64,000 nucleotides of DNA from Gemmatimonadota bacterium (lineage in GTDB: Bacteria; Gemmatimonadota; Gemmatimonadetes; Gemmatimonadales; Gemmatimonadaceae), in NCBI GenBank assembly GCA_026387895.1, contig JAPLKT010000041.1, forward strand, positions 35,611 through 99,610. Reading direction: 5' to 3'. The position numbers and the translations under genes were made by a program. The notes below the pieces were generated by a model that was not told where the DNA came from, did no database searches, and saw only the letters and a list, made by a program, of their open reading frames with translations. Below are positions 1-64,000 of this stretch, one piece after another (positions within the stretch are counted from its first letter, which is position 1; each line of letters opens with the position of its first letter).

Positions 1-2
1 GC

Positions 3-650
3 GGATTACCGCCGCGTGCGACCCGCGCGCGCGCAGTCGTGGTAGCCACGGGGTACTTTGGCACGCCGAATCGGCTGTCGGTGCCGGGTGAGGATTTGCC
101 GCACGTGACCCACGAGTACCGCGAGGGGCACGAGGCCTTTCAGCGCACGGCGCTGGTCGTGGGCGGTGGAAACTCTGCGGTGGAAGCGGCGCTCGATCTG
201 TACCGTGCTGGGGCACAGGTCACGGTGGTCCATTTCGGGCCGACGTTCGACAAGAACATCAAGCCGTGGGTGCGTCCGGATTTCGAGGGTCGGGTAAAGG
301 ATGGCGACATCACGCTGCACTGGAACACGCGCGTGACGGCGATTGAGCCAGATGTCGTCACGGTGCAGCGGGATGGCGGGTCAGAGCGCCTTGCCGCGAA
401 GCACGTCTACCTGATGACTGGCTACACGCCGCGACCGGAGCTCTTGGCATCTGTAGGCGTGGTGCTCGACCCGGTGACAGGGGTGCCGCCGCATGATCCA
501 GCTACGATGGAGACGCCGACGCGGGGCGTGTTCATCGCTGGGGTGCTGGCGAGCGGTCTTGATGCCAACAAAATCTTCATTGAGAATGGCCGAGACCACG
601 GTCCGCTGATTGCGCAGGCCCTGTTGGAGCGGCGAGATTTCACTGTATGA
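3..650 (+). CDS. ypdA: YpdA-like FAD/NAD(P)-dependent (bacillithiol disulfide/thioredoxin) reductase, C-terminal part, 5' truncated by window
   Basis: Frame open from position 3; [11 protein letters not shown] and the second Rossmann motif [28 protein letters not shown]-terminal FIAGVLASG...NGRDHG. Confidence 0.75.
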
Positions 651-2029
651 GCGCATACCCTGACGTGATGGACACCCTCGTGTCGCTGGCCAAGCGACGC
701 GGCTTCATTTTTCAGTCGAGCGAGATCTACGGCGGCACCGGATCCGTGTGGGATTACGGCCCGCTTGGCGTCGAACTCAAGAACAATGTGAAGGCGCGCT
801 GGTGGCAGGCGATGGTGCGAGAACGCGACGACGTGGAAGGGCTCGATGCGGCCATCCTCATGCATCCCAAGGTGTGGGAGGCGAGTGGCCACGTGAGTGG
901 GTTCAGCGACCCGCTCGTGGACTGTAAGGCGTGCAAGGCTCGGTTCCGCGCCGACAAGATCAGTGAGGCTGTGTGTCCGCGGAAGCCGAGTAAGAAGCCC
1001 GGCGAGCACGGCGACTGCCAGCTGACCGAACCGCGCATGTTCAATCTGATGTTCAAGACGTTCATGGGCCCTGTCGAGGAATCGGCGGCGGTTGTGTATC
1101 TCCGCCCGGAGACGGCGCAGGGGATTTTCGTGAACTTCTTAAACGTGCAGCAGGCCACTCGGCAGAAGGTGCCCTTTGGTATTGCGCAGATCGGGAAGGC
1201 GTTCCGTAATGAGATCACGCCCGGAAATTTCACATTCCGAACGCGCGAGTTCGAGCAGATGGAGATGCAGTTCTTCGTTGAGCCCGGCACGGATATGGAG
1301 TGGTTTGAGCGCTGGAAGGCGGCGCGGCTGGAGTGGCACCTGGGGCTCGGTCTCTCGCGTGACCGCCTCGAGTTCCATCAGCACGAGCCGAACGAGCTCG
1401 CGCACTATGCGCGCGCAGCGTTCGACATCAATTTCGATTTCGGCGGCACGCTGGGCTTTCAGGAAATCGAAGGGGTGCACAATCGTTCGGATTTCGACCT
1501 GAAGCAGCATCAGGAGCACAGCGGCAAGCGCCTCGAGTATGTGGATCAAGCGGCGAACAAGCGGTACTTGCCGTATGTGATCGAGACGTCGGTCGGTGCC
1601 GATCGTGTGACGCTCGCGACGCTGGTGAATGCGCTGCGTGAAGAAGTGGTGCCTGGCGAGACCGAAGGGCGCACGCTGCTCGCGCTCCATCCGGCGATTG
1701 CCCCGATCAAGGCGGGTGTGTTTCCGTTGACGAAGAAGGACGGACAGCCCGAGATGGCGGAGAAGCTTGCGGCGGCGCTGCGCAAGAAATTCCCCGTGTT
1801 CTACGACGAAGCCGGTGCCATTGGGCGTCGGTATCGCCGTCAGGACGAAGCGGGCACTCCCTTTGGCATTACGATTGATCCCGCATCGACGGCCAATGAC
1901 GATGTGACGATCCGCTTCCGCGACGACATGGGGCAGATTCGTGTCTCGACCTCCAAGGTGGCCCAGGTGATCGGCGACTATTTGGCCGCGGACCACGCGA
2001 CCGCCGAGGCGTCGAAGGCGGGCGTGTAG
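647..2029 (+). CDS. glyS: glycyl-tRNA synthetase (single-chain, class II)
   Basis: [65 protein letters not shown] motif 2; ATGA overlap with the upstream gene. Confidence 0.95.
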
Positions 2030-2032
2030 CCG

Positions 2033-3550
2033 GTGGACGAATCGGTATTGGGGCGGGTCCGGGAGCGCGGCGAGCGCTTCCTTGAGGAGATTTCCACCGA
2101 GTATCACGCGGCATCGGCAGGGCACAAGCCGGACGCCGTGCTGCAGCCGATTTACACCAAGCATCGCGAGGCGTTTGGTGACGAGGCGTTTGACACTGCA
2201 CTCTCGGTATATCGCTCGGCGGCTTCAGGGAGCGAGGACAATCGCTCCGCTCGCATGCTGCTCGACTGGCTGATTGAGTCGAGGAGCGGTCAGGTGCTTG
2301 CGCCGCTCGACGAGCGCGAGATGGCGTGGGAGAATAGCGCCGTTATTCGTTTGTCTGATGGAAACGTCGAGCCGTATCAGCGCGCGTCAATCACGATTGG
2401 CAACACGCGTGATGCGAGTGAGCGGCGCCGACTGGACGACGCACGTGCCTCGCTCGTGCAGGCCGAACTCGCGCCGATGCGGCAAGAGAAGCTCGAGCGG
2501 GAGCATGAGATTGTCGCGGCGATTGGGGTGGCTCCGACCTATAACGCGACGTTTGAAGCGCTCTCGGGAATTTCGCTTGAAGGCCTCCGAGCCGAGTGTG
2601 AAACGTTTCTGCGCGACACACAACCGATGTGGGACGATGTGCTCCCCGAACGCCTGAAGTCGGGACTCGGGATTCGTCCCGACGAGGCGACGCGCGCTGA
2701 TGCACTCGCGCTGATGCGTGTGCCGGAGTTTGACGGCGCCTTCCAGGCGAGCGAGATGGAGTGGGCGGTGCGTCGCCAGGTCACGGAGATGGGGATTAGC
2801 CCCGATGCCGATGGACGGGTGCGCTACGACACCGGCGAACGGGAAGGGAAGCGCTCGCGCGCGTTCTGTGCACCGGTGCGGATTCCCGATCTCGTGCACC
2901 TTGTGTTGCGTCCGCATGGCGGGCAGACCGATTGGCAGACGTTGCTCCACGAGTTGGGGCACGCGCTGCACTTTGCGAACATGGATTCGTCGCTCCCCTT
3001 TGAGTTCCGATGGTTGGGCGACAACTCTATTACTGAAGGCTACGCGATGCTCTTTGATCATCGCATGCAGGACGCGGGGTGGCTGGCGCGCTACTCGGGA
3101 CTCAGTAAGAGCGAGCTTCCGCGCTTTCTGCGCGCCGCGGGGTTTGAGGAGTTGCAGTTCCTGCGTCGCTATTCGGCCAAGCTGATCTACGAAGTGCAGT
3201 TGCACTCGGAGGGGGCGACCTGGAGTTCGCTGCCGGATCTATACGTGGAGACGCTCACAACGGCGACCGGATTTCGGTATCAGCGCGCCGACGCTTTCGT
3301 GGATGTGGACCCGCGATACTATGCCGTGCGATATTTACGGGCGTGGCAGCTGCAGTCGGTGCTCGCGGAGTCGTTGGTGGAGCGGTTCAACGACGATTGG
3401 TGGCGGAATCCGAAGGCGGGGCCGTTCCTCGTGCAAGAACTCTTCGCTCGTGGGCAGCGTGAGTCGGCGCAGGAGCAGGCGACTCGTGTGAGTGGGAAGC
3501 AGTTGTCGTTCGCGCCGCTTGTGCGGGCAATCGAACGGATGTTGACCTGA
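2033..3550 (+). CDS. M3-like HExxH zinc metallopeptidase (oligoendopeptidase-type)
   Basis: LLHELGHALHFANM with downstream SITEGYAMLFDHRM; soluble, no obvious signal peptide. Confidence 0.7.
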   Translation: MDESVLGRVRERGERFLEEISTEYHAASAGHKPDAVLQPIYTKHREAFGDEAFDTALSVYRSAASGSEDNRSARMLLDWLIESRSGQVLAPLDEREMAWENSAVIRLSDGNVEPYQRASITIGNTRDASERRRLDDARASLVQAELAPMRQEKLEREHEIVAAIGVAPTYNATFEALSGISLEGLRAECETFLRDTQPMWDDVLPERLKSGLGIRPDEATRADALALMRVPEFDGAFQASEMEWAVRRQVTEMGISPDADGRVRYDTGEREGKRSRAFCAPVRIPDLVHLVLRPHGGQTDWQTLLHELGHALHFANMDSSLPFEFRWLGDNSITEGYAMLFDHRMQDAGWLARYSGLSKSELPRFLRAAGFEELQFLRRYSAKLIYEVQLHSEGATWSSLPDLYVETLTTATGFRYQRADAFVDVDPRYYAVRYLRAWQLQSVLAESLVERFNDDWWRNPKAGPFLVQELFARGQRESAQEQATRVSGKQLSFAPLVRAIERMLT

Positions 3551-3558
3551 CTGGAGGA

Positions 3559-4431
3559 GTGACGATGCCGACGTTCTACCTGAATGGCCACTACGTGCCG
3601 CGCGAACAGGCGCTCATTCCCGTGGAAGATCGCGGGTTCATTTTCGGCGATGGTATCTACGAAGGGGTGCGCGCCGTTGAGGGCCGGCTGTACGAATGGG
3701 ATTTGCACGCCGAGCGGATGGTGCGCGGCCTGGCGGGGCTGCGGATCAAATTTGGCGTGGCCGAGGTCGAGGAGCTCCGTGGTGTGTGCGAACGATTGGT
3801 ACGCGAGAATGGTTTGGAGGATGCCGAGGCGTTCTTGTACCTACAGGTGACACGCGGGGTTGCTCCGCGCACGCACTATTTTCCGCCGGCCAGCACCACG
3901 CCGACGGTATTTGTGTCGGCGACGCGCTTTGTGGTCCCGCGTGCCATGCGCGACAACGGTTGCTCGGCGATCACCCACGAAGACATGCGCTGGTCGCGGT
4001 GCGACTGGAAGACGGTGAACTTGCTGGGCTCCGTGCTTGCGCGCGAATCGGCGCAGGAGGTCGGCGCGTACGAGGCCATTCTGCATCGGGATGGCGTCGT
4101 GACCGAGGGCGCGGCGACGAACGTGCTGGCGGTGATCGACGGAGTGTTGCGGACGCATCCGCTGACCCCGCAGATTTTGCCCGGCGTCACACGGATTGTG
4201 GTGATGTCGATCGTAGAGGAGCTTGGAATCGCGTATAGCGAGACCACATTTACGCTCGATGAGCTCGCGCGCGCGTCGGAAGTGATGCTCTGCGGCTCGA
4301 CGACCGACGTGACGCCCGTTGTGACCATCAATGGGTCGAAGGTCGGAAGCGGAACGCCGGGGCCGGTGACCACGCAGTTGCGCACCGCGTTCGAAGCGCG
4401 ACTCTACGCACTCGCTGCTGCGAGCCGCTGA
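3559..4431 (+). CDS. PLP-dependent class IV aminotransferase (D-amino-acid/branched-chain type)
   Basis: YLNGHYVPREQALIPVEDRGFIFGDGIYEGVRAVEGR; WKTVNLLGSVLARESAQEVGAYEAILHRDGVVTEGAATNV. Confidence 0.85.
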   Translation: MTMPTFYLNGHYVPREQALIPVEDRGFIFGDGIYEGVRAVEGRLYEWDLHAERMVRGLAGLRIKFGVAEVEELRGVCERLVRENGLEDAEAFLYLQVTRGVAPRTHYFPPASTTPTVFVSATRFVVPRAMRDNGCSAITHEDMRWSRCDWKTVNLLGSVLARESAQEVGAYEAILHRDGVVTEGAATNVLAVIDGVLRTHPLTPQILPGVTRIVVMSIVEELGIAYSETTFTLDELARASEVMLCGSTTDVTPVVTINGSKVGSGTPGPVTTQLRTAFEARLYALAAASR

Positions 4432-4449
4432 CCGAACGTTGGCATGTCG

Positions 4450-5508
4450 CTACCGCCGCAGCACCGTGCGGTAGCGGACGTCGCCCTCGGCGCTGATGAC
4501 CTGTACGAGGACTGAGTCCGCAGTCATGCTGAAGGCCATGAAGCCGGTGACGCTCTCCACGTAGCGCGTCGCCGGCGTTGCGTTGGTGCCTCGAGTTTCG
4601 GAGCCGGCACCGGAAATGAAGAACTGGGGTCCAGCGGTGTCGGGCGCGATGTGTTCTAGGTGATGCTCGTGGCCGCTGAGGAGTGCGGTGACGTGGTACT
4701 GTCGAAGTCGCGGCGCCAGGAACTGTTCGAATGGCGTGTTGGTGCCCCGGGGTCCGGAGCTGTACACGTGGTGATGCGTGACCACGAACTTCCACTGCGC
4801 CGTAGACGCCGAGAGGGTGCTGTCGAGCCACCGGCGCTGTGCTACGGTGTCGGCGCCCTTGAGCTGGGACGCGCCGTCTTCGCCGTCCTTAAGATTAAAG
4901 GGGTTGCTGTCCATCACCAGGAACTCAGCCTTCACCCCTGGGGCAACGTCGCGCGTGAAGCTGTAGAAGCGTGACGGCATGTGCCAGCGAGGCGTGCGCA
5001 GGCCGTATGCGACTTCGGCGTCTGGATTCTGGCGGTAATCATGGTTCCCGAGCGACGGATACCAGGGGACGCCGAGTGATGGAGCATCGTACACGGATTC
5101 GAACGATTTTTTGAACTGTGCGTCGTCGCCGGTTTTGACGCCGTCGGGATAGAAGTTGTCGCCAGCGGTAATAACGAACGCCGCGTGCAAGCTGCCGGCG
5201 GTGATACCCATCGCCCTCGCGACCTCGCGTTGAGCGCGATTGCCGCCTCGGCCCCAATCGCCAAGGACGAGGAAGGAGACGGCCCCTTGGGGGGCGGCGA
5301 GGGGGACCGGTGGCCGGACGGCGGCGGGGGTACAGCCGAGGGAGAAGGCGAGAGCGCCGGCGAGGGTGCCGGCGAGGGAGCCGGTGAGGACGCCAGCGAG
5401 TGCGCGCCCTGCGCGCCCTGCGCGCCCTACGGCGATTTGTACGGCCGACCGGGAGCGGTGGCCAAGGAGCGTGCTGCGCGCGAAATGGATCATGCCGGAA
5501 ACTACCAC
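4450..5508 (-). CDS. metallophosphoesterase (purple acid phosphatase-like), exported; alternative start at 5493
   Basis: VLGDWGRGG, GDNFYPDG, LGNHDY, VTHHHVYSSG, LLSGHEHHLEHI metal-binding motifs. Confidence 0.85.
   Translation of the reverse strand: MVVSGMIHFARSTLLGHRSRSAVQIAVGRAGRAGRALAGVLTGSLAGTLAGALAFSLGCTPAAVRPPVPLAAPQGAVSFLVLGDWGRGGNRAQREVARAMGITAGSLHAAFVITAGDNFYPDGVKTGDDAQFKKSFESVYDAPSLGVPWYPSLGNHDYRQNPDAEVAYGLRTPRWHMPSRFYSFTRDVAPGVKAEFLVMDSNPFNLKDGEDGASQLKGADTVAQRRWLDSTLSASTAQWKFVVTHHHVYSSGPRGTNTPFEQFLAPRLRQYHVTALLSGHEHHLEHIAPDTAGPQFFISGAGSETRGTNATPATRYVESVTGFMAFSMTADSVLVQVISAEGDVRYRTVLRR
5356..5428. repeat. Compound tandem repeat: four 12-bp units (gccggcgagggt-like, 5356-5403) followed by three exact 9-bp units gcgcgccct (5402-5428)
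   Basis: Read directly; encodes GRAGRAGRA + LAGVLTGSLAGTLAGAL in the N-terminus of the minus-strand phosphoesterase. Confidence 0.85.
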
Positions 5509-5587
5509 GGAATCGGCTCGTCGGGGACTCGTTTTTCACGTACATTTCGGTGTGCCTCGTCGCCGATATGCCACCCGCGCCGTTCCC

Positions 5588-6736
5588 GTGCCTCCTCCGG
5601 CACCCACTGCCTCTGACCATGAGCTGGCGGCGGTCCGCGAGCTGTTGCATGCGATGTTGCGCGCAGATCATCCGGAGGAGGTGTTTCAGCACGCACTGGA
5701 TCGCGTTGTTCCGTTGACTGGAGCGTCCTTCGCGTCGGTGTATCTCGTCGACGGGGCATCGGAGCTGATGCGGCTCGTGGCCGCTTGCAACTGGCCCGAG
5801 TCGATGCGACCGTGGCTTGGCACGGCGCGCGTGCGCGTCGGATTTGGTCCGAGCGGCGAGGCAGCCAGTGAGCGCCGAGCGATTGAAATTCCCGATGTTT
5901 TTGCGGACCCCGATCTTGAGGATTGGCATGAGGTCGCGCGCGAGCTCGGATTCCGTGCGATTGTGGCGTTACCGTTACAGTCTGGGACCCGGGTGCTCGG
6001 AACTGTGGCATTCTACTTTGGTGAATCGGGGACTGTTGCGGTCTCCGTGCGGCCGTTTCTGCGTACGGTCGCAGAGCTGCTCGCTGCGGCGGCGGATAAG
6101 GCGCAGCTGTTTGAGGAGCTCAGGCGCGCTGACGCGTCTGTGGCAGACACGAGTGCCGAACTCGCGCGTGCGGACGTAGCGGTGCTGGATGAGCGTCGTG
6201 AGCGTGAGGCGCTGGTGCTGGCGATTGCCGACGGTGTCGCGGAGTCGCATGCGACAAACACGGGGGTCGGGGTCACGGTCGAGGCCCTTGTCGACCTCGC
6301 GGCATCCCTCCGAGGGACGCTGAGGGCCGAGATAGAGGAGTTTGATCCGCGCGTGCCGCTTCGTGATGCCATGAAGCAGGCGACCGGGCTCCCCGAGGGG
6401 GTCGCCTTGATCGCCGAGGAGCCGGTGCTTGCGCTGCCTCCGATGTGTAGCGACCGACAGAAAATCGCACGTACTCTAGTTACCTTTCTCGAGGCGGCGT
6501 ATCGGTCGTCTGGGGTGGCTGAAGTACGGGCGGCGATTCAGGTGGCCAGCGGTTCGGCCGTGTATCGCGTTTCGGGCGGTGAGAGCGCTCCGAGCGCGTT
6601 CGGTATGGCGGTGGCGCGATCGACCGCCGAGGCGTTGGGTGGGCGAGTTCTCCCTGATCCAAACGGGGGCTTTCGGTTGGAGCTTCCGATGCAGTGCCCG
6701 GTGGGTGGAACCCCGCCGGTTCCGGATGGTGTCTGA
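5588..6736 (+). CDS. GAF-domain protein with degenerate histidine-kinase-like ATPase C-terminus (GTG start 5588 or 5552 rather than 5240)
   Basis: GAF-like ASVYLVDGASELMRLVAACNWPE...IVALPLQSGTRVLGTVAFYF; C-terminus FGMAVARSTAEALGGRVLPDPNGGFRLELPM resembles the HATPase_c tail. The 5240 start would overlap the divergent gene. Confidence 0.65.
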   Translation: MPPPAPTASDHELAAVRELLHAMLRADHPEEVFQHALDRVVPLTGASFASVYLVDGASELMRLVAACNWPESMRPWLGTARVRVGFGPSGEAASERRAIEIPDVFADPDLEDWHEVARELGFRAIVALPLQSGTRVLGTVAFYFGESGTVAVSVRPFLRTVAELLAAAADKAQLFEELRRADASVADTSAELARADVAVLDERREREALVLAIADGVAESHATNTGVGVTVEALVDLAASLRGTLRAEIEEFDPRVPLRDAMKQATGLPEGVALIAEEPVLALPPMCSDRQKIARTLVTFLEAAYRSSGVAEVRAAIQVASGSAVYRVSGGESAPSAFGMAVARSTAEALGGRVLPDPNGGFRLELPMQCPVGGTPPVPDGV

Positions 6737-6772
6737 CCATCAGCAATCTGAACTTTTCGACGAGAACGTCTC

Positions 6773-7066
6773 GTGGCCAATCAGCAGCGTAATCGCACTT
6801 TGCAGCAGGCACGTACCACGCTTGGTGGTGCCGAAGTCCTCGCTTCCGCCCGCGAGTTTTTCTCGCGCGAGTCGGGGATTTATTCCGCCTTCTTGGACAA
6901 GCAAGGGCCGACCTTCGTCAATCTTCGCGGCTTGGGTGGCGAGGAGATCGTCGTGGGCGTGAGCGACGCGCCGGGGGGTACTGCGGTGACGGCGTCGTCG
7001 TACATGTTCGACCAGCAGGTGGCGCGCTTCTTGGCGTCGCTGCCGCCCACCGCGGTGACCGCATGA
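6773..7066 (+). CDS. small conserved-looking protein of unknown function
   Basis: 97 aa ORF; its stop overlaps the next start (ATGA). Confidence 0.6.
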   Translation: MANQQRNRTLQQARTTLGGAEVLASAREFFSRESGIYSAFLDKQGPTFVNLRGLGGEEIVVGVSDAPGGTAVTASSYMFDQQVARFLASLPPTAVTA

Positions 7067-7401
7067 GCGCTATCGAGGTGAAGCGTCCCTTTGTGACCGC
7101 ACTGCGGAGCCGTCCTGGCATTATCCGCGTGGGCGATGGCGCGGCGCGCATGACCGTGCGCGTTCAGCTGGAGGAACGGTGGGAGACACTGGCGTTCGAC
7201 ACTGCGTCCGAGTCGCCGGTGCTCGCGCTGAAGCATGCGGCGCTCGCGCACTTTGGTCAGGCTGATGTGCCGGCTGAGGATTTTGTGCTGAAGCTGCGCG
7301 GCGTTGAGATCCTGGATGAGCAGGAGTCGCTCGCGTCCGCAACGGCACGGGATGGATCGACGTTTCTGCTCGCGTTCCGCCGTCGGCGTCCGGTTCGCTG
7401 A
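7063..7401 (+). CDS. small protein with probable ubiquitin-like beta-grasp fold
   Basis: MTVRVQLEERWETLAFDTASESPVLALKHAALAHFG...DFVLKLRGVEILDEQESLASATARDGSTFLLAFRRRRPVR matches the strand-helix-strand order and hydrophobic pattern of ubiquitin-like domains. Confidence 0.6.
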   Translation: MSAIEVKRPFVTALRSRPGIIRVGDGAARMTVRVQLEERWETLAFDTASESPVLALKHAALAHFGQADVPAEDFVLKLRGVEILDEQESLASATARDGSTFLLAFRRRRPVR

Positions 7402-7403
7402 TT

Positions 7404-8423
7404 GTGACGGGGAGCCCCTCGCGTCCGCTGGCTGAGCGCGAGGCGCTCTTGGAAGCGGCTGGTCGGCTTCGCGCCGAGGTCGCCAAGGCCATTGTGGGGC
7501 AGCACGATGTGCTCGACGAGATCCTCATGGGGCTCGTCGCTGGCGGGCATGTGTTGCTCGTCGGTGTGCCTGGTCTGGCGAAAACAATGATGATTCGCGC
7601 GGTGGCCGAGGCAATGCAGCTCGACTTCCGTCGTATTCAGTTCACTCCGGATCTCGTGCCCAGCGATATCACGGGGACGGAACTGCTGGAAGAAGACGCA
7701 AAGACCGGACAGCGGAGTTTTCGATTCGTGCGGGGGCCGGTGTTTGCGAACATCGTACTCGCCGACGAAATCAACCGTGCGCCACCGCGCACGCAGGCTG
7801 CGTTGCTTGAGGCGATGCAGGAACATCGGGTGACCGCCGCTGGGCAGACGATGCGCCTGCCCGAGCCGTTCTTCGTGCTCGCGACGCAAAATCCGATTGA
7901 GCAGGAAGGGACGTATCCGTTGCCGGAAGCGCAGCTTGATCGGTTTTTGTTTGATGTGCGTATTGGGTATCCTAGCGCAGACGAAGAAGTCGCGATCTTG
8001 CGTGCGACGACGGGGCGCGAGCGGGTGCCGCTGACGCCGGTGCTCACCGGCGAAGAAACGCGCGCGCTCCAGCAGATGACCCGCGACGTGGCCGCGTCGG
8101 ATGCGGCGTTGCGCTACGCGGCGTCGCTCGCGCGTGCGACCCGCCCGGACGACAGCACCGCGACGGATCTCGTGAAGCGGTACGTCCGATGGGGCGCGGG
8201 GCCGCGTGCTGGTCAGGCGCTGATTTTGGGGGCGAAGGCGGCTGCCTTGTTGGCGGGACGCCTTGCGGTCGCGCCGGAGGACATCCGTCGGGTGGCGCGT
8301 CCGGTGCTCCGGCATCGCGTGCTTCCGAACTTCGCCGCTGAGGCGGAGGGTGTGACGTCGGAGCGTGTGGTGGAGGATTTGCTGGACCGCGTGACGCCGC
8401 CACGCAGCGATCTGTCGGTATAG
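7404..8423 (+). CDS. MoxR-family AAA+ ATPase
   Basis: GHVLLVGVPGLAKTMMIRAVAEAM Walker A; VLADEINRAPPRTQAALLEAMQEHRVT Walker B; ATQNPIEQEGTYPLPEAQLDRF. Confidence 0.95.
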   Translation: MTGSPSRPLAEREALLEAAGRLRAEVAKAIVGQHDVLDEILMGLVAGGHVLLVGVPGLAKTMMIRAVAEAMQLDFRRIQFTPDLVPSDITGTELLEEDAKTGQRSFRFVRGPVFANIVLADEINRAPPRTQAALLEAMQEHRVTAAGQTMRLPEPFFVLATQNPIEQEGTYPLPEAQLDRFLFDVRIGYPSADEEVAILRATTGRERVPLTPVLTGEETRALQQMTRDVAASDAALRYAASLARATRPDDSTATDLVKRYVRWGAGPRAGQALILGAKAAALLAGRLAVAPEDIRRVARPVLRHRVLPNFAAEAEGVTSERVVEDLLDRVTPPRSDLSV

Positions 8424-8426
8424 CGC

Positions 8427-9296
8427 ATGGCGGTCGGCCCGTACGGCGCGCTCCTAGAGTCCGTGCGTGGCGTACGCTGGCCCGCGCGGCGCTCGGTGGC
8501 TGGTGGTGCGCCCGGCGCACATGTGGCGCGCAGTCGCGGGGTGGCAACGGAGTTCGTCGAGTATCGCCCGTACCGGCAGGGCGATGATCCGAAGCGGATC
8601 GACTGGAAGTTGCTCGCGCGCAGTGATCGCGCGTTTATCCGTCTGGCGCCGGACCGTGCCGTGCTCGGCACCCTTATCATCGTCGATGCGTCGGCGTCGA
8701 TGGATTTCCCCAAGGATGCTGCCGATGTGGGCGTGCGGTCGAAATGGCGGTGCGCGCGCGAAATTGCGGTCGGGTGTGTGGCAATCGCGCACGCGGGAGC
8801 GGACCCGGTGGGACTTGCCGTGATTGGCGGCGGCGGCGTGGCGCGGCTCACGCCTCGTACGCGACGGGGGGTTGTGGCCGAGGCGGCCCGTACGCTCGAT
8901 GCGCTGATGCCTTCGGGGGCGGCGGCGCTCGACCAGGGGTTCATTGGAGCACCGGCACGCGTGCTTGTCGTGACTGATTGTCTTGGTGACTTGGACGTGC
9001 TGGTGAACACGGCGCGGGCGCATGTGGCGGGCGGTGGCGAGGTATTCGTGGCGCATGTGGTGTCGCGCCGCGAGCTTGATCCCGCGCCCGGGGCGCAGCT
9101 CGCGGTCGATCCGGAGGACGTGTCGGTGGAACGGCCGCTGACCGACGAAACGCGCACGGCGTATCGTGACGCGTTTGCTGGGTGGCGACGGGAGACGGCA
9201 CGACGCTGGCGCGACGCGGGTGTTGGGTATTCCGAGATTTGCGACGACGATCCGATGGACGTCGCGATCCGCACGATCGTAGCGCCCGTCGCATGA
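8427..9296 (+). CDS. DUF58 domain protein
   Basis: VEYRPYRQGDDPKRIDWKLLARSDRAFIR signature; DASASMDF VWA-like MIDAS. Confidence 0.92.
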   Translation: MAVGPYGALLESVRGVRWPARRSVAGGAPGAHVARSRGVATEFVEYRPYRQGDDPKRIDWKLLARSDRAFIRLAPDRAVLGTLIIVDASASMDFPKDAADVGVRSKWRCAREIAVGCVAIAHAGADPVGLAVIGGGGVARLTPRTRRGVVAEAARTLDALMPSGAAALDQGFIGAPARVLVVTDCLGDLDVLVNTARAHVAGGGEVFVAHVVSRRELDPAPGAQLAVDPEDVSVERPLTDETRTAYRDAFAGWRRETARRWRDAGVGYSEICDDDPMDVAIRTIVAPVA

Positions 9297-10450
9297 CCTT
9301 CGCGGCGCCGCTGGCGTTTGGGATCGCGGTGGCGGCGTCGATTGCGACGGTGCTTTTGCATGTGATTTCCACCCAGCGGCCACGACCTACCGTGTTACCG
9401 ACGGCGCGATTCGTGCCCTCTGGTGAAGCTCAGGCGATCTCACGGGCGGTCCGCCCGACGGATCTCCTGCTGCTCGCGCTGCGCGTGCTCGCGCTCCTGC
9501 TGTTGGGCGCTGCCTTTGCGGGGCCGCGGTTTGCGTCGTCGCGGTTCGGAATGATCCGGATGATTGTTGCCGATGCATCGCGTGCGGCACAGCCAGATGT
9601 CGGCGATTCGGTCACCGCGCTCTGGCGAGCTGGGGATCGTGTGGTGTGGTTCGATTCGTCGGCTGATGCGGCCGTTGACTCAGCGGGACGTCGCACGAGC
9701 AGCACGGCGAAGGGGCGATTGTCGGCAGGGCTCGTACGAGCACATCAGCGCATGCTTGAACTTTCAGAACATTCAGACTCACTCGAGCTTGTGATTATTT
9801 CTCCTCTGCTGGGCGAGGAGATGGACGCGGCAGTTGTGCCGCTCGCAGCGCGATGGGCGGGCCGTGTGCGTGTCGTGCGGAGTCATTTGCTCGAAGCGCG
9901 CGCTCGATTGCCGCAGAAGACCGTAGTGACGGAGCCTTCCTCGACTGATAGCGCCGCCGCGCGTGCTGGGGCAGCCGTGGTGTGGTGGCCCGAGGCTCGC
10001 GATGGACAGGCTCCTTCAGCGCACGCCGACGCGGTGTGGGCGGGAGATGCGACGGTGGTGGCACAGCTCGCGCGACTTCCGATGCGGCATGACGGGCAGG
10101 TCGTGGCGCGGTGGAGCGACGGTGCCCCAGCCGCGAGTGAGCAGCGATTGGGCGCAGGATGTGTGAGGCGTGTATCGATTGGCATCCCTCGGGTGGGCGA
10201 CGCGCAGTTACAGCCGTCGTTCGTCGCACTGCAGCGGGCCGTAGAGCTGCCGTGTGGCGTAGCCGTAGAGCCCGCGACCGACGCAGCGCTTCGAGCGCTC
10301 GCCCGCGACTGGCCGCGGCGAGGGGAGGGTGCGGGCAGTCGATCAGCGCTGCCGCCGCGTCCCTCGACGACGCTGTGGCTGCTCGCACTTGCGGCGTGCG
10401 CCCTCGGACTCGAGTTGTTTGCGCGCGCGCGCGCCGAGGCGGGACGATGA
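9293..10450 (+). CDS. BatA-like N-terminal domain membrane protein
   Basis: MTFAAPLAFGIAVAASIATVLLHVISTQRPRPTVLPTARFVP typical BatA N-terminus; C-terminal TM helix; ATGA overlap with DUF58 stop. Confidence 0.85.
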   Translation: MTFAAPLAFGIAVAASIATVLLHVISTQRPRPTVLPTARFVPSGEAQAISRAVRPTDLLLLALRVLALLLLGAAFAGPRFASSRFGMIRMIVADASRAAQPDVGDSVTALWRAGDRVVWFDSSADAAVDSAGRRTSSTAKGRLSAGLVRAHQRMLELSEHSDSLELVIISPLLGEEMDAAVVPLAARWAGRVRVVRSHLLEARARLPQKTVVTEPSSTDSAAARAGAAVVWWPEARDGQAPSAHADAVWAGDATVVAQLARLPMRHDGQVVARWSDGAPAASEQRLGAGCVRRVSIGIPRVGDAQLQPSFVALQRAVELPCGVAVEPATDAALRALARDWPRRGEGAGSRSALPPRPSTTLWLLALAACALGLELFARARAEAGR

Positions 10451-12525
10451 GCCTGCCAATGCCGCCGCGCCGCAATATCTTAGGGCGCGTACAGCAGGTG
10501 GCGGACACGCTCCGGCTGGCGCGGATAAGTCGAGTGGTGCTCAGTGCGCTGGCGTGTGTCGTGAGTGTGTGGGCCGCCGCTGCTTTGCTGGACACGGTTG
10601 TCGAGCTCTCCGTAGCGGTGCGACAACTTGTGTTGCCAGGTGCCGTATTCGCGGCATCGGTGATCCTCTGGTTGGGTCGTGCGCAGTTGCGCGTGGTGGC
10701 CGTCGATCGGGCGGCACTGTGGATTGAGGAGAGGACACCGTCGCTCCGCTATGCACTGGTGACGGCGGTGGACCCGCTGTACCAAGGCCGCGTACCCGAA
10801 CTCGACGCGCAGGTCGACACACACCGCTATGATGACGTGGCGCGCGGTGTGGTGTGGGGTGCCGTCCGTTTGCCGGCGGCGACGGTGTTCGGCACGTTCC
10901 TCGTATTGCTTTTGCTCCCTCGAGGCAGTGTCGAGCGCGTTGCGCGCCCGGCGGCTGGCGACGTGCTACGTCGTGAAACGTCCTCGGTGTCGCGTGATCC
11001 CCTTGCGACGCTGGTGGTCGTGATCGAGCCGCCGACGTATACGGCGTTGCCGAGCACGACGAGCGATGATCCGTCGTCAGTGCGCGCGCTGGTCGGAAGT
11101 CGGGTGACGCTTCGGGGTCGGCGCGGCAGCGATGGGGTGTATGCGACCGTGGACAGCACACGACGTGCGGCGCAGGACAGCGACGGCCGGTGGCAACTTA
11201 CGGTGACCATGCCGAGTGCATCCGCCGTACTGGCGCTCGTTGCGGGCTCGCATCGACGACTGCTGTCGCTCGAGCCGGTGGCGGATTCCGCACCGGCGGT
11301 GGTTTTGGTCGCGCCGGCACGAGACTCGATCCTCCGGCGGCCGAGTGGAAGTCTCGCGCTGAGCGCCGAGCTGTCCGACGATCATGGGCTCGCGTCGAGT
11401 GCGTTCGAATACATCGTCAGTTCTGGTTCCGGTGAAAGCTTCACGTTCAAGTCGGGTACGCTTGGCGCGCTGGAGTTCGCGGGCGCGCGAAACGGCCGCG
11501 GCACGATCTCGGCGCGCCTATCGATTGATGCACTCGGCATGCGCGCCGGGGACATCGTGCATGTGCGCGCGGTTGCGCGGGATCGCAATACGGTGTCGGG
11601 GCCGACACTCGGTGTTTCTGAGACGCGTACGATCCGGATTGCGCGCGCCGATGAATACGATTCGGTATCGGTTGATGCCGCTCCCCCGCCGGAGCCGGAG
11701 AAGAACGCGCTCAGTCAGCGCATGTTGTTGCTGATGTCCCAAGCGTTGGAGAAGAAACGCCGTGTCTTGGCCAAGGGTCCGTTCGTGAGCGAGTCGCGCG
11801 CCATTGCCCTCGATCAGACGCGCCTGCGCAAGCGTGTGGGAGAGATCGTGTTTCAGCGGTTGGGTGAGAGCGGGGGTGAGGGAGGTGACGCGCTCGAGCG
11901 GCGACTCGACCGTCCTACGAACCCAGATTCGGTGCTGGCCGCCGCTGATCGCGCGACCGGTGCGACCTCCGGAACGGCGCTCGAAGGAAGTGCTGATGAG
12001 ACGCCGGTGGTCGCAGTGAATCGTCCGCTGCTTGAGGCGTACAACTTCATGTGGAGCGCCAGCACGGAGTTAGAGCTTGGCGAGCCAGGGCGGGCTATCC
12101 CGTGGATGCAGAAGGCGCTGGATCGGTTGCAGGCGGCGCGTTCGGCGGAGCGGATTTATCTCCGTGGGAAAGTGCGCGCCGTGATCGTGGACATTGCGAA
12201 GGTACGCCTCTCGGGGAAGGACAGGGGCGCGGGCAGTGTTCGGGTGCCGCGTTCTGCGGCCGACCCCGGTCGCGCGCTGCGACTCACGCGATTCGACGCG
12301 ATGGTAGCACTCGCGACGCATCTGCCATCGGCGGCGGCAGATTCGCTCGTGTTGCTTCGCCTCGAGCTTATTGATCGAGACCGAGAGACGGCGCAGGCTC
12401 TTGAGGTTGCCTCCGTCGCGCTTCGTCGTGGTGGTGACGTGACCGCGGCGTTTATCAAAGCGCGTCGCTCGCTTGCGGGTGACATCGAGCGACGCGCCGG
12501 CATTTCGTTGTGGGGGGCACCGTGA
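10447..12525 (+). CDS. large membrane protein, DUF4175-like
   Basis: Two N-terminal TM helices, long extracytoplasmic Ig-like/coiled region; position in MoxR-DUF58-Bat cluster; ATGA overlap at 10447. Confidence 0.7.
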   Translation: MSLPMPPRRNILGRVQQVADTLRLARISRVVLSALACVVSVWAAAALLDTVVELSVAVRQLVLPGAVFAASVILWLGRAQLRVVAVDRAALWIEERTPSLRYALVTAVDPLYQGRVPELDAQVDTHRYDDVARGVVWGAVRLPAATVFGTFLVLLLLPRGSVERVARPAAGDVLRRETSSVSRDPLATLVVVIEPPTYTALPSTTSDDPSSVRALVGSRVTLRGRRGSDGVYATVDSTRRAAQDSDGRWQLTVTMPSASAVLALVAGSHRRLLSLEPVADSAPAVVLVAPARDSILRRPSGSLALSAELSDDHGLASSAFEYIVSSGSGESFTFKSGTLGALEFAGARNGRGTISARLSIDALGMRAGDIVHVRAVARDRNTVSGPTLGVSETRTIRIARADEYDSVSVDAAPPPEPEKNALSQRMLLLMSQALEKKRRVLAKGPFVSESRAIALDQTRLRKRVGEIVFQRLGESGGEGGDALERRLDRPTNPDSVLAAADRATGATSGTALEGSADETPVVAVNRPLLEAYNFMWSASTELELGEPGRAIPWMQKALDRLQAARSAERIYLRGKVRAVIVDIAKVRLSGKDRGAGSVRVPRSAADPGRALRLTRFDAMVALATHLPSAAADSLVLLRLELIDRDRETAQALEVASVALRRGGDVTAAFIKARRSLAGDIERRAGISLWGAP

Positions 12526-13136
12526 GCGCAGACTTTACCTTCTGCACCGTCCAGTACGACAGTGGCGATTGGGATTCGGCACCGCTCGTGCCGGCGAACC
12601 TGATTGATTCAGTGGCGCGCTACACGAGCATCCGCGTCGCGCCGACCGGAGTGTCCGTGCCGCTTGGCTCGCGCGATATCTTCCGCTATCCGTTGGCGTA
12701 TTTGACGGGGCATCTTCCCGTGCGCTTCACCGATCTTGAACGGCGTACGTTGAAGGAGTATTGCGAGCGCGGCGGACTGCTGTTCGTGGACGATCACAAC
12801 CACGACGTGGACGGTGTGTTCCACAAAACGTGCACCGAGGAGATTGCGCGCGCCGTAGGGCCGATGAAAGAGCTATCGAACACGCACGCGCTCTTCAGGA
12901 GCTTCTTCACGTTCGAGGATGGTCCGCCGGCGACCTCGCACGAATTGAACGGTTGGGGGGACAATCTCATCCATAAGCATTTACAGGCCGTGTTGCACGG
13001 CGACCGTATTGCGGTCCTCTACTCGAACAAGGATTACAGCTCCGAGTGGGGCTACCATCCCGACAACAAGCGTTTTATGTCGGTAGACAACACGAAGTTC
13101 GGCGTCAATGTGGTGGTGTATGCGCTCACGCGGTAA
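12522..13136 (+). CDS. DUF4159 domain protein
   Basis: FTFCTVQYDSGDWDSAPLVPANLIDSVARYTSI...YPLAYLTGHLPVRFTDLERRTLKEYCERGGLLFVDDHNHDV; GTG start 12522 overlaps the previous stop. Confidence 0.88.
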   Translation: MSADFTFCTVQYDSGDWDSAPLVPANLIDSVARYTSIRVAPTGVSVPLGSRDIFRYPLAYLTGHLPVRFTDLERRTLKEYCERGGLLFVDDHNHDVDGVFHKTCTEEIARAVGPMKELSNTHALFRSFFTFEDGPPATSHELNGWGDNLIHKHLQAVLHGDRIAVLYSNKDYSSEWGYHPDNKRFMSVDNTKFGVNVVVYALTR

Positions 13137-14391
13137 TCCGAGACGCGTGTGGACGGAGCGGACGCTTCGCGGTGCCGCCTTTGCTCTGCTGGCGTGGGCG
13201 ATGTGGCGCGTCGCGGTGGCGAACGGCGTGGGGCGGGCGGTGTCGCTTGAGAGCGCCTCGGTGGAATCGGCGTGGCCGCGTCTGCTTGACGGCGGGCACG
13301 ACGCGGCGCACCTCACGATCTCGCGTGGATTGCCTGCGGACTCGACGCGAGATGTGCTGGCCGCGTTCGCGCACGCGGGCGTGCGGATGAGTTGGTCAGG
13401 GCCGTCCCTGTCGTCGGTCGCGATGTCTGTCGAACGTGTGCGCGAGCCGGACCAGTCAACGCTCATGCGCGTGGTCGGTGCCGGTCGAGTCGTTGTTCGC
13501 GACGGCATATCTGTGCTTGACAGCGTAGGGGATGCGTCGCACGGACTGACGATCTTCTTGGCGGCGCCTCAGGGTGTGTTCCGCGGATCCGGAACGTCCG
13601 GGACCGCGTCGGCAGTGCCGACGGCCGCTCGTGCGCTGCACCCAGTGCTGGTCGTCGGGCGTGCGTCGTGGGAGACGAAGTTCACGGTCGCGGCACTGGA
13701 GGAGCAGGGGTGGACCGTGGAGTCGCGCGTGCCAGTCGCGCCAGGTGTCGAGGTGACGACCGGAACGCGCCAGCCGCTTGATACCGCGCACTACGCGGCC
13801 GTGGTCGCACTCGACAGCGCTGCGGCGGAGCTCGCGACATCGATTGTTGCGTACGTGCGCTCGGGCGGGGGGCTTGTGCTGCTGTCCGACGCGGCGCGGT
13901 TGGGGACCTTTGCGGCGCTTGTCCCCGCGACCGTTGATGCGCGTCAGTCAAGCACGAAGCGCAGCTTCGATCCCGCCGCGCCGTTGGCATCGCTTGGCCT
14001 GACGCCGCTGTCGATGCACGACGATGCGGTGGCACTCGACGTGCGTGGTGTCACGGTCGCCGTGGCGGCGCGGCGTGAACGTGCGGGGCGTGTTGTGGTC
14101 GTGGGCTACGACGAGCTGTGGCGATGGCGGCTTGAAGGGGGCGTTGATGCGGTCGTCGCGCACCGTCGATGGTGGTCGCGGACGGTGGGCGCGGTGGCTG
14201 CCGGTGGTGGTCCCGCCGCGAACGCTCCTGAGGGCGCACCGATCGCGCGATGGATCGATGCGCTCGGACCCGCCACCACTGTCGTGCCAAACCACGCGCC
14301 CGCGGACCCGCTTCCCCCGTGGCTCCTGCTCGTGCTGTGTAGCATCTTGCTCGCGGAGTGGGGATCACGTCGAACTCGCGGAGCACGATGA
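13108..14391 (+). CDS. membrane protein with class I GATase-like central region, BatA/Bat-cluster associated
   Basis: N- and C-terminal TM helices flanking LVVGRASWETKFTVAALEEQGWTVESRVPV...AAVVALD...VAYVRSGGGLVLLSDAA. Confidence 0.65.
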   Translation: MWWCMRSRGNPRRVWTERTLRGAAFALLAWAMWRVAVANGVGRAVSLESASVESAWPRLLDGGHDAAHLTISRGLPADSTRDVLAAFAHAGVRMSWSGPSLSSVAMSVERVREPDQSTLMRVVGAGRVVVRDGISVLDSVGDASHGLTIFLAAPQGVFRGSGTSGTASAVPTAARALHPVLVVGRASWETKFTVAALEEQGWTVESRVPVAPGVEVTTGTRQPLDTAHYAAVVALDSAAAELATSIVAYVRSGGGLVLLSDAARLGTFAALVPATVDARQSSTKRSFDPAAPLASLGLTPLSMHDDAVALDVRGVTVAVAARRERAGRVVVVGYDELWRWRLEGGVDAVVAHRRWWSRTVGAVAAGGGPAANAPEGAPIARWIDALGPATTVVPNHAPADPLPPWLLLVLCSILLAEWGSRRTRGAR

Positions 14392-15320
14392 GCGTCGCCT
14401 TTATCAGTCATGCCGATTGCGGCCGTCACGATACGGGATGGGGACATCCCGAACACGTGGGACGTCTGCGCGCGATCCCGCGCGCGTTGCGCTACCACTT
14501 CGACCTGTTCGAGGCGCTCGCACACCTCGAGGGGCGGCACGCGACGGAGGACGAGATTCTTCTCGCCCACGACGCTGCCTATGTGACGTCGGTTCGAGAT
14601 TTAGCGCAGCGTGGCGGCGGGCGTTTTGACGCCGACACCGTGGCAAGCGACGGGTCGTGGGACGCAGCAACAGCAGGGGCGGGAAGTGTGCTCGACGCGG
14701 TGGATTTTGCGATGACCGGACAGCACCTCCGCAGTTTCTGCGCGGTCCGTCCGCCCGGGCATCACGCCCTCCGCGCGTCGGCGATGGGTTTCTGCCTGTT
14801 CGGCAACGTCGCCGTTGGGGCGCGCTATGCGCGGAAAGTGCATGGCGCCGAACGGGTGCTCATCGTCGACTGGGACGTCCACCACGGCAACGGGACCCAA
14901 TCGCTCGTCGAGGACGAGGCCGACATCCGCTTCATTTCCATGCACCAGTGGCCGTGGTATCCCGGAACGGGCGCGCGTGACGATCGCGGGCCGCACCAGA
15001 ATGTCTGGAACCTGCCGATGCCTGGCGCGCTACCGGCAGAGGCGTATGTGTCCGAGCTGCTGCGCGCGGTGGATGCGGCCACGGAGGACTTCACCCCCGA
15101 CCTGGTCATGATTTCCGCCGGCTTCGACTCGCTGAACGGTGATCCGCTCGGCGGATTCACACTGGAGTTGGACGACGTCGACCACCTGACCCGTGAGATG
15201 GCCGCCCGGGCCGACTACTGGTGTGGCGGACGGCTCGTCAGTGCGCTGGAAGGGGGCTACGCGCCCGATCGGCTCGGGGACGCAGCAGTGACGCACCTGA
15301 AGGCGCTCGCAGGTCTCTAG
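14388..15320 (+). CDS. histone deacetylase / acetylpolyamine amidohydrolase family protein
   Basis: HPEHVGRL, RPPGHHALRASAMGFCLFGNVAVGARYA, VLIVDWDVHHGNGTQ, ISAGFDSLNGDPLGGF; ATGA overlap with upstream gene. Confidence 0.93.
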   Translation: MSVAFISHADCGRHDTGWGHPEHVGRLRAIPRALRYHFDLFEALAHLEGRHATEDEILLAHDAAYVTSVRDLAQRGGGRFDADTVASDGSWDAATAGAGSVLDAVDFAMTGQHLRSFCAVRPPGHHALRASAMGFCLFGNVAVGARYARKVHGAERVLIVDWDVHHGNGTQSLVEDEADIRFISMHQWPWYPGTGARDDRGPHQNVWNLPMPGALPAEAYVSELLRAVDAATEDFTPDLVMISAGFDSLNGDPLGGFTLELDDVDHLTREMAARADYWCGGRLVSALEGGYAPDRLGDAAVTHLKALAGL

Positions 15321-15419
15321 GCGCACGCTAGGCCTCGGGGCTAACTTACGATTTCCCCTCCGCTGGAGCCTCTCCGCTGTTCTGCCCAAGAGAACGACCG
15401 TGACCGAGGGGGCCGTCGG

Positions 15420-17708
15420 ATGACGACCTCCGCGTCGTCGCTCGCCCTGCGATTGATCGAGGTCGCGCTCCCGCTTCCGCTCTTTGGGACCTACACCTAC
15501 GCGGTGCCCGACGGGCTGCGTCACACGGTTGTCGCGGGGTCTCGCGTGATCGTGAATGTGCGTGGGCGTCGCGTCATTGGGTTCTGCCTGGGTGAGAGCG
15601 ACGGCGCCGCACTGAAGAGTGCCACCGCCAAGCCGATTCTCGATGCCCCGGACGCCACGCCCTGCATGCGCGCCGATCTGCTTGCGGTATGCCAATGGAT
15701 TTCTGGGTACTACGTGGCGCCGCCGGGGATGGTGCTCCGCACGGCGCTCCCGGCCGTGCTGGGTGCCGTGGCGCGCCCAGAGCCGGCGGTCAAGGCGCGT
15801 CGTACGGTGCGACTCACGTCCGAACTCCCGTCCCTGATGGAGCGCGACCGACTTTTTAAACGGTCGCCGCAGCAGCGCGCGGTATTCGAACTGCTCGAGT
15901 CGCTTGGCGGACATGCCACCGTCGCGCACGTGGTAGACCAGCTCCAGTGCACGAGCGCCGTCATCTCGGCGCTCGCCAAGCGCGGACTCGCGGAGCTCGG
16001 GTCGGAGACGGTGGCGCGCGATCCGTTTGCGAGTCGTGTGCGCTCAACCGCTGCACCGCATCAGCCAACGTCGGCGCAACAGCAGGCCATCAATACGCTG
16101 GTCGCCTCTGCCCCCGGCAGCGTTTCGTTGCTTCACGGTATCACGGGCTCAGGAAAGACGCTGGTCTATCTCGAACTGCTCCGGCACGTCGTGATTGAAC
16201 AGGGAAAGTCCGCGATCGTGCTCGTGCCGGAAATCGCGCTCACACCGCAAACGGTCGATCGGTTCCGCGCCGTGTTTGGCGATCAGGTTGCGGTGCTGCA
16301 CTCGGCGCTCAGCGACGGCGAACGGTACGACGCGTGGCTGGCGCTCAAGCGTGGCGAGCGACGGATCGCGGTCGGCGCGCGGTCAGCGGTGTTCGCTCCG
16401 CTGGAGAATCTTGGCGCGATCATCGTAGACGAAGAACACGAGTCGAGCTACAAGCAGGCCGAGTCCCCGCGCTATCACGCTCGCGAGGTGGCCATTGTGC
16501 GCGCGCGGGAATCGGGGGCGTTGTGTGTGCTTGGGAGCGCGACGCCGAGTCTTGAAAGTTGGGTCAATGCGCAGACGGGGAAGTATCAACTCCTCTCGCT
16601 CCCTGATCGGGTCGGTGGAGGCTCGCTCCCGCACGTGGAAGTGGTAGACCTTCGCACCACGACGAAGGTCACAGGCATGACCGTCGCGCAGCGTGCCATC
16701 CGTAGCGTGCTGAGCGAGCCGCTCGAACTCGCGCTCCGTGACCGGATTGCCAAGCGGGAGCAGAGTATTCTGCTGCTCAACCGACGCGGATATGCCTCGT
16801 TCGTGCAGTGCAGTTCCTGCGAGTGGGTGGCGAGTTGTCCCGATTGCTCGATCTCACTCACGCTGCACCATCATCCGGAGCGGCTGATTTGCCACTACTG
16901 CCGACGGCAGGACACGCCAGGCGCCGCGTGCCCACAATGTGGTGATGCCACGCTCCGTCAGCGTGGCCTCGGCACGCAGCAGGTGGAGCGCCTGCTCGGC
17001 GAGCAGTTCCCAGGTGCTCGCGTGGCACGCATGGACGTGGACACGACGAGTGGAAAGTGGGCGCACACCGAAATTCTCGATCGTGTGGCGAGCGGGGAGG
17101 TAGACATTCTGCTCGGCACGCAGATGATCGCGAAGGGGCTCGACTTTGCGAACGTGACGCTGGTCGGGGTGATCGATGCGGACACGGGGATCAATCTTCC
17201 CGATTTCCGTGCATCAGAGCGTGCCTTCCAGCTGCTGAGTCAGGTGGCGGGGCGGGCAGGGCGCGGTCCGAAGGGCGGGGCCGTGATTATTCAAACCCGC
17301 GTCCCCACGCACCACGCACTGCGCTGTGCCCTGACGCACGACTATTTGGGGTTTGTGGCCGAGGAACTTCCCGCGCGCGTGTCGCCAGCCTACCCGCCAA
17401 CGGTGCGGGTCGCGAACTTCGTATTCAGCGGAGAGGACGAGCAGGCGACATTTGCGCTCGCGGAGGCGGCGGGGGAGTGGATGATTCAAGCGATTGCGCA
17501 GCTACCCGAGGGAACGATTGAGATGGTCGGGCCCGCCCCGTGCGCCGTTGAGCGAATCAAGCAGCGGTGGCGGTGGCACTTGCTGTTGCGCACCGCGCAT
17601 GCCGGAGCGCTGACGCGGCTGGCCCGCCGGTTTCTCTCGACCTTCGATGTGCCGGCACGCCATGAGCTTCGCGTGGCGTTTGACCGCGATCCTGTTTCGC
17701 TGCTCTGA
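15420..17708 (+). CDS. priA: primosomal protein N' (PriA helicase)
   Basis: LLHGITGSGKTLVYLELL, DEEHESSYKQ, zinc fingers CSSCEWVASCPDC/CHYCRRQDTPGAACPQCG. Confidence 0.96.
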   Translation: MTTSASSLALRLIEVALPLPLFGTYTYAVPDGLRHTVVAGSRVIVNVRGRRVIGFCLGESDGAALKSATAKPILDAPDATPCMRADLLAVCQWISGYYVAPPGMVLRTALPAVLGAVARPEPAVKARRTVRLTSELPSLMERDRLFKRSPQQRAVFELLESLGGHATVAHVVDQLQCTSAVISALAKRGLAELGSETVARDPFASRVRSTAAPHQPTSAQQQAINTLVASAPGSVSLLHGITGSGKTLVYLELLRHVVIEQGKSAIVLVPEIALTPQTVDRFRAVFGDQVAVLHSALSDGERYDAWLALKRGERRIAVGARSAVFAPLENLGAIIVDEEHESSYKQAESPRYHAREVAIVRARESGALCVLGSATPSLESWVNAQTGKYQLLSLPDRVGGGSLPHVEVVDLRTTTKVTGMTVAQRAIRSVLSEPLELALRDRIAKREQSILLLNRRGYASFVQCSSCEWVASCPDCSISLTLHHHPERLICHYCRRQDTPGAACPQCGDATLRQRGLGTQQVERLLGEQFPGARVARMDVDTTSGKWAHTEILDRVASGEVDILLGTQMIAKGLDFANVTLVGVIDADTGINLPDFRASERAFQLLSQVAGRAGRGPKGGAVIIQTRVPTHHALRCALTHDYLGFVAEELPARVSPAYPPTVRVANFVFSGEDEQATFALAEAAGEWMIQAIAQLPEGTIEMVGPAPCAVERIKQRWRWHLLLRTAHAGALTRLARRFLSTFDVPARHELRVAFDRDPVSLL

Positions 17709-17837
17709 ACGAGGCGGGCTGATCGGTGGGGCGCAGTGGGGAAGTCCCCAAAACAGCACCCAACGGCACCCAATAGCAGCCAAGTTCACCGACCAGAGGA
17801 GGTGGGTAGCCTGCCGCCCAGTCGTTATCTTTCGCCC

Positions 17838-18332
17838 ATGATGAACGAGACCCGCGAACGCTTCCTCCGGGGGATCCTGGAGCGCGTGAGCCCAGAGCGC
17901 ATCGTCGAGATCCATTTCTTCCCTCCCATCCGGCAGGGGCAACTGGAGTCTGGCGTTGCGGTCGTGGCGCTCGAATCAACGCCCCACGCCGTGGGGGAGC
18001 ACGCGGTTGCGGCGCCGGTCGATACGCCGGTCGATGCGCCGGTCGATACGCCGGTCGATACGCCGGTCGATGAACCTGTTGCCCCTGTCATGGCGGTCGC
18101 GTCTCGCCTCGAAGTCTGCACCGCCATTTACCGCTGGACCCGAAAAGGGCCAGAACGTGGGAAGTGGGAGTTCGACTTCAAGACCGAAGGCGATGCGTCA
18201 CTGCCAATCGTTGGCACGGTGGTCCGCGGCGTCGAGCAGCGCTCGGGCGACGAGCTTGGCGCCCTCCGTATGGACGCCGATGAACTGCGCGCTCTGATGG
18301 ACACCCCGGCGTGGCAGCGGACGACACCGTAG
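17838..18332 (+). CDS. hypothetical protein with PVD[T/A/E] tandem repeat linker
   Basis: MMNETRERFLRGILERVSPERIVEIHFFPP; start chosen at ATG 17838. Confidence 0.6.
   Translation: MMNETRERFLRGILERVSPERIVEIHFFPPIRQGQLESGVAVVALESTPHAVGEHAVAAPVDTPVDAPVDTPVDTPVDEPVAPVMAVASRLEVCTAIYRWTRKGPERGKWEFDFKTEGDASLPIVGTVVRGVEQRSGDELGALRMDADELRALMDTPAWQRTTP
18014..18073 (+). repeat. 12-bp tandem repeat (gccggtcgatac), 5 copies, in frame
   Basis: Five consecutive 12-mers read directly. Confidence 0.95.
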
Positions 18333-18757
18333 TCGACCGCTTCACGTCGTGGCTGCGCGACCGCGGGCTTCCCGTGACTGCGCAGCGGGTTGCCGTCGCA
18401 GAGGTGCTGTTCGAAGCTGATCGGCACTTGTCGGCGGAAGAAATCGCGGCGGAATTGAACGGACGGGGGAGCAAGGTCGGCACCGCCACGGTGTACAGGA
18501 CTCTCGACGTCCTACTCGAGAGCGGGCTCGTTGTGGAGCGCGACTTCGGGGAAGGATTCCGCCGTTTTGAGTCGGCGCGCGATGTTCCCCAGCACGAGCA
18601 CTTGATTTGCACGGGCTGCGGACGAGTCGAGGAGTTTCGCGACGACCGTATTGAACGCATCGCCGGGGAACTGGCCGAGTCGCGCGGCTTCACGCGCGAG
18701 CGGCATCGCCTGGTAATCTACGGCCGCTGCCGCTCCTGCCGCGCCGCCAACTCCTGA
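18311..18757 (+). CDS. fur: Fur-family metalloregulator
   Basis: LRDRGLPVTAQRVAVAEVLFEADRHLSAEEIAAEL, GTATVYRTLDVLLESGLV, HEHLICTGCGRVEEF, CRSC. Confidence 0.92.
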   Translation: MAADDTVVDRFTSWLRDRGLPVTAQRVAVAEVLFEADRHLSAEEIAAELNGRGSKVGTATVYRTLDVLLESGLVVERDFGEGFRRFESARDVPQHEHLICTGCGRVEEFRDDRIERIAGELAESRGFTRERHRLVIYGRCRSCRAANS

Positions 18758-18763
18758 GGACGC

Positions 18764-19495
18764 ATGCAACAAGAATCTGCCAGCGTGGGGCTCGCCATCG
18801 CGTTCAGTGCCGGGCTGCTGAGCTTCCTGTCGCCGTGCGTGCTCCCGCTGATCCCAAGCTACGTGACCTTCATTACGGGGCTCTCGTTCGAGGATGTCAC
18901 CAAGTCACGACGTACGGCGCTCGTGCACTCGCTGCTCTTCATCTTGGGCTTCACCCTGATCTTCCTCGCGCTCGGTGCAGTGGCGACGGGGTTCGGGCGG
19001 ATGTTGCTCGCCAACCGGTTTTGGCTGTCGCGAATCGGTGGTTCGCTGGTGATCGTCTTCGGCCTCTACCTGCTCGGCGTGCTGAATATCGGCTTCTTGG
19101 GGAAGGAGCGGCGCGTGCACTTGCACGACAAGCCGCTGGGCTACCTCGGGACGGTGATGGTGGGGATCGCCTTCGGGGCGGGGTGGAGCCCCTGCATCGG
19201 CCCAATTCTTGGGGCGATTCTCACGTACACGGCGAGCCAAGCGGATCTCACGCGCGGCCTCATGTTGCTGCTCGCCTACTCGATGGGACTTGCGATCCCC
19301 TTCCTCGTAGCGGCGCTGGCAGTGGAGCGCTTTCTCGCGGTTTTTGCGAAGATGCGTTCGCAGATGGTGTGGGTGCAGCGTATTGCCGGCGTGCTGTTGA
19401 TTGGCGTCGGCCTGCTGATGGTCACCAACTATCTATCAATCTTGTCTAACTGGATGTCGGCCTTCACTCCGGCGTTCATCAAGAGCCGCCTGTAA
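18764..19495 (+). CDS. ccdA: CcdA-type cytochrome c biogenesis / thiol-disulfide membrane transporter
   Basis: FSAGLLSFLSPCVLPLIPSYVTFITG; GIAFGAGWSPCIGPILGAIL; multiple TM helices. Confidence 0.93.
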   Translation: MQQESASVGLAIAFSAGLLSFLSPCVLPLIPSYVTFITGLSFEDVTKSRRTALVHSLLFILGFTLIFLALGAVATGFGRMLLANRFWLSRIGGSLVIVFGLYLLGVLNIGFLGKERRVHLHDKPLGYLGTVMVGIAFGAGWSPCIGPILGAILTYTASQADLTRGLMLLLAYSMGLAIPFLVAALAVERFLAVFAKMRSQMVWVQRIAGVLLIGVGLLMVTNYLSILSNWMSAFTPAFIKSRL

Positions 19496-19513
19496 CGCCG
19501 CGACTGATTGCCG

Positions 19514-20059
19514 TCAGATTCGGAAGCCGAAGCGAATCGGGAACCAACTGCTGGTGCGTCCGCTCGTGAGCACCGTCACCACGCCCACGTCGAGAAACGC
19601 GTTGTCGCTGATTATCGGTAGCGCGAGACCCACGCCTCCCTGAAGCCCGAACGCCGATTCGGTGTAGCTGTTCACGGCCCCAAGTCCAGTGCTGCTCGGG
19701 ACCGTCTTTGCCTGAAAGATGCCGACGCCCGCGTACTGATACAGCTCTCGATTCGAGTTGTGCACCAGATTCGTTGTGAAGCCTACGTACTGAAAGTTGT
19801 CGACGGTCCCTTTGGTGGCGAATCGATCAAAGCTGAAGTCGGTTCGATATCCCCACGTCGCCGACTGCCCGCCGGCCTCGCGGCGCAGCGACACGCCGAC
19901 TCCCAGCTCTGAACTGTTCCCCAAGTCGCCGACGGCAAGATTCGCACCGCCCATCAGCGTGAACCCCATCCCCTGTGCGCGCGTGGCGGTGGGCAGTGCA
20001 ACGCTGAGCGCTACTGCGCTGAGCGCCGCTGCGGTGAGTGCACATAGAAGCTGTCGCAT
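19514..20059 (-). CDS. putative outer-membrane beta-barrel protein with signal peptide
   Basis: MRQLLCALTAAALSAVALSVALPTATRAQG signal; alternating strand pattern ending in SWFPIRFGFRI. Confidence 0.65.
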   Translation of the reverse strand: MRQLLCALTAAALSAVALSVALPTATRAQGMGFTLMGGANLAVGDLGNSSELGVGVSLRREAGGQSATWGYRTDFSFDRFATKGTVDNFQYVGFTTNLVHNSNRELYQYAGVGIFQAKTVPSSTGLGAVNSYTESAFGLQGGVGLALPIISDNAFLDVGVVTVLTSGRTSSWFPIRFGFRI

Positions 20060-20074
20060 GGCGTTCCCTCCTGG

Positions 20075-21838
20075 TTAGGCGGCCTCGACGGCCTCCTCGA
20101 GTTGTTGACGCCGCAGCAACGCCCAATAGCGCCCTTGCAGCGCCATGAGGTCGTCGTGCGTTCCCCGTTCCACAATCCGCCCGTCGTCAAGCACGATGAT
20201 ATGCGACGCGTCACGGATCGCCGTGATCCGATGCGACGCGATGATCGCCGTACGTTCCGACAGCGCCTCACGCAGGCCCCGCAGAATCGCGGCCTCTGTG
20301 TGTGTATCCACCGCTGACAGTGCGTCGTCGAGCACCACGATGGACGGGCGCCGTGCCAGCGCGCGTGCCATCGCCGCGCGTTGCTTCTGCCCGCCGCTGA
20401 GGTTGATCCCCCGTTCGCCGAGCATGGTTTGGTACCCCGAAGGGAGCCCGTCGATTGTTTCCGCCAGCTGTGCGATCGCTGCGGCCCATGCGGTCTGCTC
20501 GGTCGTGGTCGCGGCGGGGGTGTCGTGGGCATGACGAAGCCCATACGCGAGGTTCGAGCCGATCGTGTCGCTAAAGAGCAGGCTTTCCTGGGGTACGAAC
20601 CCAATCTCAGCGCGTAGCGCGTCGAGCGAGAGTGCCTGAAGCGGCACCCCGTCCATCAGCACAGCGCCAGACGTCGGGTCATAAAGCCGCGCCAAGAGTT
20701 CGAGCAACGCGCTCTTGCCACTCCCGGTGGCGCCGACGACGCCGAGCGTGCCACCAGCCGGAATCGTGAAAGAGATGTCGTGCAGGACCTCACGGTCGGT
20801 GTACGAGAACGACACGTTGCGAAACTCGATGGCGCGTCCACCGGTGGTAGCTGGCAGCGCGGCCGGCGTTACTGGCGTGGTGACCGATGGCTTCGCGTCG
20901 AAAATCTCGTTGAGCCGTGCCATCGACGCTTCGCCGCGCTGGAAGAGGTTTGTGACCCATCCGAGCGCGATCAGCGGCCATGTCAGGTTGGAGAGATAGA
21001 GTCCAAAAGCAACGAACGCGCCGACCGACATTTTCCCGGCAATCACTTGGGCACCACCGATCCCGAGGACGGCGGCAGAGCCTAGGCCCGCGAGCGTCAT
21101 CAGGGACGGGCTCATCACCCCGTAGAGATTGGCGAGTTGCAAGTTGCGTCGGACGTATTCTGCGCTCGACGCATCGAAGCGTACGCTCTCCGCGGCTTCT
21201 TGGCGGTACGCGCGGACGATACGAACCCCGCTCAGATTCTCTTGGACGAGTGTCGTCAGTGCTCCAAAATGCGCTTGCACCGACTCAAACCGATCGTGCA
21301 CCGCACGCCCGAGTTTGAGCATCACAATCGGGAGGAAGATCATCGGGAGCAGTGCGAGTACCGTGAGCCGCCCGCTGATCCGGACCATGAATACCAGGGC
21401 GACCACGCCACCGAATACGGTGTTGGTGAAGTACATGATAGCCGGACCCGCTGCCATCCGGACCGCGCCGAGGTCGTTGGTGAGCCGGGCCATGATTTCG
21501 CCCGTTCGGGTGCGGTTGTACCACCGTGCATCAAGCGTGGCGAGGTGCACGAACAGGTGGTCGCGCAGGTCATTTTCGATGCGCCGGCTCACACCGTTCA
21601 GAATCTCGCGCATCAAGAAGCGAAACACCCCGTTGAACAGAATGAGCGCCACCATCGCGCCGGCGAGTTTCCAGACCACTGACGCGTCGGCGCCGCTTCC
21701 AAGCGCGTCGATCGCACGGCGTAGCAGAGTGGGAACGCCATTGACCAGCGTGCTCGACACGACGACCGCAAAGAGTCCCCATGCAACTTGTGCTCGATAC
21801 GGGCGGTAATAGGGGAGGAGGCGTCGAAGAGCCTTCAC
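20075..21838 (-). CDS. ABC exporter, fused permease/ATPase (MsbA-like)
   Basis: GATGSGKSALLELLARLYDP Walker A; LSGGQKQRAAMARALARRPSIVVLDDALSAVD signature; TM domain. Confidence 0.93.
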   Translation of the reverse strand: MKALRRLLPYYRPYRAQVAWGLFAVVVSSTLVNGVPTLLRRAIDALGSGADASVVWKLAGAMVALILFNGVFRFLMREILNGVSRRIENDLRDHLFVHLATLDARWYNRTRTGEIMARLTNDLGAVRMAAGPAIMYFTNTVFGGVVALVFMVRISGRLTVLALLPMIFLPIVMLKLGRAVHDRFESVQAHFGALTTLVQENLSGVRIVRAYRQEAAESVRFDASSAEYVRRNLQLANLYGVMSPSLMTLAGLGSAAVLGIGGAQVIAGKMSVGAFVAFGLYLSNLTWPLIALGWVTNLFQRGEASMARLNEIFDAKPSVTTPVTPAALPATTGGRAIEFRNVSFSYTDREVLHDISFTIPAGGTLGVVGATGSGKSALLELLARLYDPTSGAVLMDGVPLQALSLDALRAEIGFVPQESLLFSDTIGSNLAYGLRHAHDTPAATTTEQTAWAAAIAQLAETIDGLPSGYQTMLGERGINLSGGQKQRAAMARALARRPSIVVLDDALSAVDTHTEAAILRGLREALSERTAIIASHRITAIRDASHIIVLDDGRIVERGTHDDLMALQGRYWALLRRQQLEEAVEAA

Positions 21839-21911
21839 GCAATTCGTCAGGTCAGGGTACGGGAGCGACTACCTTTAGGGGACTCCGTCGTGATCTCTTT
21901 AGGAGATTCCT

Positions 21912-22802
21912 ATGCGTGCAATCTACACCCTCGCGGTTGTTTTTCCCTTCGTTGCGTGTGCTGCCTGTGGGGCGGCGGATGCCGATTCGGCAAAGCCGCG
22001 CGACATCGAACTGGCGCCCGTTACCCAAGGGCAGCCACAGCTCAACGACGCGGCGCCCACACCGGTCGCGGCGCCAACCCCAGCGCCAACCCCAGCGCCA
22101 ACCCCAGCGCCCAAGACTCCGGCGCGCTCAGCCGAACGGGCGCAGGCCCCGCGTGCAACATCGCCCGCTCCGCAGGGGACTGCCCCCGTGTCCGCCCCAG
22201 CGCCAGCGCTGCAGTCGGCGCCTCAACCGGCTCTACAGCCCATCGTCGCAGCGCCTGCTCCCACTGGAACCGTCGAGGCTGGTGTGCGCTTTGCGGTGAA
22301 GCCGGCTGCGCGGATCTGCACGAATACCCACAAAGCCGGAGATCGCTTTACCGCCGCACTCGGCGAGGCGGTGCAGGGGAGTAATGGCGCAGTGATTCCC
22401 GCTGGGAGCCTCGTGGTGCTGCGCGTGGTGGAATCAGCGAGCACCACCAACGCCAAGGCGGCATCCACGCTCTCGTTTGACGTCATCGCCGTGCGCATCG
22501 GCAACGAGAGCTACGAAGTGGATGGCAAGGTCACGCCAACAGCGCCGATGGAGAAGGTCGGCACCGAGAGCGCGAGCGATCAAGCCAAGACGGCGGCCAA
22601 AGGCGCGGCCATTGGCGCGATTGCGGGGCAGGTGCTCGGGAAGAACACCAAGTCCACGGTGATTGGCGCCGTCATCGGTGGCGTCGCCGGTGCCATGACC
22701 GCCTCAGGGACCAATCAGTACGACGGGTGCCTGAAAGCAGACGGCACCCTGACCATCGCGCTCGACAAGCCGCTCAAGATCAAGGTGCCGACAACGCCCT
22801 AG
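21912..22802 (+). CDS. exported protein with Pro/Ala repeat linker and glycine-zipper segment
   Basis: Signal/lipobox-like MRAIYTLAVVFPFVACAACG; PAPTPAPTPAPTPAP; AAIGAIAGQVLGKNTKSTVIGAVIGGVAGA. Confidence 0.7.
   Translation: MRAIYTLAVVFPFVACAACGAADADSAKPRDIELAPVTQGQPQLNDAAPTPVAAPTPAPTPAPTPAPKTPARSAERAQAPRATSPAPQGTAPVSAPAPALQSAPQPALQPIVAAPAPTGTVEAGVRFAVKPAARICTNTHKAGDRFTAALGEAVQGSNGAVIPAGSLVVLRVVESASTTNAKAASTLSFDVIAVRIGNESYEVDGKVTPTAPMEKVGTESASDQAKTAAKGAAIGAIAGQVLGKNTKSTVIGAVIGGVAGAMTASGTNQYDGCLKADGTLTIALDKPLKIKVPTTP
22071..22111 (+). repeat. 12-bp tandem repeat (gcgccaacccca), about 3.4 copies, in frame
   Basis: Read directly; encodes (APTP)n. Confidence 0.92.
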
Positions 22803-22811
22803 CAGGGCGGT

Positions 22812-24566
22812 TCAGTAGCCGACAGCGCCCCCCACAGAGCGCGGCTCGAACACCCCGTGCCAGCCACCCTTCACGCGCATGATCGAGTTCACATTTGCGA
22901 TGCCCGTGCTCGCCTGCAGCGTGTGGCCCATCTTGGTGAGGGAGTCGACGACCACACCGGTCAGTCCGTTTCGCTCGTAGCGAATGGTGTCCGGCAACGC
23001 CTGATGGTGGAATCGCGGCGCGACCATGGCGTCGGCGAGCGACATGTGATGCTCAATCACGTTGAGAATCACTTCCATCGTCGCGGTAATAATCGTCGGG
23101 CCGCCAGCGGCACCCGTGACGAGGAGCACCTGTCCCTGCGCGTCGAGCACAATCGTCGGCGCCATCGCCGAGAGCATGCGCTTGCCGGGCTTGATCGCGT
23201 TGGCCTCGCCCTGCACCAGCCCGAACATGTTCGGTGCGCCCGGCTTGGCGGCGAAGTCGTCCATCTCGTCGTTCAGGAGGAAGCCACCGCCGCGCACCCA
23301 GACGCCTGAGCCGTACGAGTTGTTGAGCGTCGTCGTGGTGGCGACCGCGTTCCCCTTGGCGTCCACGACCGAGTAATGCGTGGTGTTCGTGCCGTCGCCA
23401 TTGATGTTGAAGGTCGGCGTTTTGCTCGCCTTGGCGCGGTTCACCTGCTGCGCCAGCGTCTTCGCGTAGTCCTTGCTCGTGAGCTGCTCGAGCGGGACCG
23501 TGACGAAGGCGGGATCGCCCAGTTTTTCGTTACGGTCGGTGAAGCTCCTCCGATACGCTTCGGTGAGCAGATGCGTGTACTGCACACTGCCGAAGGGCGG
23601 GAGCGGCGCGAAGTGTTCGAGAATATTGAGCGTCTCAGTCATCGTGATGCCGCCCGAGCTCGCGGGGGGCATCGTGAACAGCGTGTAGCCGCGGTAGGTG
23701 CTCTTGATCGGCGTGCGCCATTCGGGCTTGTAGCGCCGCAGATCGTCCTTCGTGATGATGCCGCCGCTGCGCTTCATTTCGGCCACAAGCGAATCGCCGA
23801 CCTCGCCGTCGTAGAAGGCCTTCACGCCCTGCGCCGCAATCAGCTTGAGCGAACGCGCGAGGTCCGGCTGCTTGAAGGTCGAGCCCGGCTTCGGGGCCTC
23901 ACCGCCGGGGTAGAACACGGTCTTCCCTTCAAACTGTCCCAGCAGGTTGCGCGCTCCCGTGAGGCCGCGCGAGAAGGCACTGTCCGCGACGAACCCCTGT
24001 TCCGCCAGTCGAATAGCTGGAGCCATGACCTGAGCGAGCGTCATCGAGCCGTACTTCGAGAGTGCTTCGTTCATTCCCGCTACGGCGCCCGGCACGCCAA
24101 CCGCGAGTGGGCCCACCACACTCTTGTTCGTGAGCTTGCCGCTGGCGTCGAGATACATGTCGCGCGTCGCCGCGAGTGGTGCCACCTCGCGATAATCGAT
24201 CGCCGCCGAACGGCCGTCGGCCATGCGGATATTCATAAACCCGCCGCCGCCGATGTTCCCCGCCGACGGATAGGTCACCGCCATGGCGAACCCGGTCGCG
24301 ACCGCGGCATCGACCGCGTTCCCACCCGCCTTAAGGATCTCAATCCCCGCTTCGCTGGCGAGCCGCGAGTTGCTCACCACCATCGCGTGCTCCGACTCGG
24401 TGGCTTGTGTGCCCGTCGGGAAGCGCCAGCCGCCGGGAAAGGCCGCCTGCGTGGTGTTTTGAGCCGCTGTTGCGGGGCCAGATGTCGAGGCGCGGCAGGC
24501 GGCAATAGCCAGTCCGGCGCAGCCGGCGGCGGCAAGCGTACGTAGAATCGTGGAACGCGCAGTCAT
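22812..24566 (-). CDS. ggt: gamma-glutamyltransferase, exported
   Basis: GGNAVDAAVATGFAMAVTYPSAGNIGGGGFMNIR; catalytic TTHYSVVDAKGNAVATTTTLN; start at 24566 gives signal/lipobox-like leader MTARSTILRTLAAAGCAGLAIAAC. Confidence 0.93.
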   Translation of the reverse strand: MTARSTILRTLAAAGCAGLAIAACRASTSGPATAAQNTTQAAFPGGWRFPTGTQATESEHAMVVSNSRLASEAGIEILKAGGNAVDAAVATGFAMAVTYPSAGNIGGGGFMNIRMADGRSAAIDYREVAPLAATRDMYLDASGKLTNKSVVGPLAVGVPGAVAGMNEALSKYGSMTLAQVMAPAIRLAEQGFVADSAFSRGLTGARNLLGQFEGKTVFYPGGEAPKPGSTFKQPDLARSLKLIAAQGVKAFYDGEVGDSLVAEMKRSGGIITKDDLRRYKPEWRTPIKSTYRGYTLFTMPPASSGGITMTETLNILEHFAPLPPFGSVQYTHLLTEAYRRSFTDRNEKLGDPAFVTVPLEQLTSKDYAKTLAQQVNRAKASKTPTFNINGDGTNTTHYSVVDAKGNAVATTTTLNNSYGSGVWVRGGGFLLNDEMDDFAAKPGAPNMFGLVQGEANAIKPGKRMLSAMAPTIVLDAQGQVLLVTGAAGGPTIITATMEVILNVIEHHMSLADAMVAPRFHHQALPDTIRYERNGLTGVVVDSLTKMGHTLQASTGIANVNSIMRVKGGWHGVFEPRSVGGAVGY

Positions 24567-24598
24567 GGGATTCTCCCTCACCAGTGGCGCGGTCACAG

Positions 24599-24626
24599 TT
24601 GCCGACCGCGAATCGTCCCCTAACTT
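24599..24626 (+). promoter_or_regulatory. candidate sigma70-type promoter for murQ: TTGCCG - 16 bp - TAACTT
   Basis: -35-like 24599-24604, -10-like 24621-24626, 41 nt before the GTG start. Confidence 0.4.
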
Positions 24627-24666
24627 AGCAGTGAGCCACTTACTTCCGCATCCCCGGACCGCCACC

Positions 24667-25581
24667 GTGTCTCATCCACTTCGCGAAACCGAACTCCCGA
24701 ATCCTCGGACAGTCGATCTCGACCTGGCAACTCCGCTGCAGATCGCAGACCTGATCAACGCTGAGGACCAGACGGTCGCCGCCGCCGTCCACGCGCAGCG
24801 AGCACCCATCGCAGCCGCAATCGCGGCGGCCGAATACGCGCTCCGACACGGACGACGGGTCATCTACATCGGGGCGGGAACGTCCGGGCGCCTTGGTGTG
24901 CTCGATGCCAGTGAAATCCCTCCGACCTTCGGCGAGGAACCGGGGCGTTTTGTCGGGTTGATTGCGGGCGGGGAGCGCGCCCTGCGGAACCCCATCGAGG
25001 GGGCTGAGGACCGTCCGGACGTCGGACGGCAGGATTTGGTCGAGGTCCAGGTCGAACTCGGCGACTTCGTCATTGGCATCGCCGCGAGTGGGAACACCCC
25101 GTATGTCCGCGCGGCGCTTGAGTTCGCACGCGGCATGGGCTGCCCAACCGCATTGATCTGCTGCGCCACCCCGATGGAGGAGATGCGCAAGACTGCCGAA
25201 ATCCTCATCCATGTGGACACCGGCCCCGAAGTCCTCACGGGCTCCACGCGCATGAAGGCCGGAACAGCCACCAAGCTCGTGCTTAACATGATTTCCACCG
25301 GCGCGATGGTGCGCATGGGCAAGACCTACCGCAATCTGATGGTCGACCTGATGGCCACGAACACGAAGCTCGTCGACCGATCGGAGCGGATCTTCATGGA
25401 GGTGTGCAAGACCGATCGGGCGACGGCGCGCGCGGCAATCGACCACGCCGCCGGCAGTGTGAAGGTCGCTATCGTGATGCACGAGAAGCAGGTCACACGC
25501 GAACGCGCGCTCACGCTGCTCGACATCAAGGCGGGCTTCGTGCGCGAGATCATAGGACCCCTGCCGGTGCCGATCCGATGA
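24667..25581 (+). CDS. murQ: N-acetylmuramic acid 6-phosphate etherase
   Basis: VIYIGAGTSGRLGVLDASEIPPTFG; VGLIAGGERALRNPIEGAEDRPD; MKAGTATKLVLNMISTGAMVRMGKTYRNLMVD. Confidence 0.95.
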   Translation: MSHPLRETELPNPRTVDLDLATPLQIADLINAEDQTVAAAVHAQRAPIAAAIAAAEYALRHGRRVIYIGAGTSGRLGVLDASEIPPTFGEEPGRFVGLIAGGERALRNPIEGAEDRPDVGRQDLVEVQVELGDFVIGIAASGNTPYVRAALEFARGMGCPTALICCATPMEEMRKTAEILIHVDTGPEVLTGSTRMKAGTATKLVLNMISTGAMVRMGKTYRNLMVDLMATNTKLVDRSERIFMEVCKTDRATARAAIDHAAGSVKVAIVMHEKQVTRERALTLLDIKAGFVREIIGPLPVPIR

Positions 25582-26744
25582 ACGAACGTGTGGTGGTCGG
25601 ACTCATGTCGGGCACCTCGCTCGACGGAATTTCCGCTGCCGTCGCACGCTTTCGCACAGCGGACGACGGCCTGCGGAGCGTGGAGTTGCTCTCCTTCGTG
25701 TCGCGTCCCTACACAAGTGTGCAGCGCGCACGACTCGCGGATGTGATGGTCGGAACGAACCCCGCCGCGACCACTCGTCTCGATTTCGCGCTCGGCGGCT
25801 GGCTCGCCGACGCGGCAGTGCAGGCCATTGCTGACAGCGGTGTGCCACGGCGCGACATCGCGGCAATTGCGTCGCATGGTCACACGGTCTGGCACGAACC
25901 ACCGTACGCCACTTGGCAGTTCGGGCAGCCGGCGGTCATTGCCGAGCGCACGGGAATTTCCGTGATCAGTGATTTCCGCGTGCGTGATGTTGCCGCGGGT
26001 GGACAGGGCGCACCGCTCGTTCCCATCGCGGACGCACTCCTGTTTTGTGCCCCCACGCACTGGCGCGCGCTCCAGAATATCGGCGGGATCGGCAACGTCA
26101 CCATCGTTCCGCCGGGCCCGCGTCCAGAACTCAGTGCCGTGCGCGCGTTCGACACGGGCCCTGGGGTCTGCGTGATCGACGCTGTGGTGCGTGCCCTCGT
26201 GCCGGAGATGCTCTTTGACACCGACGGCGCACTCGCGCTCTCGGGAATGCCACTCGACGCAATCGTCGACGAGTTGCTCGATCTGCCGTTCTTTCACGCC
26301 GAACCGCCGAAGAGCACGGGGCGCGAGTTGTTCACGCCGGACTTCATCGACGCGTTCATCGCACGCTGTCTGCATGCGCGTCCGGACTGCTCGGTCCCCG
26401 ACATCGTCGCGACAGCCACGGAGTTCACGGCGCGAAGCCTCGCCCTCGCCTTCGCGCGATTCATTCCGGAACCGGTGGCGGAGATCGTCCTCTCGGGCGG
26501 CGGTGCGCGAAATCCGGCTCTCGTCGCTGCCATCGAGCGGGCGCTTGCTGCCGTTCCTGCGGCGCCGGGCTTTCTGACGCGCCGCGTCGTGCCCTTCGAC
26601 GATATCTTCTTCGACGGCGACGCCAAGGAAGCGGTCGCCTTCGCACTCCTCGGCGCGCTGCATCTCGACGGCGTCCCCGGCAACGTCCCCTCTGCGACAG
26701 GCGCGCGCGGCGCTCGGGTGCTCGGGAGTTTCACCCCGGCGTGA
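25578..26744 (+). CDS. anmK: anhydro-N-acetylmuramic acid kinase
   Basis: VVGLMSGTSLDGISAAVARF; ASHGHTVWHEP; LQNIGGIGNVTIVPP; FDTGPGVCVIDAVV; overlaps murQ by ATGA. Confidence 0.94.
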   Translation: MNERVVVGLMSGTSLDGISAAVARFRTADDGLRSVELLSFVSRPYTSVQRARLADVMVGTNPAATTRLDFALGGWLADAAVQAIADSGVPRRDIAAIASHGHTVWHEPPYATWQFGQPAVIAERTGISVISDFRVRDVAAGGQGAPLVPIADALLFCAPTHWRALQNIGGIGNVTIVPPGPRPELSAVRAFDTGPGVCVIDAVVRALVPEMLFDTDGALALSGMPLDAIVDELLDLPFFHAEPPKSTGRELFTPDFIDAFIARCLHARPDCSVPDIVATATEFTARSLALAFARFIPEPVAEIVLSGGGARNPALVAAIERALAAVPAAPGFLTRRVVPFDDIFFDGDAKEAVAFALLGALHLDGVPGNVPSATGARGARVLGSFTPA

Positions 26745-26751
26745 ACGCAGC

Positions 26752-28233
26752 GTGAACGTCGCCTCGCTCCTCGTGCCGGCGCTCCCCTGGGATGCGTCGA
26801 ACGGATTCGCCTATCTGAGCGAGGGGATCGAGGATGCTCTCGAAGCTGGCGTCGGTGGGTTCATCCTTCGGAGCGGCCCCCAGGACCACGTGTCTGGGCT
26901 CGCGGCGGCACTGAAGGCGGCGTCCGGCGAGCCGCTGCTGCTCGCCTCCGATGCGGAGCGCGGGGCGGGGGAGCAATACCACGGCTGCACCGAGCTTCCC
27001 CCGCTCGGCGCACTCGGGGCCCTCGCGCGATACGACGACTCTGGCGTGGCGCGGCGCGCCGCTCGGATTACCGCGCGTGAACTACGGGCGCTCGGCCTTA
27101 ACTGGGCGCTCGCCCCGGTATGCGATCTCGACCTGCCTCCGGGCTCACCGGTGATCAGCGTGAGGTCGCCTGGGGCTGATCCCGGTCGCGTAGCAGCATT
27201 CGTGAGCGAGTGGATCGATGCGTGCCAAGGCGAAGGGGTACTCGCGTGCGCCAAACACTTCCCAGGCCACGGGCGTGCGCTCGGGGACTCACACCTCGAG
27301 GCACCGGGGGTCGCCGTACGCCCTGAGGAACTCTGGCGCGACGATCTCGCTCCGTTCCGCGCGGCTATCGACAGTGGGGTCGGGAGCATCATGGTCGCGC
27401 ATGTGCGCTTCCCGACGCTTGACCCGCAGGATCTACCGGCTTCACTCTCCATGCCAATCGTCACGCAATTGCTGCGCGAAACGATGGAGTTCGACGGCCT
27501 GATTGTGAGCGACTCCGTGGACATGCGCGCTGTGCGCGCGCTCGGCTCTGAGGGTGCGGTGTGTGTCAGTGCGCTCGCGGCGGGTTGCGACGTGCTCTTG
27601 GGAGTGGTCGACCCGCACGGCGCTGTCGCGGCGATTCGCAGTGCAATCAACGATGGCGCCCTGGATGCCGAGCGCGTGCGCGACGCCATCGCACGTCGCG
27701 CACGGTGGGCAGGCTGGGCGTCGTCAGCGAGTGCGCGCGATACCTCCCTCGACGATGTTATGTGGGGGCGGCAAGTCGCCGATCGCGCGGTACACATGGT
27801 GCGCGGCACTGCTCCGCATTTCGCGCAGGCCGTTGAGGTGGTCATTGTTGACGAGGATGCCGTAGGGCCGTGGCCCGCGCCGGTGCGTGGAGAGTTTGAA
27901 TCGACGCTCCGTGTACTCGACGTCGATGCCCCCGTGGTTCCAGAGCCGACACGGCACACCAAGGTGCCGGTGCTGATCGCTGTGTTCTGCGATGTGATCG
28001 CGTGGAAGGGCTACGATGCGCCCTCGGATCTGGCGCGCGCTGCGGTCGCGCGCGCACTCGCGGTCGCGTCGGTTCAGAAGCGCGAGGCCTGCGTCGTCCT
28101 GTTCGGCCACCCTCGGCACGCGGCGGCTTTTCCAGAGGCGACACGCGTGGGCTGCGCGTGGGACGGATCGCCGGTGATGCAAGCCGCTGCCGCGCGCGCC
28201 TTGACGCGCGGCCTGCTGTCTACCGCGCGCTAG
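26752..28233 (+). CDS. nagZ: family 3 glycoside hydrolase / beta-N-acetylhexosaminidase (NagZ-like)
   Basis: CAKHFPGHGRALGDSHLEAPGV; VAHVRFPTLDPQDLPASLS; LIVSDSVDMRAV; follows murQ-anmK. Confidence 0.87.
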   Translation: MNVASLLVPALPWDASNGFAYLSEGIEDALEAGVGGFILRSGPQDHVSGLAAALKAASGEPLLLASDAERGAGEQYHGCTELPPLGALGALARYDDSGVARRAARITARELRALGLNWALAPVCDLDLPPGSPVISVRSPGADPGRVAAFVSEWIDACQGEGVLACAKHFPGHGRALGDSHLEAPGVAVRPEELWRDDLAPFRAAIDSGVGSIMVAHVRFPTLDPQDLPASLSMPIVTQLLRETMEFDGLIVSDSVDMRAVRALGSEGAVCVSALAAGCDVLLGVVDPHGAVAAIRSAINDGALDAERVRDAIARRARWAGWASSASARDTSLDDVMWGRQVADRAVHMVRGTAPHFAQAVEVVIVDEDAVGPWPAPVRGEFESTLRVLDVDAPVVPEPTRHTKVPVLIAVFCDVIAWKGYDAPSDLARAAVARALAVASVQKREACVVLFGHPRHAAAFPEATRVGCAWDGSPVMQAAAARALTRGLLSTAR

Positions 28234-29630
28234 CGGATGATTCCCTGCGCCTCGGCGGGCATCTGGTCGGCGAGCTTGCGCGCCGGTACCGCGTAGATGA
28301 TACGGCCGCCGCTCTCGGCCGCTCCGCCGTACAGGACCGCAATCACAAAGCCGCGAGAATCGAAGATCGGACTCCCGCTTGATCCTTCCGCCGCGAACGC
28401 GTCGAACTGGATCACGTTCTCGAGCACTTTGCTCACGGTGGCAACGCCCAGCGTCGAGACGGCGTGGAGACTCGAGATGTCCCCTTCCATCCCAGCCGTC
28501 GAATTCCCGAGCGGATAGCCGATAATGGCGGCGGGGATCCCTACGCGAATGTTGGGGGTGCGCGACACGCCCGCGACACTGGGGAATGGCCCCTCACGAT
28601 CGATCTTGATCCACGCTAAGTCGTCCGTCTCGCTGACTTTGACCACGTGGCCGGGCATCCAGGCTGCTTTCGTCTTGTCGAACTCCACGGCGATCCGAAC
28701 GGCCGCCCCGCCGTTCTCGTCTTGCACGACGTGCTTGTTGGTGACAATCAGACCCGACGGCAGGACATTGAATCCTGTTCCTGAAACCTTCTTTCCGCTC
28801 GGTAGCTGGACCGCAATGAACACGATGGCGGGTGAGCTCTTCGCCGCAATGGCTTCGTAGTCGAGTTGCGCAGCCGAAACGAGCTGCCGCTGCCGGTTCT
28901 CGGCCGCGATCACGCGCTGCGCGAAATCCGTGCTCTTGCTGCCGTTCGAAAGTTCGCTGCGGAGCTTATTGCCCTCTGCCTTGCTCAGCGCGAGCGCCGA
29001 ATCAAGGCCACCGACCTTTCCTTTCATCGCACCCACAGTCTGCGCCACGAGCGCGCTGAGTGAATCGTTGCGTGCGAGTGCCGCCTTGAGGTTCTGCTCG
29101 GCTTTGTCTCCCGATCGTTTCCCGTAGGCGACGACGCCAATCACGACGAGCGCGACGATTGCCGCAAGGCCAATGACCATCGCGCGCAATGAGTGTGTTT
29201 GTTCCTTGACCGCGATTGCGACGCGTGCCTGCGTGTCTAGGCGACCGCTGCCAACGGGTGCCGCAACGCTCGCGCGGGCATCCCGATGACTCTCCACCCG
29301 AGTCGCCTCAGGCGGACGCGCTGCCGCCGCACCGATCGTGAGTTGCGGACCGTGCGCGCCGAGTCCGATGACGTCGCCGTCGTAGATCGGGTGATCCTCG
29401 CGCACCCGCTCGCCGTTCACGAACGTGCCGTTCGTACTGTTGCTATCGTGAATGACCAGTCGCGCGCCGATCACTTTGATCTCGCAATGCATTCCCGACA
29501 CGTCGGTGTCGAGCTCGGGGGGGAAGCGCACATCGTTTGCCGGGTGCCGCCCAATGCGAATCAGCGGCATCTCCAGCAGCTCCTGCTGCCCGGCGCGGGA
29601 GCCGGAGGTGATGTGCAGTTCAACGCGCAT
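28230..29630 (-). CDS. FHA-domain, single-TM, trypsin-like serine protease
   Basis: N-terminal FHA (LIRIGRHPANDVRFPPELDTDVSGMHCEIKV...DSNSTNGTFVNGERV); TM SLRAMVIGLAAIVALVVIGVVAYG; triad VTNKHVV / ETDDLAWIKI / AEGSSGSPIF. Confidence 0.88.
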   Translation of the reverse strand: MRVELHITSGSRAGQQELLEMPLIRIGRHPANDVRFPPELDTDVSGMHCEIKVIGARLVIHDSNSTNGTFVNGERVREDHPIYDGDVIGLGAHGPQLTIGAAAARPPEATRVESHRDARASVAAPVGSGRLDTQARVAIAVKEQTHSLRAMVIGLAAIVALVVIGVVAYGKRSGDKAEQNLKAALARNDSLSALVAQTVGAMKGKVGGLDSALALSKAEGNKLRSELSNGSKSTDFAQRVIAAENRQRQLVSAAQLDYEAIAAKSSPAIVFIAVQLPSGKKVSGTGFNVLPSGLIVTNKHVVQDENGGAAVRIAVEFDKTKAAWMPGHVVKVSETDDLAWIKIDREGPFPSVAGVSRTPNIRVGIPAAIIGYPLGNSTAGMEGDISSLHAVSTLGVATVSKVLENVIQFDAFAAEGSSGSPIFDSRGFVIAVLYGGAAESGGRIIYAVPARKLADQMPAEAQGIIR

Positions 29631-30781
29631 CAGCTTCGATTGCGCAAAAGGAGCCAGAACGCGAGCGCCGCTGCGATGCCCCCGAGTATCAACCGGAGCA
29701 TGCCGACGGATACGCGCACCGCGGGCACCGAGCGCGACTGTCCCGCGGTTTCGCGCGTTGTTGAAACGTCTGACGGCGCGGGAGTCGCTGCGGACCCCGC
29801 AGAGGGTGCAGCGGCGCCGCCTGAAGCACGACGTTCCTCCTCCGTCTCGGGCGGGAGCGAATCCGTTGACACGCGCACGGTCGGACGTGCATCGATCTCG
29901 CCGGTGTATACGCGGTGACCAACCTGCGCGTCGCCGCCCGACACCTTCAGCCCATGGCCGTCGAACAGTGCAACAATCACGGTGATGTTGTCTGGCCCGC
30001 CGTTGTCGTTGGCCAATGCAATGAGCGCGTTGCAGGCCGCTTCGAGGTTCGGAATCTGTGCGGTGACGATGCGTGCAATATCCGCCGTTCGCATTTGCCC
30101 CGAGAGGCCATCACTGCAGAGGACCAACACGTCACCGCGACTCACCTGCTGGTGGGTGAGGTCGACGCGAACGGTCGGTTCCGGTCCAAGTGCCTGCAAA
30201 ATAATATTGCGGCGACTGCTCACCTCCGCCTCTTCCACGGTGAGCTCGCCGGCTTCGATCAGTTTTTGCATCAGCGACTGATCTTGCGTAATCTGATGCG
30301 CGATTCCGTCGCGGATCAGATAGCCCCGGCTGTCACCCACCTGTGCGAGGTAGAGCGTGTCACCAAGCATTCCCGCAATCGTGGCGGTCGTTCCCATGCC
30401 GCGATTTTCTGGATGCTCGGCGGCGTATGCGTGGATCCGGTCGTTGGCGGATTCCGTGGCAGCCTTGATGGCGACCGCAAATGTCTCGGGGTCGGTGATT
30501 CCCGATCGGCACCACTTGGAGTTGAGCTGTCCTAAAACCACTTCCGTGGCGATGGCGCTGGCGATTTCGCCGGCAGCGGCTCCGCCCATTCCATCAGCGA
30601 CCATGAACAGTGTGCCACGATCTCCGAGTGCATGATCCTGCACCTGCGCACCGAGGGAGTCGTCCATCGTCGTGAGATCCGCAACGATGAAGGCGTCCTC
30701 GTTATGCTCACGCGTGCGACCGACATCCGTCTTACCGAAGACGCGGACGCGGACGGAGTCGCCGTGCAGTGAAGCGCTCAT
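29630..30781 (-). CDS. PP2C-family (Stp-type) protein phosphatase with C-terminal TM helix
   Basis: DVGRTREHNEDAF; LFMVADGMGGAAAGEIAS; AQVGDSRGYLIRDGIAHQITQDQS; CSDGLSGQM; DNGGPDNITVIVA. Confidence 0.93.
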   Translation of the reverse strand: MSASLHGDSVRVRVFGKTDVGRTREHNEDAFIVADLTTMDDSLGAQVQDHALGDRGTLFMVADGMGGAAAGEIASAIATEVVLGQLNSKWCRSGITDPETFAVAIKAATESANDRIHAYAAEHPENRGMGTTATIAGMLGDTLYLAQVGDSRGYLIRDGIAHQITQDQSLMQKLIEAGELTVEEAEVSSRRNIILQALGPEPTVRVDLTHQQVSRGDVLVLCSDGLSGQMRTADIARIVTAQIPNLEAACNALIALANDNGGPDNITVIVALFDGHGLKVSGGDAQVGHRVYTGEIDARPTVRVSTDSLPPETEEERRASGGAAAPSAGSAATPAPSDVSTTRETAGQSRSVPAVRVSVGMLRLILGGIAAALAFWLLLRNRS

Positions 30782-32544
30782 TGGCACGCTCCGGTGAACG
30801 TCTCGATCACATTCTTGGTCTTGCTCGTGGCGCCAGCCGCCTGCGCACGCTTTGCTGCCGTGCACGCTTCGGTATCGCGCCCGAGTAGCGAGTACGCGAG
30901 TGCCTGCGCCGTGTACGCGGTCCCCAAGCTCGTCCCCTTCAAGTTTTCCAGGTATGACGCGTTCAGTAAACCGACGACGGCCTTCGCGTCCTCCTTCGAT
31001 GCGCTCTTGGCGTACACGCGATCGTAGAGCACGTCCGGACTCGCGCTGGTCGACGCAGGACGCGCAACGGGCGCAGCGGGCGCTGCCGCCGTTCCTGCTG
31101 CGCCTGTAGACCCCCCGCTCGCGCCGGTCTTGCGGTCTGCTGTTTTCGTTGTGCCGGTCTTGATATCCTTCGACATGTTCTGCGTCGGTCCAGCCGAAGA
31201 CGCCTTGCTGTCCCCACCCCGGGCTGGCGCGACTGTGCCTGATGGACCAGCTGTTCCAGCTGTTCCAGCCGTTGAACCGGGGCCGGTGGAACCAACGACC
31301 ACCGTTTTTGAATCCACTAATTCGGTCGGTGGTGCGCCAGGACTTTCTACTTTCGGCCCGGGCGCCTTCATCACGAAGAAGGCAATGGCACCGACCACCA
31401 GTACTCCGCCACCGATCACGGCAGGATTCAGTCCGCTTTTCTTCTCGGCGTTCGGCGCGGTACCGCCGGTACCGCCGGCCGCGGCGGCTGACGATGACTT
31501 CTCCGCTGGCGCTGCCACCCGAGTCGCAGGGACCGCTGCCGCGCTGGCGTTGATGACCATCGTCCCCATATCGGCAACCACGGTCGCCGGCATCTTCTCT
31601 ACCGCGCGCGCCATGTCGCGCCCGAACTCAGGGGCTGTCTGGTAGCGGTCGTTCGCATCGCGGGCCAGCGCCTTGTTCATCACGCTCTGCAACTCCGTCG
31701 ACCACTGCCTGTCCGGCTTCATATCCGCAAGCGATTTCGGCTTGTCGGTAAGCCGCATAATCATGGCTTCCTGCGCCGAGTTACTCGGGAAGGGCAGCGT
31801 GCCGGTCAGGCAGTTGAAGGCCACGAGGCCAAGCGAATAGATGTCGCTCCGTCCGTCGAGCTGGTCGCCGGCGAGTTGCTCGGGACTCATGTACTCCGGC
31901 GTTCCGACCACGAGCCCGGTCTGTGTCACCTTCTGCGCATCGCTGGTGCTCGCTTTGGCGATCCCGAAGTCCACGACCTTCACCAGATCGCTACCGTCGC
32001 GATTCCGGGCAATCATGATGTTGTCGGGCTTGAGGTCGCGATGCACGATGCCATAGTCGTGCGCGACGCCGAGGGCGTCGGCCGCCTGATGGATAATCGA
32101 GGCCGCGCGTGGGACCGGCAGCGACCCGTTTTTCTCGATGAGTGCCGTCAACGACTGCCCATCGATGAACTCCATGGCAAGGAAAATCAGCCCTTCGGCC
32201 GTCTCACCGAAATCGAAAATCTGGCAGACGTTCGGGTGATTGATCTTGCTGGCGTTGTTGGCTTCGCGATTGAAGCGGGCAATGGCATCGGGGTCCTGCG
32301 TCATCCCCGGGTTCATGACCTTGAGCGCCGCTTTGCGCTGCATCTTCACGTGTTCGGCGAGGTACACCTGGCCCATGCCGCCTTCGCCGAGCTTCTTGAT
32401 GATGTGGAACTGTGCGACAATCTGGCCGACAAGATCGTTTGCCTCGCCCCCTGCCGCGCGGAGCGCCGAGCCGTCGCGCGGACAGAAGCGCTCAGACAGT
32501 GGATATTCGGTGCCGCAGGTGGGGCAGATCTTCGTGTTGTTCAC
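30778..32544 (-). CDS. transmembrane Ser/Thr protein kinase with N-terminal zinc ribbon
   Basis: CPTCGTEYPLSERFCPRDG; LGEGGMGQVYLAEH; VHRDLKPDNIMI; DFGIAKA; GTPEYMSPEQ; TM PAVIGGGVLVVGAIAFFVM; extracytoplasmic repeat-like tail. Confidence 0.93.
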   Translation of the reverse strand: MNNTKICPTCGTEYPLSERFCPRDGSALRAAGGEANDLVGQIVAQFHIIKKLGEGGMGQVYLAEHVKMQRKAALKVMNPGMTQDPDAIARFNREANNASKINHPNVCQIFDFGETAEGLIFLAMEFIDGQSLTALIEKNGSLPVPRAASIIHQAADALGVAHDYGIVHRDLKPDNIMIARNRDGSDLVKVVDFGIAKASTSDAQKVTQTGLVVGTPEYMSPEQLAGDQLDGRSDIYSLGLVAFNCLTGTLPFPSNSAQEAMIMRLTDKPKSLADMKPDRQWSTELQSVMNKALARDANDRYQTAPEFGRDMARAVEKMPATVVADMGTMVINASAAAVPATRVAAPAEKSSSAAAAGGTGGTAPNAEKKSGLNPAVIGGGVLVVGAIAFFVMKAPGPKVESPGAPPTELVDSKTVVVGSTGPGSTAGTAGTAGPSGTVAPARGGDSKASSAGPTQNMSKDIKTGTTKTADRKTGASGGSTGAAGTAAAPAAPVARPASTSASPDVLYDRVYAKSASKEDAKAVVGLLNASYLENLKGTSLGTAYTAQALAYSLLGRDTEACTAAKRAQAAGATSKTKNVIETFTGACQ

Positions 32545-33311
32545 AAGCTCTCCACGCGCAAGGTCTGGTCTCCAATAAGCATCCGCTGCCCTGCCTTCAC
32601 CGGCCGTTCGCCCCGCACAGCGACGGCGACACCATTTCTACTCCCATCGTCGAGCGCAATGAACTCTAGGTCCTCGTTGCGAATCTCGGCGTGCTTCCCG
32701 CTCATGGTCTTGTCGTACGGGAAGATCCAATCGCCAAACTCTCGTCCAATTTTGACCCCACGGCCAGCTGACAAATGCACCGCATCCCGAGCACTGCCGT
32801 CGGACCGGATCTGCTCTAACCGCGCGACATCGGCGCCGGGGACCAGAGAGCCGAGCCGTCTTGTTTGGTCCGCTTCGGGCGGATGCGGCGCCGGATAGCC
32901 GAGCCGCCGAAACCGGAGAATCTGCGAACCAACGAGAATGGTGTCGCCGTCCTGCAGGCGGTAGGGGGCGTCGATAAATAGCCACGTCCCGTTGCGAGCG
33001 CCGAGATCGCGGAGGAACAGCTCGCCATTGCGCCGCGAGAGCATGGCATGAACCGGACTGACATAGGAGTCGTTCGGGAAGGTCAGATCCCCGTCCTCGC
33101 GTCCAATCGCGATGCGATCGCCTGTGAGCGTGAACTCCTCGAGGACGTCGCGCGTCACGCTCAATCGTGACAGGCGCAGCGGCGCACGGGTCGACGGCGA
33201 CGGCGTCTCGCGCGTCGACAGGGGCTGACCGCACGCGTGGCAGCTGTCAGTGTCATCGCTGGTGTCACTCCCGCACCCGCTGCAACGAGTCACCGTGGAA
33301 ATCTCTCTCAT
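32541..33311 (-). CDS. zinc-ribbon protein with two FHA domains
   Basis: CSGCGSDTSDDTDSCHACG; FHA1 IAIGREDGDLTFPNDSYVSPVHAMLSRRNGELFLRDLGARNGTWLF; FHA2 VKIGREFGDWIFPYDKTMSGKHAEIRNEDLEFIALDDGSRNGVAV. Confidence 0.85.
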   Translation of the reverse strand: MREISTVTRCSGCGSDTSDDTDSCHACGQPLSTRETPSPSTRAPLRLSRLSVTRDVLEEFTLTGDRIAIGREDGDLTFPNDSYVSPVHAMLSRRNGELFLRDLGARNGTWLFIDAPYRLQDGDTILVGSQILRFRRLGYPAPHPPEADQTRRLGSLVPGADVARLEQIRSDGSARDAVHLSAGRGVKIGREFGDWIFPYDKTMSGKHAEIRNEDLEFIALDDGSRNGVAVAVRGERPVKAGQRMLIGDQTLRVESL

Positions 33312-33424
33312 GTTGGAACTACTCGAACCCGCCTAGAAAAGGCGGGTATACGGACCATTGGAGCGAATAATAGGGGGGGCGATGGGTAGCGGCTAGGCAG
33401 GGTCGCGCATTATGGTAGTGCGCA

Positions 33425-35389
33425 ATGGCTACTCTCTCTCGCACTTCGGTCGTCCGGCGGGCCCGTCTTGCCTTGGCGGTAAGCATCGCGTCGGTGGCGT
33501 GCACGCCAGTGCCCTCGCCGTTACCCTCGCCGTTGCCCTCGCCGTTCCCTTCGCCGGTCGAGTCTGCCGCTGCTGGGATGCGTACCGCCGCGGGCTCGTC
33601 GCGCGCGGATAGCGCGGGTCGTCCGCGCCCTCCCGCCTCGGGAGAGTTTCCCGAGAACGACCGCGCCGCAGACCCCGCGCCCCCTCTCCCGCCAGTGCCG
33701 TTGGTGGACGGGCCGCTCGCGATCAAGGTTGTGTACCCAGCAGCTGGTCAGACGCTGACCACCCGCGACTCGAATTTTGTCTTTGGCGCGGTCGGCTCTG
33801 GCCGCGCGACGCTCACGATCAATGGCGTCGGTGTTCCCGTACTACCCAACGGCTCGTTCATGGCATGGCTGGCTGTCCCGCCGGGAGAGAAGCCGCGGTA
33901 CGAACTCGTGGCACGGCGCGATGCCGACAGCACGGCTGCGGCACTCAGTGTTTCCTTGCGCCCGCTCGCCGTGGCGTTGTCAGACAACGGACCGCTCCTG
34001 ATCGACCGCGGGTCAGTAGCCCCCGCTGGCAAGCTGATGCTCCGGGGCGATGAGCGCGTCCGCGTGGCCCTGCGTGCTCCCGCGAACGCTGCGGTGTTGT
34101 TGCACACGGCTGCAGGAGAAACGCTTCCGTTGCGACACACGTCAGGCGTGTCGTGGAGCACCGAGGTCGCCGCCCGTGACGTGGCGCAACCCGGAACGCT
34201 TCTGGTGACGCGCGGCACGGACAAGGTGAGCGTCGTGACCGGCGCGGTCCAAATCCTAGACCCGTCGCTTCCGCGCTACGTCGAGCTGCTCGCCAACAAC
34301 GACGCGCCGTCCGACACCGATAAGGTCGTCAACCTCCGGCCCGCGCCGGATGGGACCTACAAGTGGGCGCTCTTTCCTGGCACGCTCGTCGAACTCACCG
34401 GCACCCGCGGCGACTGGTCCCGCGTCCGGCTCGACGAGCAACTCGAGGCATGGGTCGAGACCAAATCCACGCGCGACCGCCTTGAGATGAACGCGCCGCG
34501 GCGCACCGTGACCACTGGCCGTGTCGCTGTGAACGGGCACTGGAGCGATGTCCGGCTCAGCATGAATGACCGGCCGCCCTACCTCGTCACGCAAACGCGC
34601 GACGCGATTATGCTCACCGTCTACGGCGCCACGGCAAACACGGACCTGATCAACTTTGCCACCACGGATCCAATGGTGCGCGATGTCACGTGGGAGACGC
34701 TCGCGACCGACCGCGTCCGCTACACCATTCATCTCCGGCATCCCAGCGCGGGCTACGGTGTGCTGTGGGACCGGAGCGCGCTCGTGCTCCGTGTGCGCCA
34801 TGCGCCCGTGATCGATCCCCTGCGTCCGCTCGCGGGGCGCACGATTGTCGTTGACCCAGGGCATCCACCGATCGGATCCACCGGCCCGACGGGGCTCTAC
34901 GAAGGCGATGTCACCCTTGGCGTCGGCGAGAAACTCAAGGCGCTGCTCGAAGCGCGAGGCGCAACCGTGGTCATGACCCGCACCACGCGCGCCGCGGTGG
35001 CGCTTGCCACACGTCCGAGCATCGCACGTCGTGCGGACGGCGATGCGTTTGTGAGCATCCATCTCAATGCCTGGCCCGACGGCGTGAACCCCACCAAGGC
35101 CGCCAATGGCACGGGTACCTACTTTTTCCTCGATCACTCCGAGGCGCTCGCGCGAGTGGTCCAGCAGGGACTCGTCAGTCGCCTGGGACTCCGCGACCAA
35201 GGGATCAACTACGACAACCTCGCCGTCGCGCGCCTTACGTGGATGCCGGCGGTGCTCTGCGAAGGCGCGTTCGTGATCATTCCCGAGCAGGAGGCCGCAC
35301 TCCGCACGCCGGAGTTTCAGCAGCGGTACGCGCTCGGTATCGCGGACGGCCTCACGCGCTATTTCCTTTCGCTGCGCGACGACCGATGA
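33425..35389 (+). CDS. N-acetylmuramoyl-L-alanine amidase (Amidase_3), exported
   Basis: TIVVDPGHPPIGSTGPTGLYEGDVTLGVGEKLKALLEARGATVVMTR; VSIHLNAWPDG; VLCEGAFVIIPEQE; upstream SH3-like segment. Confidence 0.88.
   Translation: MATLSRTSVVRRARLALAVSIASVACTPVPSPLPSPLPSPFPSPVESAAAGMRTAAGSSRADSAGRPRPPASGEFPENDRAADPAPPLPPVPLVDGPLAIKVVYPAAGQTLTTRDSNFVFGAVGSGRATLTINGVGVPVLPNGSFMAWLAVPPGEKPRYELVARRDADSTAAALSVSLRPLAVALSDNGPLLIDRGSVAPAGKLMLRGDERVRVALRAPANAAVLLHTAAGETLPLRHTSGVSWSTEVAARDVAQPGTLLVTRGTDKVSVVTGAVQILDPSLPRYVELLANNDAPSDTDKVVNLRPAPDGTYKWALFPGTLVELTGTRGDWSRVRLDEQLEAWVETKSTRDRLEMNAPRRTVTTGRVAVNGHWSDVRLSMNDRPPYLVTQTRDAIMLTVYGATANTDLINFATTDPMVRDVTWETLATDRVRYTIHLRHPSAGYGVLWDRSALVLRVRHAPVIDPLRPLAGRTIVVDPGHPPIGSTGPTGLYEGDVTLGVGEKLKALLEARGATVVMTRTTRAAVALATRPSIARRADGDAFVSIHLNAWPDGVNPTKAANGTGTYFFLDHSEALARVVQQGLVSRLGLRDQGINYDNLAVARLTWMPAVLCEGAFVIIPEQEAALRTPEFQQRYALGIADGLTRYFLSLRDDR
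33512..33559 (+). repeat. 12-bp tandem repeat (ccctcgccgttn), 4 copies, in frame
   Basis: Read directly; encodes PSPLPSPLPSPFPSP just after the signal/lipobox-like region. Confidence 0.92.
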
Positions 35390-38361
35390 TGCGGCGCCTC
35401 CTCGGCGTGCTGCTCATGGCGTGCGCGACGATGCTTCCGCAACGGCTCGGCGCGCAGGTCGCCCCCAATCTGCACTGGGAAACGTTTCAGACCACACACT
35501 TCCGCGTGCACTTCGCCACCGGCTTGGAGCCCGTCGCCCGTCGCGCCGCTGGCAGCGCCGAGCGCGCGTGGGGACGGCTTGCCGCCGAGCTGGTAGAGCC
35601 ACGGGGCCCAGTGGAGCTCGTGCTTGCCGATAACGTCGACTACAGCAACGGCTACGCGACACTCTTTCCGAGCAATCGGATTGTCGTGTATGCCCGGCCA
35701 CCGGTGGACGGCACGGCACTCAAGTTCCTCGACGACTGGTTTGACCTCGTGCTCACGCACGAACTCACGCACGTCTTCCATCTCGATCGCTCCGCCGGTT
35801 GGTGGCGCCTGGCGCAGCGCGTGCTCGGCCGGAATCCGCTCCTCTTCCCAGGGATCTACACACCCAGCTGGATGGATGAGGGCATCGCCGTGTACTACGA
35901 GTCGCGACTCACCGGCGCGGGACGCATCCTCGGCTCCGAACATGCGATGATTGTTTCCGCGCACGCACGCGACGGGACGACGCCAGCGCTCAACGCCTGG
36001 TCGGCGAGCACCACGCAGTTCCCGCTGGGCCAAGTGCCGTATGCGTACGGGTCGTTGCTGATGGACTTCGTCGCGCGGACGCAGGGTGCGCCGAAAATGC
36101 GGGCATTTATTGAGACGACGGCCGCGCGGAGCGTTCCGTTCCTGCTGAATTCCAACGCCGCCGAGTCGTTCGGGATTAGCTTCGACAGCGCCTACCGGGC
36201 GTGGACCGATTCCGTGAAGCGGCACGCGACGTCATCGACGCTCCTCGTGCGTCCAACCATGCTCACCGCGCGTGGCTGGGCCGCCGAACGCCTTCGATGG
36301 ACCAGTAATAGCGAGCTCATCTATGCGAGCAACACGGGGCGTGATCTCCCTGCGCTCACTGCGGTCAACGCGTCCACAGGCGCCACCCGCACGATTGCTG
36401 ATCGCACCACCGCGGGCACTACGTCGCCCCTGCGCGACGGGAGTCGCGTGTTCGCGCAGGAGGATCTCACGGATCTCTATACAGTGCGCAGCGATCTCTA
36501 CATCGAGACCGGTGACCTGTCCGCCGAACCCTCGGCGACCGTGTGGACCGCAGGGAAGACGGTCACGACAACGCGCCTGACCACCGGCGCACGCTTGCTA
36601 CAGCCGGATGCTCGTTGCGCGTCGCCAACGGGCGCGTGCGCGCCACGAACCGTCGCGGTGCAACTCACCCCGGGCAGTACGCGGCTCGTGCTCATTGCTG
36701 GCGACTCGATGACCCCACTCACGTCGAGCGCGCTCGATACGATTTGGGCCGAACCGCGCTGGTCGCACGACGGATCAAAGATTGTTGCGGCACGCCGCGT
36801 GCGTGGTGGGATCAGTGATCTGGTCGTCCTCGATGCACGCGGACGCATGATGGGAGCGTTCGCGCGCGCCCGTGGTGTGACCGTTGCGCCAAGTTGGGCG
36901 CCGACCGACGACGCTCTCTATTTCACCAGCGACCGCACCGGGCGCGCGGGCCTGTATCGGCTGGACCTCGCCACCGGGGGCACGGAGCGCATCGCAGAGA
37001 GTCCCACCGGATTGTTCGAGAGCGAAGTGAGCCCTGACGGCGCACGGATTGCGACACTCGAATACCGTGGCGACGGCTACCACGTGGCCACTTTTCCAAG
37101 CGCATCGCCGCGCGTCATCGCCAATAGCACCACCGTCTTCGGCCGCTCGCGCGGTGATTCGGCCATCACCATCAGCGAAACACAGGCGCCCGCCTCGCCC
37201 TATGCCCCGTGGCGCACGCTGCTCCCCACCTACTGGCTCCCGACCGCCACCGCGAGCGACGATCGTCGGACGAGTTGGGGATTCCTGACAAGCGGCACCG
37301 ACGCGATCGGGCGTCATCGGTACGATGCGATGGTTGCCCGCGACTTCGGACGTTCCGAGACTTCCTGGGATCTCTCGTACGCCTACGCCGGATTCGGCAA
37401 CCCAACCCTTGGGCTCTTGAGCAGCGCTGAGTGGGATCACTTTGCGATCGCGGATTCGTCGCATCGTGTCATCGGAACACTCTCGCGTCGCAAACGCTTC
37501 GCCGGCGGGTCGTTCACCGTGATGCGCGCACGATACCGCAGTAATGCGTATCTCGGACTCGGCTTCAATATGGAGTTCCGCGACTTCCAAACGTCCCCGG
37601 TGTCGGTGCTTGCGCAACTCGGCAGCAGCTACGCGCGGAGCTACAGCTATCCCACCGTTTATCTGAATGCCGGGTTCGGGAGTGCTCGGACCACGGCGCT
37701 TGGCATCTCCCCCGAGGACGGGTGGCAGGTCGCGGGCACGGCGCGTCAGCGGTGGCGGAGCGATGCGGCGTCGAGTACCCGCTCGACGAGCGTCGTCAGC
37801 TATGCACAGTTCTTCAAGGCGCTCGACTTCGGCGGTCCCGCGCACGCGGTGTTCGCGGGGCGCGTTGCCGCGGGCTGGGCGGACAACAACGCCGTGAGCG
37901 CGCTCGAAGCCGGCGGTGTGAGTGGGGCGATGCTCTCGGTCATCCCCGGCGTCACGATCGGCGAAGGACGTCGCACGTTCTTCGTGCGAGGCGTCCCCGC
38001 GGCTGCACAGGTGGGGACGAGCGCGCTCGGCGCGAGTGCGGAGCTCCGCATTCCGCTGTCGCAGCCGAACGCGGGGTGGTTGCTCCTTCCGCTCTTTTTA
38101 CAGAAGGTGAATCTCACGCTCTTCACGGATGCCGCGTCGGCGTGGTGTCCCACAGGCACGACGAACACGAGCGTCTGCGGCGGCAAGAGCACGGCGCGCG
38201 ATTGGTTGCAGAGTGCTGGCGCCGAAGTGCAGTTCGACAGCGCCTTCCAGTATGATCTCCCGTACCGGCTCCGTCTCGGTGTGGCAGCGCCGATCGTGAG
38301 CAGTCGATCCACCAGCGGCAATCGTGTCGCTGCCTACTTCTCCGTTGGGGCCTCGTTCTAA
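35386..38361 (+). CDS. exported gluzincin-type metalloprotease + TolB/PD40 beta-propeller + C-terminal outer-membrane barrel
   Basis: LTHELTHVFHLDRSAG...WMDEGIAVYYESR; propeller repeats APTDDALYFTSDRTGRAGLYRLD and SPDGARIATLEYRGDGYHV; barrel-like C-terminus ending AAYFSVGASF. Confidence 0.75.
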   Translation: MMRRLLGVLLMACATMLPQRLGAQVAPNLHWETFQTTHFRVHFATGLEPVARRAAGSAERAWGRLAAELVEPRGPVELVLADNVDYSNGYATLFPSNRIVVYARPPVDGTALKFLDDWFDLVLTHELTHVFHLDRSAGWWRLAQRVLGRNPLLFPGIYTPSWMDEGIAVYYESRLTGAGRILGSEHAMIVSAHARDGTTPALNAWSASTTQFPLGQVPYAYGSLLMDFVARTQGAPKMRAFIETTAARSVPFLLNSNAAESFGISFDSAYRAWTDSVKRHATSSTLLVRPTMLTARGWAAERLRWTSNSELIYASNTGRDLPALTAVNASTGATRTIADRTTAGTTSPLRDGSRVFAQEDLTDLYTVRSDLYIETGDLSAEPSATVWTAGKTVTTTRLTTGARLLQPDARCASPTGACAPRTVAVQLTPGSTRLVLIAGDSMTPLTSSALDTIWAEPRWSHDGSKIVAARRVRGGISDLVVLDARGRMMGAFARARGVTVAPSWAPTDDALYFTSDRTGRAGLYRLDLATGGTERIAESPTGLFESEVSPDGARIATLEYRGDGYHVATFPSASPRVIANSTTVFGRSRGDSAITISETQAPASPYAPWRTLLPTYWLPTATASDDRRTSWGFLTSGTDAIGRHRYDAMVARDFGRSETSWDLSYAYAGFGNPTLGLLSSAEWDHFAIADSSHRVIGTLSRRKRFAGGSFTVMRARYRSNAYLGLGFNMEFRDFQTSPVSVLAQLGSSYARSYSYPTVYLNAGFGSARTTALGISPEDGWQVAGTARQRWRSDAASSTRSTSVVSYAQFFKALDFGGPAHAVFAGRVAAGWADNNAVSALEAGGVSGAMLSVIPGVTIGEGRRTFFVRGVPAAAQVGTSALGASAELRIPLSQPNAGWLLLPLFLQKVNLTLFTDAASAWCPTGTTNTSVCGGKSTARDWLQSAGAEVQFDSAFQYDLPYRLRLGVAAPIVSSRSTSGNRVAAYFSVGASF

Positions 38362-38868
38362 ATGTCTCGAGCATCTGATGGTGCAGGACGCGTGTTCATT
38401 CATGAATCCGCCGTGGTGCTCGGCGATGTGGTGCTCGGTGCGGGGGTCAGTATCTGGCCCAACGCCGTCGTGCGTGCGGATTCCGATCGGATTAGTATCG
38501 GCGACGAGAGCAACGTGCAGGATGGTGCGGTGCTGCATTGCGATCCTGGGGTGCCGTGCCGCATCGGTGCGCGCGTGACGGTCGGTCATCGCGCGGTGGT
38601 GCACGGCGCAACGGTCGAGGACGACAGCCTGATTGGCATCGGCGCGATTGTGTTGAACCATGCGGTGGTCGGTGCCGGCTCGATTGTCGGCGCTGGTGCG
38701 GTTGTACCGGAGGGAATGGTGATACCGCCAGGCAGCCTCGCGCTGGGCGTGCCGGCCACGGTACGCCCGATGCGCGACGACCAGCGGGAGCGACTCGCTT
38801 GGGGCTATCAGGGCTACGTACAGATGAAGGAGCGGCATCGCGCTGGGGAGTTTCCGCGCCACCAATGA
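38362..38868 (+). CDS. gamma-type carbonic anhydrase-like / hexapeptide-repeat protein
   Basis: Left-handed beta-helix repeats VVLGDVVLGAGVSIWPNAVVRADSDRISIGDESNVQDGAVLHCDPG...VTVGHRAVVHGA. Confidence 0.88.
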   Translation: MSRASDGAGRVFIHESAVVLGDVVLGAGVSIWPNAVVRADSDRISIGDESNVQDGAVLHCDPGVPCRIGARVTVGHRAVVHGATVEDDSLIGIGAIVLNHAVVGAGSIVGAGAVVPEGMVIPPGSLALGVPATVRPMRDDQRERLAWGYQGYVQMKERHRAGEFPRHQ

Positions 38869-38872
38869 AGGC

Positions 38873-38980
38873 GCAGGGCACGCAGGGCACGCAGGGCACG
38901 CAGGGCACGCAGGGCACGCAGGGCACGCAGGGCACGCAGGGCACGCAGGGCACGCAGGGCACGCAGGGCACGCAGGGCGC
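38873..38980 (+). repeat. 9-bp tandem array (gcagggcac)x12, last unit gcagggcgc
   Basis: Exact unit-by-unit reading; 108 bp, starts 5 nt after the stop of the hexapeptide gene. Confidence 0.97.
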
Positions 38981-39245
38981 GGGATAGATCAAGGCATCAG
39001 TACGACGTGCTAATTGCTCACGTGCGAGCAAGCAAGTCCCTTCCGCCCTGATTCGCGATCACCTATGATGCGTCCCCGATAAGAATTGCGGAAAGTCGGT
39101 GAAATGCGGTGCGGTGCAGGGTGTGATTTGCAGGGATTTTGTCTCTGGGAGTCGGCGTGCGTTCGGGTGTCGTTAGACTGGCGTCTTTCTGTTCGTAAAT
39201 ACGACAGTTGGAATGATATGTGTTTGTAATGTTCATCCAGCCTCG

Positions 39246-39271
39246 CGACATCAATCTGTGACGTCGTTTTT
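39246..39271 (+). terminator. candidate intrinsic terminator/attenuator in the nrdJ leader
   Basis: cgacatca-atctg-tgacgtcg followed by TTTTT; 7 of 8 stem pairs. Confidence 0.4.
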
Positions 39272-39521
39272 GTAAGTTGTTGTTTTATAACGCGTTAGGT
39301 CGTTATGGCGCGGAAACACGAACCCCCGTAGCTTGCTCTCCCGCCACAGAAGTGTTGAAAAACTGGTGGTTTGGTAGGACAAGTTTGGCCGAAGGGTTTT
39401 GGTCTTTGAGAAATAGAAGTCATCTGTTGCCGTCTGCCTTATGCCGCCAACAGTTGCAGTGCATATGCAGCACCTACGTTCATCAGCAGTGATCCAATCA
39501 TCACCTCGGGAGTTCCAGATA

Positions 39522-42053
39522 ATGCCTTTGCCGGTCACCCCCCCCGCTTCTCCTGCCTCGCTGTCGCAGAATGCTCGTACCGTTCTTGAGAAGCGCTACT
39601 TGGTGAAGGACAAGTCGGGAAAGCCGACTGAGACGCCCGAGGAGATGTTTTGGCGTGTCGCGACTGTGGTTGCTGAGGCGGATCGTCGCTACGGACACAG
39701 CGACGCCGAGATTCAGGCCACGGCGAACACGTTCTATGAATTGATGACCCAGCGCCGGTTCGAGCCGAACTCGCCGACGTTGATGAACGCTGGTCGCCCG
39801 TTGGGGCAGTTGTCGGCGTGCTTTGTGCTGCCGGTTGACGACGCGTTGTCGAATGGGCACGCGGGCATCTATGACACGTTGCGTTCGATGGCGCTCATTC
39901 ATCAGAGCGGCGGCGGCACGGGCTTTTCCTTCAGCCGTATCCGCGCCAAGGGCTCAATGGTGCGTTCGACGACTGGCGTTGCCAGCGGTCCGATCAGCTT
40001 CATGAACCTGTACGACGCCAGCACGGATGCCGTGAAGCAGGGCGGCACGCGTCGTGGCGCGAACATGGGGATCTTGCGCGTTGATCATCCAGACGTTCTG
40101 GATTTCATCGCCTGCAAGGAAGACCTCACGAAGGTTGTGAACTTCAACATCTCGGTTGGCATCACCGACGCCTTCATGAAGGCGCTTGAGGCGGACGCCG
40201 AGTATGACTTGGTCGATCCGGTCAGCAAGAAGGTGACGGGACAGCTCAAGGCGACGGATGTGTGGGACAGAATGATCACCGGTGCGTGGCGCACGGGCGA
40301 GCCGGGCGTGTTCTTCATCGACGAGGCGAACCGCTACAATCCGGTGCCGCACCTTGGCGATTACGAGGCCACCAACCCGTGCGGCGAGCAGCCGCTGCTC
40401 CCGTACGACGTCTGCAACCTTGGTTCGGTCAACGTTGGCTACTACGTCGAGAACGGTGCGATGAACTGGACGGCGTTCGCCGCCGACATTCATCGCAGCA
40501 CGCACTTCCTCGACAACATCATTGACGTCAACAAGTACCCGCTGCCGGAAATCGACGCGCTGTCCAAGCAGATTCGTCGTATCGGCTTGGGCGTCATGGG
40601 CTTTGCCGATGCGCTGATCCGCCTTGGCATTGCGTACGACACGCCGGAAGGGGTGGCGTTCGGCAAGCGCGTGATGGAGTTCCTCGACGTCGAAGGGAAG
40701 AAGGAGAGCGAGCGCTTGGCCAAGCAGCGCGGCGCGTTTCCGGAGTGGAGCCAGAGCATTTTTGGCCCCGACGCGACCTCCGCGCGTGATGCCTCGGGTG
40801 GCCGTGTCCGCCCGATGCAGATGCTGCGCAACTGCAACGTCACAACGGTCGCGCCGACCGGCACCATCTCGATCATCGCGGGGTGCTCGTCGGGTCTCGA
40901 ACCGCTCTTCGCCGTTGCCTTCATGCGCAATCAGGCCGGCGTTATGATGCCGGATGTGAACGAAGATTTCGTCGCGATCGCCAAGTCGGAAGGCTGGTAC
41001 AGCGAAGCGCTCATGGAGCGCATTGCCAAGACGGGCACGGTGGCCCACGCCGAAGTGCCGACCAAGTGGCAGAAGGTGTTTGTCACCGCCAATCTGATCG
41101 CACCGGAATGGCACGTGAAGATGCAGGCGGCCTTCCAGGAACACTGCGACTCGGCTATCTCCAAGACCACAAACTTCGCGCACACCGCCACCAAGGACGA
41201 CGTCCGCAACATCTACACGCTCGCGTGGAAGATGAACTGCAAGGGCGTCACGGTGTATCGCGATGGCTCACGCGATGGCCAGGTGCTCAGCACCGGCGCC
41301 ACCGAGACGGCCAAGGCCGAGCGCAAGGGTGAAGGCGCCGCTGCGCCGAGCGCCGAAGCCAAGCGTGAAATCGCTGAACTCAACGGCCAGATGGCTGAGT
41401 TCCGCTCTGAGAATGATCGTCTCAAGAAGATGCTGTTCGACGCCGAGGCGGAGAACCTTCAGCGCCGTCAGAAGCGTGCGCGCCCGGACACGCCGCTCCG
41501 CTCCACCAGCATCAAAAAGGACACCCCGCTCGGCGTGCTCTTCGCGCACATCACCGAAGACGACAAGGGACAGCCGTTCGAAGTGTTCATCAATCTCGGC
41601 AAGGCGGGCGGTTCCGCTATGGCCGACGCCGAGGCCATGGGCCGCATGATCTCGCTGTCGCTGCGCTCTGGCATCTCGCTCAATGAGATCCATCGCCAGC
41701 TGCGCGGCATCAGTTCCGACAAGGCCGTTGGCCTCGGACCGAACAAGGTGCTGTCGGTGCCGGACGCCATCGGCTTAGCGCTCGAAGACTGGATGCGGAT
41801 GAAGCAGGGCGTGCAGCAGGAGTTGCTCTCGCTCCCGCAGACCACGCAGGCGCAGTCCCCGAGCAGTACCCAGCGTCCGATCGAAGCGGTGGTGCGCACG
41901 AGCAGCGGTGGCCTAGAGCAGGTCGCCATGTTCAACACGGGCGACAACAATGCCGAGTCGTTCATCGGCACCTGCCCGGATTGCGGTTCGCAGCTCGAAT
42001 ACGCGGAAGGATGCGTGAAGTGCCACGTCTGTGGGTTCAGCGAGTGCGGCTGA
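39522..42053 (+). CDS. nrdJ: adenosylcobalamin-dependent (class II) ribonucleotide reductase
   Basis: FEPNSPTLMNAGRPLGQLSACFVLPVDD; NPCGEQPLLPYDVCNLGSVN; ATVAPTGTISIIAGCSSGLEP-type motif; C-terminal CPDCGSQLEYAEGCVKCHVCGFSECG. Confidence 0.94.
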   Translation: MPLPVTPPASPASLSQNARTVLEKRYLVKDKSGKPTETPEEMFWRVATVVAEADRRYGHSDAEIQATANTFYELMTQRRFEPNSPTLMNAGRPLGQLSACFVLPVDDALSNGHAGIYDTLRSMALIHQSGGGTGFSFSRIRAKGSMVRSTTGVASGPISFMNLYDASTDAVKQGGTRRGANMGILRVDHPDVLDFIACKEDLTKVVNFNISVGITDAFMKALEADAEYDLVDPVSKKVTGQLKATDVWDRMITGAWRTGEPGVFFIDEANRYNPVPHLGDYEATNPCGEQPLLPYDVCNLGSVNVGYYVENGAMNWTAFAADIHRSTHFLDNIIDVNKYPLPEIDALSKQIRRIGLGVMGFADALIRLGIAYDTPEGVAFGKRVMEFLDVEGKKESERLAKQRGAFPEWSQSIFGPDATSARDASGGRVRPMQMLRNCNVTTVAPTGTISIIAGCSSGLEPLFAVAFMRNQAGVMMPDVNEDFVAIAKSEGWYSEALMERIAKTGTVAHAEVPTKWQKVFVTANLIAPEWHVKMQAAFQEHCDSAISKTTNFAHTATKDDVRNIYTLAWKMNCKGVTVYRDGSRDGQVLSTGATETAKAERKGEGAAAPSAEAKREIAELNGQMAEFRSENDRLKKMLFDAEAENLQRRQKRARPDTPLRSTSIKKDTPLGVLFAHITEDDKGQPFEVFINLGKAGGSAMADAEAMGRMISLSLRSGISLNEIHRQLRGISSDKAVGLGPNKVLSVPDAIGLALEDWMRMKQGVQQELLSLPQTTQAQSPSSTQRPIEAVVRTSSGGLEQVAMFNTGDNNAESFIGTCPDCGSQLEYAEGCVKCHVCGFSECG

Positions 42054-42090
42054 GTCGCTTGGGTTGAAGCAGCCCAGTAGCGTACTGCAG

Positions 42091-42122
42091 AAAGCGGATG
42101 TCGCGGATGCGACATCCGCTTT
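42091..42122 (+). terminator. rho-independent-type terminator hairpin after nrdJ
   Basis: AAAGCGGATGTCGC-GGAT-GCGACATCCGCTTT perfect 14-bp stem. Confidence 0.85.
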
Positions 42123-42152
42123 GTGCTTCCCACCGTTCATGAGGACACGCCT

Positions 42153-42686
42153 GTGAGAATCGTCGGCGGCAAGCATGCGGGCCGCGATCTGACGTCGCCC
42201 AAGGATTTTCGCGTGCGGCCGACGGCGGAGCATGTGCGCGCCGGTATCATGGGCATGGTCGGCGAGTTCAAGGACGCGCGCGTGCTGGATTTGTTCGCGG
42301 GGACCGGGGCCCTTGGGCTCGAAGCGATCAGTCGCGGCGCGAAGGCTGCTGATTTCGTGGAGACGCGGCCGTCGTCGCTGCATGCGCTCAAGGCCAATAT
42401 TGGCCTCCTGCGAATGAGCGATCGAACGAGGGTCTTCAAGCGCGATGCATTGCCCTTCGCCGAGAATCTGCCAGCGAACTCCTATGACATTGCGTTCGTA
42501 GATCCGCCGTACGAATCCAAGATGCTCGACCGAGTAATCGCCCGATGGCTTGTGGTGCCCTTCGCGCGGATTTTAGTGGCGGAGCACGCGCGCACACATG
42601 TGCTCCCGAAGGGAAGTCAGGAGCAGACGTTTGATGAGACGGTGGTCACGATCTACCGCGCCGTGCGTCCGACGACCGCTCCCTAG
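42153..42686 (+). CDS. rsmD: 16S rRNA (guanine(966)-N(2))-methyltransferase RsmD-like
   Basis: VRIVGGKHAGRDLTSPKDFRVRPTAEHVRAGIMGM; LDLFAGTGALGLEAISRGA; AFVDPPYES; GTG start at 42153. Confidence 0.88.
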   Translation: MRIVGGKHAGRDLTSPKDFRVRPTAEHVRAGIMGMVGEFKDARVLDLFAGTGALGLEAISRGAKAADFVETRPSSLHALKANIGLLRMSDRTRVFKRDALPFAENLPANSYDIAFVDPPYESKMLDRVIARWLVVPFARILVAEHARTHVLPKGSQEQTFDETVVTIYRAVRPTTAP

Positions 42687-42848
42687 GCTCAACGAAAACG
42701 CGCGATTTCTGAACCCGCCGGAATAAAACGGTGGTGCTTTGTGCCGTGTCTGGTGGCATAGTGCGAGGGTGTGACGGCGCCGACTGCGAGCGCCGTTGGT
42801 CTCCACATCGCGGGCCCTTGCCTCTGGAACGCCTTCATGCCGCCATTG

Positions 42849-42888
42849 TTGACAGAAATATGTCATAGTAATATATTGTATGACATAT
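42849..42888 (+). promoter_or_regulatory. vapBC promoter with overlapping palindromic operator
   Basis: -35 TTGACA (42849-42854), 17 bp, -10 TATATT (42872-42877); inverted repeat ATATGTCATA (42858-42867) / TATGACATAT (42879-42888). Confidence 0.8.
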
Positions 42889-43132
42889 GCATCGCCACAC
42901 GACCCTCCGCCTTCCCGACACGCTCATGACGCGCGCGAAAGTGCACGCGCGTGATCACGGAACCACGCTCACGGCCGTCATGGAAGCCGCGCTTGCGGCG
43001 TACTTAGCCGAGCCGAGTGCGGGGCAGGTGCGCGCACGTGTGGCGTTGCCGAGTTTTGGGAGTGGTGGAGTGCGGGAGGGGGTCAATCTTGACAGCACGG
43101 CCGAGTTGCTCGACTTGATGGGGGAGGAATGA
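42887..43132 (+). CDS. vapB: VapB-like antitoxin
   Basis: HRHTTLRLPDTLMTRAKVHARDHGTTLTAVMEAALAAYL RHH-type; overlaps PIN toxin by ATGA. Confidence 0.8.
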   Translation: MHRHTTLRLPDTLMTRAKVHARDHGTTLTAVMEAALAAYLAEPSAGQVRARVALPSFGSGGVREGVNLDSTAELLDLMGEE

Positions 43133-43566
43133 TTCTCCTCGATGTGAACGTGCTGGTGTATGCCTGTCGGCGTGATGTTCCGCAGCACGCGGAATACAAG
43201 CGTTGGTTAACCCGTGTGCTGGTTGGTGGAGAGCCGGTTGGAGTGGCATCGGAGACGCTCGCGTCGGTCGTCCGGATTGTGACCAACCGCAAAGTGTGGC
43301 ACGAGCCGTTGCGGATTGTCGACGCGCTGAACTTCTGCGAGGCGGTGCGCGCCGCGCCTGCGTCGGTTGTCGTGGAGGCTGGCGCTGGGCACTGGGAGTT
43401 GTTTCGTGCGATGTGCCGTGATGGCGATGCCCGAGGCAACTTGGTGGCGGACGCGCGGTTAGCCGCAATCGCCCTAGAGCAGGGGAGTGTGCTGGTTACC
43501 ACGGATCGAGATTTCGCACGGTTCCCGAGGCTCCGGTGGCGGCACCCGCTGGTGGCAGTGGCCTAA
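43129..43566 (+). CDS. vapC: VapC-like PIN-domain toxin
   Basis: MILLDVNVLVYACRRD; ADARLAAIALEQGSVLVTTDRDFARFPRLRWRHPL. Confidence 0.9.
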   Translation: MILLDVNVLVYACRRDVPQHAEYKRWLTRVLVGGEPVGVASETLASVVRIVTNRKVWHEPLRIVDALNFCEAVRAAPASVVVEAGAGHWELFRAMCRDGDARGNLVADARLAAIALEQGSVLVTTDRDFARFPRLRWRHPLVAVA

Positions 43567-43603
43567 AGAGCGGAGGGCAGGTCACGTACGAGGATCCTGC
43601 GTC

Positions 43604-43632
43604 TTGTGAGGCGTGAGAGCGCTCCCTAACTT
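43604..43632 (+). promoter_or_regulatory. candidate promoter TTGTGA - 17 bp - TAACTT upstream of the metalloprotease gene
   Basis: -35-like 43604-43609; -10-like 43627-43632; 29 nt before ATG. Confidence 0.4.
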
Positions 43633-43660
43633 CTCGCGCACCACCTGACCTGGAGTTCCG

Positions 43661-46213
43661 ATGTTCGCTCGAACCATCGCCAGTGTATGCGCCCTGGCCC
43701 TGACGGCTGCACAGGCCGTCGCCCAACAGCCTCCAGCGGCCTCTCCGGCCGCTCCGCCCGCCGCGCAGGCTGCCGCGGCAGCTCCCGATGGTGCGGGGCG
43801 CCAGGGGGGCGCTGCAGCGCGTACTGGCCCACGCCCCTATGCGACCGTCGTGCCGTCCCGCGCCCACAGCGAGCGCGGCGGAATCACGGTCCACAAGGTC
43901 GATGACCGGTACCTGTTTGAGGTCCCTGACTCGTTGATGGGGCGCGACTTTCTTTTAGTGAGTCGCATTGCTGGCGTCCCGGCGGGTGCCGGTGGGTTCC
44001 AGTCCGCAGGGAGCTCGCTCAGCGAACGGATGGTACGCTGGGAGCGGGTCACCGATCGCGTGATGCTCAGGAGCATCAGCACGGCGGCCGTGGCCGACGA
44101 CTCACTGCCGATTGCACGCAGTGTGGCACAGAACAACTACGCGCCGATTCTCGCGAGTTTCCCGATCCAAGCGTTTGCCAAAGACAGCAATGCCTATGTG
44201 ATCGACGCGACGGATTTCTTTGCCGGGGACACCCCGGCGTTGTCGGGAGTGAGCGCAGCGGAACGCCGCACATTTGGGGTGCGGCGGTATGATGCTGCGC
44301 GCAGCTATATCACGAGCGTGCGCAGCTTCCCGATCAACATTGAAGTGCGCCACACGCAGACCTTTGACGCGTCGGATCCGCCAGGGGACCGTGGGTCGAG
44401 CACACTGTCGCTCGAGATGCGCCAATCGATGGTGTTGCTGCCCAAGCAGCCCATGAAGTCGCGCAACTTTGATGAACGTGTGGGATTTTTTACCGTGCGT
44501 CGCGTGAACTACGGCCTCGACGTGGAAAAGGCCGGTGAGCAGGAGTTCATCACCCGCTGGCGCTTGGAGCCGAAGGACCCGGCGGCCTACGCTCGCGGCG
44601 AGATGGTGGAGCCAATCAAGCCAATCGTGTATTACATCGACCCCGCCACGCCAACGCGCTGGAAGCGCTACGTGAAGGAAGGCGTGGAGAACTGGCAGAA
44701 GGTGTTCGAGAAAGCGGGTTTCAAGAACGCTATCCTCGCAAAGGAAGCCCCGACGAAAGCGCAGGACCCCGACTGGGATCCGGATGATGCGCGTGTGTCA
44801 ATGGTGCGCTGGGCGGCGAGCCTCGTGCGCAATGCCACGGGACCGCACACCCACGATCCACGCTCTGGCGAGATCATCAACTCCGAGATCACCTGGTATC
44901 ACAACCACATGCGCTCGTATCGCAACTGGTTGATGATGGAGACGGGCGCGGCCAATCCACTGGCACGCTCACTCGATATTCCCGACGAACTCATGGGCGA
45001 GACCATGCGTCAGGTCATCACGCACGAGATCGGCCACGCACTCGGATTGCAGCACAACATGATGGCATCGAGTTCCTTCCCGGTCGATTCGCTCCGCAGC
45101 CCGAGCTTCACCAGCAAGTACGGTGTGAGCGCGACGATCATGGACTACGCGCGTCAGAACTATGTCGCGCAACCAGGCGACGGCCTCAAGCCGGTGGATT
45201 TTATTCGCCGCCTCGGACCCTTCGACGATTTCGCGATCAACTGGGGCTATCGCGTGATCGCCGATGCCAAGACGACCGACGCCGAGAAGCCGACGCTGAA
45301 CCGCTGGCTCACGAACCAGACGGGCCTCTTTCCGTATCGGTATGTGTCGCAAGGCGTCGGCGGGGCTGATCCGCGCAACCAGACCGAAGACCTCGGCGAT
45401 GATGCCGTGAAGGCCACCACCTACGCCGTGGCGAACTACAAGCGCATGATCCCACAGCTGCCCAAGTGGACGGCCACAGCCGGCGAGGATTACGGCGACC
45501 TTGAAGAACTATACACCGAGTCGCTCGGCCGCTTCTTCGGCATGATGGGACATGTGACGACCGTTATTGGCGGAGTGAACGTCGACCTGAAGACGTCGGA
45601 GATGTCTGGCGCCGTGTACACTATTGTGCCGAAGGCCAAGCAGCAGGCGGCGCTCACCTTCCTGAGTCAGACGGTGTTCACGACCCCGGAATGGCTGCAG
45701 CCCAAGGATATTACGTCACGTATCGGACCGTCGAACACGTTGGCGACGCGGCAAGCAGCCGTGGTGACGTCGTTGCTGAGTTCTGCGCGCCTAGCGCGGC
45801 TTGGGGAGTCGGAGAAGTACGACGCGACCAACGCGTATCCGTTGGCCGAGTTTATGTCCGACATCAAGCGCGAGATGTGGGGGAGCATGAGCGCGGGGCC
45901 GGCGCCCGATGTGAATCGTCGCCAGCTGCAGCGCGTGTATGTACAGCGGTTGGGTGCGCTGGTGAATCCGCCGGCCGCTCCATCTGGGGGCCCTGGCGGG
46001 GCAGGGGGCGCTGCCGCAGCACCACGTATCTTCCCGTTCGTGACGGCGCAGAATGTGGAGCGGAGCGACGTGCCGGCCCTCGCCCGCGCGCAGCTACGCG
46101 AGATCCAGCGTGAGGCAGTTACCGCAGCGGGAACAGCGAAGGGCGCCGTGGCGCGTGCGCACTGGGCGGATATTGCGGACCGCGTGAAGGAGATTCTCGA
46201 GCCCAAGAAGTAG
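43661..46213 (+). CDS. exported zinc-dependent metalloprotease (DUF5117/DUF5118-type)
   Basis: VITHEIGHALGLQHNMMASSSFPVDSLRSPSFTSKYGVSATIMDYARQNYVAQPGDG; signal MFARTIASVCALALTAAQAVAQ. Confidence 0.9.
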   Translation: MFARTIASVCALALTAAQAVAQQPPAASPAAPPAAQAAAAAPDGAGRQGGAAARTGPRPYATVVPSRAHSERGGITVHKVDDRYLFEVPDSLMGRDFLLVSRIAGVPAGAGGFQSAGSSLSERMVRWERVTDRVMLRSISTAAVADDSLPIARSVAQNNYAPILASFPIQAFAKDSNAYVIDATDFFAGDTPALSGVSAAERRTFGVRRYDAARSYITSVRSFPINIEVRHTQTFDASDPPGDRGSSTLSLEMRQSMVLLPKQPMKSRNFDERVGFFTVRRVNYGLDVEKAGEQEFITRWRLEPKDPAAYARGEMVEPIKPIVYYIDPATPTRWKRYVKEGVENWQKVFEKAGFKNAILAKEAPTKAQDPDWDPDDARVSMVRWAASLVRNATGPHTHDPRSGEIINSEITWYHNHMRSYRNWLMMETGAANPLARSLDIPDELMGETMRQVITHEIGHALGLQHNMMASSSFPVDSLRSPSFTSKYGVSATIMDYARQNYVAQPGDGLKPVDFIRRLGPFDDFAINWGYRVIADAKTTDAEKPTLNRWLTNQTGLFPYRYVSQGVGGADPRNQTEDLGDDAVKATTYAVANYKRMIPQLPKWTATAGEDYGDLEELYTESLGRFFGMMGHVTTVIGGVNVDLKTSEMSGAVYTIVPKAKQQAALTFLSQTVFTTPEWLQPKDITSRIGPSNTLATRQAAVVTSLLSSARLARLGESEKYDATNAYPLAEFMSDIKREMWGSMSAGPAPDVNRRQLQRVYVQRLGALVNPPAAPSGGPGGAGGAAAAPRIFPFVTAQNVERSDVPALARAQLREIQREAVTAAGTAKGAVARAHWADIADRVKEILEPKK

Positions 46214-46231
46214 CCAGCGCTTTTCCAATAC

Positions 46232-46268
46232 AAAGCGGCCCCCACCGGATGACGGTGGGGGCCGCTTT
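46232..46268. terminator. bidirectional-looking terminator hairpin between convergent genes
   Basis: AAAGCGGCCCCCACC-GGATGAC-GGTGGGGGCCGCTTT perfect 15-bp stem. Confidence 0.88.
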
Positions 46269-46284
46269 CGTTGGATGCGAGTGT

Positions 46285-48750
46285 CTACTGTCGGGCGTCG
46301 CGAGCGGAGCGAAGCTTGGCGATCGTGGAGTCCGCACCAACGAACAATCCGGGCGTCCACTTTCCGTTGCGCAGTACGTCGCGGTAGATCGACGCCTGCT
46401 CGTAGGCGTTGACGCCAAGCCCGGCCAAGTACTGCAGGCGCAGGTTCTTGTCGCGGTTGACCTCAGCGTTGGCGAGGTAGCCCTGCATGTCCTGCGCGCG
46501 ACCGGCGAAGGTCGAGAGGAGGTCGATGGCCGAGTTCATGCCAATCTCGCGAAGCGACTGCTTGACGATAGCGAACTCCGGGCGGTCGGGGCGGGCCTGC
46601 ACGTCATCGACGTTGATCGGCTCCGGCTTGAGCTGGCCGACAAGCACCATATCGTAGCCCTGACCGTTGTAGGTGTTGCCGAACACCATGGCGTCGGGGA
46701 AGGCCTCGAAGAAGGTGGCCATCTCGCTTTTCACTGCCGGCGTGCCACTCTCGTAGAGCTGCACGAAGACCGTGACGATGCCGCCAGGGTTCAGATGGCG
46801 CTTGGCCTCCTCCCAGAACTCCTTGGAGTAGAGCGACGCGGCACCCTTCACCCACGGGTCGAACGGATCGCTGGTGATCGCGTCGAATTTCTCGTGCGTG
46901 GTCAGGAGGAAGTGGCGCGCATCGTCGATTTGCACGTGCGTCTTCGGGTTGCGCACCACGTTGTAGTTGTGCTCGCCGAACAGCTCACTCACCACCTTGG
47001 GCACGAGTGGCTCGATCTCAGCGATGGTGAGTTTCTGCACCATGGGGCTGATGCTGACCGCGCCAGCGGTGACACCGGCGCCGCAGCCGATGTTCATCAC
47101 GCTCTTCGGATCTTTCGTGAGGAGCGTGGTGAGGTGTCCGAGCATGCGTTGGAGTCGCATATCCTGCGGCTCGCTCGAGGCCTGCACCTTGCCCGCGTTG
47201 TGATAATTGCGGACGCCGTTCGACAGTTCGGAGACGGCCATCGAGGAGTTCATCCCCTCGCCAACGAACAACCAGTTGCCGTGCGCGTTCACGTACGTCG
47301 CGCTGTAGCGGCCGTAGCCAACCAGCAGCGCGGGCACCGGGATTACGGTACGGCCGATGTAGATCGCGAGTGCGACCACACCGGCGGCACTCACGAGATT
47401 GCGGGGAGCGAGCGTAAATCCAGTTTCGCCCTCACTGCGGATCGTGGCAATGAGCACGAGCGACGCAAGCGCCGCCATTCCCATCAACACCTGCTGCGAA
47501 TGCTGCGTGCCGATAGCGGCAATCATCCACAGGCTGGCGACGAGCGCGCCGAAGATCGCTCCCACGGTGTTCGCGGCGTACACGGTGCCCACGAGACGCG
47601 CCGGATCATCCCCGCGCTCGGCGACACTCGCGAGTGCGAGCGGGAAGCTGGCGCCCCACAGGATCGCGGCCGGGAGCACCGCCCAGAGGCAGCGCAGGAA
47701 GTCGACCGGGAACTGGAACCAGGGCGAGATCGCAAGCTGCGGATTGATCGGCCAATACATCAGCGTCTGCGTTTCGCTGTAGGCGGCCCAGCCGATGGCG
47801 AGCACGATGAGTGCCTGAACCCCCGCAAGTATCACGCGCGGGCGCGAGCTGCTGCGCGCGATCACGGCGCCGAGGCTGCTGCCGATACCGAGGCCGACGA
47901 GCACCGCGGCGAGAATCATCGAGAAGGTGTAGGTCGTGCCACCCAGGAGCAGCGTGAGCAAGCGCGTCCAAATGACTTCGGCAGCGAGAGCTGTAGCGCC
48001 AGATAGTGCGATGGCGATGTAGACCGGCGTGCTGCCGGCGGGGCGGTGGATCAGTGGAGCGGCGGCTTCGCTGGCCGCGTCGAATGCTGGCGTCGTGCGT
48101 GGGTTGGCGGTCGCGATTGCCCAGCCCACAAAGGCCACGAGGGCATTGAGTGCCGCGGCGACATAGGTAGCCGTGGCGCCGTCGTATACGCGCAGCAGAT
48201 AGAACCCGGTGAACAGGCAGCCAAAGACGGCGCCGGCGATGTTGCCGCCGTAGAAGAAGCCAAGCCAGCTCACACCGGTCGGCGTCGTCTCGACCCAGCG
48301 CGCGACCGCGGGAAGGGTGGCACCCATGAGAATCGTGGGAACCGCGAGGAACAGCGCGCAGAACAGTCCACGAAGAAGCAGCCCGCTGATGCCAGGGCCA
48401 CCAATCGAGGTGTAGAGCCCGCCAGCATGCGGCAGAATAAACAGAATCAGAAGTCCGGAGATCCCGATACCCGCCTCAAGTTTCGCATAGACCTTGAGCG
48501 GGTGTTCGTTTGACTTCACGAATCGCGGGAGCAGCAGGCTCCCCAAGCACATCCCACCCATAAAGGTGCCGAGTACGGCGCCTAGGGAGATCGCCGAGGA
48601 GCCGACAATCAGGGAGAGTTCTTGGTACCAGACAATCTCGTAGATCAGGGCCGCGCAGCCGCTCCCAATAAAGAGGAGAATCAGCAGCGGGAGGAATCGG
48701 GGGGACTCGGCGGCGGCGTCGCGCGGGGAGCCCTGCTTTCTGCTCTTCAT
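46285..48750 (-). CDS. fused MFS-like membrane / spermidine synthase-like protein
   Basis: Many TM helices (FLPLLILLFIGSGCAALIYEIVWYQELSLIVGSS) then SAM-binding VMNIGCGAGVTAGAVSISP, DDARHFLLTTHEKFDAITSDPFDPWVKG; ATG 48750 preferred over 48903. Confidence 0.85.
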   Translation of the reverse strand: MKSRKQGSPRDAAAESPRFLPLLILLFIGSGCAALIYEIVWYQELSLIVGSSAISLGAVLGTFMGGMCLGSLLLPRFVKSNEHPLKVYAKLEAGIGISGLLILFILPHAGGLYTSIGGPGISGLLLRGLFCALFLAVPTILMGATLPAVARWVETTPTGVSWLGFFYGGNIAGAVFGCLFTGFYLLRVYDGATATYVAAALNALVAFVGWAIATANPRTTPAFDAASEAAAPLIHRPAGSTPVYIAIALSGATALAAEVIWTRLLTLLLGGTTYTFSMILAAVLVGLGIGSSLGAVIARSSSRPRVILAGVQALIVLAIGWAAYSETQTLMYWPINPQLAISPWFQFPVDFLRCLWAVLPAAILWGASFPLALASVAERGDDPARLVGTVYAANTVGAIFGALVASLWMIAAIGTQHSQQVLMGMAALASLVLIATIRSEGETGFTLAPRNLVSAAGVVALAIYIGRTVIPVPALLVGYGRYSATYVNAHGNWLFVGEGMNSSMAVSELSNGVRNYHNAGKVQASSEPQDMRLQRMLGHLTTLLTKDPKSVMNIGCGAGVTAGAVSISPMVQKLTIAEIEPLVPKVVSELFGEHNYNVVRNPKTHVQIDDARHFLLTTHEKFDAITSDPFDPWVKGAASLYSKEFWEEAKRHLNPGGIVTVFVQLYESGTPAVKSEMATFFEAFPDAMVFGNTYNGQGYDMVLVGQLKPEPINVDDVQARPDRPEFAIVKQSLREIGMNSAIDLLSTFAGRAQDMQGYLANAEVNRDKNLRLQYLAGLGVNAYEQASIYRDVLRNGKWTPGLFVGADSTIAKLRSARDARQ

Positions 48751-48991
48751 GGCACCAGGGAAGATGTGAACGGCAGCACTTACCATATAGACGCATCGCC
48801 CCCGGCGGATGTTGTCGTCGGACGGGGCGGGCGGGTGGAAGCTGGAGGGCGGTGCACCCCCTCGCAAGCCGAGGCGGCCGACCTGCGGCGCGCGCGCCAA
48901 CACACGGGTGCAGGGATTGGCGCCTCCGGCTCCAGTTCGTACCTTCTAAGCAACCTCGGCCCAATGATATGCGCGAACCCCGTCAACACCG

Positions 48992-49735
48992 ATGATCGCC
49001 GTTCGACAGCTGCGAAAACATTACGGCACCTTCACTGCCGTGAATGGGATCGACTTTGAGGTCCAGCCAGGAGAAGTCCTCGGACTTGTTGGTCCGAACG
49101 GGGCGGGGAAGACCACCACGCTGCGCTGTCTCGCGGGGATCATCGCCCCTTCAAGCGGTAGCGTCGAGATTTGCGGGCACGATATCCAGCGCGACGGAGT
49201 CGCGGCCAAGCGCGGGCTCGCGTTTATCCCCGACGAGCCGGCCCTCTTCGACTATCTGACCGTTGAGGAGCATCTGCGTTTTATTGCGCGGCTCTACGGC
49301 GTCACCGACGCTGAGCAGCGTATCGCGCCGCTACTTGGCGAACTCGAACTTTCGGAGAAACGCACCACGCTTCCTGGAGAGCTCTCGCGCGGCATGCGCC
49401 AGAAGCTCGCGATTGCCTGCGGGCTGCTGCACGACCCCAACGTGCTCGTGCTCGATGAGCCACTCACCGGTCTCGACCCTGGCGGCATGCGTCGCATGCG
49501 CGCGACCATCGTTGCACGTGCGGCGGCAGGGACGTCGGTCATCCTGAGTTCGCACCTGCTCACATTGGTCGAGGAACTTTGCACGAAGCTGCTGGTGATT
49601 CGGCGCGGTGAGTGCGTCGCCTATGGCACGCTGCCGCAGATTGTCGAGACGCATCCGGAGCTTGCGGGGCTCTCGCTCGAAGAGGTGTTCCTCGCGCTCA
49701 CCGGAGATGGTCAGTCTCGCGACATGAGCACGTGA
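48992..49735 (+). CDS. ABC transporter ATP-binding protein
   Basis: GLVGPNGAGKTTTLRCLAGII; LSRGMRQKLAIACGLLHDPNVLVLDEPLTGLDP. Confidence 0.95.
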   Translation: MIAVRQLRKHYGTFTAVNGIDFEVQPGEVLGLVGPNGAGKTTTLRCLAGIIAPSSGSVEICGHDIQRDGVAAKRGLAFIPDEPALFDYLTVEEHLRFIARLYGVTDAEQRIAPLLGELELSEKRTTLPGELSRGMRQKLAIACGLLHDPNVLVLDEPLTGLDPGGMRRMRATIVARAAAGTSVILSSHLLTLVEELCTKLLVIRRGECVAYGTLPQIVETHPELAGLSLEEVFLALTGDGQSRDMST

Positions 49736-51441
49736 TTCACGCCTTCGCGTATCTGATCCGCACGAGCATACGGAACCGACTCGCCAGTCAGGCGCGTCGG
49801 TTGCGCCAGCCCGTGTACGCATTGGCCGCGCTGTGTGGGCTGGCCTATTTCTGGTTTGTGTATTTCCGGCGCGACGCGAGCGGTCGCGCAGGAGCGCCCG
49901 TCTTTTCCACTGAGATAGGCGCCTTTGTTCCGTTGCTGATTCTGCTCTATCTCGCTTGGGCTTGGGTGTTCGGCGCCGACAAAACCGCGCTCGCCTTTAC
50001 CCCCGCCGAGGTCTCGTTTCTGTTTCCCGCGCCGGTCACGCGACGGCAGCTGATCTGGTTCAAACTTGCACGCGGGCAAGTCCAGATTCTGCTCACGGCC
50101 ACGCTCTGGGTGGCGCTTTTTCACAAAGGGGCGGAGACGCTGTCGCCGGTTCTGCGCGTCGTGGGATTCGTCATCTTCTTGTCGACGCTGAATCTGCACC
50201 GGCTTGGCGTGGCACTCGCGCACGCGTCGTCGACGGAGCATGGCTGGCGAGGGGCGCGGCGTCATGCGCTGCCAATCGTAGTGCTCAGCGCGATTGCCGC
50301 CGCGACCACGTGGGGATTGTGGCATGCGGTTGCTGCGGCGTGGGCGATGCGAGAAGTGAGCGATGGACTGAGGCTCGTGTCGCTGGCACTGCAAACCGGC
50401 CCCGTGAGCATGGCGTTGTGGCCCATCCGTGCAACGATCGGCGTTGCGTTCGCCGAAACCGCCTCCCAGTGGGTGCAGGCGCTTCCGGCCGCGCTCGCCG
50501 TTCTCTTGGTGAACCTTGTCTGGGTGGCGCGGGCGGATCACGCCTTTGAGGAATCGGCGGCGGAGGCATCCGCTATTCAGGCACGGAGAATCGCGGCGAT
50601 GCGCGCGCGCCGGACTGGCGGAGTGACTCTCGCCCCCAAGGTCAATGCAACCCGCACCATCCCGCTCGCGCCGCGCGGGAGTCCGTGGGTCGCAATCGTG
50701 TGGAAGAACTTCATGTCACTGATGCGAAGCGGCGGACTTCAGACGGTGTTGTGGCCCGGGGTGATTGCGATCGGTGTGGCGATTGGCTTCTCGGAACGGT
50801 CCGAGGTCACCGCGAAAATGCTCGTGGCATTGATGCCGTTCCTCGCGGTTATGCTCGCGTTCTTCGCGCCCATGTTCACGCGCAACGATTTGCGAGCGGA
50901 CCTCCTGCATCTCCCGATGCTCAAAACGTTGCCGCTGAATGGACGCCAGATTGTGATGGCGCAGGTCTTGGGAGGGGCCCTTCCCGTGGCACTCGGGCAG
51001 GCACTCCTCGTGGTTGCCGCGGTGATTGCCAACGGGAACACGGGAACCGAGAAGTCGGTCCCGCTCTGGCTGATGTCGGGATTCGCGGTCGCATCCCCCG
51101 TGGTGCTCATCGCGCTCAATGCGGCCAACTTTGCGATTCACGATGGCATCGCCCTGCTGTTTCCGGCCTGGGTCCGGCTTGGTTCGGGTGGTCCCGGCGG
51201 CATTGAGACCATGGGCCTGGGGATCCTGACCTTCCTTGCGGTGGCGGTGGCGCTCCTGCTCCTCCTGATCGTCCCGGCCGCGGTCGGCGTGGGTGTCTAC
51301 TTTGGCATCGGCGCGCACCACGTGATGGCCCTCGTGGCGGGGCTTGCGCTGGGTTCGGTGCTCCTCGGCGGCGAGGTTTGGCTGTTCATCGCCGCCCTTG
51401 GGCGGGCCTTTGAGCGTGTGGAGCCGACGCAAGTCGCCTAG
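49732..51441 (+). CDS. ABC transporter permease (ABC-2/exporter type)
   Basis: Multiple TM helices; GTGA overlap with the ATPase gene; start 49732 chosen over 49612. Confidence 0.85.
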   Translation: MIHAFAYLIRTSIRNRLASQARRLRQPVYALAALCGLAYFWFVYFRRDASGRAGAPVFSTEIGAFVPLLILLYLAWAWVFGADKTALAFTPAEVSFLFPAPVTRRQLIWFKLARGQVQILLTATLWVALFHKGAETLSPVLRVVGFVIFLSTLNLHRLGVALAHASSTEHGWRGARRHALPIVVLSAIAAATTWGLWHAVAAAWAMREVSDGLRLVSLALQTGPVSMALWPIRATIGVAFAETASQWVQALPAALAVLLVNLVWVARADHAFEESAAEASAIQARRIAAMRARRTGGVTLAPKVNATRTIPLAPRGSPWVAIVWKNFMSLMRSGGLQTVLWPGVIAIGVAIGFSERSEVTAKMLVALMPFLAVMLAFFAPMFTRNDLRADLLHLPMLKTLPLNGRQIVMAQVLGGALPVALGQALLVVAAVIANGNTGTEKSVPLWLMSGFAVASPVVLIALNAANFAIHDGIALLFPAWVRLGSGGPGGIETMGLGILTFLAVAVALLLLLIVPAAVGVGVYFGIGAHHVMALVAGLALGSVLLGGEVWLFIAALGRAFERVEPTQVA

Positions 51442-51544
51442 CCCTGAGCCACGCACGGTGGCAATTTTTCTCAAGGTCCGCGCCGTCGAACTCCGTCGGC
51501 GCGCCACGAAGCACCATGACATTCCATCGAACTGAGGCATTCGC

Positions 51545-54500
51545 ATGCGCGGAATGCACCTGAACGTCGCTCGCCGGCTCCTGCTCTGGTCGCTTGTCGC
51601 GACCGCCTCGCTCACTGCACAGGGCCGCGGCGGCCGAGGCCAAGCGCCTCCACCACCGCCAATGCAGTTCCAACTGCTCGGTCCTTCGGCGGGCGGCCGT
51701 GTCTCCGCTGTGACCGGCGTGCCGGGTGACCTGCGCACGTGGTACGTGGGCGGCGCCTCCGGTGGCGTGTGGAAGAGCACCGACGACGGCAACACCTTTA
51801 CACCGATCTTCGACAAGCAGAGCGCTCAAGCAATCGGCGCGCTCGCTGTAGCCCCCAGCGACCCGAATCAGGTCTGGGCGGGGACCGGTGAAGCCTGGGC
51901 GATTCGCGATGCCGACGTCGTAGGCGATGGCATCTACAAGTCCACCGACGCCGGTGCCACCTGGACCAACATGGGGCTCGCCGAAGTGGGCCGTATTGGC
52001 CGCGTGATTGTGCATCCGACGAATCCGAATGTGGTGTACGTCTGCGCCCTTGGGCGCGCGACTGGGCCGCAAGCCGAACGCGGTGTGTATCGCACCGACG
52101 ACGGCGGCAAGACGTGGAAGTTGTCGCTTCACGTGAATGACGACACCGGCTGCTCGGGGCTCTCGCTCGACCAGAAAGACCCGAACACGCTCGTCGCGGG
52201 GATGTGGCAGGTCGTGATGAAGACGTACTCCATGACCAGTGGCGGCCCGTCGAGTGCGATTTATATCACGCACGATGCCGGCGTGAACTGGACGAAGGTC
52301 GTCCACACCGGACTCCCCAAGTCGCCGGTTGGAAAGATTGACGTGGCAATCGCTCCATCAGATTCGAAGCGCATCTATGCGCTGATTCAGACCGACGGCC
52401 AAGGTTCTGTCTGGCGTTCCGATGATGGCGGTCTCGTGTGGAAGGTCGTGAGCTGGGCCCGCCCGTTGATTGGGCGTGCCGGCTACTACATCAAGATCAT
52501 GGTGTCGCCCACAGACCCGAACGAAGTCTTGATCGCCAACAGTAGCTTTTTCCGCTCCACCGACGGCGGCGCAAACTTCGCCACCACGAACTGGGGCGGC
52601 GACAATCACGACATCTGGTGGGATCCCAAGAATGCGGATCACTTTGGGCTCACCAACGACTTGAACGCTCGCTTTACCAGCGATCACGGTCGCACTTGGA
52701 TTCAGGCCACGCTCCCCGTGGCGCAGATGTACCACGTGGCGATTGATCAGCAGGCGCCGTATTGGGTCTACGGCAATCGTCAGGACAACACCACCATGCG
52801 TGGGCCGAGCAACGCGCCAGAAGCGCCGCCAGCCACGGGCGGTCGTGCGGCCAACTCGGTGTTCGGCGGCGGTGGTGGCGGTGGTGGCCGCGGTGGCTTC
52901 GGTGGAGGATTCACGACCTGGGACCACGCGATCGGCGGATGCGAATCGGGCTTTGTGTTGCCCGACATCACCAATCCGGATATCGTCTGGGCTACCTGCT
53001 ACGGCAACACGGTCACGCGCTACGACGCCAAGACCAAGCTCGCGCGCTCGGTGAGCCCGTGGCAGCATACGCTCGACTCGCCGCCAAATGCGAGCAAGTA
53101 TCGCTGTCACTGGACCCCGCCGCTCGCCATTGATCCGTTCGACCACAACACCGTGTACTACGGCTGTCAGGTCATTTTCAAAACAACGACCGCGGGGCAG
53201 AGCTGGAGCGTCATCAGCCCGGATCTCTCGCTGAACGATCCGCGCTATGTGGTGCCCTCAGGCGGGCTTATCGGTGATAACTTGGGTCAGTTCTATGGCT
53301 CGCTCGTGTTCGCGATCGCGCCGAGCGAAATCCAGCGCAACCTGATCTGGGCCGGCACCAACGACGGTCAGCTCTGGGTCACGCGCGACGGTGGCGGCAA
53401 GTGGACCAATGTGTCCAAGAACATGCCGGGCCTTCCACCGATGGGAACCGTGCGCAAGATCGAACCCTCGCACTTTGATCCAGGCACTGCCTACGCAGCC
53501 ATCGATCTGCACATGATGGACGACCGCGCGCCGTACCTCTACAAGACCACGGATTTCGGTGCGTCCTGGACCAAGATCAGTGGTGGTCTCCCGAACAAGG
53601 GACCACTCGGCTACCTCATGAGCGTCGCCGAAAATCCCAACAAGAAGGGGATGCTGTTCGCTGGCACCGGGAACGCGTTCCATTACTCGATGGATGACGG
53701 CCTGACCTGGACGCAGTTCCAGGAAGGGCTCCCCGCGAGTCCTGTGTCGTGGATTGTGGTGGCCAAGCAGGCACACGATGTCGTTGTGTCGACGTATGGT
53801 CGCGGGATCTTCGTGTTGCGCGACATCACCACGCTCGAGCAGAAGGCGAACGTAGCGGCCGACGCTGCGGTGCATCTCTTTGCGCCGCATTCGGCGTACC
53901 GTGAGCCGCGCGGCGGAAGTGCGGTCATCCGCTACCAACTCAAGGCTGCGCCTGTGGATTCCGTGAAGGATTCCCTGACCGTAGAGATTCTTGATGCGAA
54001 GGGCGCGGTGGTGCGCACCATTCGCACCTGGGCGCGCGCCGGCCTGAATCAGGCAACATGGGATCTGCGCTACGACTCACCCAAGCAGGTCGAGATGCGC
54101 ACGATTTCGCCGAGTAATCCCAAGATTTGGGACGACCCGCGGTTCAAGGGAAAGAAGACCCGCCCCGTGGATCACTGGGGCATTCAGGGCGCGCAGACCG
54201 CGGGCCCGCTCGCGGTGCCCGGCGACTACACGGTACGGTTGATCGCGGCGGGCCAGCGTTTGCAGCAACCGCTGAAAGTGCTAAAAGATCCGATTATGGA
54301 GTCGAGCGATGCGGATCTTGCGGCGAGCCTAGCCGCACAGGTTCGCGTGCGCGATGCCATGAACGAATCGTCGGCGATTGCAAATGAGATTGAAGTGATG
54401 CGCAAGCGCATCGAGGACCAGCTCGCAACGGATACCGTGCCCGCTTCAGCGAAAGCGGCACTTGCTGACATGGAAAAGAAGTTGCTCGCCGTCGAGCTCA

Positions 54501-54790
54501 AGGTGCTTACCAAGGCCGACCTCGAGAGCGACGACAAGTATTTCGTTGAACCGTTCGGGCTCTACATGGGATTGATCTGGCTCAATGGCGAAGTCGGGAC
54601 CGGCGCCGGTGACGTGGCGGGTGGCGCCGACTACAAGCCAACGGATGCGAGCATGAACTGGCTCGGCGATCTGGAAAAAGCGCTCGTGACTGCGAAGGCT
54701 GCGCACAAGGCGCTGATGGAGGGCGATGTGGCGGCGTTCGAGAAGCAGTTCCCGGGACGTCTCCGGCCGGCGCCGTCGTTTATTCCGTAG
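51545..54790 (+). CDS. exported sortilin/VPS10-like Asp-box (BNR) beta-propeller protein
   Basis: Repeated SxDxGxTW boxes (YKSTDAGATWTN, WRSDDGGLVWKV, YKTTDFGASWTK, YSMDDGLTWTQ); signal peptide. Confidence 0.88.
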   Translation: MRGMHLNVARRLLLWSLVATASLTAQGRGGRGQAPPPPPMQFQLLGPSAGGRVSAVTGVPGDLRTWYVGGASGGVWKSTDDGNTFTPIFDKQSAQAIGALAVAPSDPNQVWAGTGEAWAIRDADVVGDGIYKSTDAGATWTNMGLAEVGRIGRVIVHPTNPNVVYVCALGRATGPQAERGVYRTDDGGKTWKLSLHVNDDTGCSGLSLDQKDPNTLVAGMWQVVMKTYSMTSGGPSSAIYITHDAGVNWTKVVHTGLPKSPVGKIDVAIAPSDSKRIYALIQTDGQGSVWRSDDGGLVWKVVSWARPLIGRAGYYIKIMVSPTDPNEVLIANSSFFRSTDGGANFATTNWGGDNHDIWWDPKNADHFGLTNDLNARFTSDHGRTWIQATLPVAQMYHVAIDQQAPYWVYGNRQDNTTMRGPSNAPEAPPATGGRAANSVFGGGGGGGGRGGFGGGFTTWDHAIGGCESGFVLPDITNPDIVWATCYGNTVTRYDAKTKLARSVSPWQHTLDSPPNASKYRCHWTPPLAIDPFDHNTVYYGCQVIFKTTTAGQSWSVISPDLSLNDPRYVVPSGGLIGDNLGQFYGSLVFAIAPSEIQRNLIWAGTNDGQLWVTRDGGGKWTNVSKNMPGLPPMGTVRKIEPSHFDPGTAYAAIDLHMMDDRAPYLYKTTDFGASWTKISGGLPNKGPLGYLMSVAENPNKKGMLFAGTGNAFHYSMDDGLTWTQFQEGLPASPVSWIVVAKQAHDVVVSTYGRGIFVLRDITTLEQKANVAADAAVHLFAPHSAYREPRGGSAVIRYQLKAAPVDSVKDSLTVEILDAKGAVVRTIRTWARAGLNQATWDLRYDSPKQVEMRTISPSNPKIWDDPRFKGKKTRPVDHWGIQGAQTAGPLAVPGDYTVRLIAAGQRLQQPLKVLKDPIMESSDADLAASLAAQVRVRDAMNESSAIANEIEVMRKRIEDQLATDTVPASAKAALADMEKKLLAVELKVLTKADLESDDKYFVEPFGLYMGLIWLNGEVGTGAGDVAGGADYKPTDASMNWLGDLEKALVTAKAAHKALMEGDVAAFEKQFPGRLRPAPSFIP

Positions 54791-54858
54791 TCGCAATGAC
54801 ACCCTGACGACTGGAGCGCAAAACGCGCTCCGCACGAAACTCTCACCCCACCCGTTTC

Positions 54859-56460
54859 ATGGGCACCAAACGCCGCGAGTTCCTGAAGACCAGCGCCGCC
54901 GCTGCAGCAGTCACTCTCGTGGGGGCGCGCGTTGGTGCGCAGCCCTCGCCTTCCACGGGCCGGATCATTCGCTCGTGGGCGGAGCCGATAGCCGACGATC
55001 TCGCGGCCGATGCAATGGAGGCGGCCAAAGGAGCCGGCGCCTCGTATGTGGATGTGCGCATCGGGCGGTATCGCCGCCAGTCGGTGAATGCGCGAGAGCG
55101 GCAGATCACCGGGGTCAGCGATAACGAATCGTATGGCATCGGTGTCCGCACGATTGTGAATGGATCGTGGGGGTTCGCCGCGACGAGCGTGATGACGCGC
55201 GAGGGCGTTGCGAAAGCCGCCCGTGAGGCGGTTCGCATCGCGCGTGCGGCGCGGAGCTCGCAACGGCGTCCCATTGAGCTGGCGCCGGTCGCTGCGGTGA
55301 AGGGGACCTGGGCGACACCGGTCAAGCGCGATCCGATCGACGTGCCGCTCGAGGACAAGGTCGCGCTGCTCATTGCCACGAATGAAGCGGCGATGAAGGC
55401 CAAAGGCACACGATTCGCGAACAGTGGACTGTCGCTTCTCCGCGAGATCAAGCAATACTGGAACAGCGAGGGGTCGCAGACCACGCAGACCTTCATTCGC
55501 GTCGGTCCGACCTTCACGTCCACGGCCATCGGGCCGAATGGCTTCGAGAGCTACAACGAAGAACTCGCACCGCGCGGCCAAGGCTGGGAGTATGTCGAGT
55601 CGCTCGACATGCCCGGCAACGCCGAGCGCTGGGCGGGCTACGCGGTCGAAAAGCTTGGCGCCAAGACGGTTGAGCCTGGTCGCTACGATCTCATTCTCGA
55701 TCCCACGAATCTCTGGCTCACGATCCACGAGTCCATTGGTCACCCCACCGAGCTTGATCGCGCGATGGGCTACGAGGCGAACTACGCTGGGACGAGCTTT
55801 GTCGCACCCCCAGACAAGATGATCGGCAAGCTCAAGTACGGCACCGACATCATGAACATCCAGGGCGATCGCACGCAGGAAGGCTCGCTCGCGCGTGTTG
55901 GCTGGGATGACGAGGGCGTTCCCCCCGACAACTGGCTGATTATCGAGAAGGGGATGTTCAAGGACTACCAGACCACGCGCGAACAATCGGCCTGGATTGC
56001 CGGCATGACGGGCGTGAAGAAATCCCACGGCTGTTCCTTTGCCGACTCCTGGGACAGTGTGCAGTTCCAGCGCATGCCCAACATCTCGCTGCTCCCGGGG
56101 GAGAAGGATTACGTCCTGAGCGACATCGTCGCCGCGACGGATCGCGGGATCGTCGTGAAGAATCGTGGATCGTGGTCGATCGATCACCAGCGATACAACT
56201 TCCAGTTCAGCGGGCAGGTGTTCTACGACGTGAAGGGCGGAAAGATCACGGGGATGCTCAAGGACGTCGCGTATCAGAGCAACACGCCGGTGTTCTGGAA
56301 CTCTATGGACATGATCGGCGGCAAGCGCTCTGCGTGGATGGGCGGCTCCTTTAGCGATGGAAAGGGTGAGCCGAGTCAGAGCAACTCGGTGAGTCATACC
56401 TGCGTGCCGGCGCGCTTCCGAAACGTGAATATTGTGAACATCGGGAGGGGCGAGGCATGA
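54859..56460 (+). CDS. tldD: TldD-like metalloprotease with twin-arginine signal
   Basis: MGTKRREFLKTSAAAAAVTLVGARVGAQ; LTIHESIGHPTELDRAMGYEANYAGTSF (HExxxH). Confidence 0.9.
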   Translation: MGTKRREFLKTSAAAAAVTLVGARVGAQPSPSTGRIIRSWAEPIADDLAADAMEAAKGAGASYVDVRIGRYRRQSVNARERQITGVSDNESYGIGVRTIVNGSWGFAATSVMTREGVAKAAREAVRIARAARSSQRRPIELAPVAAVKGTWATPVKRDPIDVPLEDKVALLIATNEAAMKAKGTRFANSGLSLLREIKQYWNSEGSQTTQTFIRVGPTFTSTAIGPNGFESYNEELAPRGQGWEYVESLDMPGNAERWAGYAVEKLGAKTVEPGRYDLILDPTNLWLTIHESIGHPTELDRAMGYEANYAGTSFVAPPDKMIGKLKYGTDIMNIQGDRTQEGSLARVGWDDEGVPPDNWLIIEKGMFKDYQTTREQSAWIAGMTGVKKSHGCSFADSWDSVQFQRMPNISLLPGEKDYVLSDIVAATDRGIVVKNRGSWSIDHQRYNFQFSGQVFYDVKGGKITGMLKDVAYQSNTPVFWNSMDMIGGKRSAWMGGSFSDGKGEPSQSNSVSHTCVPARFRNVNIVNIGRGEA

Positions 56461-57833
56461 AGCCGAAATCACTATTCGCGGCAGTCGACGAACCGTCGCT
56501 GAGCGCCGAAGAATGCCGTGCGCTGATGACCCGCATTTACGCGATGGCCAAGTCCGATGCGACGCGCGTCAACATTGTGAGTGGATGGCGCGGGAACACC
56601 CGCTTCGCCGGCGGCGAAATCACCACCAGTGGCGGAACAATCGACACCACGGTGACGATCACGAGTACCATTGGCAAACGCCAGGCCAGCGCGAGCACCA
56701 ACGTGCTCGACGATGCCAGCTTGCGGCGCACGGTCGCCCTCTCCGAAACCCTGGCGCGGTTGTCGCCCGAGGATCCGGAGTCGATGCCCGAGTTGGGGCA
56801 GCAGACCATTCGACCGGTGAACGCGTACGTCGAGAAAACCGCGGATCTTACACCAGAAATGCGAGCCGCCGCGGTCAAGAAAGTGATTGACACTGCGCAG
56901 TCGCTCGGCAAAGACGCGGGGGAAATCTTTGTTGCAGGGTTTCTCGATGCGAGCGCGGGGGCGTACCATCGAAACACCGATGTCACGCTCAGCACCACCA
57001 CGCGAACCCCGGACGGCACGGGGAGCGGCTGGTCATCGGCCGGCGTGCGTGACTGGAGCACAATCGACCCGACAGATCTCGCGCGTCGTGCGGTGCAGAA
57101 GGCGGTGTCGAGCCGGAAGCCACAGGCCGTCGAGCCAGGGCTCTACACCGTGGTTCTCGAGCCGAGCGCTGTCGCACAGCTGATTCCGCAACTCGTGGGC
57201 AGCTTCAACGCCCGCAACAACGACGAGGGGCGCGGCACCTTCTCCAAGCGCGGCGGCGGCACCAAGCTCGGCGAGAAGATCGCCGACGAGCGGGTGACAC
57301 TGTTCTCGGATCCCTTCGATCCCGAAATCCTGGGCCAGCCCTTTGACGCCGAGGGGCAGCCACTCGGGAAGACGGTCTGGATTGAGAATGGGATGCTCAA
57401 GAACTTCTCCTACACGCGATTCTGGGCGCAGAAGTCCGGAAAGCTCCCGACCGGCGGTGGGGGCGGACGTGGCGGTGGTGGGGGCGGAGGCGGTGGTGGT
57501 GGCGCTGGGCTCAAGATGGTCGGTGGAACCAAGACCACCGAGCAGCTCATCGCGGGAACCGAGCGCGGGATTCTCGTCACCCACTTCTTTTACATTCGTT
57601 CGCTCGATCAGCGCACGGTGATGCTCACGGGGCTGACACGCGACGGCACCTTCTTGATTGAGAACGGCAAGGTGACGCGGCCACTGAAGAACTTCCGATG
57701 GAACGAAAGCCCGCTGCTGATGCTGTCGCGTATTGATGAAATTGGCCGCGCTGAGCGAGTGTCGGCGGGAATGGTCATGCCGTCGCTGCGAGTGAAAGAC
57801 TTCAACTTCGCGTCGCTCTCAGACGCGGTGTAG
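56457..57833 (+). CDS. tldE: TldE/PmbA-like partner protein without signal peptide
   Basis: TRFAGGEITTSGGTIDTTVTITSTIGKRQASASTN; overlaps tldD by ATGA; Gly-rich insertion. Confidence 0.85.
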   Translation: MKPKSLFAAVDEPSLSAEECRALMTRIYAMAKSDATRVNIVSGWRGNTRFAGGEITTSGGTIDTTVTITSTIGKRQASASTNVLDDASLRRTVALSETLARLSPEDPESMPELGQQTIRPVNAYVEKTADLTPEMRAAAVKKVIDTAQSLGKDAGEIFVAGFLDASAGAYHRNTDVTLSTTTRTPDGTGSGWSSAGVRDWSTIDPTDLARRAVQKAVSSRKPQAVEPGLYTVVLEPSAVAQLIPQLVGSFNARNNDEGRGTFSKRGGGTKLGEKIADERVTLFSDPFDPEILGQPFDAEGQPLGKTVWIENGMLKNFSYTRFWAQKSGKLPTGGGGGRGGGGGGGGGGGAGLKMVGGTKTTEQLIAGTERGILVTHFFYIRSLDQRTVMLTGLTRDGTFLIENGKVTRPLKNFRWNESPLLMLSRIDEIGRAERVSAGMVMPSLRVKDFNFASLSDAV

Positions 57834-57873
57834 ACTCGGCGGAGGACTCGGCGGAGGACTCGGCGGAGGACTC
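57834..57873 (+). repeat. 12-bp tandem repeat (actcggcggagg), 3 copies plus partial
   Basis: Begins on the nucleotide after the tldE stop codon. Confidence 0.93.
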
Positions 57874-57971
57874 ACTAACGGGGTACCCTCGTGCAGAGGG
57901 CCCAATCGTCGTATAGTATCGAATACCGGATGCATCGTCGCACCTCCTGACCTCAAGTGAACCGACGCCCC

Positions 57972-59531
57972 ATGGCCAACAAAAAAGTCACCCGCCGCGA
58001 TTTCGTCGAGAACACCACGAGAGCCGCTCTCGCCGCGGCTTTCGTGGCTCCGAAATTTCCGTCCATTGTCCCACGCCACGTCCTCGGAGGCCCAGGCTTC
58101 CAAGCGCCGAGCGATACCCTGAACTTCGCCGTCGTCGGATTCGGCGGCATGGGCTCTGGGAACGCCGATGTGCTCGCACAGGTCGAGAACATGGTGGCCG
58201 TCTGTGATGTCGACCTCGCCTTCGCCGACAGCAATGTCGCGAGCAAGGAAAAGAACCGCGACGGCTCGCCGAACCCCAGGGGCGTCAAGCTCCGTGAGCA
58301 GTTCAACAAAGCCAAGAAGTACACCGATTTCCGCGAGATGCTCGACAAGTCGAAAGACATCGACGCCGTTATCATCGCCACCGCCGATCACAATCACGCG
58401 GTGATTGCCAAAGCCGCCATGCAGGCGGGGAAGCACGTCTACGTGCAGAAGCCGCTCACCTACTCGGTGCACGAGGCGCGCGTGCTCGGCAAGCTCGCCA
58501 AGGACAACCCAAAGCTCGCCACACAGATGGGTAATCAAGGCCATTCACGTGACGGTACGCGGAGCATCGTCGAGTGGGTGCAGGCCGGCGTGCTTGGCGA
58601 CGTAAAAGAAGTGCACGTCTGGACCAACCGCCCAGTCGGTTACTGGCCGCAGGCCGTCTCGCGGCCGCGTCAGCCGAACGCGAATGTCCCCGCGGGCTTC
58701 GGCAAGAACTTCTCGCAGGGCGCCATCAACAACGTGACGGCGTACCAGCTGGCCACCGCGCAGTACTCCATGCCCGATGGACTCCGCTGGGATCTCTACC
58801 TCGGCGGCGTCGCCGAGGACGTGCCGTATCACCCGATCTACCATCCGTTCAACTGGCGCGGCTGGACCGATTTCGGTGTCGGCGCACTCGGCGACATGGG
58901 CGCACATTTGATCGACCAGCCATACTGGGCGCTCGGACTCACACAGCCCACGGCCATCGAAGCGAGCGCGAGCCCGTGGGGTACGGAGCCGATCATTCCG
59001 CGCCCGACCTCGGGCGTGACGACCAAGCCCTGCACGTACCCGATGGCGACCACGGTCACCTACGACTTCCCGGCGCGTGGCAACATGCCGGCGGTTCGCA
59101 TGTACTGGTACGACGGCGGCATTCTTCCGCCGCGCCCGGCGATGCTGCCGGACAACGTGCAGATGAACCCCGATGGCGGTGTGCTCTTCGTGGGTACCAA
59201 GGGGGTGCTGATGCACGAGACCTACGGCGACAATCCGAAGATCTATCCGGAGAGCGCGGCTCAGGCCGCCACGAAGGTCGCCAAGTCGATCGTGCGTATC
59301 GAGACCTCGCACGAGGTGAACTGGGCGAATGCCGCGAAGGGGAAGGGAAGCACGAGCTCGCCCTTTGAGTACGCGGCCAACCTGACCGAGACTATGTGCC
59401 TCGGCATCGTGGCCCTCAAGACCGGCGTCGGCCGGAAACTCGTATACGACGCGGCGAGCATGACCGTGACGAATATTCCTGAGGCCAACCAGTATCTGAC
59501 CCGCAACTACCGAAAGGGCTGGGAAGTCTAA
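57972..59531 (+). CDS. Gfo/Idh/MocA-family oxidoreductase with Tat signal
   Basis: MANKKVTRRDFVENTTRAALAAAFVAP; NFAVVGFGGMGSGNADVLAQ; AVIIATADHNHAVIAKAAMQAGKHVYVQKPLTYSVHEAR. Confidence 0.92.
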   Translation: MANKKVTRRDFVENTTRAALAAAFVAPKFPSIVPRHVLGGPGFQAPSDTLNFAVVGFGGMGSGNADVLAQVENMVAVCDVDLAFADSNVASKEKNRDGSPNPRGVKLREQFNKAKKYTDFREMLDKSKDIDAVIIATADHNHAVIAKAAMQAGKHVYVQKPLTYSVHEARVLGKLAKDNPKLATQMGNQGHSRDGTRSIVEWVQAGVLGDVKEVHVWTNRPVGYWPQAVSRPRQPNANVPAGFGKNFSQGAINNVTAYQLATAQYSMPDGLRWDLYLGGVAEDVPYHPIYHPFNWRGWTDFGVGALGDMGAHLIDQPYWALGLTQPTAIEASASPWGTEPIIPRPTSGVTTKPCTYPMATTVTYDFPARGNMPAVRMYWYDGGILPPRPAMLPDNVQMNPDGGVLFVGTKGVLMHETYGDNPKIYPESAAQAATKVAKSIVRIETSHEVNWANAAKGKGSTSSPFEYAANLTETMCLGIVALKTGVGRKLVYDAASMTVTNIPEANQYLTRNYRKGWEV

Positions 59532-59566
59532 GCAGGACAACAGGTTACGCGTTAATTCTTGTAGCT

Positions 59567-59607
59567 AAGGGGCGTCGGTGAGCGGTCAACGCTCGCCGAC
59601 GCCCCTT
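59567..59607 (+). terminator. terminator hairpin after the oxidoreductase gene
   Basis: AAGGGGCGTCGGTGAGCG-GTCAA-CGCTCGCCGACGCCCCTT, 18 pairs including one G-T. Confidence 0.85.
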
Positions 59608-59706
59608 CGTACACCTATTGTTAAGCGCGGCTGCCACCGCCCATCCGGGTGGGGGACGCCGCAATTCGTGTCAGTGTTCGGTTCCACCCCCATCCGCAGG
59701 AACTCC

Positions 59707-62415
59707 ATGTACAAGTCCGCTGTGATTCGATGGCTCTCAGGCGCTGCCGCGGTCGCAATGACCGCGAGTGGTGCCTTTGCGCAGGGGCTCGACTCGACGT
59801 CGATCGCCGGCCTGAAGTGGCGCAACGTTGGTCCCGCCACCTTCGAAGGCCGTCTCTCTGACGTTGTCGGTATCCCCGGCCCCTCCAAGACGATCTTCGT
59901 CGCTGCCGCCGCTGGCGGCATCTGGAAGAGCACCAACGCTGGGCTCACCTGGCGCCCCGTGTTCGACGACAAGCGCATCATCTCGATGGGCATGCTCGCC
60001 ATCGCGCCGAGCGACACGCAGCAGGTGTGGGCTGGCACCGGTGAGCCCAACTCGCGTAACACTATCGAGCCGGGCGCTGGCATCTACAAGTCCAATGACG
60101 GCGGCCTCACGTGGAACCTGATGGGGCTCGAGAAGACGCAGCATATCGGTCGCATCGTCGTGCACCCCAAGGATCCGAACACGGTCTACGTGGCGGCGCT
60201 TGGTGCAGCCTGGACGTCGAGCAAGGATCGCGGTCTCTACAAGACGACCGACGGCGGCAAGACGTGGAACCTGATCAAGTTTGTCAGTGACAAGGCGGGA
60301 TTCGTTGACGTTGCCCTTGATCCGCGGAATCCGGACGTGGTCTACGCCACGAGCTGGGAGCGCTTCCGCAACCCATACTCGCTCAAGAGCGGTGGTCCGG
60401 GCTCTGGCCTCTTCAAGAGCACCGACGCCGGCAAGACCTGGACGGAAATCAAGGGGAACGGATTCCCCGAGGGCACCAAGGGGCGTATCGGACTCGCCGT
60501 CGCGCCGAGCAATGGCGACGTGGTCTACGCGCTGACGGAAGCCGCCGATCCGAGCAAGGACGGCAGCTACACGCCGCAGAACAGCCCCAAGGCAAACGGT
60601 CTGTATCGCTCGACCGACGCCGGCAAGACGTGGGCGCAGATGAACAACTACAACGTGCGTCCGTTCTACTACTCGCAGGTGCGCGTCGATCCCAAGAACG
60701 CCGATCGCGTGTACTTCTCGAGCACGCAGCTCCAGGTCTCGGACGACGGCGGCAAGACGAGCCGCGGCGCCGCGCAGAGCGTGCACGTGGACGATCACGG
60801 CATCTGGATTGACCCCAACGATCCGGAACGTTGGTACCTCGCGAACGATGGTGGTGTCTCCATCACGTTCGATCGCGGTGGTAACTTTATTCAGACCACC
60901 ACGCTTCCGATCGGTCAGTTCTATGAAGTCAGCTATGACTTCGCGACCCCGTACAACATCTGTGGCGGTGCGCAGGACAACGGGTCGTGGTGCGGACCGA
61001 GCAAGCGCAAAGGCCCGGTGAATAACTCCTACTGGTTCACGTACGCTGGTGGCGACGGATTCTACTCGGCGCAGGATCCGACCGATCCGAATATCATCTA
61101 CGGTGAGAGTCAGGGCGGCAATGCATCGCGCGTGAATCTCAAGACCGGCGAGCGGATGAGCTTCCGCAAGCCGTCCTGGCAGGATCGCTACAAGCAGTGG
61201 GAAGATTCGATCGCCGTCGTGCGTGGGGATCCGCTCAAGGCGGAAACGAAGGAGCAGACCAAGGCACTCGCCTCGCTCCGCGCGCAGCAGAAGTCCGACT
61301 CGGTGGACCTCGCGCTGCGTTTCAACTGGAACACGCCGCTCGCGCTCTCGCACCACAATCCGTCGGTTGTGTACTTCGGCGGCAATCGCTTGCTGAAGAG
61401 CACCAAGAAGGGCGAGGACTTCTATCTCATCTCGCCAGACCTGTCCAAGAAGCAGCAGGCCAAGATCGACACGTCGATCGTGTACAACGGCGGCATCACG
61501 CTCGATGCGACCGGCGCCGAGACGTATGGCACGATTGTCGCGTTCGGCGAATCGTACCTTAAGCCGGGGCTCATCTTTGCTGGCACCGACGACGGCAATG
61601 TGTGGAAGTCGCCGAACGACGGCGCCACGTGGGAGAACCTCTCGACACGGTTCCCGGGCCTCCCAGCCGAAACGTGGGTCGCCCGCATCGAGACCTCGCA
61701 CTTCGACACGCTCACCTTCTGGGTTGCGTTCGAAGGGCATCGCTCCAACGATTTCATGCCGTACCTGTACGTCACGAACGACGGCGGCAAGAGCTTCAAG
61801 TCGATCGCGAACAATCTCCCGAATACGAGCCCGGCCGACTACTTGCACGTGATCCGCGAGGATCCGTACAACAAGGACCTGCTCTTCGTCGGGTCCTCGC
61901 TCTCGGCGTACGTGTCGCTTGATCGTGGCGCGACCTGGTCGAAGTTCGGTGCGAATCTGCCATCGGTGCCGGTGTTCGACCTCAAGATTCATCCGCGTGA
62001 CCATGAGCTAATCGCCGCGACGCACGGGCGTTCGTTCTGGATCGCGCCGATTGCGCCGCTTGAGCAGATGACGCCGAAGGTCATGGCGTCGACTGTGCAC
62101 TTGTTCGAGCCGCGCACGGCGTACCAGTGGGGCGAAGGCCCGACGCTCGCGGCTGGCGGCAACGGCAACGCGCAGGCGTTCTTTGCGACGCCGAGCCCGA
62201 CGTATGGTGCGGATATCTCGTACCGTGTGGCCGGTGCGGCTGCGGGTGGACAGGGGTCCGGCCGCTGCGCCGGCTCCGCTCTCGGCCTCCGAGCGTCGCG
62301 ACAGCATCCTGAAGGCAGTGCGTGCGCCGGCAGTGCTCGACTCACTCGCGAAGGCCAAGTACGACACCGCAGCGATCGCGCGCGCCAAGGCGATCCTGAA
62401 CCCGCCGACGATTGA
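59707..62415 (+). CDS. exported sortilin/VPS10-like Asp-box propeller protein; C-terminus disrupted near 62253
   Basis: MYKSAVIRWLSGAAAVAMTASGAFAQ; repeated YKTTDGGKTWNL, YRSTDAGKTWAQ; final ~55 aa are out-of-frame-looking Arg/Ser-rich sequence. Confidence 0.85.
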   Translation: MYKSAVIRWLSGAAAVAMTASGAFAQGLDSTSIAGLKWRNVGPATFEGRLSDVVGIPGPSKTIFVAAAAGGIWKSTNAGLTWRPVFDDKRIISMGMLAIAPSDTQQVWAGTGEPNSRNTIEPGAGIYKSNDGGLTWNLMGLEKTQHIGRIVVHPKDPNTVYVAALGAAWTSSKDRGLYKTTDGGKTWNLIKFVSDKAGFVDVALDPRNPDVVYATSWERFRNPYSLKSGGPGSGLFKSTDAGKTWTEIKGNGFPEGTKGRIGLAVAPSNGDVVYALTEAADPSKDGSYTPQNSPKANGLYRSTDAGKTWAQMNNYNVRPFYYSQVRVDPKNADRVYFSSTQLQVSDDGGKTSRGAAQSVHVDDHGIWIDPNDPERWYLANDGGVSITFDRGGNFIQTTTLPIGQFYEVSYDFATPYNICGGAQDNGSWCGPSKRKGPVNNSYWFTYAGGDGFYSAQDPTDPNIIYGESQGGNASRVNLKTGERMSFRKPSWQDRYKQWEDSIAVVRGDPLKAETKEQTKALASLRAQQKSDSVDLALRFNWNTPLALSHHNPSVVYFGGNRLLKSTKKGEDFYLISPDLSKKQQAKIDTSIVYNGGITLDATGAETYGTIVAFGESYLKPGLIFAGTDDGNVWKSPNDGATWENLSTRFPGLPAETWVARIETSHFDTLTFWVAFEGHRSNDFMPYLYVTNDGGKSFKSIANNLPNTSPADYLHVIREDPYNKDLLFVGSSLSAYVSLDRGATWSKFGANLPSVPVFDLKIHPRDHELIAATHGRSFWIAPIAPLEQMTPKVMASTVHLFEPRTAYQWGEGPTLAAGGNGNAQAFFATPSPTYGADISYRVAGAAAGGQGSGRCAGSALGLRASRQHPEGSACAGSARLTREGQVRHRSDRARQGDPEPADD

Positions 62416-62893
62416 TCCAGCGGCCGGTGGTCGTGGCGGACGCGGCGGTGGTGGTGGCGGCGGTGGTGGCGGTGGTCGTGGGGCCGGTGCGGCCTGCGAA
62501 CGCCCGCTCACGCAGTGGGAGCCGTTCTGCGCCCGTCCGGGTGAAGCAGCGCCAACCCCAGCGCGTGGCGGCGGTGCAGCAGACGACGCGGCAGGTGGCG
62601 GTCGCGGTGGCCGTGGCGGCGCTCCGGAGTCGGACGCTGTCAAGAAGATCTTCGACCTGATCGGCCTCAAGATGCCGGCGCAGGGCGGTGGTCGTGGCGG
62701 TAATGCAGCTTTTGGTGGCGGCGCCGCTGGAAACTTCACGGCCGGCACTGGTGACTATTTGGTGACCCTCACCATCGGTACGACGACGCTCAAGCAGAAG
62801 CTCCACGTGGAGCGGGTGAGCGGTGGTGATGACGCCTCCGGCGGCTTCGGCCTCGGGGACGACGACCACGATCGGACGGATCGCAGCCGCTAG
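62257..62893 (+). pseudogene. out-of-frame C-terminal segment of the 59707 sortilin-like protein
   Basis: Frame +2 reads PAAAPAPLSASERRDSILKAVRAPAVLD...GDYLVTLTIGTTTLKQKLHVERVSG, the expected C-terminal domain. Whether it is a true frameshift or a sequence error is unresolved. Confidence 0.7.
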
Positions 62894-62910
62894 GCGATTC
62901 TTGATGGATA

Positions 62911-62946
62911 ACGACGGGGGGCAGCCGACAGGCTGCCCCCCGTCGT
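62911..62946 (+). terminator. long perfect hairpin, terminator-like, without T-tract
   Basis: ACGACGGGGGGCAGCC-GACA-GGCTGCCCCCCGTCGT perfect 16-bp stem. Confidence 0.75.
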
Positions 62947-63030
62947 GCGTTCGGAACTGACCACTGTCGTCACCTCAGCCCTATTTGACCCCACCTTCCC
63001 CGAAAGCCCCACCGTGGTAAACTTCCACGG

Positions 63031-63957
63031 GTGAAGCAACCCCCCCGGTTCGCCCTATCCGCGCTGCTGCTGGTTGTCCTCGCGCCATTTGCGCAGGCTC
63101 AGGGGACAGCGCCATCGCCGCCGACCGCTGCGGCCAAGCCACTCACCTTCGCGCAGGTTGCGGCACTGCCAGCCCCACCGGCTGACGCGCGCCTCTCCTA
63201 CGGCCCAGACTCGCTCCAGACCGGCGAACTCCGATTGCCGAAGGGGAAGGGACCCTTCCCGGTCGTGGTGCTGATCCACGGCGGATGCTGGCTCTCACAG
63301 TATGACGCGCAGTACGTCGCGGCCATGGCAGCGGCGCTCGCAGCTGACGGATTCGCGGTCTGGACGCCGGAGTTCCGGCGCGTGGGAAATCCTGGGGGCG
63401 GATATCCCGGCACCTTCCTCGACGTGGCACGCGCGGTGGATTTTGTGCGCGACATCGCACGCACCCGCGCACTCGATACGTCGCGTGTTGTCCTCGCGGG
63501 GCATTCTGCCGGCGGACAGCTCGTGCTCCTCACCGCCGCTCGCAAGACACTCAAGGCGTCACATCCGCTCGCGACCGCCGCGCCGCTGCCGATCGCAGGC
63601 GTGGTGTCGATCGACGGCATCACCGACCTCGCGGGCTACGCAGGCACCACAGGGTGCAACGCCGCCGTTCCGCAGCTTATGGACGGGATGCCCCCGCAAC
63701 AACTCGAGCGGTACGCGTTGATGTCGCCCAGTGAGTTAGTGCCCCTGCGGGTGCGGTCGCGCATTGTGCAGGGGGCGCTCGATGTGACCGTGCCCATGAG
63801 CCAGGCGAAGAGTTTTGTTGCGAAGGCATCGGCCGCGGGCGACGACTCCCAGCTGGTACTCCTCGAACATTCCGCGCACTTTGATCCTGTGGCGCCGAAC
63901 TCCGTGGACTGGCCGGCGGTCCTGAATGCCATCCGTCTCATGGCGAGAGACCGCTGA
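63031..63957 (+). CDS. exported alpha/beta hydrolase
   Basis: Signal MKQPPRFALSALLLVVLAPFAQAQ; LIHGGCW oxyanion motif; VVLAGHSAGGQLVLL nucleophile elbow; GALDVTVPMSQA, EHSAHFD. Confidence 0.88.
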   Translation: MKQPPRFALSALLLVVLAPFAQAQGTAPSPPTAAAKPLTFAQVAALPAPPADARLSYGPDSLQTGELRLPKGKGPFPVVVLIHGGCWLSQYDAQYVAAMAAALAADGFAVWTPEFRRVGNPGGGYPGTFLDVARAVDFVRDIARTRALDTSRVVLAGHSAGGQLVLLTAARKTLKASHPLATAAPLPIAGVVSIDGITDLAGYAGTTGCNAAVPQLMDGMPPQQLERYALMSPSELVPLRVRSRIVQGALDVTVPMSQAKSFVAKASAAGDDSQLVLLEHSAHFDPVAPNSVDWPAVLNAIRLMARDR

Positions 63958-64000
63958 TGCCGACACCACTGTTTCAGGACCGCGACCTTGCGTTCCTCCT
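63957..64000 (+). CDS. start of next gene, truncated by window end; function not assignable
   Basis: TGATG overlap with upstream stop; MPTPLFQDRDLAFLL. Confidence 0.5.
   Translation, partial: MPTPLFQDRDLAFL

Follow-up and report, generated by a model that had tools for sequence, protein, structure and literature searches.

The 112-amino-acid open reading frame (ORF) studied here encodes a protein with a predicted ubiquitin-like fold, and this protein looks like one half of an undescribed two-protein module. Judged by gene order, its constant partner is P97, a 97-amino-acid protein encoded immediately upstream, and not the MoxR ATPase encoded downstream. We hold with moderate confidence that the ubiquitin-fold protein is not conjugated to targets as a protein tag and that it is a protein–protein interaction subunit working with P97. 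Among the papers that literature searches listed, none reports on P97 together with the ubiquitin-like gene. The features of the locus are listed in Table 1 by their positions in the window, which is the whole stretch of 64,000 nucleotides that was analyzed and comes from a Gemmatimonadaceae genome.

Table 1. Features of the locus, with coordinates in the window and the basis for each assignment
Feature	Position	Strand	Basis
GAF-domain gene, start uncertain (5240 or 5471)	5471–6736	+	Pfam GAF
P97, 97-aa partner gene, conserved motifs RGxGGEE and FDQ	6773–7066	+	adjacency, AlphaFold2
ATGA overlap of P97 stop and ubiquitin-like start	7063–7066	+	sequence
Ubiquitin-like beta-grasp protein, 112 aa	7063–7401	+	homolog searches, family profile, AlphaFold2, Foldseek
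N-terminal extension, residues 1–28 (short helix 10–13, extra strand 16–23)	7063–7146	+	AlphaFold2
Beta-grasp core, residues 29–105, invariant W40, K77, G80	7147–7377	+	AlphaFold2, alignment
C-terminal tail RRRRPVR, residues 106–112, no GG, poorly structured, conserved	7378–7398	+	AlphaFold2, tail alignment
MoxR, DUF58, BatA, DUF4175, DUF4159, and one more gene; lineage-specific block, outside the module	7404–14391	+	Pfam, presence by lineage
Histone-deacetylase-family gene, more widespread downstream neighbor in the order	14388–15320	+	Pfam Hist_deacetyl on L229 ortholog

The ubiquitin-like gene and its predicted product

The ORF begins with an ATG at 7063, has its stop codon at 7399–7401, and was also recovered by codon-usage-based gene calling. 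The original prediction described a 112-amino-acid product ending in RRRRPVR with no C-terminal GG, which the sequence confirmed. Two positional details required correction: The stop lies 2 nt (7402–7403), not 3 nt, before the MoxR GTG, and the ORF does not head the cluster, because its first 4 nt are shared with the end of the P97 gene, which is itself preceded by a GAF-domain gene. Homologs of the protein were present in 55 of 61 related genomes. A family profile was positive in 182 of 298 Gemmatimonadota genomes; for the order Gemmatimonadales the table of these matches gives a count of 157 out of 172, and there the copy number was nearly always one per genome. Fifteen genomes of the order had no match; eight of these belong to a single genus (g13), in which P97 is kept. 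The ORF is a genuine conserved gene, far beyond chance, and its dN/dS of 0.11 against the nearest relative indicates that it is under purifying selection.

An AlphaFold2 model built from a 58-sequence alignment (pLDDT 86.8, pTM 0.76) had the beta-beta-alpha-beta-beta topology of ubiquitin, with strands at residues 29–36 and 41–48, a helix at 53–63, and strands at 74–78 and 100–105. The N-terminal extension, with its extra strand ahead of the core, is typical of Gemmatimonadaceae members; in the alignment, members from sister families mostly begin near the beta-grasp core. A Foldseek search of the PDB with this model gave 456 matches at E ≤ 0.001, headed by ubiquitin variants, Caldiarchaeum ubiquitin, SUMO, and NEDD8 (E 6e-6 to 5e-5), with target TM values mostly of 0.7–0.87. 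By sequence alone, the family profile recovered single ubiquitins, FAT10, and BilA from the PDB. Single- and two-domain matches had E-values of about 1e-4 to 5e-3, with one at 2e-5, and those to single ubiquitins and BilA were about 4e-4 to 5e-3; polyubiquitin chains, whose E-values were the lowest in that search, are inflated by their repeats and were left out, so that only single-domain matches were used. On the model, the 112-amino-acid protein has a ubiquitin-like beta-grasp fold, and the original prediction of this fold is borne out by the model, the Foldseek matches, and the family profile.

Pfam gave sub-threshold matches only for the window sequence, to a UBAC1-type ubiquitin-like family, YukD, and DUF2604. 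When 25 diverse members were searched, DUF2604 (PF10790) was the most frequently matched family, with 17 members, and 14 matched YukD. The best DUF2604 E-value, 8.5e-6, is that of one member whose bit score was not printed; the printed scores all fall below the 25-bit cut-off, at 16.7 for the window protein and 22.6 for the best member. No paper on DUF2604 was found.

The final residues of the model have a pLDDT of about 54, and the tail is therefore probably flexible. Its sequence is strongly conserved, typically as RRRxPVR: The pattern basic-basic-x-[P/A]-aliphatic-x occurs in 102 of 111 distinct homologs in the order. None of the 111, one of which is truncated by a contig end, has GG in its last six residues, which supports the earlier claim that there is no conjugation tail.

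Pairing with P97, and P97 paralogs beside MoaD

With P97 as the query, the ubiquitin-like gene was directly downstream in 76 of the best 80 loci of a genome scan (named genome contigs, almost all Gemmatimonadota or Gemmatimonas by title). The 4-nt ATGA overlap was present in 65 of 72 measured pairs. Across the phylum, 204 of 298 genomes carry P97, and its dN/dS against the nearest relative was 0.07.

P97 matched no Pfam family and had no PDB relative by sequence; its profile matches to polyubiquitin were discarded as an artifact, because LRGG-like stretches recur along such long chains. AlphaFold2 predicted a beta-alpha-beta4-alpha protein (pLDDT 86.6). Foldseek matches to this model were weak (best E 3.6e-3) and included AHSA1/START-like proteins, a KA1-like regulatory domain (2zfd_B, TM 0.71), and phosphoglucomutase C-terminal domains; we tentatively assign P97 a TBP-like or helix-grip layout. 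The structure 1v8c, which we take to be a Thermus MoaD-related protein with an added domain of P97's class, was absent from the PDB searches and from the best 50 Foldseek matches listed, and carries no evidential weight here.

In two distant families the two genes are still paired, although every other neighbor has changed and both genes have strongly diverged. Profiles of the distant and window families matched with hhalign probabilities of 99.0 for the ubiquitin-like protein and 97.3 for P97, which supports homology of the distant pairs to the window pair. Because the distant pairs share no other neighbor with the window, gene order indicates that P97 and the ubiquitin-like gene are the minimal module.

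The pairing has exceptions. In genus g13 and its close kin (loci L116, L122, L126, L132, and L185–L190), P97 is kept with no recognizable ubiquitin-like gene and, where the locus was read, has the deacetylase gene immediately after it. This speaks against our preferred reading, in that P97 can function by itself or with a different partner. Three weak P97 matches (E about 5e-4 to 7e-4) were seen in families f4 and f5 (L212–L214); at least two of these are immediately followed by an ORF that resembles the DbpA-type helicase seen near the distant pairs.

P97 paralogs occur in a second setting. In three other families a paralog lies directly upstream of MoaD at 19 of the 20 loci outside the ubiquitin-like context, the remaining locus having no MoaD. 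The order of genes (L191–L211) is P97 paralog, MoaD, and then MoaE, with MoaA in several loci; at L206, for example, P97 ends at 1770 and MoaD at 2095. Those downstream genes that were tested against Pfam matched ThiS/MoaD (with E-values as low as 6e-19), MoaE (3e-36), and Radical SAM (2e-28). The MoaD-type P97 matched window P97 with an hhalign probability of 99.7. A P97 tree splits the types, with few columns and weak deep forks. Members of the family thus have a ubiquitin-fold neighbor in each of two unrelated settings. This is the main ground for supposing that P97 handles beta-grasp proteins, and an apparent preference for ubiquitin-fold partners was counted for our preferred reading. Partner exchange, not simple co-descent, is a possible history for P97, because the MoaD-type P97 is closer to window P97 than is the P97 of the distant pairs (99.7 vs. 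97.3); this too counts against the preferred reading. Within Gemmatimonadales, the MoaE locus is elsewhere (with MoaD there, where examined) and P97 is not beside it; most genomes of the order have MoaD-MoaE with no P97 alongside, so that MoaD does not everywhere need P97, a further point against the preferred reading.

The same loci raise the alternative that the ubiquitin-like protein belongs to molybdenum-cofactor or sulfur-carrier biology, as a MoaD-like regulator or decoy that has lost its GG, with P97 acting on MoaD. MoaD has a GG C-terminus and is a sulfur carrier. The window protein shares the ubiquitin fold with MoaD/ThiS (PF02597), but it has no GG and a longer ubiquitin-type loop, its profile matches MoaD weakly (hhalign probability 29.5), and Pfam gives it no ThiS match. 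Given also that the order's own MoaE stands apart from P97, we consider this alternative unlikely, even with the 19 MoaD loci in its favor.

RNA binding is likewise improbable. In that case the domain and the arginine-rich tail of the ubiquitin-like protein would bind RNA as the SF3A1 ubiquitin-like domain does; the SF3A1 domain with U1 snRNA (8id2, 7p0v) is among the Foldseek matches, and a DbpA-type helicase lies near the pair in the distant families. However, ubiquitin-fold matches number several hundred, SF3A1 being just one of them, the locus has no RNA gene linked to it, and the tail conserved in the distant families, YDLGHYxRFxG or a close variant (YDLxHxxFxG) with several invariant residues, is not arginine-rich.

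The MoxR block and other neighbors

The MoxR, DUF58, and Bat genes reported to adjoin the ORF were identified by Pfam as MoxR, DUF58, and BatA. Their position had led to the proposal that the ubiquitin-like protein is an adaptor for the adjoining MoxR ATPase, one that would deliver substrates to it or regulate it. We counted neighbors in usable loci deduplicated by protein, with our own gene calls and with annotation of representative clusters only. In Gemmatimonadaceae, the next gene downstream of the pair was MoxR, on the same strand and often within a few dozen nucleotides, at 44 of 73 distinct loci, and the histone-deacetylase-family gene at the other 29. In two sister families MoxR was directly downstream at none of 21 loci; the deacetylase gene was next at 15 of them and within 1.5 kb at all 21. 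In two more distant families neither gene was next at any of nine loci. Outside the one family, then, no conserved homologs were found beside other MoxR operons, an outcome that the original prediction had itself named as refuting.

MoxR genes were present in all 15 genomes checked, with 3–7 matches each, including genomes with none beside the pair; MoxR adjacency therefore does not explain the conservation of the ubiquitin-like gene. The block is sometimes upstream of the pair instead: It precedes P97 at one locus (L130), and at least its last three genes do so at another (L095). In the window the deacetylase gene lies just past the block. Because the sister families have no block at that place, the simplest reading of the gene orders is that its insertion, within Gemmatimonadaceae, separated the pair from the deacetylase gene, and the comparison indicates that the pair is older than its adjacency to MoxR. 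The adaptor proposal was rejected on this phylogenetic distribution and must be rated very unlikely.

A ubiquitin-like protein encoded near MoxR is also found in the FtsH-type vWA-MoxR ternary conflict systems (Kaur et al. 2020, PMC7159879). Besides an effector domain, these systems include genes for E1, E2, a RING-type E3, and JAB, whereas no such genes or effector domain were seen at the window locus and its MoxR neighbor is not conserved.

The GAF-domain gene, which probably encodes a sensor, was upstream of the pair in 54 distinct Gemmatimonadaceae loci and was a neighbor in that family only. On visual inspection, the C-terminal half of its product in the window resembles a degenerate histidine-kinase ATPase domain; Pfam gives GAF only. 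One contig titled Candidatus Kuenenia stuttgartiensis (L137) has the Gemmatimonadaceae gene order, and is probably mislabeled or from a mixed bin.

Conjugation and the function of the pair

A ubiquitin fold with a conserved C-terminus would also suit a covalent modifier, attached to its targets as ubiquitin is. We rejected conjugation for want of a GG tail in any of the 111 homologs, and no E1, E2, E3, or JAB gene linked to the pair was recognized in the gene-called, partly annotated neighborhoods of the order. In one distant family (L217–L223), only a few genes separate the pair from a MoeB-type E1 gene (ThiF plus rhodanese), which belongs to another transcription unit; at L223 a JAB-like ORF adjoins the E1 gene. 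The presence of an E1 gene there favors a modifier; however, the E1 of one distant locus, besides lying in the other transcription unit, seemingly has its own MoaD-like domain. Covalent modification is in our judgment highly improbable.

YukD/EsaB (PF08817) is, like the window protein, a small bacterial ubiquitin-fold protein, and YukD has been reported not to be conjugated (PMC1779556). Unlike YukD/EsaB, the window family has a constant P97 partner and a conserved C-terminal tail; the YukD matches of 14 of the 25 members speak for a YukD/EsaB-like role in type VII secretion, but such a role is hardly credible: These matches are sub-threshold (best printed member score 22.5 against a gathering cut-off of 27 bits), and no WXG100 or FtsK/EssC gene was recognized in the neighborhoods, where representative clusters were annotated.

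A defense system was considered and rejected, because neither P97 nor the ubiquitin-like gene matched any of the PADLOC models. The near-universal, single-copy presence of the module in Gemmatimonadales also argues against a mobile defense or toxin role; it suggests a housekeeping or general stress role.

The reading that we prefer, an unconjugated interaction subunit working with P97, can be cast as a mechanism. The ATGA overlap would cause P97 and the ubiquitin-like protein to be made together by translational coupling, and the two proteins would form a complex. P97 would bind the beta-grasp domain, as its paralog may bind MoaD. The exposed tail of the ubiquitin-like protein would then dock the pair onto a third partner; a tail that is conserved and probably flexible, yet closed to the usual activation by an E1, points to a docking peptide.

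In bacteria, proteins with the ubiquitin fold are known mainly as sulfur carriers, as components of secretion systems, or as tags that defense systems conjugate. A near-universal, single-copy, non-conjugated ubiquitin-fold protein with a dedicated small partner would represent another use of the fold. The second pairing of P97, with MoaD, raises a general question that can be tested, namely, whether there is a family of small proteins dedicated to binding beta-grasp proteins. It is possible, though we put this forward tentatively, that P97 is the founding member of a partner family specific for ubiquitin-fold proteins, pairing with MoaD in certain lineages and elsewhere with a ubiquitin-like protein that is not conjugated. 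If so, P97 and its partner would constitute a bacterial ubiquitin-binding-like module that lies outside any conjugation pathway and is near-universal in one order.
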